From Schizochytrium sp. TIO01 (lineage: Eukaryota > Sar > Bigyra > Thraustochytrida > Thraustochytriidae), in contig SMSO01000036.1 in the NCBI GenBank assembly GCA_004764695.1, positions 950,001-1,014,000 of the forward strand: DNA of 64,000 nucleotides, in the 5' to 3' direction. The stretch's first letter is position 1; each line of letters opens with the position of its first letter. The position numbers and the translations under genes are program-made. Under the pieces are notes generated by a model that made no database searches, was not told the origin of the DNA, and was given only the letters and a program-made list of their open reading frames with translations. This document shows, one piece after another, positions 1 through 64,000 of the stretch.

Positions 1-3000
1 CCTGGATCGCGTCATATTCACAATATGTTGCGAACCTTAGTACAGGAGCTTCGAAGATGTGTTAGGAAATACCGCCCCAAAAATCGAGTTGACCAATTGT
101 GGACACTCATAAGAACTTCTCTTTTTGTGGGTCAGCACATCAACCTGAATGGAAAGCTTAAAGAAAAGGAGACGGTTAGCTCTCTCCGGAGAGCAGGCAA
201 GCGATACCACTACAAAGTAGTGAACGATATTCCCAGTTCTTATTCACAACTTGTTGAAGAGTTTAAACGTCTATTGTTAGACGCATGTAAATATACACGA
301 CTTGTTCTCGTACTCGATAATCTGGATCATCTAGTGCGCGATAAAAACCATGCGTTAACTCTTAGCTGGCTACCTCATGAACTCCCTAAAAATTTACGAC
401 TCGTCATTGGTGTGGAGTCTGACGAATTAAAATTGTTTGAAGCTGATTCACCAATTGTAGTTCCTCCTAGGTCCCCTGACCTGCCTCTGCCAAAGCGGCC
501 GCTTTCTCCTCAACTACCTAGTAAGAAGAACAATCGCAAAAGAAGGCTTTCTAGGTCCTCAGGAAGAGGGCGCCGACGTGGGCGCAGTGCTGATCGGGAA
601 CCAACTTCCCCATTTTCAGATTCGGGCATCGACTATCGGCCACAAGCACTGTCTTCTGATAATGGAAGTGCTGGAACCTTTTTTCCAGAACTCAGCCAGT
701 TTGAGCAGTTCGAGCAACGCAGTTTTCTGGAGAGTTTTCAACTCCATTTTCGACAGCATCTTAAACTCCATGTTCCCCGTTTAACGCAAATTGAGGCCAG
801 AGAGCTTATCATTGCACGGCTTGGGCAATACGGAAAGAAACTAAGCGATTGGCAAATGAAATCGCTCTTGGACAAAGCCTCTAGTGGAAATCCGACTTGG
901 ATCGTGATCGCTTGTGAGGAGTTGCGAATCTTTAACGTCTATGAGAAAGTAAACAACCGTATCTTAGATCTCGCAGAAGATCTGCAGAGCCTACTTGATC
1001 AAATGATCAGTCGTCTTGAGCAAGATCATGGTCCACGCTTTGTAAGAGATGCCTTGTCAATCATCTTATGCTCCAGGGATGGCCTGTTTGAGCACGAGAT
1101 TATGGGAATATTAGGGGTCCCTCTAAGTTCGTGGTCTCAATTGTACTATAGTATTAAACCCCTACTTACAAATCATACACGAGCTGGTGATGAGCTCATC
1201 AGTTTTTCACATCATAACTTCACCTTAGCAATTCTGAAACGATACTTTGCCGGATCACCAGAAATGACCCCTGAAGAGGTATCCCTCTTACCCATGCGCT
1301 CGCCTCACGCGATTCCTATCCATGCACGTCTTTCCAAATTTTTTAGAGAGACGGCGTTCGACAGTAATAACACATACAATAGTGAAAATGGGCGAGCGCT
1401 TTCGTGTTTACCTTATCACTTACTACACGGAAGGCTATTCCGAACTCTTGAGGCTACATTAACTGACCTCGAATTCGTCGAAGCACTTCTCACGGCCGAC
1501 GCAGGGTTTAGCTGGATTGATGACTTAGCATCCTCCTGTGTTGCCTTTGAGTTAAATTTGGCTCTTCAAAACCAAGATCATACTGCGCATGGTTTGCGCC
1601 TTGACCTGGAAGGACCCCTTGGCGCCAGTCTCGGCCTTCTTTCCTCAAATCAGGTAGTATCATCGCAACCACTTGAAAGCGTCATAACTGAAGATATGAT
1701 CCTTCGCGTCCGGGATTATTACGCTTTTGCACAACGATACACTCCTGAATTGAGCGGGAACCCATCATTGGTGTTCCAATATGCAGCAAACCTGCCAGAC
1801 ATGAACGCGGCTTCCATCGCAGCACAAAAATTATGGGCGTCTGATCGTTCGCATCGCCCATGGTTGAGATGGGTAAATAAAATACAAGAGCAAGGTCCTT
1901 GTCTTCTGACATTATCAGGCCACACAGCCCCAGTTCTCTGGGTCGACATTTCACAGGACGGCAAAAGAGTTGTATCGGCTTCAGAAGACTGCACAATCCG
2001 TGTATGGATTACTGCTACTGGAGAGAGTGACTTTGTATTAGCAGGCCACAAAGATGCTGTCACGTGCGCAGTCATTTCTCCAGATAGTTCTGATGTGATT
2101 GTATCAACGAGTCGAGATGGCACTGCTTGTGTTTGGATTAAAGGCGTTTGCGCTCTGACTTTTGATCGACATGGCCGAACCCCTGTCCTTTGCTGTTGCA
2201 TTTCGGACTGTGGTCGATTCGTGTGTACTGGAGACCAAGCTGGAGCACTTAAAATATGGGAGATTTTCAGCGATGGTGAATGTCTCCATGAGTTCCATTT
2301 CTTCCCAAGTGCGATAACAATGTGTCGTTTCTCTGCAGACAACGAGTACATTTTTTGTGCTGGTGCAGACAATACAATTAGAGCATGGCGCTTTGAAGAC
2401 GGATCTCAGTACATGTGTAAATCAGGTGAAGCAATGTGTTTTGCGCCAAACTGTGCTGGGCCTGATCAAAAAGTGGTCTACTGCCTTCGTAACTCTTCTA
2501 TGAAGTTACGTATTTTTGACGCTGAATATGTTAATCATTCACTTGCTCAACCTTCGCAAATAAAAGCTGGAAAGCTCAGGCCTCCATCACATGGAAGTAC
2601 TATAGCTAGACCATCTCGAGTTGTTTTTCGAGAAGGCACATCGCTGAGCCTTGCTGAGCGAAGGGGCATTTCTGGTACTCTTCAAGTATCAAGGTCTCAG
2701 ACCTTTCTTCAGACATCCTCCTCGATTATTACATCGTCATCTTTTCAGCCACAGATTCATCAGTCCACCTTACATTCTTTCTCCGAAGAAGCAAAACAAG
2801 AACACTCTGCGGATAAAGATCAAACTTCAGAGCAGGCTGAGGTTTCTGAAGGAGGGAAATTGAAACTTTCACAGCATAGGTCTAAAGTAATGTCTGCTCC
2901 TTCTTTAGGTGATACCAAGCCTGAGTTTGAAGACCAAGTTTTGCGCCCTGTATCCCGGGATAGCTTGCTATCCCTAGATGTTGATGAGCCTGTTTTACGT

Positions 3001-5751
3001 AAAAGTGAAGTGCCAAGGGTTACACTAAAGGATGAAGATGCTCATTTGGCAACAAAATGTGCAATCTCCTCCACTCGTCGGATGGCAGTGGCTCGCGAGG
3101 ATGGGAATGTCAGTATTTTTAACACTGATACTGGTGAAAAAATTGCAATTTTACACGGACACATTGGGCGAGTTAATAATTGTGTATATGACGCAAGCGG
3201 ACGTACACTTGTTACCGCCTCTAACGATTGCACAGTGAAAATTTGGAATCCTCGGCGGGCACGCCTAGCGGCTAATACACCTCATAAAGCAAAAGTTCTC
3301 CGCACCAGTTTCGCCAAAAACAATTGCTTGCTGTCTGTATCTCAAGAAGGTTGTGTGTGTATTTGGAACGCTCCTACTGGTGTCAAGACCACCATGAAGC
3401 CCCATGGAAATTCCGATAAAGATTTCGTTCGAGATGCAGGCTTTGCAAAAAACGGAGAGTACTATCTTACAGTTTCAAACGTAGTTCGTGTCGCCACCTC
3501 AAAAGCAAATGAGGAACAGCGCACATGGACATTGCCACAGCCAAACACTGCATTATGGGATATTTCTCCCTGTGGGAGAATTGTTCTCTGCGTTGAAGCA
3601 GGTTCTAAAGATTTTCATGTTTGGAGTTTATACTCCAATCCCCCCAAGCTATTGCGTACTGTAACCGGGGCTCATGAGCGAAAACTCACGGTATGTCAGT
3701 TTTCTGCAGATGGGGCTTTAGTATATACTGGAGGTAATGATGGCAAGGTAAAAATATGGAATGCAGTAGCTCTCAGCGCAGAGAAATACTCAGGAGCGCA
3801 GTTTACAACTAGGCTTGATCTCAATCAAGGTGAAATAATTCGACCATTACATACGCTTCAGGATGAAAAGGACCTTGGTTTAGCTTCATTAATACACTCT
3901 ATCTGTGAATCACCAGATGGGAAAAAGCTTTTGGCAATCTCAGACTCGCCAGACATTAAGGTGTTGCACCTCGAGGCTGCATTAGAAAATTTTCAAACGC
4001 AATACGTAACATCCTTGCACGCACATGACAACCGTGTAACCTGTGCTGCATGGTCGCGTCACCCTTTCATGTTTGCTTCCGCATCTGTAAATGGTGCAAT
4101 CAAAATATGGAACTCCAAAAACTTTGAGTGTACTTTGGAGATTGCTGGGCACACCTCATCAATTCTCGATGTTAAGTTCTTACCTGATGGACAGCGTCTT
4201 GCGTCCATTTCTTCAGATAAGTCTCTTGCAATCTGGAACGTTACCACTGGTGAACAAGTTAACTGCATGTCCTTTCCTAGTCATCCTTGCCAGCTTAGTA
4301 TTTCGGTGGAGGGCCGATATCTTGCTGTAGGCACTACAAATGGTGACTTGAGAATTCTTGAGCTCATGAGTGAAACAATTGAGTTTCCAATGGTCACTGC
4401 TCGACGCTACTGTAATTTGACTATCAAAGGCAAAGCGTGGGAGAGCAGGCCGAAAATTGACTGTGTGTTTTGCGGACATCGTTTTGCAATCAATAATAAT
4501 CTAGACAGCATGTTGAGTACAGAGAACACAAGTGATGCTATTCAGGACCTCAAATTCATCCTTCGTTGCATTAGTTGCCGCCATGTGCTGCGGTCTAACC
4601 CGGTCAAGCTTGACAGGAAGGACTGTCTCATGCGAAATTTCTTTCGTCAATCTCGACGAAAACTAAACGCACTGCATCATGGTACAGAGACACAACGTTA
4701 TTTAGCACGAGTCCAGTCTGATGAATTTTATAGCAGTAATCTTACGGTGATGACTCCATTTCGTCGAAAGCGGAAGGTTCCAAAACTGACAACTTCCTCT
4801 AAGAAGACTGGCATTGAGCAGGAGGCAGATCTGATGGCACGTCATGTTCACGAGCTCAAACTTCGGACCCAGGCAAAGCAGTATAAGACCTTTCATATGC
4901 GGAAACCAAAGCTGGGAGAGCTTCGAAGTCCTGTAGTTTTTATGGATCCCATGCGAAGTCCAAGGAATAATGGTCCTGCTATCAGAGGGGGGGCGGATGA
5001 AGATGATGAGGTAGACCACCTAGCAGCTATTCATTCAATTGATGCTGAGTATCTTTTGAGAGAAGGATGTACATTGCGACGCTGTCACACAGCGTCGTCT
5101 GCTCTACAAAGCAAATCTGTTCTTCCTGAACAGAGTTTAGCTAAAGCAGTTGATTTTCGAAGTGCCTCTCATATGTTTAGCGTGATGCATGGGGGGTTGC
5201 CAGAGCCTGCAATTCCAACAGAGACTGTAAATTCACTCTGTTCTCTTGCGCTCTTTCCCAATAAACTCGATTTTGGACTCGTAAGTGAGAGGTCAAACTG
5301 CACCCGCTCTCTACAGGTAACAAATAAAGGTCATAATACCGTGAGAATTAAGGTTCTCGCTGAATGTGCATCGGGTGAGGTGACGCTTACTGTTCTGAAA
5401 GCCCCAAACAAGCTAATCCCCGGTCTGAATGGGTCATTAGTGCTCCAAATGTCAACTACTGTACCAGGAGTTGCGGTGGAAGGAACGGTGCGTATCTTGA
5501 CAAGTGCCGGTGATGCTTACACGCTGCCAATTCATGCCACAGTAGCTTCTAAAGCAGACGCAGCTGTATTTAAGGCTCAAAGAGTACACGCCCCGGATAA
5601 TGTCTCGCCGCTTTCCCCACAAACACCAACACAAAAGTCATCATTACCTAAAATTCCAAATGTTATTTCGAGCCCTACATCAGGAGTGATCCCTAAGCGT
5701 CCAAACCGTTCATTCTTTGATGACCGAAATCCTTTGTCACCTGATACATGA
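1..5751 (+). CDS. NACHT-WD40 repeat protein with C-terminal ASH-like domain (5' end outside window)
   Basis: The first in-frame ATG is at 25, but the frame is open to base 1 and the upstream codons read like the stretch just after the P-loop of NACHT/NWD-type ATPases, so the gene very likely starts before the window. Numbering from that ATG (1908 aa visible): Walker B-like RLVLVLDNLDHL at 92-103; a basic, Ser/Pro-rich low-complexity insertion at about 145-245; helical NACHT-associated region to about 600; many WD40 repeats (GH...D...IRVW type) at about 627-1445, broken by a disordered stretch around 850-990; two CxxC pairs (Cys1480/1483, Cys1515/1518) suggesting a zinc knuckle; basic linker; ASH/MSP-like beta domain at about 1740-1845 with the LDFG signature; disordered tail. 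NACHT-WD40 proteins are oligomerising signalling or scaffold ATPases, and ASH domains are typical of centrosomal and ciliary proteins, so a ciliary scaffold is my inference. The P-loop cannot be seen here. Confidence 0.8.
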   Translation, partial: PGSRHIHNMLRTLVQELRRCVRKYRPKNRVDQLWTLIRTSLFVGQHINLNGKLKEKETVSSLRRAGKRYHYKVVNDIPSSYSQLVEEFKRLLLDACKYTRLVLVLDNLDHLVRDKNHALTLSWLPHELPKNLRLVIGVESDELKLFEADSPIVVPPRSPDLPLPKRPLSPQLPSKKNNRKRRLSRSSGRGRRRGRSADREPTSPFSDSGIDYRPQALSSDNGSAGTFFPELSQFEQFEQRSFLESFQLHFRQHLKLHVPRLTQIEARELIIARLGQYGKKLSDWQMKSLLDKASSGNPTWIVIACEELRIFNVYEKVNNRILDLAEDLQSLLDQMISRLEQDHGPRFVRDALSIILCSRDGLFEHEIMGILGVPLSSWSQLYYSIKPLLTNHTRAGDELISFSHHNFTLAILKRYFAGSPEMTPEEVSLLPMRSPHAIPIHARLSKFFRETAFDSNNTYNSENGRALSCLPYHLLHGRLFRTLEATLTDLEFVEALLTADAGFSWIDDLASSCVAFELNLALQNQDHTAHGLRLDLEGPLGASLGLLSSNQVVSSQPLESVITEDMILRVRDYYAFAQRYTPELSGNPSLVFQYAANLPDMNAASIAAQKLWASDRSHRPWLRWVNKIQEQGPCLLTLSGHTAPVLWVDISQDGKRVVSASEDCTIRVWITATGESDFVLAGHKDAVTCAVISPDSSDVIVSTSRDGTACVWIKGVCALTFDRHGRTPVLCCCISDCGRFVCTGDQAGALKIWEIFSDGECLHEFHFFPSAITMCRFSADNEYIFCAGADNTIRAWRFEDGSQYMCKSGEAMCFAPNCAGPDQKVVYCLRNSSMKLRIFDAEYVNHSLAQPSQIKAGKLRPPSHGSTIARPSRVVFREGTSLSLAERRGISGTLQVSRSQTFLQTSSSIITSSSFQPQIHQSTLHSFSEEAKQEHSADKDQTSEQAEVSEGGKLKLSQHRSKVMSAPSLGDTKPEFEDQVLRPVSRDSLLSLDVDEPVLRKSEVPRVTLKDEDAHLATKCAISSTRRMAVAREDGNVSIFNTDTGEKIAILHGHIGRVNNCVYDASGRTLVTASNDCTVKIWNPRRARLAANTPHKAKVLRTSFAKNNCLLSVSQEGCVCIWNAPTGVKTTMKPHGNSDKDFVRDAGFAKNGEYYLTVSNVVRVATSKANEEQRTWTLPQPNTALWDISPCGRIVLCVEAGSKDFHVWSLYSNPPKLLRTVTGAHERKLTVCQFSADGALVYTGGNDGKVKIWNAVALSAEKYSGAQFTTRLDLNQGEIIRPLHTLQDEKDLGLASLIHSICESPDGKKLLAISDSPDIKVLHLEAALENFQTQYVTSLHAHDNRVTCAAWSRHPFMFASASVNGAIKIWNSKNFECTLEIAGHTSSILDVKFLPDGQRLASISSDKSLAIWNVTTGEQVNCMSFPSHPCQLSISVEGRYLAVGTTNGDLRILELMSETIEFPMVTARRYCNLTIKGKAWESRPKIDCVFCGHRFAINNNLDSMLSTENTSDAIQDLKFILRCISCRHVLRSNPVKLDRKDCLMRNFFRQSRRKLNALHHGTETQRYLARVQSDEFYSSNLTVMTPFRRKRKVPKLTTSSKKTGIEQEADLMARHVHELKLRTQAKQYKTFHMRKPKLGELRSPVVFMDPMRSPRNNGPAIRGGADEDDEVDHLAAIHSIDAEYLLREGCTLRRCHTASSALQSKSVLPEQSLAKAVDFRSASHMFSVMHGGLPEPAIPTETVNSLCSLALFPNKLDFGLVSERSNCTRSLQVTNKGHNTVRIKVLAECASGEVTLTVLKAPNKLIPGLNGSLVLQMSTTVPGVAVEGTVRILTSAGDAYTLPIHATVASKADAAVFKAQRVHAPDNVSPLSPQTPTQKSSLPKIPNVISSPTSGVIPKRPNRSFFDDRNPLSPDT

Positions 5752-7794
5752 GACTAGCTCAAACTTTTCTCCGTTCAGGTGAGTTTTCCTTCCCTTCCTA
5801 ATGCATAGTTAAAAAGCGGCATTTTCATCAACCGCAAACTATTTGCTGACTTATTTATGTGGAACAATAACAACGCGACGAGTACTATAATAATATTTTG
5901 AATCATTTTTTCTTTACTCACTATGTGACTTATACTTTCTTCTTGGCGCACGCCTGCTATTTCACATATGTAATTTCTGTTATTCTGATTTATGTACGAG
6001 CAGTGATGCTTCGCAGATATCGAATAAAGAGTTCTCCAATTAAGCTTTGGATGGATATTCATATGCTTGTCATTTCACAGCGTTTCTTTTGCACGAAATA
6101 GCCAAGTGGCCAATCTGAATCGTACCAAAGCACTCTCTCTTATTCTCAAGAAGAAGGATTTGCAAATGTCGATTAATGTATAGCATATTACTGGAAATTC
6201 GTTCGACCATATTATGTAAACCAAACTTCAAGTTGTACTAAAACTAAAGTTCTAGTTTACATTAAGCCTTTTCTTTCTTTTGTACTGTCGTATTTATAGG
6301 AATCGTTGATATTATTCAAAGGCATGATCAGTAATTGGGGGTTTCGAGGAGAAAAAGTTCGCTGCCACTCTGGAAGCATGTTACTAGGTATTACCCAAGT
6401 AAATATTTGGTAGCAGTAAACTCTGACAGTGAAAGCGTTTCACTGAGCTAATATAAAGCTATGTACATATCACTGGAAGTATTTGTTCAATCATATCTAC
6501 TACTGTCCTATCTGCTTGGAGAGAGGATCTTCTGCACCAGTCTTTCCAATCTTGAAAGTTTCAGCTTGGAGGTGCTACATTGGAGTTAACGCTTTAGCTT
6601 GGGTAATTATGCAAATTTCAGGCGTACTTCTAAGGATTGATGAACATGAGTAGATTGAAGGGGGCTCGTATCAACGTATAATGACTTCTTTTCATTCTAT
6701 TTTATTATTAGTTTTATTACTATCACTAGTTTTATTTCTATTTTTATTACTATTAATATTACTATTACAGAGTCCTACCCCTTGCAAATATGACAGGACA
6801 ATAGATGTGTAAGTTGCGCTATTTTACTGAGTCAAAGCTCGTTTTCATAAATGATAGCCAGTCCGCCACCAATGCGCACAGGAAGAGAGGGTTATTGTCA
6901 TAGTTCTGAGGATATGATAATTACTGTCTCATTTAAATAATCAAGGTTTTATTCGCCTGGTAAACAATCAAGTCAAAACATATATAGAAATGTTGACTTT
7001 AAAAGAAATGCTTGAAGAAAAAGAACGATCCTAAGAATAGCCCCGAGCAGTGAGAGTGATGCCGCTCTTTCATTCAACTTTCAGAAAAGCTGAAGTAATT
7101 CGCACCTCCAAGTTGAGCACCTCCTAGCTAGTTAGTTAGGTAGCTAGCTGGTAAGCACCTATACAGCTACATAATTATGGTAACTCGGTGAGTAAAATGC
7201 TCTGAAAAGGACGACTGGTTTGGTTTGCGACATGCGGTGAGTTATCTACCAGCTATTATTGTTAATAGTATAGTATTAATCATTCCTAGAATTGCGGTTT
7301 ATTCAATATCTAGCATATGCGTAGGAATAGCTAACATCCCAAACTTCGAAGCGCATAGAGAAGAGGAACTAGCAATTCAGTTGTTTGGTACGTATGATGG
7401 CACTTCTTGAAATACCAACAGATCCCGTTTAGATAGATGCCTTCAAACTGCTAGAATACCGAGGTACCTACTATTGTCTGTCGAGGCCGGCATCGGATTC
7501 AGATTAGCAAGGTTCCTTTTTGAAGTAGTCCCTTCAATTGTCCGCGCTACTTCACAACTGTAGCCCAGAAGCAAGACTTGGTGAGGAAGGCACGTGCCTG
7601 ACGTTGCCTGTCTTTACTCTAACGAGGTCGAGTCAATCAGAGCTGGTGAAAAGAGGCCAGAAAGTAAGTAGCAGGTTTCTTGTCAGGGCTGGATAAAATC
7701 CTTCAAGCTGTCCTGGTCGTTCGTCCAGAAGCTGTCTGCAATACTCGATCGTCCAGTAGCTTGTCCGGACTCCACTCCACAACTAACTGTACCC
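5752..7794. other. intergenic region, AT-rich
   Basis: About 2 kb without a convincing gene. It holds an ATT/TTTATT-rich low-complexity tract at about 6690-6770 and a GTAG/CTAG-rich stretch at 7128-7152. The 11-base word CTTGGAGGTGC at 6565-6575 recurs inverted at 7102-7112. Only short ORFs without protein-like composition are present. The last few hundred bases are probably promoter and 5' UTR of the ABC transporter. Confidence 0.5.
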
Positions 7795-10700
7795 ATGACG
7801 CCCGCATCAGCAGAATCCACTGAAGAAACATCTGCTGAGAGTAGTTTCAATCACGGCCACCATCACGGAGAGGACGACTACACTAAGCAGCAAATAAATA
7901 CACAAGAAAATTCTAATATACACCATGATGAACAGGGCCAAGGCTGCGAGGTTGATGAGGTGAACACAAAGCAAGAAAAGGAGGAGATGGCGGAGGTCCC
8001 CCGGGAAAGTCTAAATGAGACACCAAAACCTAAAGAATCCCCACGAGGGTGGCTCTATGAGTTTTCCTTGTTGTGGCTTTTCCCTCTGGTCATAGAAGGC
8101 TTTCGGCGGAGAATAGAAAGCGAAGACCGGGTTCCACCTCTGCCCCGTGCTTTGCAATCGGAATATCTTGTACCCCGAGCTCATATCTTATGGCAAGCTG
8201 AAATGAAAAAACGCAAACGCGGAGGCTTGGTTAATGTATTATGCAAACTATCGTGGCCTTTTCTCATTATTGGGTCGATGATGAGTGTGATACAGGGGCT
8301 TGCCACAGCAGTAGTGAGGCCCTTGCTGATTCGAGCACTAATTGCTGAACTCGAAACCTCTCGTGATGAAACCAGCCTTCTTAAGTATATTGCATACCTT
8401 GCCATTGCTCTCTTAGTCGAAGGATACTCTTCAGTAGCTCTCAAACATGCGTTTGCAGATTTTTTGGGCGCCCTCTGGTTCACTACTGCCGGTGCGCTTG
8501 TTCAAAAGAAAGCATTAGCAATACCGGGAGGAATTACCACAATTCAGGAATCTTCATTGCTTGGAAATGATCTAATGCGCAACTATGAAAATCTAAAGTT
8601 TGTCTGCCTATTGCCTATGTCTGTAGTTGCTCTTACAGGAGGCGTTATAGTGTTGATATTGATGATCGGCAAGGCAAGCATTGTGGGGCTTATGGTAATG
8701 GTGGCAATCTTACTGGTTAATGCTCAATTCTCACGCTTAGCTCAATTTGCAGAAGAAAAGGATCTTGAGGCAAGCGATGCTCGGCTTTCAATACTAACCC
8801 AGGTTATTTCCAGTATCAAAGCGATAAAACTGAGTGCTTGGGAAGAAAACTTTGGAGAACTGGTGAAAAATGCTCGTGTCGTAGAAATGGCGTGTCTTGC
8901 ACGCTATCGTACTATCGCACAGTCAAGTGTACAACTCGGACGTGCTACACCTGCTGTATGCGCTGCAGTATCATTTATTTATATGGTGACTACATTTGAA
9001 AACGTTCGAGCGTCTGATATATTTGCTGCCCTCAACGTATTCCTGAACCTACGCCTGCCTTTGATTCTTATTCCTGAATGCATTACTTACCTTGGTGCAC
9101 TACAAATTACACTCAAACGTCTTGATAGATACCTACGCCTTGGCGAGGTTGATGCCGCTTTGCAAACAGAGCCTGAATTTCTTCATCATGCTGATCAGTT
9201 TCATCTTATAGGTTCATTTGCATGGCACGGTGGACTTGTAGCTCAGCAAATGGCGAAAAGTGAGGATAACAGTCTATATGTTGAACCTGATACACCTGAG
9301 AAAGGCTCTTTAACTGCCTTTATGTTACGTGACATCAACATTGTTTTACCACGAGGTGCTCGTTGCGCTGTATTGGGAGAAGTTGGAAGCGGAAAGTCTT
9401 CCTTGCTAGCAGCAATTCTAGGAGAGTTGAAACTTATTTCACCCGGCCGTGTAAAAGACAATAACTCCTTCTTATCTTTAAGCAAAGGTTTTGTGCCGCA
9501 AGAAAGCTTTGTCATTAGTGGAACAATTCGAGAGAATATCCTTTTCGGCTTGCAGGATCCTAATGACGATTCAAAGCTTGAGTCTGCCTTGAAGAAGTCG
9601 GCGCTGTGGGACGATCTGCAGCGGTTCCCTCTTGGTTTGAACACAGCAGTTGGCGAACGAGGTGTTACCCTTTCTGGAGGTCAAAAGGCGCGGCTTGCTG
9701 TTGCAAGAGCGTTGTACGCTCAACCAGAGCTCTATATATTTGACGACGTTTTGGCTGCTGTGGACGCTCCAATTTGTCGTCATCTCCTACAACATGTATT
9801 TGAAAATATGGACTGTAATAGTACCATAGTTGCATCGATTAACCAGTATGCCTTTTTGGATAAATTCACCCATGTAATCCAGATTGGGAGACATGGAACG
9901 ATTGCAAGACACGGACCTCTTACCCCTACCCTTGTCCAAGAAATCAAACACGAGCTTGACGATGCTGCCGAGAGACATAATTTTGACAACAATAACGATA
10001 CCCACAGCTTAGACAACCAAATCGTGGAAGTTGAACAGGCGGAAAGTGAGCAAGTACAACTTATGATCGAGAAATATGAAGCCGATTTAGTCTATCGTGA
10101 GCCGTCGTTGCTATCTGTGAGTTCTCGGCTTAGCAGCGCAACAGGCTACCCCGAAGAGGTAAGAGCTATTGGGATTCCTGAGCAAAATAATAGAAGATCA
10201 GATGATTTGGTCAAGATTGAAGCAAGGGCTAGTGGTTCGATATCATGGTATGTTATAAAAGCATACGCGAGAGGCATGGGTTATCATTATATCACTTTAG
10301 GTATTTTATGTGGAATTTGTGCATACTCAGCTATGGCTTTGAATGACTTGTGGCTCGCAGCATTTGTCCGCAAAGATTCTGATAGAACAGAAAGTTTCCG
10401 TTTCGCTATCATATATGGCTGTGGATGTATTGCTTTTCTTGGATTTCTAATACTTACTAGTGCAATTTTCTCCCACGCGGGTGTTCGCGCCTCCCAAGGG
10501 CTTCACGATGCCTGCATGGACAAGGTCTTGCACGCACCGATTTCTTGGTTTGAGGGCACACCGAGCGGGCGTATTTTGAGCCGCTTCAGCACAGATATCG
10601 GAATAGTTGATCAGCAGCTGAGTCGGTTTTCTGATAATCTATTCCAATTGTCGATGACAGTTTTGGCTTTAATTGTCGTAGTTGTCGTGCTTGTGCCACC

Positions 10701-12114
10701 TGTTCTCGCTGCAATCGGGATATCAGGAGTTCTTTATGCGTTTCAAGTGACAGCTATTGATCGTACAAACCGGGAGGTAAAGCGCTCAGCAAACCTTGCA
10801 ATGAGCCCCGTTCAAACAATTGTACAGGAAAGCGTGGTGGGTCGTATGACACTGCGTGCTTTTAGTGCTAGCCGTGGTGTGTCTAACCAAGCAACTCTGT
10901 TGCATTTTGAGGAGCGCTTTTGGACAGCTTGCGATGGATGGAATCGTCAATCATTCACGTCAATCTCCCTGGTTAATTTTTCGATGCTCTTGGCTTACTT
11001 TCTGAGCTTCTTTATCTCAACCTCTACCGGAGTTTTCATCATTTTCAGCGATCTTGATCCCTCGTCGGCTGCGCTATCATTGACGTACTCCTTACTTGTC
11101 CCTTACTTTGCTCTTCATTGTGCATTTGTTTTTAGTATCATTCAGGTATCATTAGCATCTTTAGAAAGAGTGCTTGAACTTCTCGGTGACACAGTACCAC
11201 AAGAGCCGGAGTGGCGCCTGCCTGATGATCCTTACACTCAAGCTCGATCAGAAAAAGAGAAGATCCTCAGGATGCATCGGACTACGCAAAATATTGCTCC
11301 AGCGCATGTTGGAGATATTGAAGAAGGCATAAATAAAGGTCATACTGAAACTTCAAGAATATGGCCGCAGGCTGCATCTATTTCTTTTATTCAGGTAGGC
11401 CTTAAATACCGGGCAAACCTTCCTTTCTCTCTGCGCAATGTCAGTTTTAAAGTTAAAGCACAAGAGCGTGTCGCTATTGTAGGCAAGTCCGGCGCTGGAA
11501 AGTCGTCGATCATCGGTCTCTTGTTTCGGGTATATCCTCTTACCGAGGGGAAAATCGTGATTGACGGTCTTGATATATCCGAGCTTGGTCTGGTTACACT
11601 TCGTGAAGCTTTTAGCATAATTCCTCAAGAACCTCTGCTGCTTGCTGGTACTATTCGGAAGAACCTGGACCCTTTCAATGCATTTTCTACATCTTTGCTT
11701 ATTGATGCCCTAGTTCAGTCCGGCATGTCGTCATCACGAGAACTCGCCGAGTCAATTTTGGAGGTTGATATTGGTGACAAGGCATCTGCTCTCTCAGCTG
11801 GTCAACGTCAACTACTATCTTTTGCACGTATTATTCTTAAACCCCGGCCCTTCATTGTATGTGATGAACCAACAAGTTTTCTAGACGAAGGAACCGATGC
11901 AGCGGTGCAGCAAGTGCTGCGTCGTCTTCCTGGAACAAAAATAATTGTTGCACATCGGTTGCATACCATCATCAACTCAGATCGTATCATTGTTATGGAC
12001 AAAGGCAGTGTTGCAGAGGTTGGCTCCCCAACAGACTTGCTCAGGAAAGATAATGGCCTATTTCGCTCCATGGCCCAAGCAGCCAACCTTGAGCATGAGG
12101 ACCTTATTGCATAA
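7795..12114 (+). CDS. ABC transporter, subfamily C (MRP-type) full transporter
   Basis: 1439 aa, a full TMD1-NBD1-TMD2-NBD2 exporter of ABCC/MRP type without the extra N-terminal TMD0. MRPs move organic anions and glutathione or other conjugates across plasma or vacuolar membranes. The N-terminal ~85 residues are hydrophilic and His/Glu-rich. NBD1: Walker A GEVGSGKSS from residue 528, signature LSGGQ from 626, Walker B ending in Asp650-Asp651 with Asp where the catalytic Glu would be. Its H-loop reads ASINQ, with Asn683 at the His position. NBD2: Walker A GKSGAGKSS from 1230, signature LSAGQ from 1333, Walker B CDE with Glu1358, and switch His1387. Thus NBD1 looks catalytically degenerate and NBD2 competent, the usual ABCC asymmetry but with the NBD1 His lost as well. 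The linker between the halves is charged. ATG 7795 is the first Met of the frame. Substrate cannot be predicted. Confidence 0.93.
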   Translation: MTPASAESTEETSAESSFNHGHHHGEDDYTKQQINTQENSNIHHDEQGQGCEVDEVNTKQEKEEMAEVPRESLNETPKPKESPRGWLYEFSLLWLFPLVIEGFRRRIESEDRVPPLPRALQSEYLVPRAHILWQAEMKKRKRGGLVNVLCKLSWPFLIIGSMMSVIQGLATAVVRPLLIRALIAELETSRDETSLLKYIAYLAIALLVEGYSSVALKHAFADFLGALWFTTAGALVQKKALAIPGGITTIQESSLLGNDLMRNYENLKFVCLLPMSVVALTGGVIVLILMIGKASIVGLMVMVAILLVNAQFSRLAQFAEEKDLEASDARLSILTQVISSIKAIKLSAWEENFGELVKNARVVEMACLARYRTIAQSSVQLGRATPAVCAAVSFIYMVTTFENVRASDIFAALNVFLNLRLPLILIPECITYLGALQITLKRLDRYLRLGEVDAALQTEPEFLHHADQFHLIGSFAWHGGLVAQQMAKSEDNSLYVEPDTPEKGSLTAFMLRDINIVLPRGARCAVLGEVGSGKSSLLAAILGELKLISPGRVKDNNSFLSLSKGFVPQESFVISGTIRENILFGLQDPNDDSKLESALKKSALWDDLQRFPLGLNTAVGERGVTLSGGQKARLAVARALYAQPELYIFDDVLAAVDAPICRHLLQHVFENMDCNSTIVASINQYAFLDKFTHVIQIGRHGTIARHGPLTPTLVQEIKHELDDAAERHNFDNNNDTHSLDNQIVEVEQAESEQVQLMIEKYEADLVYREPSLLSVSSRLSSATGYPEEVRAIGIPEQNNRRSDDLVKIEARASGSISWYVIKAYARGMGYHYITLGILCGICAYSAMALNDLWLAAFVRKDSDRTESFRFAIIYGCGCIAFLGFLILTSAIFSHAGVRASQGLHDACMDKVLHAPISWFEGTPSGRILSRFSTDIGIVDQQLSRFSDNLFQLSMTVLALIVVVVVLVPPVLAAIGISGVLYAFQVTAIDRTNREVKRSANLAMSPVQTIVQESVVGRMTLRAFSASRGVSNQATLLHFEERFWTACDGWNRQSFTSISLVNFSMLLAYFLSFFISTSTGVFIIFSDLDPSSAALSLTYSLLVPYFALHCAFVFSIIQVSLASLERVLELLGDTVPQEPEWRLPDDPYTQARSEKEKILRMHRTTQNIAPAHVGDIEEGINKGHTETSRIWPQAASISFIQVGLKYRANLPFSLRNVSFKVKAQERVAIVGKSGAGKSSIIGLLFRVYPLTEGKIVIDGLDISELGLVTLREAFSIIPQEPLLLAGTIRKNLDPFNAFSTSLLIDALVQSGMSSSRELAESILEVDIGDKASALSAGQRQLLSFARIILKPRPFIVCDEPTSFLDEGTDAAVQQVLRRLPGTKIIVAHRLHTIINSDRIIVMDKGSVAEVGSPTDLLRKDNGLFRSMAQAANLEHEDLIA

Positions 12115-12447
12115 TAATCGTAATATAATTTAAAGACTTTAGAAATCCTTAAACTGAGCACAGCGCATGATTTGTTAGAAATCTATGTTCGCATAGACAT
12201 ATTTATCAGTCTTTAGAGAACTTGATAATTCAAAATATATTAATGTTACGACAGTGAATCGGAACTTTGATTATTTGTTGAACGTTTCAATACTGAAAGA
12301 GCGAGGTCTATACTATAATTCAAAGCTCGTGGTTTTCACTTAGATACGCAGTATGAAAGTATACTATCTGTATTATGTTATCACGAGTGGTTTCAGTACG
12401 TCATCTCTTATAGAATCTTATCAACAAAGAAAGGAAATTTGGACCAC
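12115..12447. other. convergent intergenic spacer
   Basis: 333 bp between the 3' ends of the ABC transporter and the HIR-like gene. It is AT-rich and must hold both 3' UTRs. I see no gene or repeat. Confidence 0.5.
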
Positions 12448-13380
12448 TCACAAACCAAGCTCGGGATGAATTTGATTTTTTCCGCTTGTTAACACTCGAC
12501 TCATATTTGAAGACTGTGGTGCAGCTACAATAGCACTGCTTGCCGCTTGGGCCTGCATAAAGGCATTTCGAATTTGAGCTGCAGTATCATTAGAGTTTGT
12601 TGGTACAAAGATTGTTGTTGACTTTGCTTGTGCACCGATATCTTTCATGGTATCCATATATTGCGTCATTAGCATAAGCTCAAGTACTTGCTGTGAGTTG
12701 ACATCGGAAACGTCGGAGCTAAACGCTTTGACACTTTCACGGAGGCCATCAACAATGGCCTGACGCTGCCGGGCAATGCCAACACCAGCAAGATACTTGC
12801 TCTCGGCATCAGCTTCTGCAGCTTTCACAACAAGGATTTTCTCAGCTTCAGCTTTGTCAGTTGCTGCTACGCGCTTTCTTTGTGCAGCATTGATTTCATT
12901 CATCGCCTCCTTAACCTTTGCATTTGGGTTAATATCTGTCAAAAGTGTCTGTACTACCTCATAGCCATATTTTTCAAGCCCTAGGAGATCCTTTTTGACA
13001 ACAGCAGCAATCTCATCTTTAGAGTTAAAAACATCATCCAAATTGATCTTTGGAACGGAGCTACGAATTGAATCAAAAACATATGAGGTGATCTGTGTAC
13101 GTGGGTTTGTAAGCTTGTAGAATGCTTCGTAAGCTTTGTCTTGCTGAACTTCATACTGAACACTCACCATAACGTTGATGAAGACATTATCTAATGTTTT
13201 AGTCTCTACGGCCACGTCAAGTTGGTTGACACGTAAAGAAAGGCTCCCAGCAACACACTCCCCAAGACAGCAAAGTACTGGATTGAAGCCCGCATGCCCA
13301 TTTCGAACAAACTTCCCGCACCGTTCAATGAAGATTACTTCGTCATTAGACACTGTTGCGCAACAAACATATGATGTCAT
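12448..13380 (-). CDS. HIR-type band-7/SPFH protein (stomatin-prohibitin superfamily)
   Basis: About 310 aa from the Met at 13380 (MTSYVCC...). The frame runs on to a Met at 13539, but those 53 extra residues do not resemble the family, and plant HIR proteins also start with a short Cys-containing segment just before the SPFH domain. The sequence follows plant hypersensitive-induced response proteins almost throughout: LSLRVNQLDVAVETKT, YVFDSIRSSVPKINLDD, a GYEVVQTLLTDI-type block, MNEINAAQRKRVAA, KAEAEKI, ESKYLAGVGIARQRQAIVDGL and MTQYMDTMKDIGA. HIR proteins form oligomeric microdomains at the plasma membrane, anchored by N-terminal acylation; Cys6 and Cys7 would be candidate palmitoylation sites, but the Gly2 myristoylation site of plant HIRs is absent. 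The C-terminal ~40 residues (Ala/Gln/Ser) are divergent. Family assignment is firm; cellular role unknown. Confidence 0.9.
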   Translation of the reverse strand: MTSYVCCATVSNDEVIFIERCGKFVRNGHAGFNPVLCCLGECVAGSLSLRVNQLDVAVETKTLDNVFINVMVSVQYEVQQDKAYEAFYKLTNPRTQITSYVFDSIRSSVPKINLDDVFNSKDEIAAVVKKDLLGLEKYGYEVVQTLLTDINPNAKVKEAMNEINAAQRKRVAATDKAEAEKILVVKAAEADAESKYLAGVGIARQRQAIVDGLRESVKAFSSDVSDVNSQQVLELMLMTQYMDTMKDIGAQAKSTTIFVPTNSNDTAAQIRNAFMQAQAASSAIVAAPQSSNMSRVLTSGKNQIHPELGL

Positions 13381-13539
13381 TTCTTTATTGGCCTTCCAAA
13401 GCTTTCTTCGATTATGGAAAGCTGATGCAGGCCAACTAAGATTAGTCTTTCTGTAGCTTTTAGAAACAGCTTTGTTAGACTGCCCAACGTAATTTGGATA
13501 CGCTGCGGTTGCCAGGGTGAAATAGTTATGGGACTGCAA

Positions 13540-14215
13540 TCTCTGTTCATTTCAAGAACTCATTGAGTTCAAGCCAACCAAAGTGAGATACAATGCGAAT
13601 GAATTCAACTCAAACACTCTAATGAATAAAACTTAGGAAAATACCGTTACAAACACTCCCAAGGTCCTGTACACATAAAACCTTGCGTAGAATATTTTAA
13701 TTTTAAAAACGCTCTGGTCATATCATGAGCTGAAACATATGTAAATTTTAAAAGCCAAATGAATGAGTGAAGGAAGCGTCACGTAAAATTATGGGTCAAG
13801 TTTATCAGAAAAGTCCTCAGGTTTCCCCCTCTGGAGAAAGTTTCCGTTGAACACATAACGGCCGCTTATATAAAAATATCCTGTACGAACCAGATTTATT
13901 TTTCCTGCAGGAAGTGAATGTTCTGGGACATATTCTTCTTTAACAGAAACACGTTAAAGAAATTGAGAAAATTAAACAAAACTAAAAAAAAAAAAGAGAG
14001 AGAAAAGAGAAATGAAAGGTGAAAGCTAGTAGGGGTATGTTAAATTTTCTGGTGGTACACCATCTGTAGCAGGAAAAAGATACAAACAATATTGACCCTG
14101 TAAATCTGTGTAAAGACATACATGCATATAGCGTTAGCAACTAAAATAAACCCAAATTCTAAGAGTTGGCCCATGGCACTGCTGCAATGGATGAGCTCAA
14201 TTCCATTATTAAACG
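13540..14215. other. intergenic region
   Basis: AT-rich spacer upstream of the HIR-like gene and downstream of the next minus-strand gene. It contains a purine tract (A-run followed by GAGAGA) at about 13983-14010. No gene seen. Confidence 0.45.
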
Positions 14216-15862
14216 TCACTTACTTGTTTTCGGTGGGAGACATGAGCAAATGTATACCGATGTGCACCACTCAGTACCAATGGAGCCAGATTCAGCCCTA
14301 AAGAAAAGCGTCATCGACAGCGATACTGCTGGGATAGTTGCAATAATAAAATTGGTTAAGCGAGTCAAGCGGGGAATACATGCCCATATTACATGCAAGG
14401 GATAATTTCGCACGCGCTGTTCGTACATCATACAAAGTGTGTCCACAATTATTTCAGAAGCAACCTGCCCTAAGCATTTCAATAGTTGCTGCATTAAGGT
14501 ACTTGTTTGTTGAAACGAGCTATCAACTGAAGCAAATATTGGGAGTGGAAGATTAAAGATATCACCATAAAACATTATGATGAAAAAGAACGTTGTCCAC
14601 AAAGATATATACTCAGATATCATTTCTCCAAGAGAAAGCATTACAAACCATTCAGAACGAGCAAGCTGATGTGAACGTTCATGCATGGTCTGAGAGATCC
14701 TACGATTACTGATAGGGGCAACTAGTGAACTTCGACGCCAAGAAGCATGTGCCATTTGAGCTGCCATGCCTGGAGCAAAGCATGCATAGCATTTTCTTAG
14801 GAAGGCATAGCGATGCTCCAAGCTTAGACGAAAGCCCACTTCTTGCGCCGAAGAGAATATGACAAAGATTATGTAATTTGAGTCCTTTTGAATTGAGGTC
14901 GACATCAATCGATACCAGGTACCTAAAAAAATTTGGACAAATAGAACTATGGACCAAGCATAGTGGCGCCTCAATTCCACTTTATTATGCCCACAATTGG
15001 GGTTCATAGCAACATGTTGCGCTGTTAGCCTAGATATGATATAAAAGAACTCACGAATCATAGGCCAAACAATGCAGAGAAAAACAATCTCTTGTAATCC
15101 GTTTTTAATCATGGCATCATGCAGTTCCATCAAAAATAGACAAAGTGCACATATTAAAATGAATTGAACACTTGTTTTCCATAACTTTGTACCTTTAGGC
15201 AAAACTAAAGCGATATATATCGTAGGAATTGTGAAAGAAACCTGAGATAAGATACTTTCATAGTTTGCTTTCTCTTCATCAGGGCTGAGATAGATACCCA
15301 TTAGTAAAACGTAGCTCGCATACTGCAAGAGCAAAATCCCTAATGTTTGTATTTTAGACAAGCGTATTATGAACACAAAGACCACTGCTGGGAACATAAT
15401 GATTGGAAATGCCACAATTAAGTTGCCAAACTCCAAGTCGTGACATATAATTCTGGCTAAAAAGTTGCTACGGCGGCGACATATTTCCGTGACAGAGACT
15501 GCAAGTTCTTTTTGGGTAATATCTACCTGTAGGCTGCTCTGGGCATACTTGTAAACTATCCAAGGAATGGACGTCAAACAAGCGACACCTAGTGACCAAA
15601 AGATTAAAATACATGATAGCTGAATACCAAGAATGAACGCTTTACTCCATGTTGGCCGAGGACGAAGCCAGCGCGGAGTCACCAAAGTTCTCCTCTTACC
15701 ACTGTTGGATAAGCTCGTTGTCTCCTGTACTACGTCTGCTGCCTGGACAATGTCAGTTTGTGTTTCATTCCTGACGCTTTCAACTCCAGTCAGCTTGAGA
15801 GGATTGCTGCTGTGATTCTGCTCAAATGTTGAAGACTCGCTAGGCGCATCGCCAGTCAGCAT
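14216..15862 (-). CDS. polytopic membrane protein, family not recognised
   Basis: 548 aa. A hydrophilic N-terminus of about 70 residues is followed by a basic stretch with RPRP and then a series of hydrophobic helices. I count roughly eight to nine: around 75-100, 145-168, 172-195, 210-228, 235-255, 258-278, 303-325, 415-440 and 490-515. A cytosolic-looking loop at about 335-400 is rich in Arg, Ser and His. I see no transporter signature, GPCR motif or catalytic pattern. The long single frame with protein-like composition supports a real gene. It lies on the same strand as its neighbours with wide spacing, so it is probably transcribed on its own. Confidence 0.7.
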   Translation of the reverse strand: MLTGDAPSESSTFEQNHSSNPLKLTGVESVRNETQTDIVQAADVVQETTSLSNSGKRRTLVTPRWLRPRPTWSKAFILGIQLSCILIFWSLGVACLTSIPWIVYKYAQSSLQVDITQKELAVSVTEICRRRSNFLARIICHDLEFGNLIVAFPIIMFPAVVFVFIIRLSKIQTLGILLLQYASYVLLMGIYLSPDEEKANYESILSQVSFTIPTIYIALVLPKGTKLWKTSVQFILICALCLFLMELHDAMIKNGLQEIVFLCIVWPMIREFFYIISRLTAQHVAMNPNCGHNKVELRRHYAWSIVLFVQIFLGTWYRLMSTSIQKDSNYIIFVIFSSAQEVGFRLSLEHRYAFLRKCYACFAPGMAAQMAHASWRRSSLVAPISNRRISQTMHERSHQLARSEWFVMLSLGEMISEYISLWTTFFFIIMFYGDIFNLPLPIFASVDSSFQQTSTLMQQLLKCLGQVASEIIVDTLCMMYEQRVRNYPLHVIWACIPRLTRLTNFIIATIPAVSLSMTLFFRAESGSIGTEWCTSVYICSCLPPKTSK

Positions 15863-16684
15863 TGTTGTTGTTTTGACATATGTATTAGAGTAGCCGCGGA
15901 CGAAGAGATGTTCCTGTGCTATGTTTCTGCTTTAGGTAACCATGCCTAAAGGCGCGTTAATATAGTAAATAAGGACTTTCCTATCCCTACAAAGTCGTGA
16001 CCAAACTCAGCACTTTAATCTACCAATTGGAAGCAGTATGGGATCTTGGTCATACCAAAAGGATGACTTTGAATAACCTTGAAAATAATATTTGTCCGTT
16101 TAGAATATAACAAATTAGTGCCAATCTACCAACGGGAGACAGGAAAAGAGAGCAGAGTCAAATCATGACGAAACCATATAACAGATATATATTTTAATGC
16201 TACGAAGTCTTATATAGATGATCTCGACAGAAAACATGTGGGTCAGCTGGGTTAGTAAAAAAACAAATCAATTTAACGAATGTTGATACTATAAGTTATA
16301 ACAAGAAAGACATACAAGTACCATTAGTAGCATGGAGATTAAAGCAAACGCCCATGCAATATGGCGTTTCTACGAACACTTCTATGCAAAGAGTGAACCG
16401 CAAATACTCTTTTGGCACACTAATATATTTTGAAAAGCAGAAAAATGTCCTAAAGGTCAGATTTTTATTTATTTATTTAAATGACTTTAAAAAAAACAAA
16501 AACAAAAAAACACACTATTTCATTTTAAATTAAAGCTATCTTTAAAAAATGTTTTGAAACATTAAAAAAAGATTAATAGATACAGGCAGTATCAGATGAG
16601 ATAGAGATAGCTTAACCCCAAAGACAGAGAGAAGAAAAGCTATTTTGAACTAATATAATCATTCTGTGAATCATTTACTTTTTT
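15863..16684. other. intergenic region
   Basis: About 820 bp, AT-rich, with A-runs at 16490-16515 and around 16560. It is the likely promoter of the polytopic membrane protein and 3' UTR of the LRR gene. No gene seen. Confidence 0.45.
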
Positions 16685-18412
16685 CTACGTCGCGGGTGCT
16701 CCGGTTGCAATATCTACAAATGCAGCTCTCTCTTCTTCGACTTTTCGAGCAGACGCCCATATAATATCTAAGGATTCCTTTTCTACATGACTCGAGCGGG
16801 GTGTAAAACTGACAGTTGGGTTTTCTACTCCTAAATATCGTAAAGATTCATTAACGCGGAGACCATGCATAATTCTTTCGCAACCTTCCAAGCCAAGCGG
16901 GTTGAATCCAATTTCGAGAGTTCGTAAGGAAGATGTATGTTTGATTGCCTCACCTATAAGCTCTGCTGAACTTTGGCCAAGTTGATTGTGACTAAGGTCA
17001 AGAAATCGCAGTGTATTTGACGATGCAATTAGTTCGCATAAGGCAGGTGTCGCATGGTCATCAATGCTGTTCCAGCTTAAAACTAATCGTTGTAAAACAA
17101 CGCATCGGGCGGCGGCATCAGCCAAAACAGCAGCGCCTCTACTTTTGATAACGTTCCAACCAAGGTTGAGATCTTGAAGTACCCATCGGTTAGCGTCGAG
17201 GATATCGGCAACAGCTTGTGCACCATAATCACCAAGTTGGTTTTGTGACAGATTCAAAGAAATTAACCCTTGTGTTGTCGCAGAACTCATGCATGTAAGC
17301 GCAGACAAAAGTCCTTTGGCACTGCGATCTGTTAATTTATTAGTGGATAAGTCCAAGTAACTGAGTGCAAATGTACCTGCCTCACGAGATTTTCGGATGC
17401 CTCCGAAAAGGATGAGGGCTGCGTCATTTCCCATGCGATTCTTTGCTAATGACAGAGCACGCAGCCCAGGCCGTGCTGCCAGAAGCTCGGCAAGAGCATT
17501 TGCTCCCTTTTCACCTGTGATATTACTTGAAATGTCAAGCATTTCAACAATAGTGTTGGTTTTCAAAGCCTTGCAAAGAGCTACCAAAGCCTTATCACTC
17601 ATCAGTTGATGGGAAAGGCAAAGTTCTGTTGTGCTCAAACTATCCACAAGTCCTGAAACTGGAAATATACCAAGTTCTCGGCAAGCGTCCATGTATTCGG
17701 ACTTTCCAGTTTCTTTGCATAGTGCTGCATCAGCTTCGGTAAGAATTCTAAGATCAAGACTCGAGGCCGAAGAACATGTACTTAGTGATGCTTCTTCGTC
17801 ATCACCATCGCTATCCTCGCCATCACTTGATTCTGCATTATAACTGTCCTTAGATAAAGTTTTTGTCAAAAGTGAAGAGCTAGCATGGCGTTCTATAGGT
17901 CGACCGCATAAGTAGAAAGAATCACGGCGAGGTGGTGCTCCTTTTTGAGGCCCCTGAAGTTCAGAAAGGGCAGTTAAAAAAGTAGACTCATCCTTACCTT
18001 GAACTTGCCCATGTTCAAGTCGGTACTTACTGTTTTCATTGCGTTCACCCAAACCGTGATCAGGACCTAGAGATCGCTTTCGAGGAGATAAAATATATTG
18101 TTGTTGCTGTTGCTGTTGCTGTTGCTGCTGATGTTGCGACTGTTGCGTCTGTGAAATTCCATGCGTATTTGAATATTGCTTTCGAGGAAGAAAGACAGAA
18201 CAGACTAAGTTTGATTTTGACTTTGATTGCAGAATGAATTTACTAACTGTTTTAGGATCAATCTTCAATGCAGCTCCAAGAGTTTCAGGTAACCACTCAT
18301 CTGATTGATTCTTGCCATTTGTGCCAGATCCTGACCCGGCACTGCCTTTTTTATCAGCCTTGTTTGTGCTCCCGCTTTCTTCTTTTAGCTTGCTCATACC
18401 GACTTTCACCAA
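16685..18412 (-). CDS. leucine-rich-repeat (RNI-like) protein with N-terminal polyglutamine
   Basis: 575 aa. The first ~260 residues are disordered: Ser/Gly/Lys-rich start, a Gln-rich segment with an 11-Gln run at 95-105, then an acidic stretch (SSDGEDSDGDDEEA). From about 265 to 545 there are consecutive repeats of about 28 residues of ribonuclease-inhibitor type, with LDLSxNxL-like cores (LDISSN, LSLAKNRMG, LDLSTNKL, LNLSQNQLG, LNLGWN, LVLSWNSI, LDLSHNQLG, LEIGFNPLG). Such LRR blocks are protein-binding scaffolds found in RanGAP, NLRC and many protist proteins. No effector domain accompanies the repeats. Translation may begin at Met1 or Met6. Exact function is unknown. Confidence 0.85.
   Translation of the reverse strand: MVKVGMSKLKEESGSTNKADKKGSAGSGSGTNGKNQSDEWLPETLGAALKIDPKTVSKFILQSKSKSNLVCSVFLPRKQYSNTHGISQTQQSQHQQQQQQQQQQQYILSPRKRSLGPDHGLGERNENSKYRLEHGQVQGKDESTFLTALSELQGPQKGAPPRRDSFYLCGRPIERHASSSLLTKTLSKDSYNAESSDGEDSDGDDEEASLSTCSSASSLDLRILTEADAALCKETGKSEYMDACRELGIFPVSGLVDSLSTTELCLSHQLMSDKALVALCKALKTNTIVEMLDISSNITGEKGANALAELLAARPGLRALSLAKNRMGNDAALILFGGIRKSREAGTFALSYLDLSTNKLTDRSAKGLLSALTCMSSATTQGLISLNLSQNQLGDYGAQAVADILDANRWVLQDLNLGWNVIKSRGAAVLADAAARCVVLQRLVLSWNSIDDHATPALCELIASSNTLRFLDLSHNQLGQSSAELIGEAIKHTSSLRTLEIGFNPLGLEGCERIMHGLRVNESLRYLGVENPTVSFTPRSSHVEKESLDIIWASARKVEEERAAFVDIATGAPAT
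18085..18150. repeat. CAG/CAA trinucleotide tract coding polyglutamine
   Basis: On the plus strand this reads as alternating TTG and CTG units, the complement of mixed CAA/CAG codons. It encodes the Gln-rich segment of the LRR protein. Mixed codons suggest a tolerated protein tract rather than a pure expanding repeat. Confidence 0.8.
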
Positions 18413-19198
18413 CTAACTATCTAGATGTACTTGTCTCCTTTTCTCAAAAGCTTATTCTGCTTTCTTTTTCTTCTCTCTCTCTCTCCTCCACCCCCGCCCC
18501 CCGGTCTATCTTTCTCCCAAGAAGTGCGAGTGCAAGCACCTCTTCTGATCAAGGTATAGAAGGGTTTGCTTAGCGCTTCAGTTGCATGCTTTGGTTTTCC
18601 GATTATGATTAATAATGACGGGAGACAGACGACGTTTGTCTTGGCCACAGGAGGTGTGTACCTGGGTACGCCAACGGCGCTGGCCTGCACAAAGGATTTC
18701 TTCTTAGGCCTATCTCATTGATTTTAAGTTATGATCTTTGACACTTTGCTTTGCTTTTAAATCGCAAATGCAAGAAATGATGGATCTCTCATTGAACGCT
18801 CCAGCATAGTTAGTTTTCAAAAGGTAGAGAATGTCCATTCAATTGTTTTCGATGGTGATTAGATATAAGCAAACACAAAAAAAAATAAAAAAATAAGAGT
18901 CATCGTATTTATCAGATGCATCATGGTTTTGCCCAAAAGACAAAACACAAGCCAGTTTCTACCATGCAAAAAAAAAGCGCTCGCTTGAAATACGGGGCTA
19001 CTAGTATCTTAATACTTCTAATATGAGCTTTTAATAATGTTCTATAAGGAACATCTGCATTACTACCCTTCAGAGATCTTATCATCTTCATGAAACATAA
19101 CCAAGCCGCTCCAAGTTTGAGCATATAACTTATGAAAGTCTGCAGTAGTCACAGAAATGTTTGAGAGCACAAATATCAGAGCAATTCCATTGTCGAGA
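18413..19198. other. intergenic region
   Basis: About 790 bp. It holds a CT-rich tract followed by a C-run at about 18470-18500, just upstream of the LRR start, and A-rich stretches at 18875-18895 and 18965-18978. Only short ORFs are seen. Confidence 0.45.
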
Positions 19199-20878
19199 CT
19201 ATTGAGAGAAAGGAAGAAGTAGAGCAAAACATTCAGTATGCCCCTTTAACTTTGCTATATCAAGAGCAGTCTCATTAAAATCATTAACAACATCAGTCGC
19301 AGCCCCTTTCTCAAGCAAGAATCGAACTATATCGGGGTGATTATGAAGTACTGCGCCATGAAGAGGCGTCCGATCTCCTGCAGACTTTTGATTCACCAAG
19401 GCGCCACGTCCCACTAGCTCTCGGCAGATTTCCAAGCTGCCACAAATTGCTGCTGCACGCAACGCGAAATGACGAGCACCTTCAGGATCAGTTTCTGCTC
19501 CGCAGTTAAGTAAGGCTCTCACTGTCTCTAGATGTCCATTCTTTGATGCAAGAACAAGAGCAGACAATCGCTCTGAGCAAGATGTGGTTACGTTTGGATC
19601 GACTTGTAGGTCTCTCACCAATTCCCTGATACGTTGAGTGTCACCTATTTCCGCAGCTAAAAGGAGTCTTTGTACACCTAGATCCTCTCCATCATCACTG
19701 TCCACGCTATCAGAAGATTCATTCAAATCCTCCTCACCGTCGTCATCCTCGTCGATATTAGATTCTTCTGTAAACAGCTGTTTTGATAAAATCACATACG
19801 GCTTATTTTGCGGGGAGGTATCGTCAATTGAGAATCCAAGGCCTCTGTAGAACCGCATCGCTCGATCATTTTGGCGAAAGCATGTGAGCATAATCCAGTC
19901 CATTTCCCAATAGCAGGCAACCCTTTCAGCAAGCCTCATGAGGAAAGATCCCAAGCCTTTGTGCGCAGCCAAAACCAAATCGATTTGGATTTCATAGACA
20001 TAAAGCACAAGGGCTTCGTGCTCCAGGAGAAAGCGAAAATTTAGAAACCCTACAATCACACCCGATTCATGGTGTCGAGCCACTAAGAAACGTGAAGAGC
20101 CACTTTGAAATTGGGAAAGTTTTTTCTCTGGGTTCCATCTCCCTCTTGCTTGTTCATAGAGTCCACGCATATTCCTTTCTGTTAGTTCCAAACATGTTTG
20201 GATAGTACCTTCTTGCATACCAGCAGATGGAGCTTCAAACTTGATATCAAAAGACATCGTATCAAATCTATAGGAATGAAGATCGGGGAACTCAAACAAG
20301 ATGTCTCGCACTTGCCTGTTGGAAGACACATCGCTATTGACATATTTAGCCCGGTTCAGACGACGCTTCTGAAGAGCTTTACTATCTCCAGCCTCCATGT
20401 CTTCGATTTCATCCATTTCAGCCTCCTCCTCAGAAAGAATCTCGTTATATATATCTTCTGGACATTTATATTCACTTTGCTGCTGCATTTCCAATACTGC
20501 TTCCAACAGATCTGGCCGTTGCTGGAAGAGCTGCATGAGTTTTCTTTGTTGCCACTTTCGGCGAATACGACGCCCCTCTGGATTCTGATTAGATCCAAAC
20601 ACAACCTCGCGTCTAACAGACTTTGAACGCCTCGGTTGACGTAGAAACACCATATCTGTCAAATGGCTTCTTGATTTTAATCTCGCACGTGCAGACGTAT
20701 ATTCAATTCCACGGAGCATCTCTGCAGCACCACGTGAGAAAGTCAGGCTTTTGTGGCCATTTCTTTCGTCGTCTGCACCGTTTCTATCTTCCCGTTGCTG
20801 GCCATCCATCTTGGTCGCGGAGAACGGTTTGGCGTTGAAATTGACTCGAACCTCAGAAAATAACCCAGCCCTGCTCAA
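19199..20878 (-). CDS. NAA40: NatD (NAA40)-type N-alpha-acetyltransferase fused to ankyrin repeats
   Basis: 559 aa. The GNAT domain spans about 205-368 and follows NAA40: an ELTERNMRGLYEQ helix (231-243), a region with W248 and SRFLVARH, FLNFRF, the VLYVYEIQID strand (291-300), the acetyl-CoA loop HKGLGSFL (306-313), LTCFRQNDRAMRFYRGLGF (331-349) and IDDTSP (351-356) followed by YVILSK. NAA40 acetylates the N-terminal Ser of histones H4 and H2A. An acidic linker (370-400) leads into about four ankyrin repeats (401-555), which the known animal and yeast enzymes lack. The N-terminal ~190 residues are basic then acidic, suggesting nuclear targeting. Translation may start at Met1 or Met24. The acetyltransferase assignment is strong; substrate is inferred from the family. 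Confidence 0.88.
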   Translation of the reverse strand: MSRAGLFSEVRVNFNAKPFSATKMDGQQREDRNGADDERNGHKSLTFSRGAAEMLRGIEYTSARARLKSRSHLTDMVFLRQPRRSKSVRREVVFGSNQNPEGRRIRRKWQQRKLMQLFQQRPDLLEAVLEMQQQSEYKCPEDIYNEILSEEEAEMDEIEDMEAGDSKALQKRRLNRAKYVNSDVSSNRQVRDILFEFPDLHSYRFDTMSFDIKFEAPSAGMQEGTIQTCLELTERNMRGLYEQARGRWNPEKKLSQFQSGSSRFLVARHHESGVIVGFLNFRFLLEHEALVLYVYEIQIDLVLAAHKGLGSFLMRLAERVACYWEMDWIMLTCFRQNDRAMRFYRGLGFSIDDTSPQNKPYVILSKQLFTEESNIDEDDDGEEDLNESSDSVDSDDGEDLGVQRLLLAAEIGDTQRIRELVRDLQVDPNVTTSCSERLSALVLASKNGHLETVRALLNCGAETDPEGARHFALRAAAICGSLEICRELVGRGALVNQKSAGDRTPLHGAVLHNHPDIVRFLLEKGAATDVVNDFNETALDIAKLKGHTECFALLLPFSQ

Positions 20879-21583
20879 AGACCCAACGCTGGCAAATTAA
20901 TCGATTCTTAGCTCAGTCTGAATTTGCCGTGTGATCAAGGAGTAGCAAGATTAGGTTTCCCTCGGCCAAGACGGCGTTTACTTTGAGCGTCTGTGAGGAT
21001 ACCACGGTTCACAATGTCCTCTACGCAATCTCAGTAGTCTCAGTAGTCACAGTAGTCAAGATAACACAAGCCCTTTACTAGGTAGTGTATTGTCTTATTA
21101 AGACCTACTACTAGCTAGAGTAGCCTCTGACTTGAGTTTTTTCTAAAATGAAAAGTATTGCTAGGAGCTAGAGACACAGTGGCAATGAAGCTAATCCTTC
21201 CATGATAACTAAGCCTACTTTAACTTCTAGATTAAAAGTCAAGAACAGGTTGAGTTCTCTGTCATTTTATGAGGGTTCTAATATTCTAAAGTTTGTATAA
21301 TCATGCTCACTTTGTATTAAGCTGGAATTAATTCGCAAATCAATTGAGAACAACGAATAAAACAAGAATTTCTAGCTATAGAAGAAAAATTTGGCTTAGC
21401 ATGAATACTCTCGCTTTAGATCACTTTCAGCTAGGTTTTTAGAGAGTGGTATCAAGACTTTCTAGGCTATACATGACGCATTTACGAAACCCAAACAAGG
21501 AGAAGGGATGATTAACAAAATTTTTACACACCGACCGATCTCACACGGTCGTTGACAATACCCATATGTTATGGCAGCATGAG
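20879..21583. other. intergenic region
   Basis: About 700 bp between two minus-strand genes. It includes three close copies of a TCAGTAGTC-like word at about 21030-21058. AT-rich, no gene seen. Confidence 0.45.
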
Positions 21584-23188
21584 CTAAGCTTGCTTGGTTT
21601 TGTTTCTTTTCGCAATCATCTGGTCTTTTGGAAAGGTCCAATGCAGGAAGCTCAAGAACATAGCGCTTATCAACCATGGTACAAGAGTGTTCCACAAAAT
21701 TGCTTTTCCTAGAGCTGTGTGATTTTCAGGATCAAGACAGCCTCCATCAATCGAAACTGTCAGGGCTGTCGACATTCGTGGACCTAGAGTGAAATTGAGA
21801 ATATGCTCTACGAAACTATGGTCTTTGGGTTGTCGTACGCTCTCTAGTAAATTCAAACGCTCAGTTTCCTCAATTTTGCACGCCGCTGCATGTGCAGCTA
21901 CTCCGGCCTTGTCGTAACCGAACACCTGCTCGGCCAAAGCACCAACAACAATTCCAGATCCTATGCTAATTGTGCTCTGCAACGCGTGATGTGCGCTCAT
22001 AACTCGACCACCAGCGCCGTCTGGCATCAGTTCTGCGATAATAGGCTTCGTGGCTCCGGTGGCTATCCAAGGGATAACAAGTCCCAAGAGAAAAAGCCCG
22101 AAAGCCGCATACTCAAGTGATGATGTACTGACACCAACAAATGTGAAGATTACTATTGGTAAGCGTATAAAACCAGCCACTTGTGCCATATAAATACGGC
22201 CGTGAGAGGGACTTAGCGTAGCAAAATAGTCCCCAACGATTCCTGCGACAAATTGTCCTATTATCATTCCTAGTTGGATTGAATTGCCATAGACACCAGC
22301 CAAAGCATTGCTGACGCCGCCTGTTTGAAACCACATGACTAGAAATGAGAATCCCGCATATGGAAACGTTCCAAAGACGCCATGTAGCACAATCATTTGA
22401 AACGAACGCATCTTAAATACCTCTTTAATACCATCAGCAAAACCTGGTTTTACGTTTCCTGTTTTCATTGGTTTCCCTTGGCGGATTTCGTCATTATTCG
22501 AAGATGACCCTTTAGTGTCCTCCGGTGTAGCCTCTAATTCTAGGCGTTCCAAACGCCGAGTAGTGTCCTCCTGGAGGTCAGCACCCTTCAAAGGTTGGTC
22601 TATAATATGCCCATCATTTAGTTTTGCGAGTTCGGCGCGGCTAGGGAGAAAGTAGTAGAGCGCAGCTGCAACTAGCATGCTCAACATTCCGAAGCTTGAG
22701 ACGAGAATTCGCCAGCTTGTATTCCAGTGCGTGATCACGACGGCACCAAAAATACGCCCAATTGACTCTGAGATACTCACACGGCCAAAGTACTGCCCAC
22801 GGCTTGAGGCGTCAAGCTTGGAAACTACACTACCCATGAGAGGCCTTAGCACCGAGCTGCACAGGCCTGAGATGAATCGGAGGAATAACAGCACTGTAAA
22901 GCTTGAAGCCTGACTCATGAGCATACTGCAAAACCCAACTCCTGCCACAGCGAGAACAAGAAACCTTGTAGGGTCCTGGCTTTCATCCACAAATGGAGCC
23001 CACAGAACGCCAGCGAAGCGCAGTGAGGAGCTTTGCGCTAGCCATATGTAGCCAAGCAAGGTCGGGCTCACATCAAACTCCCGCTCGAAGTTGCGAAACA
23101 ACGCACTGAGGAAAGCCATATCTGAAGTTTTGACGAGAGTGGCCACGACCAGCCCTGTCCACACGCGCCCATAGCTAGATGAGCTCAT
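21584..23188 (-). CDS. major facilitator superfamily transporter
   Basis: 534 aa with twelve predicted membrane helices in two halves joined by a hydrophilic loop (about 205-250). TM1 begins at about 10. The loop after TM2 contains WAPFVDESQDPTR, an MFS motif-A-like position. The fourth-helix region has LRFISGLCSSVLRP. The second half starts at about 262 (FKMRSFQMIVLHGVFG), and a hydrophilic loop of about 65 residues (roughly 420-490) precedes the last helix. The C-terminus is short and basic. Substrate cannot be told; the closest feel is the drug/organic-ion or sugar-phosphate-type MFS groups. Start chosen at the first Met, directly before TM1. Confidence 0.85.
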   Translation of the reverse strand: MSSSSYGRVWTGLVVATLVKTSDMAFLSALFRNFEREFDVSPTLLGYIWLAQSSSLRFAGVLWAPFVDESQDPTRFLVLAVAGVGFCSMLMSQASSFTVLLFLRFISGLCSSVLRPLMGSVVSKLDASSRGQYFGRVSISESIGRIFGAVVITHWNTSWRILVSSFGMLSMLVAAALYYFLPSRAELAKLNDGHIIDQPLKGADLQEDTTRRLERLELEATPEDTKGSSSNNDEIRQGKPMKTGNVKPGFADGIKEVFKMRSFQMIVLHGVFGTFPYAGFSFLVMWFQTGGVSNALAGVYGNSIQLGMIIGQFVAGIVGDYFATLSPSHGRIYMAQVAGFIRLPIVIFTFVGVSTSSLEYAAFGLFLLGLVIPWIATGATKPIIAELMPDGAGGRVMSAHHALQSTISIGSGIVVGALAEQVFGYDKAGVAAHAAACKIEETERLNLLESVRQPKDHSFVEHILNFTLGPRMSTALTVSIDGGCLDPENHTALGKAILWNTLVPWLISAMFLSFLHWTFPKDQMIAKRNKTKQA

Positions 23189-24986
23189 TGTGATTTTCTT
23201 CGGGATTTATTCTCGTGCGCAAATCCACAACATTGACACAACGAGATTCTCATTCCAAGGTTCTATTCATTATCTTGTCTTCTTTTCATTTCTAAATATT
23301 ACTAATTTCCAATAGGTAACACCTATTAGAAAAGTAGTCTGACCACACAAAGATTCGCTTATTGCCGATACTTATTCAAATTATCGCAATCAAACCATGC
23401 CGGAATGGTGAATACAGCTCAAGTACCCTCATTCAATGCTTCCCCCCCAAAGGCTTTAGTTTAGAATACGTGTGATGGGTTCTTGGACACTGCGGTAACA
23501 TGTTAAAAATAAGTTTGTAACTTCAAAAGTAAAACTTAATGAAGTGAGTATCAAATGATTGATCAGAACAATTGTGCACAATGATGCAACTTAGAGAATA
23601 GTGTTCCAGTTGATGACGAAGACGCAGCGTTAAAAAGAAACACTATAGGTTTCTGGGCATTTATTCGATTTATATGATCATGCAGAATCTTAAATTTAGA
23701 CCTGCTGAAGAACATTTCGTCTTTATGATCTTGCAAAGGAGGGGTTTTAAAGAAATACTACCCTACAAAGCTTAGCCTTAGATGAAACAGGGCCACGGCA
23801 TTATGAAGATGACATAGTGTTAGGTTTGAAAGCTAGGATGTTTAAAGACCAATTTGCTGACCACACTGGTCAGAGCTATTTCATCCTTAATCGTTACCGG
23901 GTAACCAACATCATTAACTCACCACGTACCACGCTATCAAACTCATTAGGCAGAGGTACGGAACAGATATATATTTAAACCTAGGTAAAACACATGAAAA
24001 TAATTATTACCTTCAAGTTGGTAAAAAGCCAAGTGTTCGGAATAAAAAAGTAAATAAATATATAAGCGAACTTGAATGAATTATCGACCCTGAAGTTCGA
24101 CTGGAAGACAGTCGGTCCGAGAGTGGTGTATCTACATTTCAGATTACTCTTTTATAAAAAAAACCAATGTGATTAATAGCTGATTTCCTAGTTTACTTTG
24201 AACGATTGACCTTCGATTTCACATTGGTGCTCTGATCAGAAAGGCAGTGGGGCATCACATCCTCTGCAAGAGTTGAACAACCTGTCCCTTCTGAATGATC
24301 TGTAATATACTAAATTCTAAAAAGAAAAAAGTGTCTCAAGTTATTATAATTACTATCAATAACAGTAGTAACCTTATCAATAATAGGAATAGCTAGTAGC
24401 TAGTAAATGTATAAACAGTGCATTTTTACGAGTTTTTCTTCTTCATAACTGTATGATGAACTCCTCTTTAATTTTTCAAAATAATTATAATTATAATAAA
24501 CATTATTTAGTTAGGCCTACAATAAGAAGAAGAAAAATAGTATCTACTATAGCCACTAAGCCTAATAATAGAGTTTGAGTTTCGTAAAATATTTTAGAAT
24601 AGACCCAATCCTGCACAGTACTAATAGTAGAAGTAGGCAGTATCTAAATTCTTTTACTCTGGTGGAAATTCAGGTGAAAACAAAACAAGTTAAAGCGTTG
24701 TCTTGACTGCAATTTTAGAGGCAGCATGCGACTGAGCAACCTAGTAACTAGTCGACAGTAGTCGGATAAATGCCAGGTTCTTATAATCGTAAATCTTAGC
24801 GAGATAACAATAGTTCTGCACCATTATGACATTTCAGATTGTGCTTGCTATCTATCTGGGTCTTACCACTTTGACAATTTTTCCTTTCTTTTAATTTTCG
24901 CTTTTTCTGCGTTTATCAATTTGCCATCCCATAACTCATCTTCAAATTACCTCGCTACACAAACCATAATCTAAGCTCATTGCGCC
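23189..24986. other. intergenic region between divergent genes
   Basis: About 1.8 kb separating the divergently transcribed MFS gene (-) and the CC1-box coiled-coil gene (+). AT-rich, with several AATAAT/ATAATTATAAT-like stretches at 24,340-24,560. It should hold both promoters. No coding potential seen. Confidence 0.5.
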
Positions 24987-27110
24987 TTGCTCTTGTCCAA
25001 CTGTGACTCTGTGACCGCAAGAAGTATGAAAGGTGGCCGCGGGCCCCGTCTAGACCAACAGCTCTACGCCTCCATACGCGCTCGCCATGATGCGAGCCTT
25101 TCCGAAGAGGTAGACGGCCTCGTTCGTGAGACCAGTGCTCTGCTCACGAAGTCAGCTTCGTCTCCACTCTCCCTAGACGTGTTCTCATCAACATTGGGGT
25201 CTTGCTCGACATCCTCAGCTTCTTCAACAGCTTCATCATCATCTTCGCAAAATGGGGGATCGACCAATCTTGCAGCAGAGTCACCAGTAATCGCAGATCT
25301 CCGCAAAGCCATGAAAATGCTCGAGCAGAAGGAGGCAGATCTGGAGCTTGCAGCCAAAATTGGCGACGCTCTCTTTCAAGAAAATTCACGATTGCGGAAG
25401 GAAAATCAAGGATCTGAATCTTTACGTGATGAATTAGATGCTCGCGAAGACGAGTTAATCGCTGCTAAAGAAGAACTCAGAGCAATGCAACGAAGGTCAC
25501 AGCGCCTGCTAGAAAGCCTCCAAGAGGCAGACGCAACAAACCAGGAACTCGAGACCATGCTCGAGGCTGCTGCACAGCAAGGTTTCACGTTGTCGTCATC
25601 TAGTTCAAGATCCCAATCTCCTCCTCACAGCTCTGTACTCACGAGCTCGTCCGAAGGGGGGATAAAATTCGAGTCCTTTCATCGACTACAGCAAACTTAC
25701 CCAACCCAATCGAATTTGGAAACATCAATACAACCAAATAGCAAAGATACTGATAGCGTTAGTGATAACTACATTAGCGGCAGCAATTCAACGGCGCATA
25801 GTCCGGACATGGGCGAAAACATCGAATCTAGTTATTACAACGATCAAAGCAACAACGAGAGCCCAAATCGGCAACAGCAACAACATCTAGCGAGTGGTGG
25901 CAAACATGGAGAGCAGACGCACATGTTTGTTTCTACAGATACTAAAAGGAACCTCTACGTGGACACATTCCAAAGTACGCACGTAGTACAGCGAGGTAAT
26001 CGACGGAGCAGTCTCGAGTCTACGTCAGGTACCGAAGAGCTTGATATAGCGCTAGCAAGTGTTGAAACCTGGCGGAAGCGAGCTCTGGCTGCAGAGCGTG
26101 AGCTTGAAACCGAACGAAAATCCTCTTTAGAAAATGATAAATCTTTGCAACGCCAAATAGAGAGTCTTCGAACAGAACTCGCCCGTGCAAATCAAGAACA
26201 TGAAAAGCTGATGAAGCGTGAAGCCGACTCTCAGATAGCCTCCAAGCATTATACTGATCTCGAAAAAGAAGTCAACTCTTTGCGCAAAAGAGTAGAGCAA
26301 CTGCAACTAGTTAATGATGATCTCCGAGCAGATCTTGACGAATCCCAGGCTGTTCTTGGTGCGCAACAGCTACATCATCTGCGCTCACCAAGCGAAGGTT
26401 CAAGAGGGGGTCCAAATCATTTACCATCGTTGGAGACCGAACTCCAGAGCCTTGATGTGGATGTGTCTACCCCCCGTACAATAACTCACTCCCCGCCAAC
26501 AACTCCTTCTACGCCCTCATCTGAAGAGGTAGATATGCTGTACTTTCACTTTCACATGACCGCGATGACATGTTTAAGCCAGCTGTCAAAAGCAGGTGCA
26601 GCGGCTGACCATGGTCACAAGTCTATGATTTCTAAAACGGCGCTAAATACAATTAACACTATGGACACCAAAGAAATGTATAAGGACGCAATCGCACGAA
26701 ACATCCCTCCGCATCACTGGATAGGATATATTAGGGATTCCTTTGCCCAGGCACATCTTAAGTCCTTGTTGAAACAGAATGCTCCAATTCCCCGCGAGCT
26801 TGCCGCACTGCGAAGTCCGGGCAACGGGCTCGAAAGTCCTATATACACTGATGTGGACTCAGCCTTCGCGATGCCTTTTGAGGGTAGCCAATCGTATCTT
26901 GAGCCGACCTCTGCTTCTTCACCTCAAACTCCAGTACATAGTCAAAGGAGAAGAAGGCAAGTGAATGGATCACCAACGGTTTTTCAACGCCTTCTACATA
27001 CAATGGCCACATCTCCTTCTTCACGAAATATACGTTCTTCGAGCCAAACGAGACCGGCTTCAGAAAGGCGGTGGATATCATCAACAGCTTCACAAGAAGA
27101 TATTATTTGA
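24987..27110 (+). CDS. coiled-coil protein with CC1-box, candidate microtubule-motor adaptor (BICDR/TRAK-like)
   Basis: 707 aa. Residues 115-133 read KEADLELAAKIGDALFQEN and match the CC1-box (DLxLAAxxGxxLLExN) of BICDR, TRAK/Milton, HAP1 and Spindly, which binds dynein light intermediate chain. It sits, as in those proteins, near the start of a coiled coil (about 100-195), followed by a Ser/Gln-rich linker (195-340) and a second coiled coil (about 350-460). A Pro/Thr/Ser stretch (490-515) leads to a compact helical segment (about 516-600, with MLYFHFHMTAMTCLSQL) that I do not recognise, then a disordered basic tail. Translation may begin at Met1 or at Met14 (25026). The CC1-box match is what I see; an adaptor role for dynein or kinesin cargo is inferred. 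Confidence 0.7.
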   Translation: MLLSNCDSVTARSMKGGRGPRLDQQLYASIRARHDASLSEEVDGLVRETSALLTKSASSPLSLDVFSSTLGSCSTSSASSTASSSSSQNGGSTNLAAESPVIADLRKAMKMLEQKEADLELAAKIGDALFQENSRLRKENQGSESLRDELDAREDELIAAKEELRAMQRRSQRLLESLQEADATNQELETMLEAAAQQGFTLSSSSSRSQSPPHSSVLTSSSEGGIKFESFHRLQQTYPTQSNLETSIQPNSKDTDSVSDNYISGSNSTAHSPDMGENIESSYYNDQSNNESPNRQQQQHLASGGKHGEQTHMFVSTDTKRNLYVDTFQSTHVVQRGNRRSSLESTSGTEELDIALASVETWRKRALAAERELETERKSSLENDKSLQRQIESLRTELARANQEHEKLMKREADSQIASKHYTDLEKEVNSLRKRVEQLQLVNDDLRADLDESQAVLGAQQLHHLRSPSEGSRGGPNHLPSLETELQSLDVDVSTPRTITHSPPTTPSTPSSEEVDMLYFHFHMTAMTCLSQLSKAGAAADHGHKSMISKTALNTINTMDTKEMYKDAIARNIPPHHWIGYIRDSFAQAHLKSLLKQNAPIPRELAALRSPGNGLESPIYTDVDSAFAMPFEGSQSYLEPTSASSPQTPVHSQRRRRQVNGSPTVFQRLLHTMATSPSSRNIRSSSQTRPASERRWISSTASQEDII

Positions 27111-27478
27111 TAAATCAAACTTACATCTGAGCCGCTTCTGCATCTTTAATCCATTTGTGATCGAGCAAACGCTGCATGGTACTTTGAGTCAACAACCTTG
27201 ATCTATAGACGACATATCTACAACTAATACTGACAAAGGTAACTTTATAAATAAATCTCTTCAAAAACACCGATGAGTAGGAAAATATTTTCTGTACAAA
27301 GAATGGGACTATCTAAAGCAAACTATTAAAAATCAAATCTAAACATGAGTCTCAATGCTATTATAAATACACTGGATTTGATTTATTTACCTTTATTTAA
27401 TCTATCGATTGCACCAAGCAACAAGAAACTAAATGTACTGTATAGTAAACTAATATATGCATTATGCGTATAGAAAAT
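27111..27478. other. convergent intergenic spacer
   Basis: 368 bp between two gene 3' ends, very AT-rich. It should contain both 3' UTRs. No gene seen. Confidence 0.5.
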
Positions 27479-30400
27479 TTACAGTAGTGATGACCCATGT
27501 TCATCAACCAGAGATATTAATGTAACATATGCCTTGCAAATACTTTGAGCATAGCAAGGAAGTTTGATTGAGACTCCCTTCAACAATAAGCCAAGGTCAC
27601 TGTCATTGCTGATCTCCTCATCATTAAGGTTTTCTAAGATGTTTTGAACCTCTGGTGGCCTAGCGCGGACTTTCACTTTCCGTCCCTCGGCTGAGACAAC
27701 TTCCATTGCAAAGTATGTCCCTGAAGCCTCTTGAGCTTGTAATACAGATATGACTTCTGATGAAATCGAAAATCGCCATCTCGCAGTTTGACAATTTGCC
27801 TGAGTTTTCTTGGCCCACCCAATCCGACGGATGGTCCCTTTGACGTAGCCTATTTCATCAGATTGATTGGTTTCTTCGTCTTCGAGCTGCCTAGACTTCG
27901 AAAACTGGAGAACGTTCAACTCAACAGGGAGAGAAAGTGATCTCTCAAAGGCCTTTGGAAGTTCCACAAAACGGAACAAAAGTGGCAATACTTGAGTTGC
28001 ATTTCCTTGGCCATTTACAACGCCAGAAAAACCTGTTCTGTCAGGATCATCCGGTATAACACCGGGATGATCCTCACTTCTACACCATGAGACCGTGTAA
28101 TTGTTTTGTTTTTCCTCCAAGGATGATGAATAAGAAGACAGTACCATCTTCCCAATTCGACTTGGGGCACTCTTCATTTCAGTTTCTACAGTACGTTTGA
28201 GACCCCCCTCAGGTGCCCATTTTAGCACTTCGACAACAGATAAAGAATCAGTACAAAATGTGAATCTGGTTTCTTGGAGGACAGAGCGCACGTAGAGCCA
28301 TCCACCAACGATACCAACATCTTTAACAGTTGCATTCATCCGAGCGTCTGGAATGTATAAATGACATACAGTGCAGCTGGATGCCTCCGTCCACGGTGAG
28401 ACAAAAAAGCCTTTCTTGGCAGGGTACAATACTCGGCACAGAAGATTACAACGTCTTTGCACATTTTCAAAGTAGAGGGTGGCTGAGGGGAGGATAGGAA
28501 ATAACGATGCGTGTATCGTAGATTCCAATAAGGTGGTAGATGCATCAGCTGGCAAGAGTAATGTTGAGATGCAACTTTGGTGCACTAAAATATTTGAAGC
28601 TGCAGACAAGTAATCACTCCAATTGATGTGCTTCTGTATGCGCTGGGGTCGGCAAGTCTCTCGTCCACTAAATGGACGAGAGCAAACAGTCCGAAGTTTG
28701 GAAAACTCAAACAGCGAACCATTACCTTCACTAATGGCTCCCATAAATTGAAAGACATGTTGTGGAGCCACTAGAATTTCACAAAACCATTGTTGGGTTT
28801 CCGAAAGTGTCAAAGGAGAGGCGACAAGTATTGAACTGTATCGAGTAGCAGGTGGGGCCAAATTAGCTTCCAGGATCGCCTCTCCATTCTCTACTACCAA
28901 CGCGTCTCGTAAAACGGTTGCCACGATGTAGCCCCGTAAATTTTCAATTGTTTTCCGCGGGGAAGATGGCTCTAAAAGTGATTGCCACACTTCCTCGTCT
29001 TGAGATGGAATTGCGGTCTCTCGCTCAACTTGCTCTGATTTTGCAGAGGAATCGTTAGCGCATACACCAGTCTTTCTAGCTTCCTTTGTCATCACAACTG
29101 AACTAGGCCTAGTCTCTTTTGACTTTGCCCAATCTTTGGTTGGAAGGGCCTCTGGACGGGATGCGTTGTGTTGCTTAATGGTGACGAGACCAGATGCAAC
29201 AATTGTAGAGTGGCGAGACTCAATGCTGCTGGTATGTGGTATAACAACCCAAGGCCAGCGCAAAGAAACGAGGCATTCGTTAAGGTCTGAAGCAACCTCA
29301 GCGCCTTTTAGATGGCCTAATTCCTGCAGCTGTTTTGAAATTAAGTGGTACGTGGAAGGTTCGTGCGCTCCATCTAAATCATGAAAAACTGCTCCTGCTC
29401 CTGATGGCGATTCTGCAATGCTTTCATGTACACCCATTCTGGGAAGGAGGACGCGCACAGGGAGACCCGGTATAAGCTCAAATGATTGCAAGGAATCACA
29501 TTTCTGTTTTCTGCCGTCATCAACAGAAATGACAATTGCATCAAGGACCACGTGTCTGCCAGACCGGGCGGCTTTACTGACATACACTTCGCAATAAGCA
29601 GAGTCCAGCTCGAAGTCTTCACAGTGCGCCTGCTCAGAAAGTCGCTGTGAGAACTTTGACCGTGCTTTGCTCATTAGAGACTGAAGACGCCCCACTATAC
29701 CAGATTGTCGGTTAGCATAAGAGGCAGAACTTGCAATACGACGATGTGATGCTGATTTAGCGGTATCCGATTTATTATCACGGCGTTTGTGATTCATATG
29801 GATAGCCTGGTCTTTTCGTAATAGGGCAGCTACAGTCTCAGCTGATCGAGAGGGTTGCTCTTGCTTGTGTAACTCGGTAGCTATCCATGTAGAGCCTGTT
29901 CTTGTGTGAGAGTCATTTCTCTGATCAGGCTCATGGACATGAGAGTACTTGGGCCCTGAATTCATGTCTTTATTAGAAGATTCCTGTTCAACTTGAATTG
30001 GAGTATCCTCAATATCACTGGGTGGGCTGTGAGTGTGACCAGGCTCATGTTTTATTCGATTGGATTGGGATGGGTAAGGCGCAGTAGCACTATAATCTTC
30101 AGGTAACATTCCAGGGTCATCATCAAGATCCTCAATTTCCTCGATCTCGCCAGTTTCTTCCACAAGAGAGGTTTGCGCCTTACTTATTGGCACGAGACCA
30201 GCACGACGGCGCCGGCGCTTTGCACTCGGACCGTTTCTCTCGTTTTTAGCCAGAGCAGAGCCAAGAAACGCACTTATGCTGCTTATACCTCCGAAGGACC
30301 CATCTAAAGTTTTGCTTTGAGATCTGGCATCATTTCTTGGAACAGCTCGTTGCGGGTGTAGCTTTTGCGACATTCGCGACGGACGGGCCCGCTTGCTAGA

Positions 30401-31498
30401 CGCGTTCTTAGATCGCCGTATAGGCCGAAATTGTAATTCGTCCTCATCCGAGTCAACGAGATCATCTTCATCGTGCATTTGTCTTCGAACGAGATCTGCC
30501 ATATGCATTTTGGACACGGTTTTCCGCTGGTTTGTTGGCTCTTGTTGGTGTTGCTCTAAGCGAGATTTGTGCGCAGCTTTGATATTCCTAATTTCTTGAA
30601 ATTGTAAATCAATTTTAGCTGAAAGGCCCGCCTGGCTTCCCTGGCTATCCTGGCTTCCCTGGCTACCCTGGAAGTCACTATTGCTAAGGTTTTTATCAAG
30701 GCCAACAATAGAAGTCTTTTGCGAAGAAGCAGCAATGAGACGTGCAGTTTCAGAGGCACTGCGTGCCATCATAGCTTCAAAGGCTTCCACATCAGATGTC
30801 TTTTGATCAGCGTTAATAAGTAGACGGTCCCTAGACGCAGATTCGACCTCGTATTGCTCAAGGTAACGTTTTGTTCGAGCGGCAAATTCTCGGCGGCTTT
30901 GCGATATGGATGATGCTCCATCATCGCTGCTTATGGAGTGATTGCTGTGACTTGCTTGTCGTTCCAGCACAGAGCTTGAAATACCGATTGATGCATGGGA
31001 GGCTGACTCTTCCGAAGAAGCGCTTGCATGAGTAATTCCCGAAGCAGAGCGTAGCTCATCATGTTTGAATTCCAAGTCAGAGTGCTCACTGGGGTTTCTG
31101 GTTTGTGCGGCAACTTCTGCATTCTCACCTTCGTCGGAGGCGTCTTCTGAGACAGCTTTCAAGGTGATTTTTGGTTTCTTGGCGTTCTTAGCGACGTTTG
31201 ACTGTGCTTTAGTGGTCTTATGCGTAGAAGACGAAGAGGATGCCTTTACCGAGGCATATTTGCTCAGTAGTCTCTGCTTAAACTGTCCATGCTCTTTGTC
31301 CTCGTGGAACCTGACTAGAGAAGACGAGGATCTTTTTGGTTGCTGCACAGACGAAGCCGAGGCTGTTGCAGAAGATGTTTGTTCTTCCCTGGCCCTCTCC
31401 TGTCGCTGCCGCTTGCCCGCCATTCCTCCCTTGATCAACTCCTCAACACAAGCACGCCTCCCTCTCGCGAGTGAAGGTGCCGCACCGTATTCGAGCAA
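27479..31498 (-). CDS. large protein of unknown function, probably nuclear
   Basis: 1339 aa, not recognised. The N-terminal ~620 residues are low complexity: Ser, Lys, Arg and acid rich, with basic clusters that could serve as nuclear localisation signals (for example KRRRRR near 426), a short repeat of SQGSQ/SQDSQ type near 277-291, and acidic blocks (EIEEIEDLDDD). From about 640 to the end the composition becomes that of a folded protein with alternating hydrophobic strands and helices, including a Cys-rich part near 1040-1085 (CNLLCRVLYP, CTVCHLY). The possible starts are Met1 and Met26 (MAGKRQRQ). Many SQ/TQ dipeptides would suit a target of ATM/ATR-type kinases, and a DNA-repair scaffold is one idea, but no domain supports it firmly. 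Confidence 0.75.
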   Translation of the reverse strand: MLEYGAAPSLARGRRACVEELIKGGMAGKRQRQERAREEQTSSATASASSVQQPKRSSSSLVRFHEDKEHGQFKQRLLSKYASVKASSSSSTHKTTKAQSNVAKNAKKPKITLKAVSEDASDEGENAEVAAQTRNPSEHSDLEFKHDELRSASGITHASASSEESASHASIGISSSVLERQASHSNHSISSDDGASSISQSRREFAARTKRYLEQYEVESASRDRLLINADQKTSDVEAFEAMMARSASETARLIAASSQKTSIVGLDKNLSNSDFQGSQGSQDSQGSQAGLSAKIDLQFQEIRNIKAAHKSRLEQHQQEPTNQRKTVSKMHMADLVRRQMHDEDDLVDSDEDELQFRPIRRSKNASSKRARPSRMSQKLHPQRAVPRNDARSQSKTLDGSFGGISSISAFLGSALAKNERNGPSAKRRRRRAGLVPISKAQTSLVEETGEIEEIEDLDDDPGMLPEDYSATAPYPSQSNRIKHEPGHTHSPPSDIEDTPIQVEQESSNKDMNSGPKYSHVHEPDQRNDSHTRTGSTWIATELHKQEQPSRSAETVAALLRKDQAIHMNHKRRDNKSDTAKSASHRRIASSASYANRQSGIVGRLQSLMSKARSKFSQRLSEQAHCEDFELDSAYCEVYVSKAARSGRHVVLDAIVISVDDGRKQKCDSLQSFELIPGLPVRVLLPRMGVHESIAESPSGAGAVFHDLDGAHEPSTYHLISKQLQELGHLKGAEVASDLNECLVSLRWPWVVIPHTSSIESRHSTIVASGLVTIKQHNASRPEALPTKDWAKSKETRPSSVVMTKEARKTGVCANDSSAKSEQVERETAIPSQDEEVWQSLLEPSSPRKTIENLRGYIVATVLRDALVVENGEAILEANLAPPATRYSSILVASPLTLSETQQWFCEILVAPQHVFQFMGAISEGNGSLFEFSKLRTVCSRPFSGRETCRPQRIQKHINWSDYLSAASNILVHQSCISTLLLPADASTTLLESTIHASLFPILPSATLYFENVQRRCNLLCRVLYPAKKGFFVSPWTEASSCTVCHLYIPDARMNATVKDVGIVGGWLYVRSVLQETRFTFCTDSLSVVEVLKWAPEGGLKRTVETEMKSAPSRIGKMVLSSYSSSLEEKQNNYTVSWCRSEDHPGVIPDDPDRTGFSGVVNGQGNATQVLPLLFRFVELPKAFERSLSLPVELNVLQFSKSRQLEDEETNQSDEIGYVKGTIRRIGWAKKTQANCQTARWRFSISSEVISVLQAQEASGTYFAMEVVSAEGRKVKVRARPPEVQNILENLNDEEISNDSDLGLLLKGVSIKLPCYAQSICKAYVTLISLVDEHGSSLL

Positions 31499-32555
31499 CG
31501 CGAGGCCTCAACTCCGTTCGTGACGATTCTGTTCTGGACTGAATCTGCTAAGAATGCGTGCCTGGGTAGAGTTTACTTGGTGCCTCGCTTCGGCATTTGC
31601 AGGTTGGGTTTGCTGGGTCCTCTTCGATTCAAACAAAGATCCCCGTCTCGTTCATGCTTCGTCTTCGAATCAGTAACTCGACTTTCAACCATCAAGGTCG
31701 TTTAGTCCCTCTCTACCGATATCCATAGGACTCCTATCTCTTGGGCCTTGGGTTCTCCGCCATTTCCTCCTCCAGTTTGCCTGCTTCTTCGCAGGTAAAG
31801 CAGCTCTGCCAAAAAACGGAACGCCTTGAAGCGCGTTGCCAGCTCTGAAACATCTATCTACGCACAGCCTAGCGTAGCACGTCGCTGTCATCAGAGAGCG
31901 TAACGCCCTGAAACTGTGGCTTTGCTCTAGAATCAATGAAGGAAGTATAACTACCGTGCGACTATGGCGGAACCGATTTAGAAATTTAGAAAAAACAAAC
32001 AAAAGAACTTTATAGGCATATTTATCCTTAAAGTTATTCTTTCTGTTTATCTTATTCCTATTATAAGGCCTACGTTCTAGTGATTATAATAGGCCTACGT
32101 TCTAGTGAATCAAAAGAGAACTAAGCCGCGTCAAATTGAAATTGAAGACGCACATGTTGAACTTCAGCATGAGAGAAGAGCAGGAAAATCTACTGCAGAG
32201 TATAAAGATATGATTTAATAAACATACAAGCGGATAAAGCTTAGCTAGATTCACAACAATATCGTATATTTTTAAACTCGCTGGGAAACTTTGTGGAGAA
32301 GCTGAACTGGAGCACCAAAGAAATCTAACGCACAGTCACATAGGTTTACAGAAAGGGCTTCAACTTTCTTCAGCCATTTTCCATGGGTACGGAGAGTTAT
32401 TTATTTTTTCATACTCGTGGATTCAGACTTTGTCATCACTGGCAAAAACTCTCGCACTTCATATGAAGCGAGAGTCTCTATTTCTCATCAATAGATTAGT
32501 GAGACTTCTTCGACATCCATGGGAGCTGGAACGATAGAGCGGAAAATGGGATCAG
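31499..32555. other. intergenic region with an 18-bp direct repeat
   Basis: About 1.05 kb between two minus-strand genes. The word AGGCCTACGTTCTAGTGA occurs at 32066-32083 and again at 32091-32108, a 25-bp period. A short minus-strand ORF (31685-32002, Arg-rich) has no support. The part next to 31,500 is GC-richer and is probably the promoter and 5' UTR of the 1339-aa gene. Confidence 0.5.
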
Positions 32556-33731
32556 CTAATTAGAAATCATATGGCGCTCGTCAAAATGGCAAAGCAGCAA
32601 CAAAAGATTGTAAATTTTTGCCCATATGTTCAATGGGGACCGGACTTGAGTAATGACAATTGGGTCGCCAACGCGAATTACTCCGTGTTTGGCAACATCT
32701 TGCGCGCCCATATACAAACCAAATAGTGGAGAGGCAGACCATTTCGTGACAGTACCACGAGTTGGTGGGAAGTAATTGGGGAGGCCAACACGTAGACCAG
32801 AAGGTCTGACACGATTTAAAGTCGCCAAAGGCTCAGCTGTACGTAAACCTTTTCGGTATCCTGCGTCACCTGTCTCTTGATTAACGGTGGTTTCTGTGCA
32901 ACGAAAGGAGTCTCCGATAACGCGAAAACCATACTCTCCAATGGAGAGCCCAGCAATGTGATCCTCCACAAATGCCATCTCTGACTCTGTTTCCATAATG
33001 ATATTAGCTCGGAAGTTATCCACCTGAATCTCCGATGCCTTTGACTGATCCTGCATTTGATTTTTAACCGCATCAAGACTTGCTTTTGAAGCAAGCGAGA
33101 ATGGCGAAAGGTCACCAAAACGCATTCCATCTTCAGCCTTTAGATGGGGCAAAATGGTTTGCACAGGTGTGTTTGCCGGATGCCTCGTTGCACCTTTGAG
33201 GGTGCATAATATCCGGAAGCCAGACAGCTCCCGCCCGCTTAGTTTTGAGAGACAGGTTGTTATCCACTTCGAAGCATCTTCCTGAAAAGCTATGCAATTT
33301 GTTGCAGCTCCATACATATCTATTTCTTCGGCCATACTCAGGTTGTTCTCAATTTGAGCTATGTTTAAATACAAAGGCTCAAGGTCACATTGTTTGGGTG
33401 CTTTCAAAATGACGAGGTTATCTTCTATTGAGAAGCTTGTCTCGATTTGAGCGAGTTCAGGGCGCATGCGCTGCGAGACAGGAATTCCATTCTTATTCAC
33501 CACACAGACAACGCGATCAAACAAGACACCATCTTTGCTTACTTGGATGCTTTCGCAGGAGACAGCTCTGCACGACTTCATTGGATAAACTTGAAGTTTT
33601 GCAACTCTACCGATTCTTATGCCTGGTTTTAAACTAGCATATTTTTTGGGGGTCAAGGCCAAGCAACTTCCCCTTATGGCCAAGCCTTGCCTTGCGGATC
33701 TTGTATATAACAAGAGCCGCCAGGACGACAA
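32556..33731 (-). CDS. MOSC-domain molybdenum-cofactor protein, mARC-like amidoxime reductase
   Basis: 391 aa from the Met at 33731. MOSC N-terminal barrel at about 42-130 (LQVYPMKSC, DRVVCVVNKNG, QRMRPELAQI) and MOSC domain at about 200-362, with DNFRANIIME (238-247) and DSFRCTETTVNQETG. Cys278 aligns with the molybdenum-liganding Cys of mARC, and the domain ends SPLFGLYMG...GVIRVGDPIVI. mARC enzymes reduce N-hydroxylated compounds at the mitochondrial outer membrane with cytochrome b5. The N-terminus is uncertain. The annotated Met gives an Arg-rich, presequence-like start. An overlapping minus-strand frame (33816-33634, Met also at 33786) encodes a signal anchor (hydrophobic core LLVVLAALVIYKIRK) like that of mARC. 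That frame would join this one by a single-base shift at the C5A6 run, minus-strand bases 33655-33645. The C-terminus has an extra hydrophobic stretch (NLLLLLC). Confidence 0.85.
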   Translation of the reverse strand: MSSWRLLLYTRSARQGLAIRGSCLALTPKKYASLKPGIRIGRVAKLQVYPMKSCRAVSCESIQVSKDGVLFDRVVCVVNKNGIPVSQRMRPELAQIETSFSIEDNLVILKAPKQCDLEPLYLNIAQIENNLSMAEEIDMYGAATNCIAFQEDASKWITTCLSKLSGRELSGFRILCTLKGATRHPANTPVQTILPHLKAEDGMRFGDLSPFSLASKASLDAVKNQMQDQSKASEIQVDNFRANIIMETESEMAFVEDHIAGLSIGEYGFRVIGDSFRCTETTVNQETGDAGYRKGLRTAEPLATLNRVRPSGLRVGLPNYFPPTRGTVTKWSASPLFGLYMGAQDVAKHGVIRVGDPIVITQVRSPLNIWAKIYNLLLLLCHFDERHMISN

Positions 33732-33816
33732 GAAGAGAGCATGTTGACGTGAGAAAGCGTGCTCTGGGCTTGTGCAAAAGTGACATCACGTAAACAATCA
33801 CTCTCGTGTGCAACAC
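33634..33816 (-). other. candidate signal-anchor N-terminus of the mARC-like gene, in a different frame
   Basis: 60 codons overlapping the 5' end of the MOSC ORF. From the second Met (33786) it reads a short basic segment, a hydrophobic helix of about 17 residues and a Lys/Arg-rich stop-transfer. This is the N-terminal layout of human mARC proteins, immediately before the MOSC barrel. Both frames run through a C5A6 homopolymer at 33645-33655 (minus strand), so one extra or missing base there would fuse them. Whether this is an assembly error, a real mutation or an unrelated ORF cannot be told from the sequence. Confidence 0.4.
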
Positions 33817-36800
33817 TGTGTAGGGCTCCGAGAATATTTAGAGCACGCTGCGCTCTGCGCGTGTCGTTTGAGAAGCTACGTGCAACTTGTCTCTGACACA
33901 AAAGACTCGAAGTGGTATTTGGGCTTGCCGGAGTCTCGAATGGTTGTATTTTAAGCATTTTCTGAGGCTTATCTTTTCTCTTTTTTTTTTTAATTTCACC
34001 TTTTTTTAGTCCGCTTTTCAGCTAGTTAGTTTTGACCCATTGTAATACTTCACTTGACCCTACGCTGAGTACATACTATTATGTCTTGGCGTTGGCACTA
34101 CCGAGCCATAAGATGTTACTCAGTACCTAGGTTCTAACTTGAGAGGAGCGAGTGCAGCGTATGCAGAAGAAGGCAGGTAGTACTAGCAGTATGGCAAAGG
34201 AGGAAGATACTTTTTTGGAATACTCAGGCTGCATGATTGATGTATAGATTTTCCTTCTAAACCCGTAACTATGGTTTTACTTTGCAAAGGTTTTGGCCGT
34301 AATAAAGAGTTCGTGTAACATCTATAGGACCAACTCCAAATAAATATATTTTTTATTTTAGAAAAGGTCAATGCAACGAAGATAACAAAATCCTCACACC
34401 CAGATAATTTCAATTGATTTGCACCTCCCTTGCTTTTATATTTATTTCTTATTGTAACTTTCCCGGAGGAGAACGCTATGTTCACTTCGCTAGCGAAAAG
34501 TTAGGCGAAAGAAAGTGGAGGCTAGTATTCCCACCACATAGCGCGATAGTTGAACTTGCCCCAATTGCAGCTAGCTTTTAACCCTCGCAACCATAAAAAA
34601 CTCATTTAAATGTAACTTTTGGATGAAGTGAAGAAATGTGTTGAACTTTCGACTACTTCACGATGTCTTTGGCTATGGGATTCACCGTTCTGCTAGTCGA
34701 CTTTGAAATGAACTTCCTGGCAACTCTAGGGCATTTGGCTTCCAACGAATAATCCGGATTTGCCAAATGCAATTTATGGACGACTTCGCTTTTGAATTCT
34801 ATTTCCAGGGCCAAGGAGATATTGGACATTTCCTTTTCCCTCTGTTTCAAGGAGACTACAAAAAGTTGGCAAATTACAGTTGTAGACACTATCTTGATTT
34901 GCAAGGCCTAATACTCTGAGCCTGCCTATCTCTTGTGGCTCTGATATGTTTAATCGTGCAGAACCGCGATGGTTAGGGCAGAGATACTAGTGCAGTGTGA
35001 GCTTTTGAGCTTCCTCCACAATTTCTGCAGTCTAGCAAATGCAAAAAAAAGTTTGAACGAAGGTATCAACATCAGTTATCTCCCGGCGCTCAAGGTGAAG
35101 CACTCCGCGCTAGGCTAAAGAAAGATACTTTCACGCGCACGTCTTCACAACTGATGTTTCGACAGTCTAACCCAATGAAAGTGGAAGCAAATATTAGCGG
35201 CCGGACTAGATTCTGATCAAAATTACTCGCTCATAGCACATCGCTGGTTTGCGTTGCAGAAGAGCGTGCATCGATTCAAAAATTCGACGATGAGAGTTAG
35301 AACCAACCCCTTTGATAGCATGTATATGGTAAGTATTGCAAAGTTTCGGGTCAGCTCCGACAGCTTAACGCCTAACTGTTTATATATATATATATATAAT
35401 TTATTTTTAAATTAAATATCAACAGCATTTTGTTTATTTGTTTTGTTTCTTCCTTTTGAGTAATTATTCCTTTTAAGTAGCAGGCCAGATTCTGCAGAGG
35501 AAGGCCATCACAGTCAACTTTCTTCAAACCGATTCTTGAATATACGAATTCCTTGCTGGTACTCGCAGGCCCCCTGAGCAGAATAAAAACCTCCATCGTA
35601 TCTCTTGCACCTTTGCACTGATAAAGCTAAGTAAGGAAGTTAGGCCGACCAACATGAGAAAATCGATCCATAAGAGCCTATTAAAAAAAACTTCTTGAAT
35701 GTATCCTACTCAGTAATACACATTAACCTACTATGCGAGCATGCCCTGCGCCTGTGAACCGTTGAAACTTGACTTTCATTTGGTACTCCAGCCAAATCGT
35801 AAGAGGAAGGCTTGCTGAAGATGTCTTAACATGACTCTTATCCTTTGGGGTTGGAAGCGGCCTGCATGGTCAAGTTCGAAATAAATGTATTCAATCTCAA
35901 CCGACATAATAATAAAAGGTGAAATAAAGCAAAACTATTAGTTTCAAGCTGCAAATGATGTCAAGTCAGAGGCAATATTACCGCTCATAATTATTCTTAG
36001 AGCTTTTGAACAAGCAAGTTCGATAATTGCGTTCATGATTAGTCAATTCTTTATAGAGACGATTAGCTCTTGGAAACGTTGGAAACAACCATAGCACACA
36101 AAATTGGTCTATTATCTCTAACTTAGTCACGCCATTGTTTTCTTGGGGGTGCAGTATTCTTTTCCGTATGAAACCTTGCTATTACGGAAATAAGTTGCGA
36201 TTTTTTCTCAAATCCTGTGGCACGCTAAATATAAGGTATCAATTTGCCACAGTAGGTAGGTAGCTAGGTACCTACGTAGATACATAGGTATCACAGATTT
36301 TTTTTCTTTTAAGTTAAAGTTATATTTATATATATATGTAGTATTTTAATTCTTATTAAGAATCAAGAAATAAGAAATAAAATAACTAAAACAAAACAAG
36401 GTGATATTTTGTTTTAAATAGTCAGCGGCCATGATCGAAAACCATCAGAATGCCTGATCTGCTTCATTTCACAACTAAAGAAGACCGTTTCACCTCGTTG
36501 TTGAACATATATAAACCTAAAATTTGATCATGTGCAAAACAGGAAGCTATGCAAAAAGGTGTTTATTAAAGGTGCCCGGGATGTTTCGATTTTACATATC
36601 TTCTTCACCCCTCCCTTTTAAATTAAAAAAGTTTGTAAAAATGATTCATTTTAAAAATTAATAAACTATATAGCCTAAGATGCATTGCACTATATACATA
36701 TATTATTTATTTATTTATATATTTATTTATTTAAAGAATAATAAATTAAAATTTCCATCCTTATTGTATCTAAATGACTAGGCATACCCACTTTCCTTAT

Positions 36801-37946
36801 TAACACTAAGATTCACAAATACTTGGTCAAATGGAGGAGACATCTCATGCTAAAGATGTTGAAATTAAGGTTCGCATCAAAGGTCTATGCCCAGTTGTCT
36901 GTGAAGTAAAACACCATGTTTCCTATTGGACTCTGTCGAAGAAAGCAAACAAATGAAAAGCGAAGGGAAACACCCCCCAAACAATCTAAGGAGCAAACAA
37001 AGCATGCCATGTGCTATAAGGGGCGAGCAAAGTTGTTTCGCAAACATACTTCCAGTTCCTGCATTGCCCGAGGTTCTCAGGGAAGCAAAAATACAACCAG
37101 CTTATCGACTGACTCAGGAACTCCACTCTATATTTTGTCCGCGCCTATCCGTTACTCTCCTAAAATTCTTCACACCTAAGCATTAAGCAGGTGAAGAATC
37201 TGCCCATAGTTAAGGTGTTTGGACATGTTTGTCCGTTGATATGGCTTTAGTGCAGCTAGAATATACCTAAGAATTACGTTGGGCGCAGGGTTTTCCTGAG
37301 AGGGAGGGCATGCGGCGCGGACCAGCGCGGAAACGAGCATGAAGCATAATACTGCGTATAAAGAGTTTCTTTTAAAATGGAACTCGATTTTGCAAATAAA
37401 TAACCTTTGTTGACTGTTCTTGTGTAGTTGTTTCTCATAACTGTGCTAATGACGTTGTAGGTTTAAGGGGGGGGGGTAATGTTATGAGAGCAACTTGGAC
37501 AGTGGCTAGAGTAAGAACTAAACAACGATCAATCAGCGGACCTGTATTGGGTGCGTGGCCACCAGACAAATTTGCAAGTAGAGACATAAAGTACGGCGCA
37601 GAGATCACGAGTCGTCGCAAGGGGTTTGGCGGGCGTGCAGCAAACGCGGTCGCCAGCTACGTGAAAGGTCATTCGTGGTGCGCAGTGCGAATTTCACGAG
37701 GCCAGCTCTCATTTTTGGATTGGAGGCTCTGATTTGGGGCAAGTTTCCCAATTGCTTGGCTTAGCTAGGCTGGACAATAGTAATTCTACTGTTTCTAGTG
37801 CTCTGAGCAGAAACAGACCCTCAACGCGTGAGGTAAGTGATTTTACGCGTGCGTGCGCGTTTACATCTTGCTTCACGCGCAAAAAATTATAATCAGTGAT
37901 AGACGTATCAGTACAATCGTAGTCTGTCGTATCCGAGGCAAGCAAA
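33817..37946. other. gene-poor region
   Basis: About 4.1 kb with no convincing gene. It is AT-rich with microsatellites: a (TA)n run at 35380-35399, TTTATT/ATATAT tracts at 36690-36735, and a GGTAGGTAGCTAGG-rich patch with a TAGGTACCTA palindrome at 36253-36291. A G-run of nine lies at about 37470. The last ~450 bp upstream of the G alpha start is GC-richer and is probably its promoter and 5' UTR; a TTATAA box lies at 37887-37892. Short ORFs here lack protein-like composition. Confidence 0.5.
35380..35399. repeat. (TA)n microsatellite
   Basis: Ten consecutive TA/AT units in AT-rich intergenic DNA. Confidence 0.8.
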
Positions 37947-39065
37947 ATGGGGTGCGCTTCGAGCAACCTAACGCCTGAAGACAAGGCTGCACGGGATCGC
38001 GCAAAGAAGATGGACAATCAGCTTGAGGAGGACAAGAATTTTGACGAGCAGCTCATCAAACTTCTACTTCTTGGTGCCGGTGAGTCGGGCAAGTCGACTA
38101 TTTTTAAGCAGATGCGCATTCTTTATGGTGAAGGTTTTGGGGACGATGCGCGCCAGCAAACCGCTCCAGTCATTATCAGTAACTTGATCAGTGGTACTCG
38201 CACTGTCTTGGAAAATACCGAGAAGCTTGGCTTTAAGATCACGGATGAGGCTTCCCTCGCAGCTACCAAGCTTGTCAATGACACCTCGGATGATACCCCA
38301 CTTAACGACGACATTGCGAATGCCATCAAGACCCTCTGGAAAGACGAAAACTTCCAGGAAACCTTCAAGTTGCGTGCAAAGTACCAGCTCTTCGACTGCT
38401 ATGGTGATTTTGCCAAGTCTCTTACCTCCGAGTGGCCGCAGTGGGGTGGCTCCGGCTGGATTCCATCTGTCAGTGATGTGATGAAGGCACGTGTTCGTAC
38501 CTCTGGTATTGTCGAAGAACGCTACACCATTGATGGTGTAAACTTTCGCATGTATGATGTGGGTGGTCAGCGAAATGAGCGTAAGAAGTGGATCCATTGT
38601 TTCGATGGTGTCACTGCCATTATCTTCGTTGGTGCTATTTCTGAGTATGACCAAGTGCTTTATGAGGATAAGACTCAGAACCGTCTCGTGGAAGCCATTG
38701 AGCTTTTTGACGAGATTTGTAACTCAAAGTGGTTCCAAGAGACTTCCATTATCCTGTTCCTTAACAAGCGTGATCTCTTCGAGCAGAAGTTTGTAACGGA
38801 CCGAATCCCACTTAACATCACCAACTTGCCCCTTTTTGAAACATGGGAGGCAGTAGATTGGGACACTGAATCACCAGAGGCTGCCGTGGCACGTGCTCAA
38901 GAGTGGATTGTTAAGCAGTTCCTTGACCAACGTAAAGACCCCGAGAAGGAGGTCTACCACCACATTACTTGTGCAACTGACACTAAGAACGTCGAAACTG
39001 TGTTCAACGCGTGCAAGGACATTATCCTTAAGGCTAATCTCAAATCTAGCGGCTTCATGAGCTAA
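37947..39065 (+). CDS. heterotrimeric G-protein alpha subunit
   Basis: 372 aa, a normal length for the family. MGCASS gives an N-myristoylation site (Gly2) and a palmitoylation candidate (Cys3). G1 P-loop GAGESGKS at 43-50; switch I with Arg182 in KARVRTSGIVEE; switch II DVGGQRNERKKW with catalytic Gln208; NKRDLF; and TCATDT near the C-terminus. The protein couples a seven-helix receptor at the plasma membrane to intracellular effectors. The C-terminal four residues are GFMS, so the Cys modified by pertussis toxin in Gi/Go is absent. The G3-adjacent VGAISEYDQVLYED block departs slightly from the animal consensus. The gene is clearly GC-richer than its surroundings, which suggests strong expression. 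A TTATAA element lies about 55 bp before the ATG at 37887-37892. Confidence 0.96.
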   Translation: MGCASSNLTPEDKAARDRAKKMDNQLEEDKNFDEQLIKLLLLGAGESGKSTIFKQMRILYGEGFGDDARQQTAPVIISNLISGTRTVLENTEKLGFKITDEASLAATKLVNDTSDDTPLNDDIANAIKTLWKDENFQETFKLRAKYQLFDCYGDFAKSLTSEWPQWGGSGWIPSVSDVMKARVRTSGIVEERYTIDGVNFRMYDVGGQRNERKKWIHCFDGVTAIIFVGAISEYDQVLYEDKTQNRLVEAIELFDEICNSKWFQETSIILFLNKRDLFEQKFVTDRIPLNITNLPLFETWEAVDWDTESPEAAVARAQEWIVKQFLDQRKDPEKEVYHHITCATDTKNVETVFNACKDIILKANLKSSGFMS

Positions 39066-39302
39066 TAATATAGAACTATGTTTTTGGGTGTAAAGAATCT
39101 TTGTGCATCATTTTATTTTCTTTGTTCATGGTTGCAAATTTTGGGAGCAAACACATATACTCGCAAGTGCACTCGCACATTTGCAAGCTTGTCCACAACT
39201 TTTGAAAGGTACGATATATTCTACAGAAGAGGATGATCAATTTGAAATGAAAAAAAAATGATCATTTTAATCGCAACATTGAAGTAAAAGTGAAATGAAT
39301 AA

Positions 39303-40454
39303 TTAGGTACATGGAGTCCGACAAAGCGGACATGATGGCTGCGTTTTGGAAGTTCGACATCGCTCGAGCCAACGAATAGCGCATCCTCGGTGGAATAGAT
39401 GTTTACAAGGTAGCCGCACAACATGGCGATCGAGGGCATCCCAGCAGATGGCACAGGAGTCAGAAGAGCATTCCACATTGTGGACCTCATGACATTTTTG
39501 AAGCAGTGCTGCACGTCTGCGTCGGTACATTCGCATAGAACGTCCGCATTTGCGAAGTGCCACATAATTTTCGTGAATACTGAAGCCAAGCATAAGGTCA
39601 ATAATATTGAACTGAATACCCTTCAGAGCCCAGATGCAAATTGAGTGACCAATTTGTACACCAAGATGAACATGAGAGCTGATGTTGTCCAGGAAAAAAA
39701 TTTTAGACCCAGAGCTATCCCATTTCTGATCAAATTGGACATTGGGATGTTGCAACAAAAACCGTCCATACTGTTCTGCAGTCTCCACGAAAATGTTCGA
39801 GGCTTGAAGACGGAAGAGAGCACTGAGCCACGTTAGTGCAGTCTCGATCTGGTCGGGAGTAGCCCCTTGGTCTTCTTTCTGCTGGACAATCGCATCAAAG
39901 ACATGACCTCGCAGTCGACGCAGTACACATCTATAGAGATAAATGTTGCACATGGCAACGAGTATGAGAGAAGCCATGCAGCGAATTCCACGACGTACTG
40001 GTTTTTCCTCAGTCTCAAGACGAACGCCCATTGCTTTCTCAGCTAGACCAGGGCCCAGACAAGCTACAGCACGCATTAGCCCAAGCACTGTGAACCATGC
40101 CGCCCACCATGCTGTCACATCAGTTGCGAGCTCAAGCACTGTCCACACTAAAAGTACATTAAAGCAAACGAAACTCGCTAGTCGTCTCGCCTCTGTTCTC
40201 CACACCTCCGGCGCCATTAAAGAAGCTGTTGGCAGAGCGCGGGGTTCTCCGGGGTGTCTGCCGTCTTCACGCGGTAGTGTTTGCCGAGCAGCCCCACCTC
40301 CGCCCATGACAAGGCTGCGCCTCATGGTGCCTGCAGCAGCTTGCACGAGGCCCGTATCTCCCGAAGCTGCTCCTGAAACAGACAAGCTTTCCCGGACTAC
40401 CCAGCAGGAGACCATGCGTCCGAGTACATGCTCAGCGGCAGCACCAACACCCAT
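39303..40454 (-). CDS. membrane-anchored RING-H2 E3 ubiquitin ligase
   Basis: 383 aa. The C-terminus is a complete RING-H2 finger: Cys334, Cys337, Cys350, His352, His355, Cys358, Cys375, Cys378 (CAIC...CKHLFHRGC...CPLC). Two to three hydrophobic segments precede it: about 90-112, 115-135 (WWAAWFTVLGLMRAVACLG) and 155-175. A partly hydrophobic region at 255-290 could be another. The arrangement of several membrane helices then a C-terminal RING resembles ER ligases of the gp78/Hrd1 kind, but no CUE or VIM motif is seen. The first ~75 residues are Gly/Ala/Arg-rich and the true start may lie at a later Met, for instance Met14. It converges with the G alpha gene over a 237-bp spacer. Confidence 0.85.
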   Translation of the reverse strand: MGVGAAAEHVLGRMVSCWVVRESLSVSGAASGDTGLVQAAAGTMRRSLVMGGGGAARQTLPREDGRHPGEPRALPTASLMAPEVWRTEARRLASFVCFNVLLVWTVLELATDVTAWWAAWFTVLGLMRAVACLGPGLAEKAMGVRLETEEKPVRRGIRCMASLILVAMCNIYLYRCVLRRLRGHVFDAIVQQKEDQGATPDQIETALTWLSALFRLQASNIFVETAEQYGRFLLQHPNVQFDQKWDSSGSKIFFLDNISSHVHLGVQIGHSICIWALKGIQFNIIDLMLGFSIHENYVALRKCGRSMRMYRRRRAALLQKCHEVHNVECSSDSCAICWDALDRHVVRLPCKHLFHRGCAIRWLERCRTSKTQPSCPLCRTPCT

Positions 40455-42262
40455 TTTATTGAGATTGATGGATGGTTTAAATGTACAGAAAGTCCCCTTT
40501 TTCGGTAGTTCCCAATAGGAGCAGCACGAGGGCTTACAAATATTAATTGGGCTTTCTGCGGAAGAGCAGAATCCAAGGGCAACCTTACTGACCCAGGTTC
40601 AACGTTGGCCTTCACGGTATGCGCGCGAGACTTCAATAGTAATTGCAATCTTGGCACGTGAGCTGCGAAACAAATTTATTACCAATGAAATCGCATACAA
40701 TACGCAAAACGTAGTCACGAGGAATATAACGGTGGATAGTCTCACAAGGACTCAGGGAATTATCAAGAACGCCTGCGCAATTAGAGAGTGAGTCGCACCA
40801 AGCACAAACCTATCAAAGATTTGATTCCCTTAGGAACCCGCACAAAAGTGAATAGAAACCAATTTACAGAATGAGATACCAAATACCAAATACCATGCAA
40901 AATTGCAGAGCGAGGGGTATTCGATTTCAGGGTGGTTCTTGAGATAGAAGGAGTCTGAATGCAACGTCGAATATCAGACAGCCGGTGCTCGTCTGCTCCT
41001 TGGCGTTGGTGAGACTCACCAAGAGTCTCAACAGACTTGCTACTTAGTTTCTCAATCCAAAACTATGTATGTATGAATGTATGCTTGTTCGGCTGCAATT
41101 AAATTTGTAACGTCGTGATCCTTAGAGAAGTTTTCAAGAGAGGCAGATATCCAAACAGGTATCTCTGCAACTTGCCACAATACAGCAACAGCAATATATA
41201 TGATCACCTACCCTTCTTCTAACTCCTCAATTTCTTTTCTCTTTTCTTTTCTTCTACGTATTCCTATCTCCGAGTTTCCAAAGAGACAGACGAAGACGAA
41301 AGAGTCGGACTCCGCAATTGACGAGACAGCTTGACGAACCTCGGGGCACAACGATAGAGTACGGGGTAGCAGAATACAGACAGAAGTACCCTCGAAAGAA
41401 ATGACTTAAGAACGGTCGTTGTTCGCTCAAGGAAACACCAGAGGAATTAGTTAAAGAAAGAAATTCAGAATTGAGGAAAGGCGATCGAGCGTGCGCCTTT
41501 ATCCTGCTCCCTTCCTATGTTCGGGCAACGCTCTTCCTCTGAACTAAAGACAGGAGTTTAAAGATCAGCAGACAGGCTCGAGTCCGTTTATTACGCCTGC
41601 CGCAGCGGTCTCCTCCGCTGCAGCGGGCACTGCCGCTGCTGCCAATAAGGCTCTGCAGGTCGGGCTGTCCTCGCAGGCCGCCGCAGAAGCTCTGCTTATG
41701 TTCGTATTCACATCTTCGCAGCAAAGTTTTCTCTTTACAGTGGCCTACACCTTTTACAGTAGAGTTTAAAGGCATTAGGCCCATTGTGCGTCTCTATAAC
41801 CTAGTGAGGCTCCTCTATAACTCACTTGCCCCTTCAACTGCGCTGTCATTGGCGCAGAACGACAAACTAGCCTTCGAACAAAGAATTGATTGACCCCTGC
41901 GCCGATCATCAAGTCGCCCAGACCCTCCCTCCCCTGACTGACCCTTCTTTTGGCTCCTCCGCCACCACTCTCACACGTCATTGAACCAGTTTCTGCTTCA
42001 AAGCGTTCTTTCTTGAAAGTTTCATGCATTCAGGACTCGGAGGACCACCGAAGAAGAGGCTTTCTCTTTCCACTAGCGCCAACTAACTACCCACTACCCT
42101 ACCCGATGCTAGCAGCCCTCTACGATGGATGCTAATAGTCTCGCAGCAGCACTCTGCCTAGCCATTCTCCTACCGAGCCAACGCTATGCCCCAGCTACGG
42201 TAAACGATAGGCCTCCTGTTGGCCACCCTGAAGGCGCTCATTCGTCCTCTGCTCAGATAGAT

Positions 42263-42321
42263 TGATAGACAGACTGACACACAGACACACAGACACACAG
42301 ACAGACAGACAGACAGATAGT
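42263..42321. repeat. (ACAG)n/(ACAC)n microsatellite
   Basis: Imperfect tandem of ACAG and ACAC units, purest at 42298-42317. Confidence 0.8.
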
Positions 42322-42771
42322 TAGTGATCGAGACGCATTGAGGCGCATTGTGCCTCGATGAGACTGATTGCAGCGTTAGTTAGTTAGCTAGCTGCTCACT
42401 TTGTTGCGGCCTCGACTTCTCGCAGATTGCCACCCTATTGACCGCGAGCACGTGCTCCCTTACTTAAGACAAACGTGGGAATCAAACAAGTTTCGTGAAA
42501 TAAGTTGCTTCGCTCTCGTGAACGGCAGTACTGCTTACCATGGGGCATTTCTGTTTCGTCAGGTGTGGACTTGAGCAAGTGGGCAAATGCTTCATGGAGC
42601 CTAACGCATCTGGCTCAGGTGACTTGAGGACACCACTTGCCCAGAAGAAGGCTCCTACCTCTGCGAGTGAGAGAACAGCTCGACGGGGTTACTTCAAGTT
42701 TTATGCGTTAAATGTCGAGGAAGTACGCACGTACCTTAGGCTATCTACCTCCTAATCCTAAGACTAGGGCC

Positions 42772-42812
42772 GCAGCAAAGTACACACCGTAGCAGAGATC
42801 GAACTTTGCTGC
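42772..42812. repeat. inverted repeat, 9-bp perfect stem
   Basis: GCAGCAAAG at 42772-42780 and CTTTGCTGC at 42804-42812, separated by 23 bases. It could fold as a hairpin in RNA. No tRNA cloverleaf can be drawn around it. Confidence 0.5.
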
Positions 42813-43259
42813 CTTGGTTTTAGGGGGAAATAGAAGTTTGTTTGACTTGATCCACAAGCAGTGTATTAATGTTTTCAAGTTGGGTGGCTGAAGGCGCACG
42901 AATTTATGAAATAGACCACCCTACAACATCTTGACTTTGCCGATCCTTCGTGGGTGCAATTCTATTCTATGAGAATGGTCGCAACGGACCTCCGATGAGA
43001 AGTCTTATCATTTCATGCATCAGGTTTAGACTACTTTTTACACCTCAAACAGAAACTCCAATGGTCTGTTCCAGTCATCAATAGTACGCACATGCAAAGG
43101 ATATGAAAGTAAATTAGAACAAAAGATATAGCACAAAATACTTGCATCAGGTTTTACACACCGATGGGGAAACACAAAAGGTCTGAGTTTGCTTTCGCGC
43201 AGTGAAAGTGAAGCCACTGCGTAAGACAGCTACCTTGTCCTCTTTCAAAGAAAACAGAA

Positions 43260-43679
43260 ATGGATATTGAGGAGCTGAAGCTGGACGCGCTTCTCGAAGA
43301 AATTAATCTGGGGAAAATACTTCAAATTTTCGTGCGAGACCATTGGTCTGATATTGAAGGATTCCGAGATGGGCCACAGAAATGCGGGCCTTGTCAGTGT
43401 GGGCATGCTCCTCATGGGCACTCCAAAGGTGAATACTGTCATCTACTAGTCAATATCTTTGAGGAATTTCAAGAGCTTGTAGAATCTCGTATGCAGGTTG
43501 AACTTGGGGCGATTGGGTGGACTCGCGCGCAGCTGAGCGAAGCTTTGCTTCGAAACAGTCTCAACGAGCATTTAATAATTGCTGACACCATCACAAACAT
43601 TGATGCTTTTGCGGATTTACTTTTCAGAGAAATGGAACATCACGATCAAATTGCAGTGGAAACAAAAGATCTGTGGTGA
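43260..43679 (+). CDS. small protein with possible BART-like domain and Cys/His cluster
   Basis: 139 aa. A weak resemblance to the BART fold (ARL2-binding protein, CFAP36) can be read: LGKILQIFVRDHW at about 17-29, then YCHLLVNIFEEFQELVESRM, GWTRAQLSEALL, and a final INDAF-like element (NIDAFADLLFREM). The spacing and helical pattern fit, but the identities are few. Between helices 1 and 2 lies a Cys/His-rich insertion, CGPCQCGHAPHGH (about 42-54), which could bind a metal and is not part of BART. BART proteins bind ARL2/ARL3 GTPases and act at cilia and mitochondria. The composition supports a real gene. If the BART reading is wrong this is simply a short conserved-looking orphan. Confidence 0.55.
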   Translation: MDIEELKLDALLEEINLGKILQIFVRDHWSDIEGFRDGPQKCGPCQCGHAPHGHSKGEYCHLLVNIFEEFQELVESRMQVELGAIGWTRAQLSEALLRNSLNEHLIIADTITNIDAFADLLFREMEHHDQIAVETKDLW

Positions 43680-44169
43680 AGAGGTGATTTTTATCTGAGA
43701 TATAAAACCAAGGTCTCATCAGCAGATCATATTCAGAAAGGTGCTGCAAACTAACTTGGAGATATCTCATACACTATAATTTAGAATCTAGAATATTACT
43801 ACAAACGTGCGTTGGCTGGGATTCCTTTATTCAAATATACTAAAGAGCAAAATATTGTACTCCGTGCTTAAAGCAACCTCAAAATCTTGTATCAAGCGCT
43901 ACATACTCATGGCTATGCCCTTTTCTTCAATGTGAAACTTCAATCTAATGTAACAGCACATTTGTTTGTCATGTTTTTTTCAACCCAATATTACAAAGAT
44001 GTGAGGCTACTCTGACGAGGTAGATGACTAAAGATAGCTCTTAGATATCTCCCCTCTAAAATCTTTGTCCAGAAAAAGGGGGAAAGAAAGAAAGAATGAA
44101 TGAAAATCTAACTTCTAACCACGTCATACGACTATAGTTTGTTCGCCAATTGCTGTGCTTCGTGTGTAT

Positions 44170-44212
44170 AAAACAAACAAACAAACAAATAAATAAATAA
44201 ATAAATAAATAA
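44170..44212. repeat. (AAAC)n-(AAAT)n microsatellite
   Basis: Consecutive AAAC units turning into AAAT units. Confidence 0.85.
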
Positions 44213-44405
44213 CTCCGAGTGTTCATGGTAACGCTACGTGTTCATGTTATATTTCTTTTGCGGTTCAAGAAACCTTGTTTCAGAGGGTTGTCAACCCACA
44301 ATTACTTAGAATTTATACCAAGTTTTAATTTAAAAGATCTATCCTAGTCAGAGTGACAATAAAATCGTAGACCACGTGCTTGTGTGCTTCTTCTCACGAA
44401 GCTTT

Positions 44406-44451
44406 AAAGAGTATTTATAATCTACTATAAAGAGTATTTATAATCTACTAC
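44406..44451. repeat. 23-bp tandem duplication
   Basis: Unit at 44406-44428 repeated at 44429-44451, differing only in the last base (T versus C). Confidence 0.9.
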
Positions 44452-44994
44452 AGCCTCAAGGAGGAGAGGCCCTTCAAATCGGTGCTGGAACCTTAATCAT
44501 ATGAACCTTAAAGCTACACTACTCCTAAGCAGCAACAGTAGACAAGAGCAGTTTCTCTTCTCCTCTGCGCTTATTTGCGCAAAGTTATTCACAACTGGTA
44601 GAATTGTTTCTTATGTTCTCCAAGTGGTCTATATTACTTACTGGCGATGGTACTCTCACGAATTGGAGTCCTAAGAGATCTTCTTTAATTCAAGTCAGTC
44701 AAAGCAGTCGCTCGTTTGACGATGGTACCTGCCTACCTACCTAAAACGTTAAAATCTTTTAGCAAGGTGGGGAAAACCCCACGTCAAAACGCTTTTACTG
44801 ATTACCGCATCGCTGGAGATGAAGATATTGAAGACGTGAATGGATGTTATGGGGTGCTAGAAAGCGAGTCAGTCTCTAAGCTCTATCGCATCGGACGACA
44901 AATTCACTCAAGCTTGGGAGTCTCTCGGCGGAAGAAGGCTTACTCAACTACGAACCTATCTTTCTACCTACAATACAAATCTTTTAGCTTGTTG

Positions 44995-45052
44995 GACAAA
45001 CAAAACAAACAAACAAACAAACAAACAAACAAAAAACAAAAAAAACAAAAAG
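44995..45052. repeat. (CAAA)n microsatellite
   Basis: About seven perfect CAAA units followed by A-rich variants. Confidence 0.85.
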
Positions 45053-45216
45053 CATGAACTTCAATGATCTCTTAGAAAACTAAAGGCCCTTTGGCTTAAT
45101 ATGATCACGGAGCAGCAAGGTTTTTGGTAGAACATGTTAACCAGGCAGTACGTGTTTGTTGTCTTGATTCGTCCATTTCTCATCATTTGATCAATTATTT
45201 CTTTTCATTAAAATTT

Positions 45217-46044
<828 letters not shown>

Positions 46045-47838
46045 TAAAAAGAGTTTAAAAAAATAAGAAAAAGAAGGTAAAAATCACAAAGGAAGGAAGG
46101 GCTCTTTCCAAAGGACCTCGAGCAGAATAGAACTACCTCAGCTCAGAACCAACCAATGAACAACGTCGAAGTCGAAGGCCCCACGCCCCCATTAAGAACC
46201 AACAAGACTCGACTTCGCCCAGCTCTTCATGCCAGAGCTTGCTAGTCTCCCGATAAATAAACACCTACTCTCGAGCAGCTGAGGTATCTTTAGCCCAAGT
46301 GCCCATTGATTGCACTGGTCTCTGCTTGCAAGGCGCAGGTATCAACGCCTCTGCCAATGCTCCAGCCCATGAACTAAGGACCATGGGACGGCTCAGTCGC
46401 GAAGAAGAGCGCTGAGCAGAGCCCCGGAAACGGCACGTGTTTCCAAGGGAGGAATTGAATGACAGACAGATTCCGAGGGGAATGTTGACTCTTGGATTCC
46501 TCCATTCTTTCGACCTCCCGACCTCGAGAGTTTGTTTCTGACGGGACAGAGGCTTCAAGCCATGAGCAAACGCGTGAACAAACAAGTCGAACCGTGCTCG
46601 ATAGTAAAAGCTCTCGTCGCGCGCGTCAAGCTCCATCTGCGGAGCGCTTGGGCTTCTTCTGCCCAAGAAGGAGATTGAGCGCATGCATGTGCTCGCCCCA
46701 TCGGCACCAGTTCCTTCGTTCAGTTTCTCCCATCTCTCTCCAAGACCTCAGCGTCGCAGATGCGTGGAGAGGAACCGTGGCGCAGGAACTTCGCCGCCGA
46801 GGCATAATAGCGGCGTCTGCGAACCCACAAACAGACCGGCAGAGGGGGCCTGGTCCGCCTCGCTTCGAGAGGACCAGCGCAGTGCTGTGCATTGAGCTCT
46901 ATAGTGAATATGAACTGTTTCCAAGAACCAGAGCTGATTGAAAGAAAGAAAGAAAGAAAGCAAAAGCGCTCACTCCCTTACTTACTTACTTACTTACTGA
47001 GGCGTCGAAAGCGAGTGAGTGGTCCGGCCTGAAAGTCCTGGAGAGAGATGGGCTGCGAGGGTGGGCACGTGTCTACGAAATGCCTTTGGATCATCGTTGA
47101 TTGCCTCTTGCTTGGGGAGGGAGGGAGTGAGTGCGTGCGTGCTTATTCTTTGAGAGTTGGAGGACCGGAAGGGATGCGTCTTTTTCGTTTCTTTCTCTTC
47201 TTATTATTGATTGTAAAAACAGCCAATTACTTTGAAAGAAATTATGATTATCATTATAGTTGTAACTAAATTAGACAGGTAAGTAAATGAACAGAGTAGG
47301 ATTCTAACGAAAATGTTACAACTTCAAGTTGGAACTTGGATAAAACTAATAAATTGAAAACGCTCTTCTTTCTTTCTTTTTCCATTTTTTTTTTAATATT
47401 TTTTTTTAAGTTTTATTTTTTAAGTTCTACTTTCCAAAAGTGATATTTTCTAAAAGCGAGTGGGTACCTAGATGCCTTCTAGCTTTTACTATACAGGTGG
47501 TACTCATCAGCATCACTAGTGGGGAACTACAAGCAACAGTGGTCCGGGCCCGCGTACAGACTTAGTTTTGAAGAAATTACCAAGAACCGCCAAGAAGGAT
47601 CTTTGCAAACCCATATTGCGGAGTTGCTCGTGCGGCTGCCTGATTGGGTACCCTTCGGCGCATAGACACGGAGGTGAACCAGAGCAGCTACACCAAAGGA
47701 ATTGTGCTGCTAGACACACGCCTGATTTTAGCTTTTGCAAACACGACTCTGTCCGAGTTTGAGTAGTCTGTCAACGAGGGGTCCACGCCACGCAAAGAGG
47801 ACGAGCGAGACCTTGACGTTGAACATCAGTGCATAACA
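46045..47838. other. intergenic region upstream of the short CEP164-WW gene
   Basis: About 1.8 kb. A GC-richer part (46,100-47,170) carries overlapping ORFs on both strands (46265-46684 minus, 46492-46941 plus), neither with a recognisable domain. Microsatellites of GAAA (46942-46962) and CTTA (46976-46998) types follow, then T-rich DNA around 47,380-47,430. The last ~80 bp is the 5' UTR of the gene at 47,839. Its sequence does not match the region before the long CEP164 gene. Confidence 0.5.
46942..46998. repeat. adjacent (GAAA)n and (CTTA)n microsatellites
   Basis: About five GAAA units and about five CTTA units separated by a dozen bases. Confidence 0.8.
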
Positions 47839-49000
47839 ATGGCCGATGAGCAAAATGGCGACAGCGTGGTTTTAGAAGAAGAGATTGACCCAGATTATAC
47901 ACCAACGATTGACGAGCAGATTGACTATGGACAATGGCTGGGTATGAGCTTTCCCGAAGATGATGACCTACTCTGGATTGCTCGCGAAGGACTCAAAGCA
48001 CCGCTGCCAGAACATTGGAAACCGTGTCGCACCCTTGACACCGGTGAAATCGTAAGTTGATCAAATGAAGCAAAATGAATGAATAGCCTCGGGGGGCGAC
48101 TTTGCGTATTTGTCATCGAGCTTGTTCCTTGTTCTAGCTTGGTTTGAGGAATGTTTGAAAGACTAACTTTTGGCTGTGGAATTATACTGTCTTGATCGCT
48201 GGGGTTAATTGTGAACGTGTTACTTTTTTATTTATTTTGGGTGCATGTTTGTGTCAACTTTGTGATCATTTCTGAACGCATTAACATTTTGATAGTACTA
48301 CTTTTCTTTTGCTGATGGCCAATCAAGTTGGGACCACCCGTGCGACTCTTTCTACCGCAACCTATATCAAGAGGAGAAAAGAAACCGGAACCTTCGTTCC
48401 AGATCCCAAAACAATCATAGGTTGAACAGCGATACCGGAAGTGAAGAACAATCGGAAACCTCCAGCTCAAGTGAGGAAGACGAAGCGTCAACTACCCCTT
48501 TCGTTTCCCTTTCCCAAGTAAATGAAAATGGAAGCGAGGAATCCACCATCAGTCAACAGCGCACGGCAGCTCCAGTCACTCAAGCAGAAGATTACTTGAG
48601 TTCACCACAATCCGATTTGTCTGGGAACGCACGAAACTCACTCACTGCCAACCAAAACACAGAGGAGGTTTCTTCTGTTGACCCCGGACACCTCGATGAT
48701 GGTGTGACTCACGCAAAAACTGTCACTGTAGCCACGACTCTTGACGAAATTGCCCAAGCAGAAGTTACATATGCTGTACCAAAGCAGCAGCAACATGCTA
48801 TTTTCGATCTTGAAAAGCAGCAAATTGAGACCGCCCGAGCCTTCCACTTGATGAAGAATGTGGACGACAAAGATGATAAAGGTTATGCACGCCCTCTTCA
48901 CCGCGCAAACTCGAGGCTCCAACATTACCTTTACGTTTTGGCATTTTTGGCCTTAGTTCTCTTTCTCTGCATTAATTATCATCGTTGCATTGAAATCTAA
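47839..49000 (+). CDS. CEP164-type WW module fused to a C-terminal tail anchor
   Basis: Two exons: 47839-48051 and 48296-49000, joined in phase 0 for 305 aa. The splice sites are clear (ATC/GTAAGT and TTTTGATAG/TAC), and only splicing restores the domain. Residues 8-50 match the CEP164 N-terminus (VVLEEEIDPDYTPT, LLWIAREGLKAPLP). The WW domain spans about 54-86, with Trp60, YYFSFADGQ and Trp83 in SSWDHPCD. In CEP164 this module binds the kinase TTBK2 at distal appendages to start ciliogenesis. Here the long coiled coil is missing: after LYQEEK come a Ser/Glu-rich acidic linker (about 105-270) and a hydrophobic helix (about 283-299) ending six residues before the stop, a tail-anchor layout. 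It is a paralogue of the gene at 51,881. Likely a membrane-bound WW protein, perhaps on the ciliary vesicle; that is inference. Confidence 0.85.
47850..48363. repeat. 514-bp near-identical tract shared by the two CEP164-type genes (copy 1)
   Basis: It matches 51892-52405 at a constant offset of 4042 bases with four substitutions that I can find: two in exon 1 (giving Asp/Asn and Gln/Lys) and two in the intron. There are no indels. Identity falls sharply at both ends although the coding homology continues. Confidence 0.95.
48052..48295 (+). other. spliceosomal intron within the WW domain (short CEP164-type gene)
   Basis: 244 bp, GTAAGT...GATAG, phase 0. It interrupts the WW domain between Ile71 and Tyr72. 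A branch-like CATTAAC lies 13-19 bases before the 3' site. It differs from the intron at 52094-52337 at only two positions. Confidence 0.9.
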
Positions 49001-51880
49001 ACCATACAAGTCATACTTTTCACAATCTAAACTAGTTATTTGACAAACTTCTGAACCTTGGTTGCATCGCTAGTTCTCTATTGAGGTGGGTCCAAATTTG
49101 AGTCTCCTGGATTATAATTTCTCTTCTTGACTTCCAAATCTTTCATAACTCTTGTTGAAGTTTTGAAGGGGGGGAAATTGTAATCTGAATATCCTCGGGC
49201 TAGGCATGGACTTGTTTTCTTTTCTTTTCCAGGCACCAAAGAAACTCACCTCTTTGAGGATGATGAATCATCTTCCAACTGTGCCTTGCAGGCTGCCTAA
49301 TTTAAATCTAATTCCACGGCTCACCAAAGATTCTCGAGGTTCATCCAGTTACATTCATTTGAGAACCCAGGCTAGTACAATTTATCTAGTGACCAAATCA
49401 TTCTTTTTACCCAATATATAACGGTGCATTATTAGACCTTCTTCATCATGATCTCGAGGCGATAATTATTTAGATTAAAACTCGTTACCTGCTCGATATA
49501 CTCAAAACTTCTCGGTTCCAGAGGCTTTTGTGCGACAATGTGAAAAACATAGTCGAGCAGGTTTTAATTACACAAATTGTCCTGTACACTGCCTGTTTAT
49601 GGCAAACCTACTGAATTTTGAAACACAGTCAATTCTATCGACATCAAGCACCTAGTATATACCATCACTCTTGCTCTTTGCAATGTCACCGAACATCATA
49701 TGTAGTATTAAAGAAAGAAGAAGAAGGAGAAGAAGAGGTGCCAGCAATTTACAATGATTTGATAGGTTCTTGAGAAGAAAAGGATGCGTCAGAATGTGCC
49801 ATCTTTCCAGTTTCTTTTCTAAAGAGAAAGGTGAAACGACGTCTAAAGGTTAATTTGGAAAAAAGAAGAAAAGACAAAAAGGTGACTTTGAAGACCTGTT
49901 TCTGTATCCCAGTCCCATCTTTCATGGAATCATCCTTTCTGCAGGATTACAAGCACAGCGAGAATATGACTCAAGAGAAATGTTGGACTTCCAGCTGATT
50001 GCCTGCCAGCCCTAAATGAGATCAAGGGCTCTCTGCACCACTAACCAAGAGAATTCACTATCAACTTAGGAGTTCCCTCACACTTAGAACGCAGAAATGA
50101 AACCCTTTTTGTAGCATACGTTCCTACTCTGAAAGATCATTTGAAGTAGTGGACAGGGAAGTGAAGTGAAAGACCTGTCCAGCAGCAGCGCACTTTACTG
50201 TTATCTTAGACCTACTCGAAACCATCCTACCACTCGGCCTAACAGTCTTCTTCCTGAGCGATGAAAACGTTGAAAACTCGAGCTTCTTGATGTAAAGCTT
50301 TCATTTGCGAACTCAAATATGCCCACATATTCGGAGTTCCACGAAGTCCACGAAGTGGAGTCGCAGCTTCAAGCAGGGAGCAAACGGCCCACGGAAAAGG
50401 TGGGTTTGCACACAAACAATCGGCGCACGGCCCTCGTGTCGCACCACCTACTACCACCACTACCTAATTCGGTCTTCGACACCACTAACGAAAATGAAAA
50501 TGCCAACGAATTTGATTGATTGTGATTGTGATTAGTTGCGATGAATTGAACGAAGGAAGTAAGGATTGAATGAGCTTGCTTACTCGAACTAGTGATTGCG
50601 AATGAGGGAATGAGTGAATGCATTGGCAAGTAAGTGCCCAAGTGCTCTGGCTTTGAAAGACACGCTTCGGCCTTTTATGTTTAATGCTAAACTTTCTTGG
50701 TTTTGATATCTCCTTATCTTGCTAAAAGTAAGTTTTTAACTCAAAAAAACCAAAACAAAAAAGAAAAAGAAGAAAGAATGAGCCCCAAAATAACAAAGTA
50801 TAGAATGAACATTGAATTAAAAAAACATACATAGTACTGTTACTTGTAATGATTATACCCGCCCATTTTTCATCAAAAGAATGGCAATCGCTTCAAGAAG
50901 GCATGGAGAAGAAGCCCTCGATAGCTTTTCTAGACAACGTTCACTCAGCCAAGGCGTCAAGAGAAGCAGAGGGCTGTGCTGTAGCGCGACCTCCACGCTC
51001 GCATCGGCGCTATGTTGCTGGTTTGATCGGTCGTTGCTGAGTTTGATTTGGCGTGCGCGTTTCATTATTTTCTTCTTATTCTGCATTAGTTTCGTGTGGT
51101 CTTTCATTCTGAAATATTATGCCTTTTTGCATACAGGAATACTAAGACTCGTGCAAAGAAGATATAGCAAATGTAGGCTATTAGGGTACTCCGTAGGGGC
51201 TCTTAGGTGGCATGGGAAAGAGTTAACATATTTTCCTCGATTGATGCAATCTCATCCAATTCTACTTCGACGTCTCGAGGAGCACGTCCGCTGCTAGGTG
51301 AGGCAGGACACTACAAACCGCGAGGGCAGCGGCGAGCTCCCGTAGGAAGGTCTTGCCTGCGATTTCCACACAAGCAAAGGGCTTGCGTGGTGGAAGAAAG
51401 ACCAAGGACGGGCTGTTTAGAAACAGCGACTCGTTGAATCGTTCAAAGGAGCCCCAAGGCAAAATACAATACTCACCACGCAAAACTACTTGCACAGAAT
51501 AATATAGACCTAGCTCTCTGTAGGGCTGAGGTCCAGTTGAAACCTCGCGGAGCTCGCTAAATAACAGTTTGAAGATCGTGCTGTGAACACAAAGTGAGCC
51601 TTGTTTTCAGTCTTTTCTTTCGTTGAAGAACGCCTTCTTTTGGATGCTAAGACGGTGACTTCGTTCACAGGGTTTGCCGAGCTCAAGGCTGTCCGAGCTT
51701 ATCGTTACATTGCTTTCTTTGAAGACGTAAAGCTAATACTGTCAAGCCTGCCCTGGCTGCGATCAAACCATCAAGTGGGGTTTCGTGTTTGGGGACGCAA
51801 ACATTAACTGGTTCGTTGGCCACGTCGTTGAGGAAGTCTTTTCGTATAACTTGAAAACCTAGGATAAAGGCGTCAGCATC
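49001..51880. other. intergenic region between the two CEP164-type genes
   Basis: About 2.9 kb without a supported gene. It holds A/G-rich tracts (49,700-49,740, 50,745-50,780) and only short ORFs. The part just before the second gene does not resemble the part before the first, so the duplication does not extend upstream of the start codon. Confidence 0.5.
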
Positions 51881-54800
51881 ATGGCTGCTGCGCAAAATGG
51901 CGACAGCGTGGTTTTAGAAGAAGAGATTGACCCAAATTATACACCAACGATTGACGAGCAGATTGACTATGGAAAATGGCTGGGTATGAGCTTTCCCGAA
52001 GATGATGACCTACTCTGGATTGCTCGCGAAGGACTCAAAGCACCGCTGCCAGAACATTGGAAACCGTGTCGCACCCTTGACACCGGTGAAATCGTAAGTT
52101 GATCAAATGAAGCAAAATGAATGAATAGCCTCGGGGGGCGACTTTGCGTATTTGTCATCGAGCTTGTTCCTTGTTCTAGCTTGGTTTGAGGAATGTTTGA
52201 AAGACTAACTTTTGGCTGTGGAATTATACTGTCTTGATCGCTGGGGTTAATTGTGAACGCGTTACTTTTTTTTTTATTTTGGGTGCATGTTTGTGTCAAC
52301 TTTGTGATCATTTCTGAACGCATTAACATTTTGATAGTACTACTTTTCTTTTGCTGATGGCCAATCAAGTTGGGACCACCCGTGCGACTCTTTCTACCGC
52401 AACCTCTATGAAGAGGAAAAAAAGCGACGGAACCTCAGTAAACAAAACGGGCTGTCCCAGGATAGTTCAAAACGTCACGAATCCGAAAGTGATGATGTGC
52501 GCAGAATCATTGATATGCAGAAGCGCGAAGGAGCTATTGACACGTCTGTACAAAACAAACTCGGCAAAACACGTGGCAAAACTCCACACGATCTCAACGC
52601 TCACAGGCCTGGCCATTCTAATGACATGGGGATGGGATCTGGCGCAGCGCTCAACAAGAAGGCAGTGCTACCGAAAATCAAACGCTCTCCCTTGGAAACG
52701 AACATGCCATCATCAAGATCTGATGTGGAGTCAAATGATGAACAGTCTGAAAAGTCCAGTCCCCGGGCAGGCTCATCGTTGCTCGGGTCGGCACACTCAG
52801 ATCTTTCTGATCAGCGCATGAAGCGAACATCAGTAGCATCCGAAAGAGGATCACAATTGACAGAGGATCGTCGTCGTAAAGGTCGCCGCGGTGACTCAGT
52901 TATTGTAGATGATGGTAACAACTATAGCAACATGAATCGACGCCGCGCGAATGGACACCGCTTCGAAGCCAACAGTCACGTCAGTAGTGGCGAGGAGGAT
53001 GACGAGGATGATGAGGATGAAGATGGTGAGAAAGATGAAGTGATGGGCAATGGGCACGGCCACGGCAGAGACTACAACATGGGATATGGTCGTGACTACC
53101 GGTCTTCGAAAGAACCAGCTTATATGCCAATGCAAAACCGCGGGGAACAAAAACAAGAACATGTAAACGGGGGGCTCTCTAATATTCATGCTGAGAATGA
53201 GCGGAAATTACAGGAAGCTCAAGATGTCTTTGATCAAAGCTTGGAAAACTTACGATTGCGCCTTGCTGATGAGAAAGTAATTCAAGAAGAAGAGCATGAG
53301 CAGCACATTCAACAACTTCAGGATGATTTTAGTAAATTCCAACGCCAAATCAAGCGAGCCCAAGATGACGCTCATCAAAAACACGACGAAGAATTAGCGC
53401 GATTACAAGACGAGTTAGAAAAATTCAATCAACAATACCTGGACAAAAAAGAAGAACTTCAAGAAAATCACAAGAATCTTATGCAAGAGCAAGAAGAAGA
53501 GCTTTCTCGAATTCAACAAAAGTTCAATCAAAAGAAAAACACACTCGATCAGCTTAGAAGAGATGTGGAAGCCTTGGAAGAGCAGTACGATAGGCTTACT
53601 GATATAGGGGATCTTCAACAGCAGTTGCAAGAAATAACCGACAAGGAGGAGTCAAGTCAACAACTTCTGCGAAAGGAGCGAGAGCATCGGGAGCGCATGG
53701 TGTCACAAATTGATGACTTTGAGCGAGAAAAATCAGAACTCATAGCGTCATTCGAGCGTGAACGTTTACAGATTGAGGAGGACTATAGGATTCAGCTGGA
53801 GGCCCAATCAAAACAGCTTGATGAGAAGGGTATCTCTAGTGAAGGGTCTAACTCTCTTACCCCTTCTCAACCATCTCGTGATCCAAACGACGTGGCGGAA
53901 TTAGCATCAAAACAAGAACTGATTGCTGAGTTGCAGAGCCAGCTTCAAGATGTCCGGCAAGCCCTGGAGGCGTCAAGATTGGAAAGCAAAGACATTAGCC
54001 ATACATTGGCAAATGAACGCCTTAAGTTTGAAAACCTTGAAAGTTCACATCAAACACAAGTTCGGGAAATTAGACAAATACAAGCAAACTGCGAAGAATG
54101 GGAAGAAAAATACAATAAGGCTGTGGCATCCTTGCTCGCTTTTCAAGAAGACCAAACACAGTCTGGGAAAACTCTAGATGACGAGGTGACGAAGGCGGGT
54201 AGGCAAACTGAAGCTGCCCTTGAGCGAGCGCGTATTGCCGAGGAGCAACATTCAAGCCAGGCGTTGGCGCATCGCACAGAACGTGAACGGTTGCAGGAAT
54301 GCCTCTCTAAAGCTCAAACCGACGCCAAAGCTTTGGAGAGTCGAGTAGAGGCCCTTGAGCTTACCCTTATCTGAAACAGAAACTGAGGCAAGGCAGTCAA
54401 ACACTGAAAAACGAAAGCTTCAATCGTTACTTGACACTGCACATGAGAAATGTGCAAATGTAGAAAATAGGTGTAAGACGCTTGAGTCTTTGCTTGAGGC
54501 ATCGCGCTCAGAAAATGATCAGAACGAGGTTTCCCAGAATGCACTTGGAAGACTAGAAATGGAATTAAATGAGGCTCGTACTGATTTGATGAACGAGCGA
54601 TCGAAGGCACGTTCTGAACAAAATGCTTTAGAAGAAAACATCGAAGATCTGAAGGCAGAGCTACAAAAAGCAAGGGACCGGGAGATCTCCCTTGATGCAG
54701 AAACAAAGAAGAAAGTGTTCGATCTTCAGGAGAAATTGACTACAGCAGAAACACTTAGCGCAACGTTGAATCAGGAAATTTGTGTTCTTGAGGAAAGGAA

Positions 54801-57339
54801 TGCCGCTTCTCTGGCAGAAGTGCAGCAGGGCGTCGATGCAGAATCCCGCAAGCTCGAAAGTGCTCTTGAAGATGCCGAGGCTGCTCGCGAACAAGCTGAG
54901 GCCGCTCGCGAACAAGCTGAGACTGCTCGCCAACAAGCTGAAGCTTCTTGCAAACAAGCAGAAGTTGCTCGCGAACAAGCTGAAAATGACTTAAAAGAAC
55001 TCGAGCAAGACTTAGAGAATACCACTACGATGCTGAATCAGGAAATCGAATCTCTGCGGGTGCAGTTACTTAGTGCAGCGCATACAACATCTGGCGAAAA
55101 GGGCGATCAAGAAAACCGCCTTGCGCGTCTTTTGCAGGACCTGCATGAAGCAAATATGCAACTTGAGTCAACTGAGGCTCGCCATGCTGAAGATCTCGAG
55201 AATTGGCGGCAGGAGCAAGCACGGTTACGCGAGGATCTCTCAAACAGGGATGAAGATTTAGCTGTGCAGTTGAGAACTGCGCTCCGTGAAGCTACGGAAT
55301 TGCGAGAAGAGAGGGGAAGTCTGAAGCGTAATTTGGAGTCAACAAGGGAAGATGTCGCAAACCACAAAGCGAAGGTTGAGAGCTTACGTGCAGAGTTGCA
55401 TGGAGCGTTGGAGGATGCGCGTGCTTCGAGAGACGAACGAGACCAACTCCGCCAAGAGACTGAAAGACTCAGACGCGAATCTGCGCAGGCAGAGCATGAT
55501 TCTTCGCAACAACATGAACTGTCGTCAATGCAGCGCTCTTTGTATGCACTTCAGGCACAACAGCGTAAACTCGAAGCTGAGCGTAAACAGGCTCAGGAAA
55601 ATGAAGAAGTTGCAATTCAGGATGCCGAGAGCATCAGTCAAGAACTTGCACGAACTAACAAGCAGCTTCTCGAAGAACAACGTCGTGCTGCGACTTTGGA
55701 GCGAGCCCAGCGCCAATTCAGTAATCGTGAAGCATTCTTAAATTCTCGTGTGTCAGATCTGGAAATCGAGTTGGAGGACTTACATAACAAGGCCGACACT
55801 CAGGAAGAGAAAGTTCGTAAATTAAGCGACAGGTGCAATAAGCTTGAAAAGGAACGCAGTATTGTCATTACAGAACGCGACAGACTTCTCGAACAGAATA
55901 AGGAGTTGGAAGATTCTCTTTCCGCATTAAGCATGACCAAGTCAACCTCTAGTGATATGGAGCGTCGTCAGCGAAAACTAGACGTTGAGCGACAACAGCT
56001 GGATGAAGAACGCCGGGCTATGGATAAGGAAAAACGCAAGATTGATGAGCGAGCAAAGGCAGTTAAACAGCAACTCCTACGCATTGAAGAGCGTATCCGT
56101 CGGGAAGGGAAATTCAATAGTGAGAATGATATGTCAGAGGTAAATGCGGCTTCCTTTTCTCGAATGGGAGGGCGTATTTCCACTCCAAATAAAGAAGAGG
56201 TCCTTGCTTCCGCAACATATTGGAATGATGGTGCCGAGGAAGAGCGAAAGGCCTTTGATGCAGCACGCGACATCCTTCATACCCAACATCGAGAGCTCGA
56301 AGATCAACGTACTCGACTGGGCAAGCAACAGGATACGTGGCGGGAAACCGAGGGACGCTCTTCATTTGCAATCAGCAAGGTTGGCAGCATTCTAGAGCTT
56401 CAAGAGGATGAGTTGACAGAAACGTTGCGCGAGCTCTCGCAAAAGCTAGAGTGGCTTCAAACTGTATCGGAACTGCACGAGAAGGTTTCCAAGAGTGCCA
56501 TGGCGCTACTCGAGCACCCAAGTGATTCCGATCTTCGTGCAAACTTTCTGCAGAACCTTGATGAGTACCGTGCAGAACAATTTTTTGTGGAAGACCAGGA
56601 TCGTGGCGATGAGGGAAATTTGTATGGTGTAGCTGATGAAAATGAGTCTTTATTTGGCAACTCTAACCAGCACGACCGCTATGCATCGTTCGGCCCCTCT
56701 CATCGAATGAATAACAATTCGCGACTAGGGGGGGCAGCCATGAACGTGCCTCCTCCCCCAGTCCCACCTGGGCCTGCAAGCTATGCTTACCCTGTATACC
56801 CGGCACACACAATGCCTTTGCAGCCGATGTTCATGCCTGCGCGGCACCCGACTGGATCAACTGTGGTTTTTGTAAATGAGAATGGCCAAATCTTGCAAGA
56901 GTCGACTATTCAACCTGTCATGCATGTGCCTCGGTCTCGGGCTTTCCGTGGCTCAGGGAATAACCATGTAGAGAATGGTTACAACAGAATGGAGGCTATG
57001 CAAGGTTACGGGCTCGGGCCTGAGACTTCTCCAGTGCCAAGTGCACCATTACACGAAGTTTCTATGTTGCCTGAGGAGGTGCGATTGATGGAATCGCGAT
57101 GGAATGAACAGCAAGCCTTTGCACAAGAGCACTCTCAATGGCTGATGAATTTCCGCAGAGACCTTGAGCGTGTTTCATCCGTGCCCTCTGTAGTCTCTGC
57201 CTCGAGCTCGTCTTCGAGACGCGGAACGCTTAAATCCGAGCACCGGCGCTCACGTATTGTGCCACCCAAACGCGCCCGACAACGTACACGACGAGATCTC
57301 CCACGCACATATATACCAGATTTTGAAACAAAGATTTAG
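51881..57339 (+). CDS. CEP164: CEP164-like distal-appendage protein, long form, with an apparent +1 frame change
   Basis: Exon 1 is 51881-52093 and exon 2 begins at 52338 (phase 0). N-terminus and WW domain (about 54-86: Trp60, YYFSFADGQ, SSWDHPCD) match CEP164, the distal-appendage protein that recruits TTBK2 and docks vesicles at the basal body. After an acidic and basic linker, coiled coil runs from about 357 to 1440, including five heptad-like repeats (AREQAE type) at about 920-955. A Pro-rich segment near 1541 (VPPPPVPPGP) and a basic C-terminus follow; total about 1737 aa, against 1460 in human. Exon 2 stops at the TGA 54372-54374, while the coiled coil resumes in the +1 frame. That frame is closed by the TAG at 54346-54348, so the shift must lie in 54349-54374. 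Skipping T54372 (ATC-T-GAA) restores one protein. Sequencing error, mutation and programmed frameshifting are all possible. Confidence 0.85.
51892..52405. repeat. 514-bp near-identical tract shared by the two CEP164-type genes (copy 2)
   Basis: Partner of 47850-48363; see that entry for the differences. Confidence 0.95.
52094..52337 (+). other. spliceosomal intron within the WW domain (long CEP164 gene)
   Basis: 244 bp with GTAAGT and TTTTGATAG borders, phase 0, in the same position as the intron of the paralogue. Confidence 0.9.
54881..54985 (+). repeat. 21-bp tandem repeat in the CEP164 coiled coil
   Basis: Five copies of a 21-bp unit coding for GCTCGCGAACAAGCTGAG-like codons (seven residues, AREQAEA type). 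Copies 1, 2 and 5 are closest, copies 3 and 4 carry changes (ARQQAEA, SCKQAEV). A 21-bp unit adds exactly one heptad to the coiled coil. Confidence 0.85.
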
Positions 57340-57556
57340 GTGAGCGCTGTTGTACCTTCACTGCACTACTAGATATTTGAAACTCAGATAAGTAAACACT
57401 GATTGTTTTTGTCACATGATTTTATTATAATACTGCAGGGCTCCGATAACCCCTGATATAAGAACTTTTCCATGCTAGCCTATTAGATCTCTCTAAAAGA
57501 ATGCAAGAGGGAACCCATCGTTTAAAATGTTTTATAAAACTAATATAAAGATCAAA
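57340..57556. other. convergent intergenic spacer
   Basis: 217 bp between two 3' ends, AT-rich, presumably both 3' UTRs. Confidence 0.5.
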
Positions 57557-58930
57557 CTAGATCGCAAATGTTCCTGGGCCAAGCCATTTTGCTGGCTCTG
57601 TGTGTCTCAAGGTAGCATTGAGCTCACGTTTCAACGGCGCCTCATATGGTTCTTGACATCTAAAGAGCTCGTCACGATGCTTTGCATCCTGCCTGGCAAG
57701 AAGTAGCTGTGCTTTCTTGCGCGCTTGTATTACCTCCCGACGGCGCATCACTTCAAAGTATTCTGCCTTAGTAAGTTTAATTGTAAATTTGGCAATATAT
57801 TTGCCATTTCTTTCCTGGTCGGTAAGCTCTTGGTCCTTTTTAGGGATACTCACCTTGAGCATCGGGGATGCTTGCATAAGCTTAGCTTTGGCAAATGGAG
57901 ACGTAAATGGTAAACCAAGTTCGTTAACTTCTGACTGATGTGCAGCTGCATACGAAAGCGCTGCAACAAGATCAGCTTCTTGAGACGGGTCTAGACGGGT
58001 TCTGAGCATGGCTCCTTGAGCTTTTCCTTGAATGCGTTGCCTTCTTTCCCAAGGATATAAGGTTGCATCTTGAGAAGGTTTAGATGATGGCGGTGATGCT
58101 GGTGAGGGTTGTGCAGAGGCCATACGAGAGTCTTGTACTCCAATAAGACGAGTCTGATCTGGTGATGACATGGTTGGGCCATCGCTCTGCGGCCTTGAGT
58201 TAAAGGAAGCATACTCATGCATAAATGTGTCTGCTACTTTAAGAGAGGGGCCTGTAGCATCCACTTTTAATTCCCCAAAGCTTTCAAGGCCAGCGTTTGG
58301 GCAAGAATTATTAGCTATCTTGTTGTGATTATCACGGTTACTGCAAAAGCTGAGTCTGCTTTCTTCGTCGATAGTAGAATCCTCATCACTGCTCTCTGTA
58401 TATTCATGTTCTTTGTCCTCGTCCTCATCTACGTGATCATCGTCCTGATCCTCTTTACTCTCTTCGTGAAAGCTATGTTGTGGATTTGAAGAAAAAGATG
58501 CCTCCAGAATCTTTGCTGATGCTTCGGATTGCAAGGCTTCTAGCAACCTGATCCTCATTCGTTCGATGAGCTTGCTTCTCGAGTCTTCTTCATTATCGAG
58601 ATAAAAGGCCTGTAATTCGTCTGCACGGAAGCTTATATGTTGATAAAGAGCTTCGCTCGGCGCTTTTCGGTACACGCTACAGATAAGATTGACCTCATCC
58701 TGCAATAAGGGAATAGTTTTCAAGGACAGTTGTGACCACATGAGCTGCTGGCTGTTCTTGTTCATGTCTTTGCTGCTCTTTGTTATATCCTGTACATTTT
58801 TGGGGTTATAAACGTCGACGAAGTCATGACACAACTCTGATTTGCTGTGATGTACATGCGTCGCTTTTGCTGGTTGTGGATGACTTGACGTTCGCAACCC
58901 GGGTGCTCGAGGCAGGGAGGTTGTAGGCAT
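57557..58930 (-). CDS. protein of unknown function with acidic centre
   Basis: 457 aa, not recognised. The N-terminal ~60 residues are disordered and His/Pro-rich. A helical part follows (about 60-160, SLKTIPLLQDEVNLICSVYRK and RADELQAFYLDNEEDSRSKLIERMRIRLLEAL). Then come a strongly acidic low-complexity stretch (about 180-215, DDDHVDEDEDKEHE), a Ser/Pro-rich linker, and a basic helical C-terminus (about 365-457) rich in Arg/Lys/Gln (YFEVMRRREVIQARKKAQLL). The last residues read TEPAKWLGPGTFAI. The Lys/Arg-rich C-terminal helix would suit a microtubule- or nucleic-acid-associated protein, but this is a guess from composition. It converges with the CEP164 gene. Confidence 0.75.
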   Translation of the reverse strand: MPTTSLPRAPGLRTSSHPQPAKATHVHHSKSELCHDFVDVYNPKNVQDITKSSKDMNKNSQQLMWSQLSLKTIPLLQDEVNLICSVYRKAPSEALYQHISFRADELQAFYLDNEEDSRSKLIERMRIRLLEALQSEASAKILEASFSSNPQHSFHEESKEDQDDDHVDEDEDKEHEYTESSDEDSTIDEESRLSFCSNRDNHNKIANNSCPNAGLESFGELKVDATGPSLKVADTFMHEYASFNSRPQSDGPTMSSPDQTRLIGVQDSRMASAQPSPASPPSSKPSQDATLYPWERRQRIQGKAQGAMLRTRLDPSQEADLVAALSYAAAHQSEVNELGLPFTSPFAKAKLMQASPMLKVSIPKKDQELTDQERNGKYIAKFTIKLTKAEYFEVMRRREVIQARKKAQLLLARQDAKHRDELFRCQEPYEAPLKRELNATLRHTEPAKWLGPGTFAI

Positions 58931-60756
58931 TGCAAAGTAATCAGCTCCGCACCACCTTTCGACTCGTGGTGAAGGTCCTCGTTAGGATCAATATATTGTC
59001 GCCTTGTCTACACAGAGGGGGCTGTTGGTTCGCCCTTTGCTCATGTCTATCTCGCGATTGTCTGATCTGCTGGTGCTCAAAACAAAGAACTTAAGCTCAA
59101 AACTGGTTCCTTGTGTATTTCTGCAAAACACTGATTTCTTTTCTTGGGAAGTTACAAGCCTACTATTAATCGATATTGAGACGGTAGTCGCAACTTCTTC
59201 TTGAGGTAGTAATGAAAAAAATTAAATTAAAAAAGTATGACGGATCAAGCATCTAGCAACTACATGAGAGAACCTTGGAAATCAGAGAAGAAGTAGTACA
59301 CACTACGCTTCTGCTAATTGAGGTAATCATACTATTATCTCAATACGTACGAAGGAGAATTGACTACCTACAAGTACGTAGTTTTATTTTCAATTAGAAA
59401 GTTTCCATTGGAATAGCCGTTGGGTCACATCGTGCACGATAATTCACTCGTCAGCTTTTATGCAGATGATGGGAAATAAACTAATAGCATGCTTATCAAT
59501 CTACCGAAGGCTCAACTCATCTTTTGCTAATCCTTCTTTGTGTCCAGACACTGTGTATGCTAAGCGATGAGACTATTACTGCTGTTATTTTGCACTCTTA
59601 TTCGCGAATGATTCGATGTTAGTAGGAAAAGACCGTGAATGCTTACCATGTGTGTGTTTCTCGATGAGTGATGATTTAGTGCCTGGATGATGTTTAGCAT
59701 ACCTGTCTAATCTTAAACAGCTGGTAATCAAATTGGTGCATAAGCCAAAATGACGAGCATTTACGCTAGTCAGAGGCTAGTCCAATGAAGCACTTTCTTA
59801 GTTGAGTAGAAAGTAGGGTAAGGAAACTAATTCAATTGGCTGGTAAAGAAAATCCGGATGATTAAACTCACGGGTATTTCGGTACTCTGGAAGGAAGTGT
59901 TGGGGATGCAAGGGAGGTTCTCCAATTTTCGGAAGTCAAGAATTTATCGGGCAAAGCACAGCGGAGTAAAATAGGAAATATCCGCCAAAATATCCACAAG
60001 GCATTCTAGTTTCCCAAGGAAGAGGGGTGGTAAATCTAAAAGACCAAACTTGCTCGTTTATGGTTTTTTCTTCATTCAGCTTGCCACCTTTAATGGACTA
60101 AGCGATGTGAAGGGTAAATAACTATATCATCAAGGCGAGGCATCGAGGAGCGCAAGAGGGGCCGATATTGAATCGTCAATGTCTTGGGCTGCTTTTGCGC
60201 TCTATAATTGTAGCAGTAGTATGTGTGTGCGTAAGGTGTTTTCGCTTCGTACGAAGTCTTTATAATAAGTAAGGGGGGCGAGATCTTCTCTGCGGGCAGC
60301 AGACAGGTGACTCAAAATGTACACTAAAGATCTTCGAAAAAAGACAAGGGCGCGTGCGCACGAAAATAAATGAAAACAGGCAGCCGAAGCTGTTATCGTA
60401 GCGGTGTCTCCTTGCAGCGTGCTTGGTCTACACAAACACGGCGTGCGAGGTAAAGACCTTTCTCTACCCAATCCACTGTAATCTATCTCAGCCAACGACG
60501 TGTTGATGGTTATTTTGAGATCGCTCTGTTTCGAGAGCACTTTCAAAAAACCAGCTTTGATTCGTCTAGCTTGCTAAAATGAGACAACATCCAAAGGGAT
60601 TGCGAGGAGAAGGGCCTGTGTTTGTGTTCTTTTGTATCAAAATGTGAGAATTGAATGCCCGATTATTTTGGTAACATTGCTAAGAGAAATGCAGTGCACC
60701 ATGAATCTGAGTTATGCGGGCAGCAGCGGCGGCGTGGGCGGCGGCGACGGAGACAC
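58931..60756. other. intergenic region
   Basis: About 1.8 kb. Short ORFs only (one of 114 codons at 60202-60546 on the minus strand has no recognised content). AT-rich to 60,100, GC-richer afterwards. No gene called. Confidence 0.45.
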
Positions 60757-62184
60757 CTAGAAATTTGTGGAGCCAAAGATGGAATCCATGTCCGAGATGG
60801 TCGGTACGAAGCCATCGTCATCATTGACGAGGCCAAGAGAGTGGGACCGCGGAAGCGGTAGAGGAGCAATGGTGATAAGCGGTGACGGGTTAGGCTTTGT
60901 ACGTTTGTACATGCGAGGTTCGTCATTAAGGACGTAGAACTCATCGAGCTGGCGCTTCAAAGAGCGGTTCTCTTCTTCGAGAGCGTCAATGCGGCGAGCA
61001 GAGTCAATAACGGTCTCGTTGTACCGTTGGATCTGTCGTTGAAGTACGCGAAGCTTGTCGTGAACCTCGTGAAGAATCGCGTTAGTCTGAGGATCATACT
61101 GTGGCGCTACCGGAGCTACTTCAACGGGGGCTTCTCGCTGATTCATAAGCCCCGATTCGCTTGAGCTTCTCGAGCTATTCGACAAACCTCTGGCTACAAC
61201 GCGGCGTCCTCTCGAAGTCATCGCACGGGGCACGTACTCAGGATCGTCATCCTCCTCTTCTCCAGACGAGTGCGCTGAGTATTGCGAAACGCTCGCTCCG
61301 CACTTGTAATTGCCACCGTTGATGGTACTGGCATTGACTCCACTGCTCACTTCATCGCGATGGCCGTGATGGTTATGATGAGATGCGTACATGTGGATAT
61401 CCACAGGCGTCGGGTACTGTTCCTCCAGGGCTTCCATACCCGCAAGCTCCCGAACGTGTACATTCATATTGTTGCAGGCTGTCTCCGCTTGGGCTTCCTT
61501 GCCAAGGACTTCATTCTGTCGAACTGCAAGATCTTCGAGTTTTCTACGTTGCTCACTCTCATGAGCTCTCTCGCTTGCGCGTAGCCACTTGCGTTTCGAC
61601 AACACTAGCGTGGGTCTCGACTCAGCTTCCGCGACATCTTCTTCGCTGGCGCCTTCGATACCCACACGAAGTCTAAATTGTTTCCCGTCATGGTTGCGAG
61701 ACAACTTGAGAATGCGGTACCTTACAGATCCCGCGCATGATTCAAGACCGCACGAAGCAGCAGCCTCCTCAGGCTTGCCCTTCCCGCCTGCGCCACCAAG
61801 CACTTGCAGTGCTGGTTTGCCGAGACGCGTAGGCACAGGGCTTCCGTCTTCGTAGACGAGTTCGCAACGCAGAGGCAGACGACCTTCCGTGTCAGCGAGG
61901 GCTTGAAGGCGCGGTGAAGGTCCACCTGGACCACAACGCAGCACAAAAAAGAGGCAGAGATAGTTGAACTTGCCACCCTCGTCGCGGAAGATTGAAGTTG
62001 CGGGCTCCAGAGTCACCTCGAGACGGGCTGTAGAGCTGGGACTCATGCTAGCCGCGCAAGAGGGTTCAAAGGAAGTAGAAGGCAGCAGGGTTGGGGCCTG
62101 ATGGAGGATGCCGCTCATCGCGTCGTCGTCGTCAGTGGAGACGCAAAGGCCGGAGGCAGCATCATCGTCAGAAGAGGACGTCAT
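60757..62184 (-). CDS. protein with beta-sandwich-like domain and C-terminal coiled coil, possible transcription regulator
   Basis: 475 aa. The first ~50 residues are acidic and Ser-rich. At about 50-200 lies a strand-rich domain containing LPLRCELVYEDGSPVP and SVRYRILKLSRNHDGKQFRLRVGIEG. The pattern FRI-x-x-x-S-x-N-H-x-G-x-x-FRL occurs in a family of protist and oomycete proteins that I associate, uncertainly, with DNA binding. A basic stretch (LSKRKWLRASERAHESEQRRK) follows, then a linker with acidic and Ser-rich parts, and a coiled coil at about 375-425 (HDKLRVLQRQIQRYNETV...RIDALEEENRSLKRQLDEF) that could dimerise. The gene is GC-rich and differs in codon use from its AT-rich neighbours. 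Function not established. Confidence 0.75.
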   Translation of the reverse strand: MTSSSDDDAASGLCVSTDDDDAMSGILHQAPTLLPSTSFEPSCAASMSPSSTARLEVTLEPATSIFRDEGGKFNYLCLFFVLRCGPGGPSPRLQALADTEGRLPLRCELVYEDGSPVPTRLGKPALQVLGGAGGKGKPEEAAASCGLESCAGSVRYRILKLSRNHDGKQFRLRVGIEGASEEDVAEAESRPTLVLSKRKWLRASERAHESEQRRKLEDLAVRQNEVLGKEAQAETACNNMNVHVRELAGMEALEEQYPTPVDIHMYASHHNHHGHRDEVSSGVNASTINGGNYKCGASVSQYSAHSSGEEEDDDPEYVPRAMTSRGRRVVARGLSNSSRSSSESGLMNQREAPVEVAPVAPQYDPQTNAILHEVHDKLRVLQRQIQRYNETVIDSARRIDALEEENRSLKRQLDEFYVLNDEPRMYKRTKPNPSPLITIAPLPLPRSHSLGLVNDDDGFVPTISDMDSIFGSTNF

Positions 62185-64000
62185 TGGAGAAGAGCGGGAA
62201 TCTTTTCAAAGATGTGAAGACGAGAAGGCTTTGAGAAAGCTAGAACTACTTTTAGGAGTTCCTTATGGTGGTGCAAGAAGCTCGGTTCTATCTAATTCGG
62301 CCTTTGGTAAAAAGGGCCAAGGCTAGCACAAGGGGGTGAGCGAAGTTCTGGCGCCCGGAGTCTTTGGGCAATCTTCCTTCGTCGTCGCAAGGTTTTGAAG
62401 TAACCTGCGTCGATGTCGAACGACTCGCGTTGTAAATCTCTCGTGGTCTCGGCGCTGCTGAGTTTCTGGTTTGCTTGCTGCGCCCCTTCAGTCAGTCAGC
62501 TCCCTGTACAAACTACTGAGGAAATACGTAGTTCTACTCCTACTTGTTATGGCTGCTAAGTACTACTGAAGGCAGGAGGGAGCAGAAAGCTGGTAAGAAT
62601 AAAAACTTCAAAAACAAAAATAAAAACAATTATAATTATGAAAATAAAAACATTTTAAAATATTTAAAAACATTCTAAAATAAAATAAATTTTATTTATT
62701 TGTTTATTTGTTTATTTGTTTACTTATATATTATTACAATTGTTATTTCATAATAGTGTGCTTTGACCTTATCTTTCTATTGAAGAATTGAACTGAGTTT
62801 CATTTTAAATTTTTTTTTTAAAAAAAAGCAATTTTAAAAAGTAGGCATCTGTTTTGTTTGCCATTTTAGAATAGTAGGAATACATTTCTTTAATAATACA
62901 TATATTGTTAAAGAATAGTGACACATAAAATACCTCTTCTGTGTGCAGCTTTAACTGCGCTAGGAGCCGACTAGCAACGTTTTCTCCTCTCCTGCCCGCT
63001 ATCACTGCTGGGTATTTCGCGTTCAATGGCACCTGCTGGGGGCCCTTTGAGAGTCTACGCCGACCGCCGATTCTTCCCACAGTCTACTCTCCTCGCTAGG
63101 GCATGCTCCGTATTCTTGGGAGTTCACATTGGTGGCGCATGAGGACTGTGGGTGTACCGATCCCCCATAGCTCCCGCACCCGAGCCCCGCAGTGACCCCG
63201 CACCGTCTGCGTTCTGTAGCTCAAGAGGTAGCTAGCTGGCTAGGTAACCAAAATAAAGTAGTACATCAGCAGTGAGTGGGGTGTGCTCCTTTTGGCCTTT
63301 TGCAGACAGATGGATCACAGCGACGTAGAGCACATCGACATCGACTCGCGAGGTGCTGCAAATGCGTTCTTTTGCACAACGCACTCCGCTGACAGTTCGA
63401 TGATCACCTTTTCTCCATGGATCCAGTGGCATTCGTACAAGTATCGCCTTTATTCGTGGTCATATCCTTCCATCCGCGACGGCCCGTGAACTGAGGTGTG
63501 AAGGAGGAAGGAGCCTCTTCTTCTCTGCCTTTTTATTGCATATACATACATGACATACATGATCTTTTGGGGGCTAAAACCGACCTCTATCTTTCAAACT
63601 CGAGATGATTTTCAAGTTGTTTGGTACATGCATACATATATATATACATACATATATTTGGTGAAAAGCCAATGAAACAATCCGTACAACTTCTTTCCTC
63701 TCTCTCTCTCGCCTAACGCTGTACCACATTCCATGATATGATGGCTTCATCTACATACTTCAAAATAAGAATTCAAAAAATCATTCATTTCGGTTTCTTC
63801 TCTTTATCTTTTTACTAATAATCTTGAAACTGCTTACAATGTTGGTTGCATAAAAAACAAAAAGTAATCAACTTTTGAAAAGAACATCTTACGTAGACAT
63901 CCCCTTCTCAAAAAGCCTACGCTAACTCTTTCATTCCTTTTAAAGGAGAGTTTATTCGATGAAAGAAGAAGAAGGAAAAGAAAAAAAAGTGTGTGTTCGT
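62185..64000. other. intergenic region at the end of the window
   Basis: About 1.8 kb. It holds AT-rich low-complexity tracts at 62,600-62,830 (TTTATTTG units at 62,690-62,725), a GGTAGCTAGCTGG word at 63227-63239 also present at 7139-7151, and ATAC/TATA-type repeats at 63,630-63,660. A 68-codon ORF at 63283-63489 has no recognised content. No gene called. Confidence 0.45.

Follow-up and report, generated by a model that had tools for sequence, protein, structure and literature searches.

A putative tail-anchored CEP164 paralog beside a full-length CEP164 gene in Schizochytrium sp. TIO01

Here we report a two-exon gene of Schizochytrium sp. TIO01, gene A, that probably encodes a real tail-anchored paralog of CEP164, whose head is predicted to face the cytosol from a membrane and would bridge to CEP164 or compete with it; this reading is drawn from sequence comparison and structure models. 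The gene lies on the forward strand of a 64-kb window, which is the whole stretch of DNA analysed and to which all coordinates below refer (GCA_004764695.1, contig SMSO01000036.1, positions 950,001-1,014,000 forward; the genome comprises 64,063,054 bases in 37 contigs). Exon 1 (47839..48051, + strand; 71 codons) encodes the N-terminal extension, the first two helices and the first WW strand of the CEP164 head, and exon 2 (48296..49000, + strand) encodes the rest of the WW domain, the third helix, a linker, a helix at residues 234-262 and a C-terminal hydrophobic helix, and ends with a TAA stop codon. The intron between them (48052..48295, + strand; 244 bases) has the donor GTAAGT and the acceptor TAG and differs at 2 of its 244 positions from the corresponding intron of the neighbouring gene B. 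Translation is taken to start at the first ATG of the exon 1 open frame, which has A at -3 and G at +4. After splicing, the two exons are in frame and yield a protein of 305 aa with the junction at residues 71/72, and the alignment with human CEP164 spans this junction and has its one gap elsewhere, in agreement with the initial annotation, which had joined the exons into one gene. The layout proposed there, a CEP164 module followed by a putative membrane tail, is supported, but the annotation missed gene B, a full-length coiled-coil CEP164 at 51881-57339, 4 kb downstream, so that gene A is a tandem paralog.

The CEP164 head and the full-length gene downstream

By sequence and structure model, gene A carries the complete N-terminal domain of CEP164, a helical bundle with an inserted WW domain, as had been proposed from the sequence alone. 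Its sole Pfam domain is WW (residues 56-86), which at 27.5 bits scores slightly above the curated cut-off of 26.9. A search of PDB sequences returned four matches, two of them strong: human CEP164 alone (chain 7o0s_B, 47% identical to gene A residues 6-100, E 5.6e-29) and CEP164 fused to TTBK2 (E 9.7e-29). In the AlphaFold2 model, for which the alignment had 32 rows (the gene A protein and 31 of 72 protein-search matches), residues 21-110 reach a pLDDT of 95-98 by block, the mean over the whole protein being 71.5. All five Foldseek matches of this model at E <=0.001 are to the N-terminal domain of human CEP164, with E values between 1.1e-10 and 2.1e-8 and TM scores by target of 0.60-0.86 (0.84 for 7o0s_B).

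The ligand of human CEP164 packs against Y73, F75, F77 and W84, assisted by D10 and Q11, and R93 is a disease site (PMC8752127, in excerpt); a second interface, predicted and partly tested, involves D85, H86 and D89 (PMC8983713, in excerpt). When human residue numbers were transferred to gene A by counting along the PDB sequence alignment, 10 of the 11 checked head residues proved to be the same as in the human protein (D10, Y73, F75, F77, S82, W84, D85, H86, D89 and R93), the groove residues Y73, F75, F77 and W84 corresponding to Y72, F74, F76 and W83 of gene A. Human Q11 is replaced by Ser in both gene A and gene B, as it is in 20 of the 31 aligned matches, 4 others having a gap there. Judged from this alignment, the CEP164 ligand groove is retained in gene A. 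Human CEP164 (1460 aa; N-terminal domain in PDB 7O0S, 7O06, 7NWJ and 7O3B) thus resembles gene A in its helical bundle, its inserted WW domain, D10 and the residues of the two grooves, whereas gene A differs in its length of 305 aa, its lack of a long coiled coil, its C-terminal hydrophobic helix and the Ser for Gln 11. The long C-terminal coiled coil of the CEP164 family has no counterpart in exon 2, which ends in the hydrophobic helix.

A search of the genome with the gene A protein returned the second copy at window positions 51881-52102 and 52332-52490. Gene B consists of exon 1 (51881..52093, + strand), an intron (52094..52337, + strand) and a remainder (52338..57339, + strand) that encodes the WW domain, a linker and a long coiled-coil-like region. 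This remainder divides into an open frame at 52338-54374 and an overlapping one at 54349-57339, and the metagenomic protein P0073 (1257 aa) runs as one chain across both, with 259 of 265 columns identical at the end of the first frame and 983 of 997 columns, with 3 gaps in the alignment, over residues 3-996 of the second. From this comparison we take gene B to be a single gene, in which the frame change at 54349-54374 would more probably reflect a sequencing difference or a lesion of this strain than an intron. The two genes are alike through almost the whole of exon 1, the intron and the WW domain and into the beginning of the third helix, whereas beyond this point gene B has its own linker and coiled-coil-like region and gene A an unrelated linker and a hydrophobic helix.

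Elsewhere in the genome, four more long ORFs (L013, L014, L015 and L016) carry CEP164-like helical and WW modules at 30-37% identity; the frame of L014 matches twice, the other three look like coiled coils by eye, and the portions read hold no stretch above 1.03 on the Kyte-Doolittle scale. WW domains are numerous in this genome (at least 150 at E <=0.001, from 150 scored of 219 first-look candidates); several matches lie in multi-WW ORFs, and 0 of 14 control genomes gave a signal.

Since the heads of genes A and B are nearly the same, we infer that they share a ligand. In animals the WW domain of CEP164 is used by both TTBK2 and INPP5E, as excerpts of the literature state (for TTBK2, PMC8752127). 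According to an excerpt of PMC7833213, reciprocal best BLAST recovers no orthologue of TTBK2 in Trypanosoma brucei, which does have CEP164 proteins, and neither TTBK2, the animal partner named in the initial annotation, nor any other ligand is therefore to be taken for granted in a protist. A search of the genome DNA for the pattern PRPPxGxP with Ser allowed for Arg, modelled on the TTBK2 motif (PMC8752127, in excerpt), gave 16 matches against 21 in the reversed control, as expected by chance, and the kinase catalytic motif occurred in 0 of 16 open frames around these matches (3-kb loci, introns disregarded). Cilium genes are present in the genome, as indicated by two matches to IFT57 (E 1.3e-97 and 2.5e-32), for which three control genomes gave signals below the cut-off, and by one to FAM92 (E 1.5e-6), which scored 32.6 bits where the cut-off was 23.6 and for which the control genomes gave no signal; the FBF1 family had no match in the genome.

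In the reading that we prefer, the tail would insert post-translationally and leave the head cytosolic at the membrane of a vesicle, of the flagellar base or of the ER, where it would bind the proline-rich ligand or ligands of CEP164, TTBK2-like or INPP5E-like. The gene A protein would then either carry the ligand on the membrane to the basal body or limit the access of the ligand to CEP164; by analogy with animals, a ligand of the TTBK2 or INPP5E type would make sense on a membrane. An unlikely special form, not additive with the preferred reading, is that of a decoy or buffer, in which the membrane-bound head keeps the CEP164 ligand off the basal body and dampens or times ciliogenesis. The near identity of the two heads and the lack of a long coiled coil in gene A are consistent with such a role, as are the binding of the TTBK2 peptide by the isolated human head (PMC8752127, in excerpt) and the competition for the WW domain in which, by excerpted accounts, TTBK2 and INPP5E may engage, but the present data fit bridging equally.

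The tract common to the two genes

Genes A and B differ at only 4 of 513 positions over a common tract (47851..48363, + strand) that covers most of exon 1, the whole intron and most of the WW exon, two of the differences being in exon 1, both amino-acid changing, and two in the intron. The edges beside this tract have 11 differences in 42 bases (3 in the first 12, 8 in the next 30). The 30-base edge (48364..48393, + strand) is diverged and homologous, being identical to gene B 52406-52435 at 22 positions; its best plus-strand match in the window falls exactly at the expected place (22/30, the next best being 18), and it encodes the third helix, LYQEEKRNRNL in one copy and LYEEEKKRRNL in the other. 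Past 48393 identity drops to 9-15 per 40 bases, and upstream of the ATG the two genes are unrelated, with 155 of 200 positions different.

The contrast between tract and edges is strong (4/513 vs 11/42, Fisher P 1.4e-10; intron 2/244 vs edge 8/30, P 3e-7), both values being optimistic because the borders were picked after the alignment had been viewed. Selection on the protein alone cannot hold an intron at 99% while coding edges fall to 73%, and conversion is therefore the simplest account of the tract. From these comparisons gene A looks like an older tandem duplicate in which gene conversion has recently homogenised the binding head: a partial tandem duplication would have been followed by the gain of its own tail, and the head would later have been made alike to that of gene B. 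A distinctly unlikely alternative, which concerns origin only and fits any function, is a recent partial duplication of ~0.5 kb beside unrelated sequence without conversion; most of the shared block is indeed uniformly ~99% identical, but such a copy would need to start near the ATG and stop within the third helix, and the edges, diverged yet homologous, would go unexplained.

The acidic linker and the hydrophobic helix

Beyond the head, the protein continues into a linker (residues 106-275; codons 48398..48907, + strand) that is net acidic (29 D/E vs 13 K/R) and largely modelled as disordered, with no homology to gene B found. AlphaFold2 gives residues 121-217 low confidence and no helices, and places the only helices beyond the head at 218-230, 234-262 and 273-304. 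The last of these, with a pLDDT of 93 (281-290) and 95 (291-300), contains the most hydrophobic 19-residue window of the protein (residues 279-297; 48917..48973, + strand), where the Kyte-Doolittle value peaks at 2.21, 8 residues before the C-terminus; windows of this length above 1.0 are confined to residues 275-305. The acidic linker and the C-terminal hydrophobic helix named in the initial annotation are thus both found, and its statement that the protein has no coiled coil is largely correct, with a predicted helix at 234-262 ahead of the last helix.

Tail-anchored proteins carry one hydrophobic helix, no more than 30 residues from the C-terminus. Hydropathy and the AlphaFold2 model agree on one such C-terminal helix in gene A and none elsewhere, a layout like that of tail-anchored proteins. 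The hydrophobic end alone is not rare, because equally hydrophobic ends occur in 6 of 314 stop-to-stop ORFs of >=60 aa in the 64-kb window (44901-46200 left out; real genes and gene A included). Among other features of the window, a TAA microsatellite (45216-46044; ~278 copies, 97% matches) lies ~1.8 kb upstream of gene A, and ARAGORN found no tRNA in the 64 kb.

A search of 5.8 billion proteins gave a single relative of the tail, the metagenomic P0001, which is 99% identical over 97% of the region. This 192-aa JGI protein, with 3 sequences on 2 contigs behind it, has the same C-terminus as gene A and shows by eye one I/V difference from the gene A tail, a degree of conservation close to that of gene B in P0073; P0001 may come from the same species as the window. 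The matching tail and end of P0001 speak against an assembly artefact at the C-terminus, the danger that the initial annotation had seen in a continuation beyond 49000. Local alignment offered no sign of an origin of the tail in gene B: residues 106-305 against the rest of B scored 64, compared with a shuffle mean of 52.4 (sd 6.9; 0.066 of 500 shuffles scored as high), and against the gene B linker alone 43, compared with 38.0 (0.172). In a genome search for homologs of the tail, only the gene A exon itself, out of 17 matches at E <=1, passes query residue 211; a weak match (E 0.067) covers gene A residues 57-211.

The frame that stays open from the gene A acceptor runs for 234 codons (P ~7e-6 per start point at the local stop frequency). 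The overall codon score of the tail, 0.093 bits per codon, is positive in its own frame only, of six, and is higher than in any of the 66 open runs of >=60 codons between genes (best 0.059), on which same stretches the noncoding background was trained; for the transmembrane part alone, one reverse frame is positive too (0.053). The synonymous-codon part of the tail score is about zero (-0.013, compared with 0.035 for gene B's own stretch), and the signal therefore reflects amino-acid composition, with no support from codon bias.

That gene A is a relic, a truncated tandem copy without a useful protein whose tail is read from formerly noncoding DNA, would agree with this weak codon score, with its missing synonymous bias and with a tail whose one homolog is the near-identical P0001. 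We consider it very improbable, as the start, splice sites and head residues are intact, the 234-codon frame is open, the tail is kept in P0001 and the diverged edge retains both its frame and the sequence pattern of the helix. Scarcely credible is the use of the gene A promoter and exon 1 as a second CEP164 promoter, spliced mainly to gene B exon 2: the two first exons are near-identical and in the same phase, but a skip of ~4.3 kb would be needed past an intact acceptor 244 bases away, and the frame of gene A exon 2 continues without a stop as far as its conserved end.

Distribution and significance of a putative membrane-borne head

To our knowledge, no tail-anchored protein with a CEP164 head has been described. 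The same view in the initial annotation agrees with a search by title and abstract, in a literature that excludes most subscription papers, which found, among the papers listed, no protein combining a CEP164 head with a membrane tail. Trypanosoma brucei likewise has several CEP164 proteins in one protist, but its CEP164A, B and C all have a C-terminal coiled coil, unlike gene A (PMC7833213, in excerpt), and the word "transmembrane" is absent from the main text of PMC7833213 and PMC11190437.

Among 136 CEP164-type proteins (72 and 64 further ones, the latter from the best 7987 word-sharing candidates; many come from short contigs and are possibly incomplete), two, P0001 and P0035, show a hydrophobic stretch when their last 45 residues are scanned. 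The latter, from another source, is a 491-aa predicted protein with a CEP164 head, then what by eye seems the start of a coiled coil, and a hydrophobic stretch that lies 14 residues before the C-terminus; its gene model may extend into an intron. The search for the same architecture, suggested in the initial annotation, thus recovered the same tail in P0001 but, beyond the candidate P0035, no second clear membrane-tailed CEP164 in 5.8 billion protein sequences, and the layout probably has a narrow distribution.

Still more tentatively than for gene A itself, we suggest that the two genes could form a unit, in which conversion keeps one head the same at two addresses, a basal-body CEP164 and its membrane-borne, tail-anchored twin; one ligand that binds both would act as a handshake coupling docking with ligand delivery. 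The conversion tract hints that the same binding is useful in both places, and passive conversion between close tandem copies is also possible. In animals, CEP164 is required for the docking of basal bodies to the membrane, by excerpted accounts, and the part of it that binds TTBK2 is the head (PMC8752127, in excerpt). If the preferred reading of gene A as a tail-anchored paralog is true, a natural membrane-borne head would separate the binding function of CEP164 from its centriolar address and would offer a simple test of the role of the CEP164 head.
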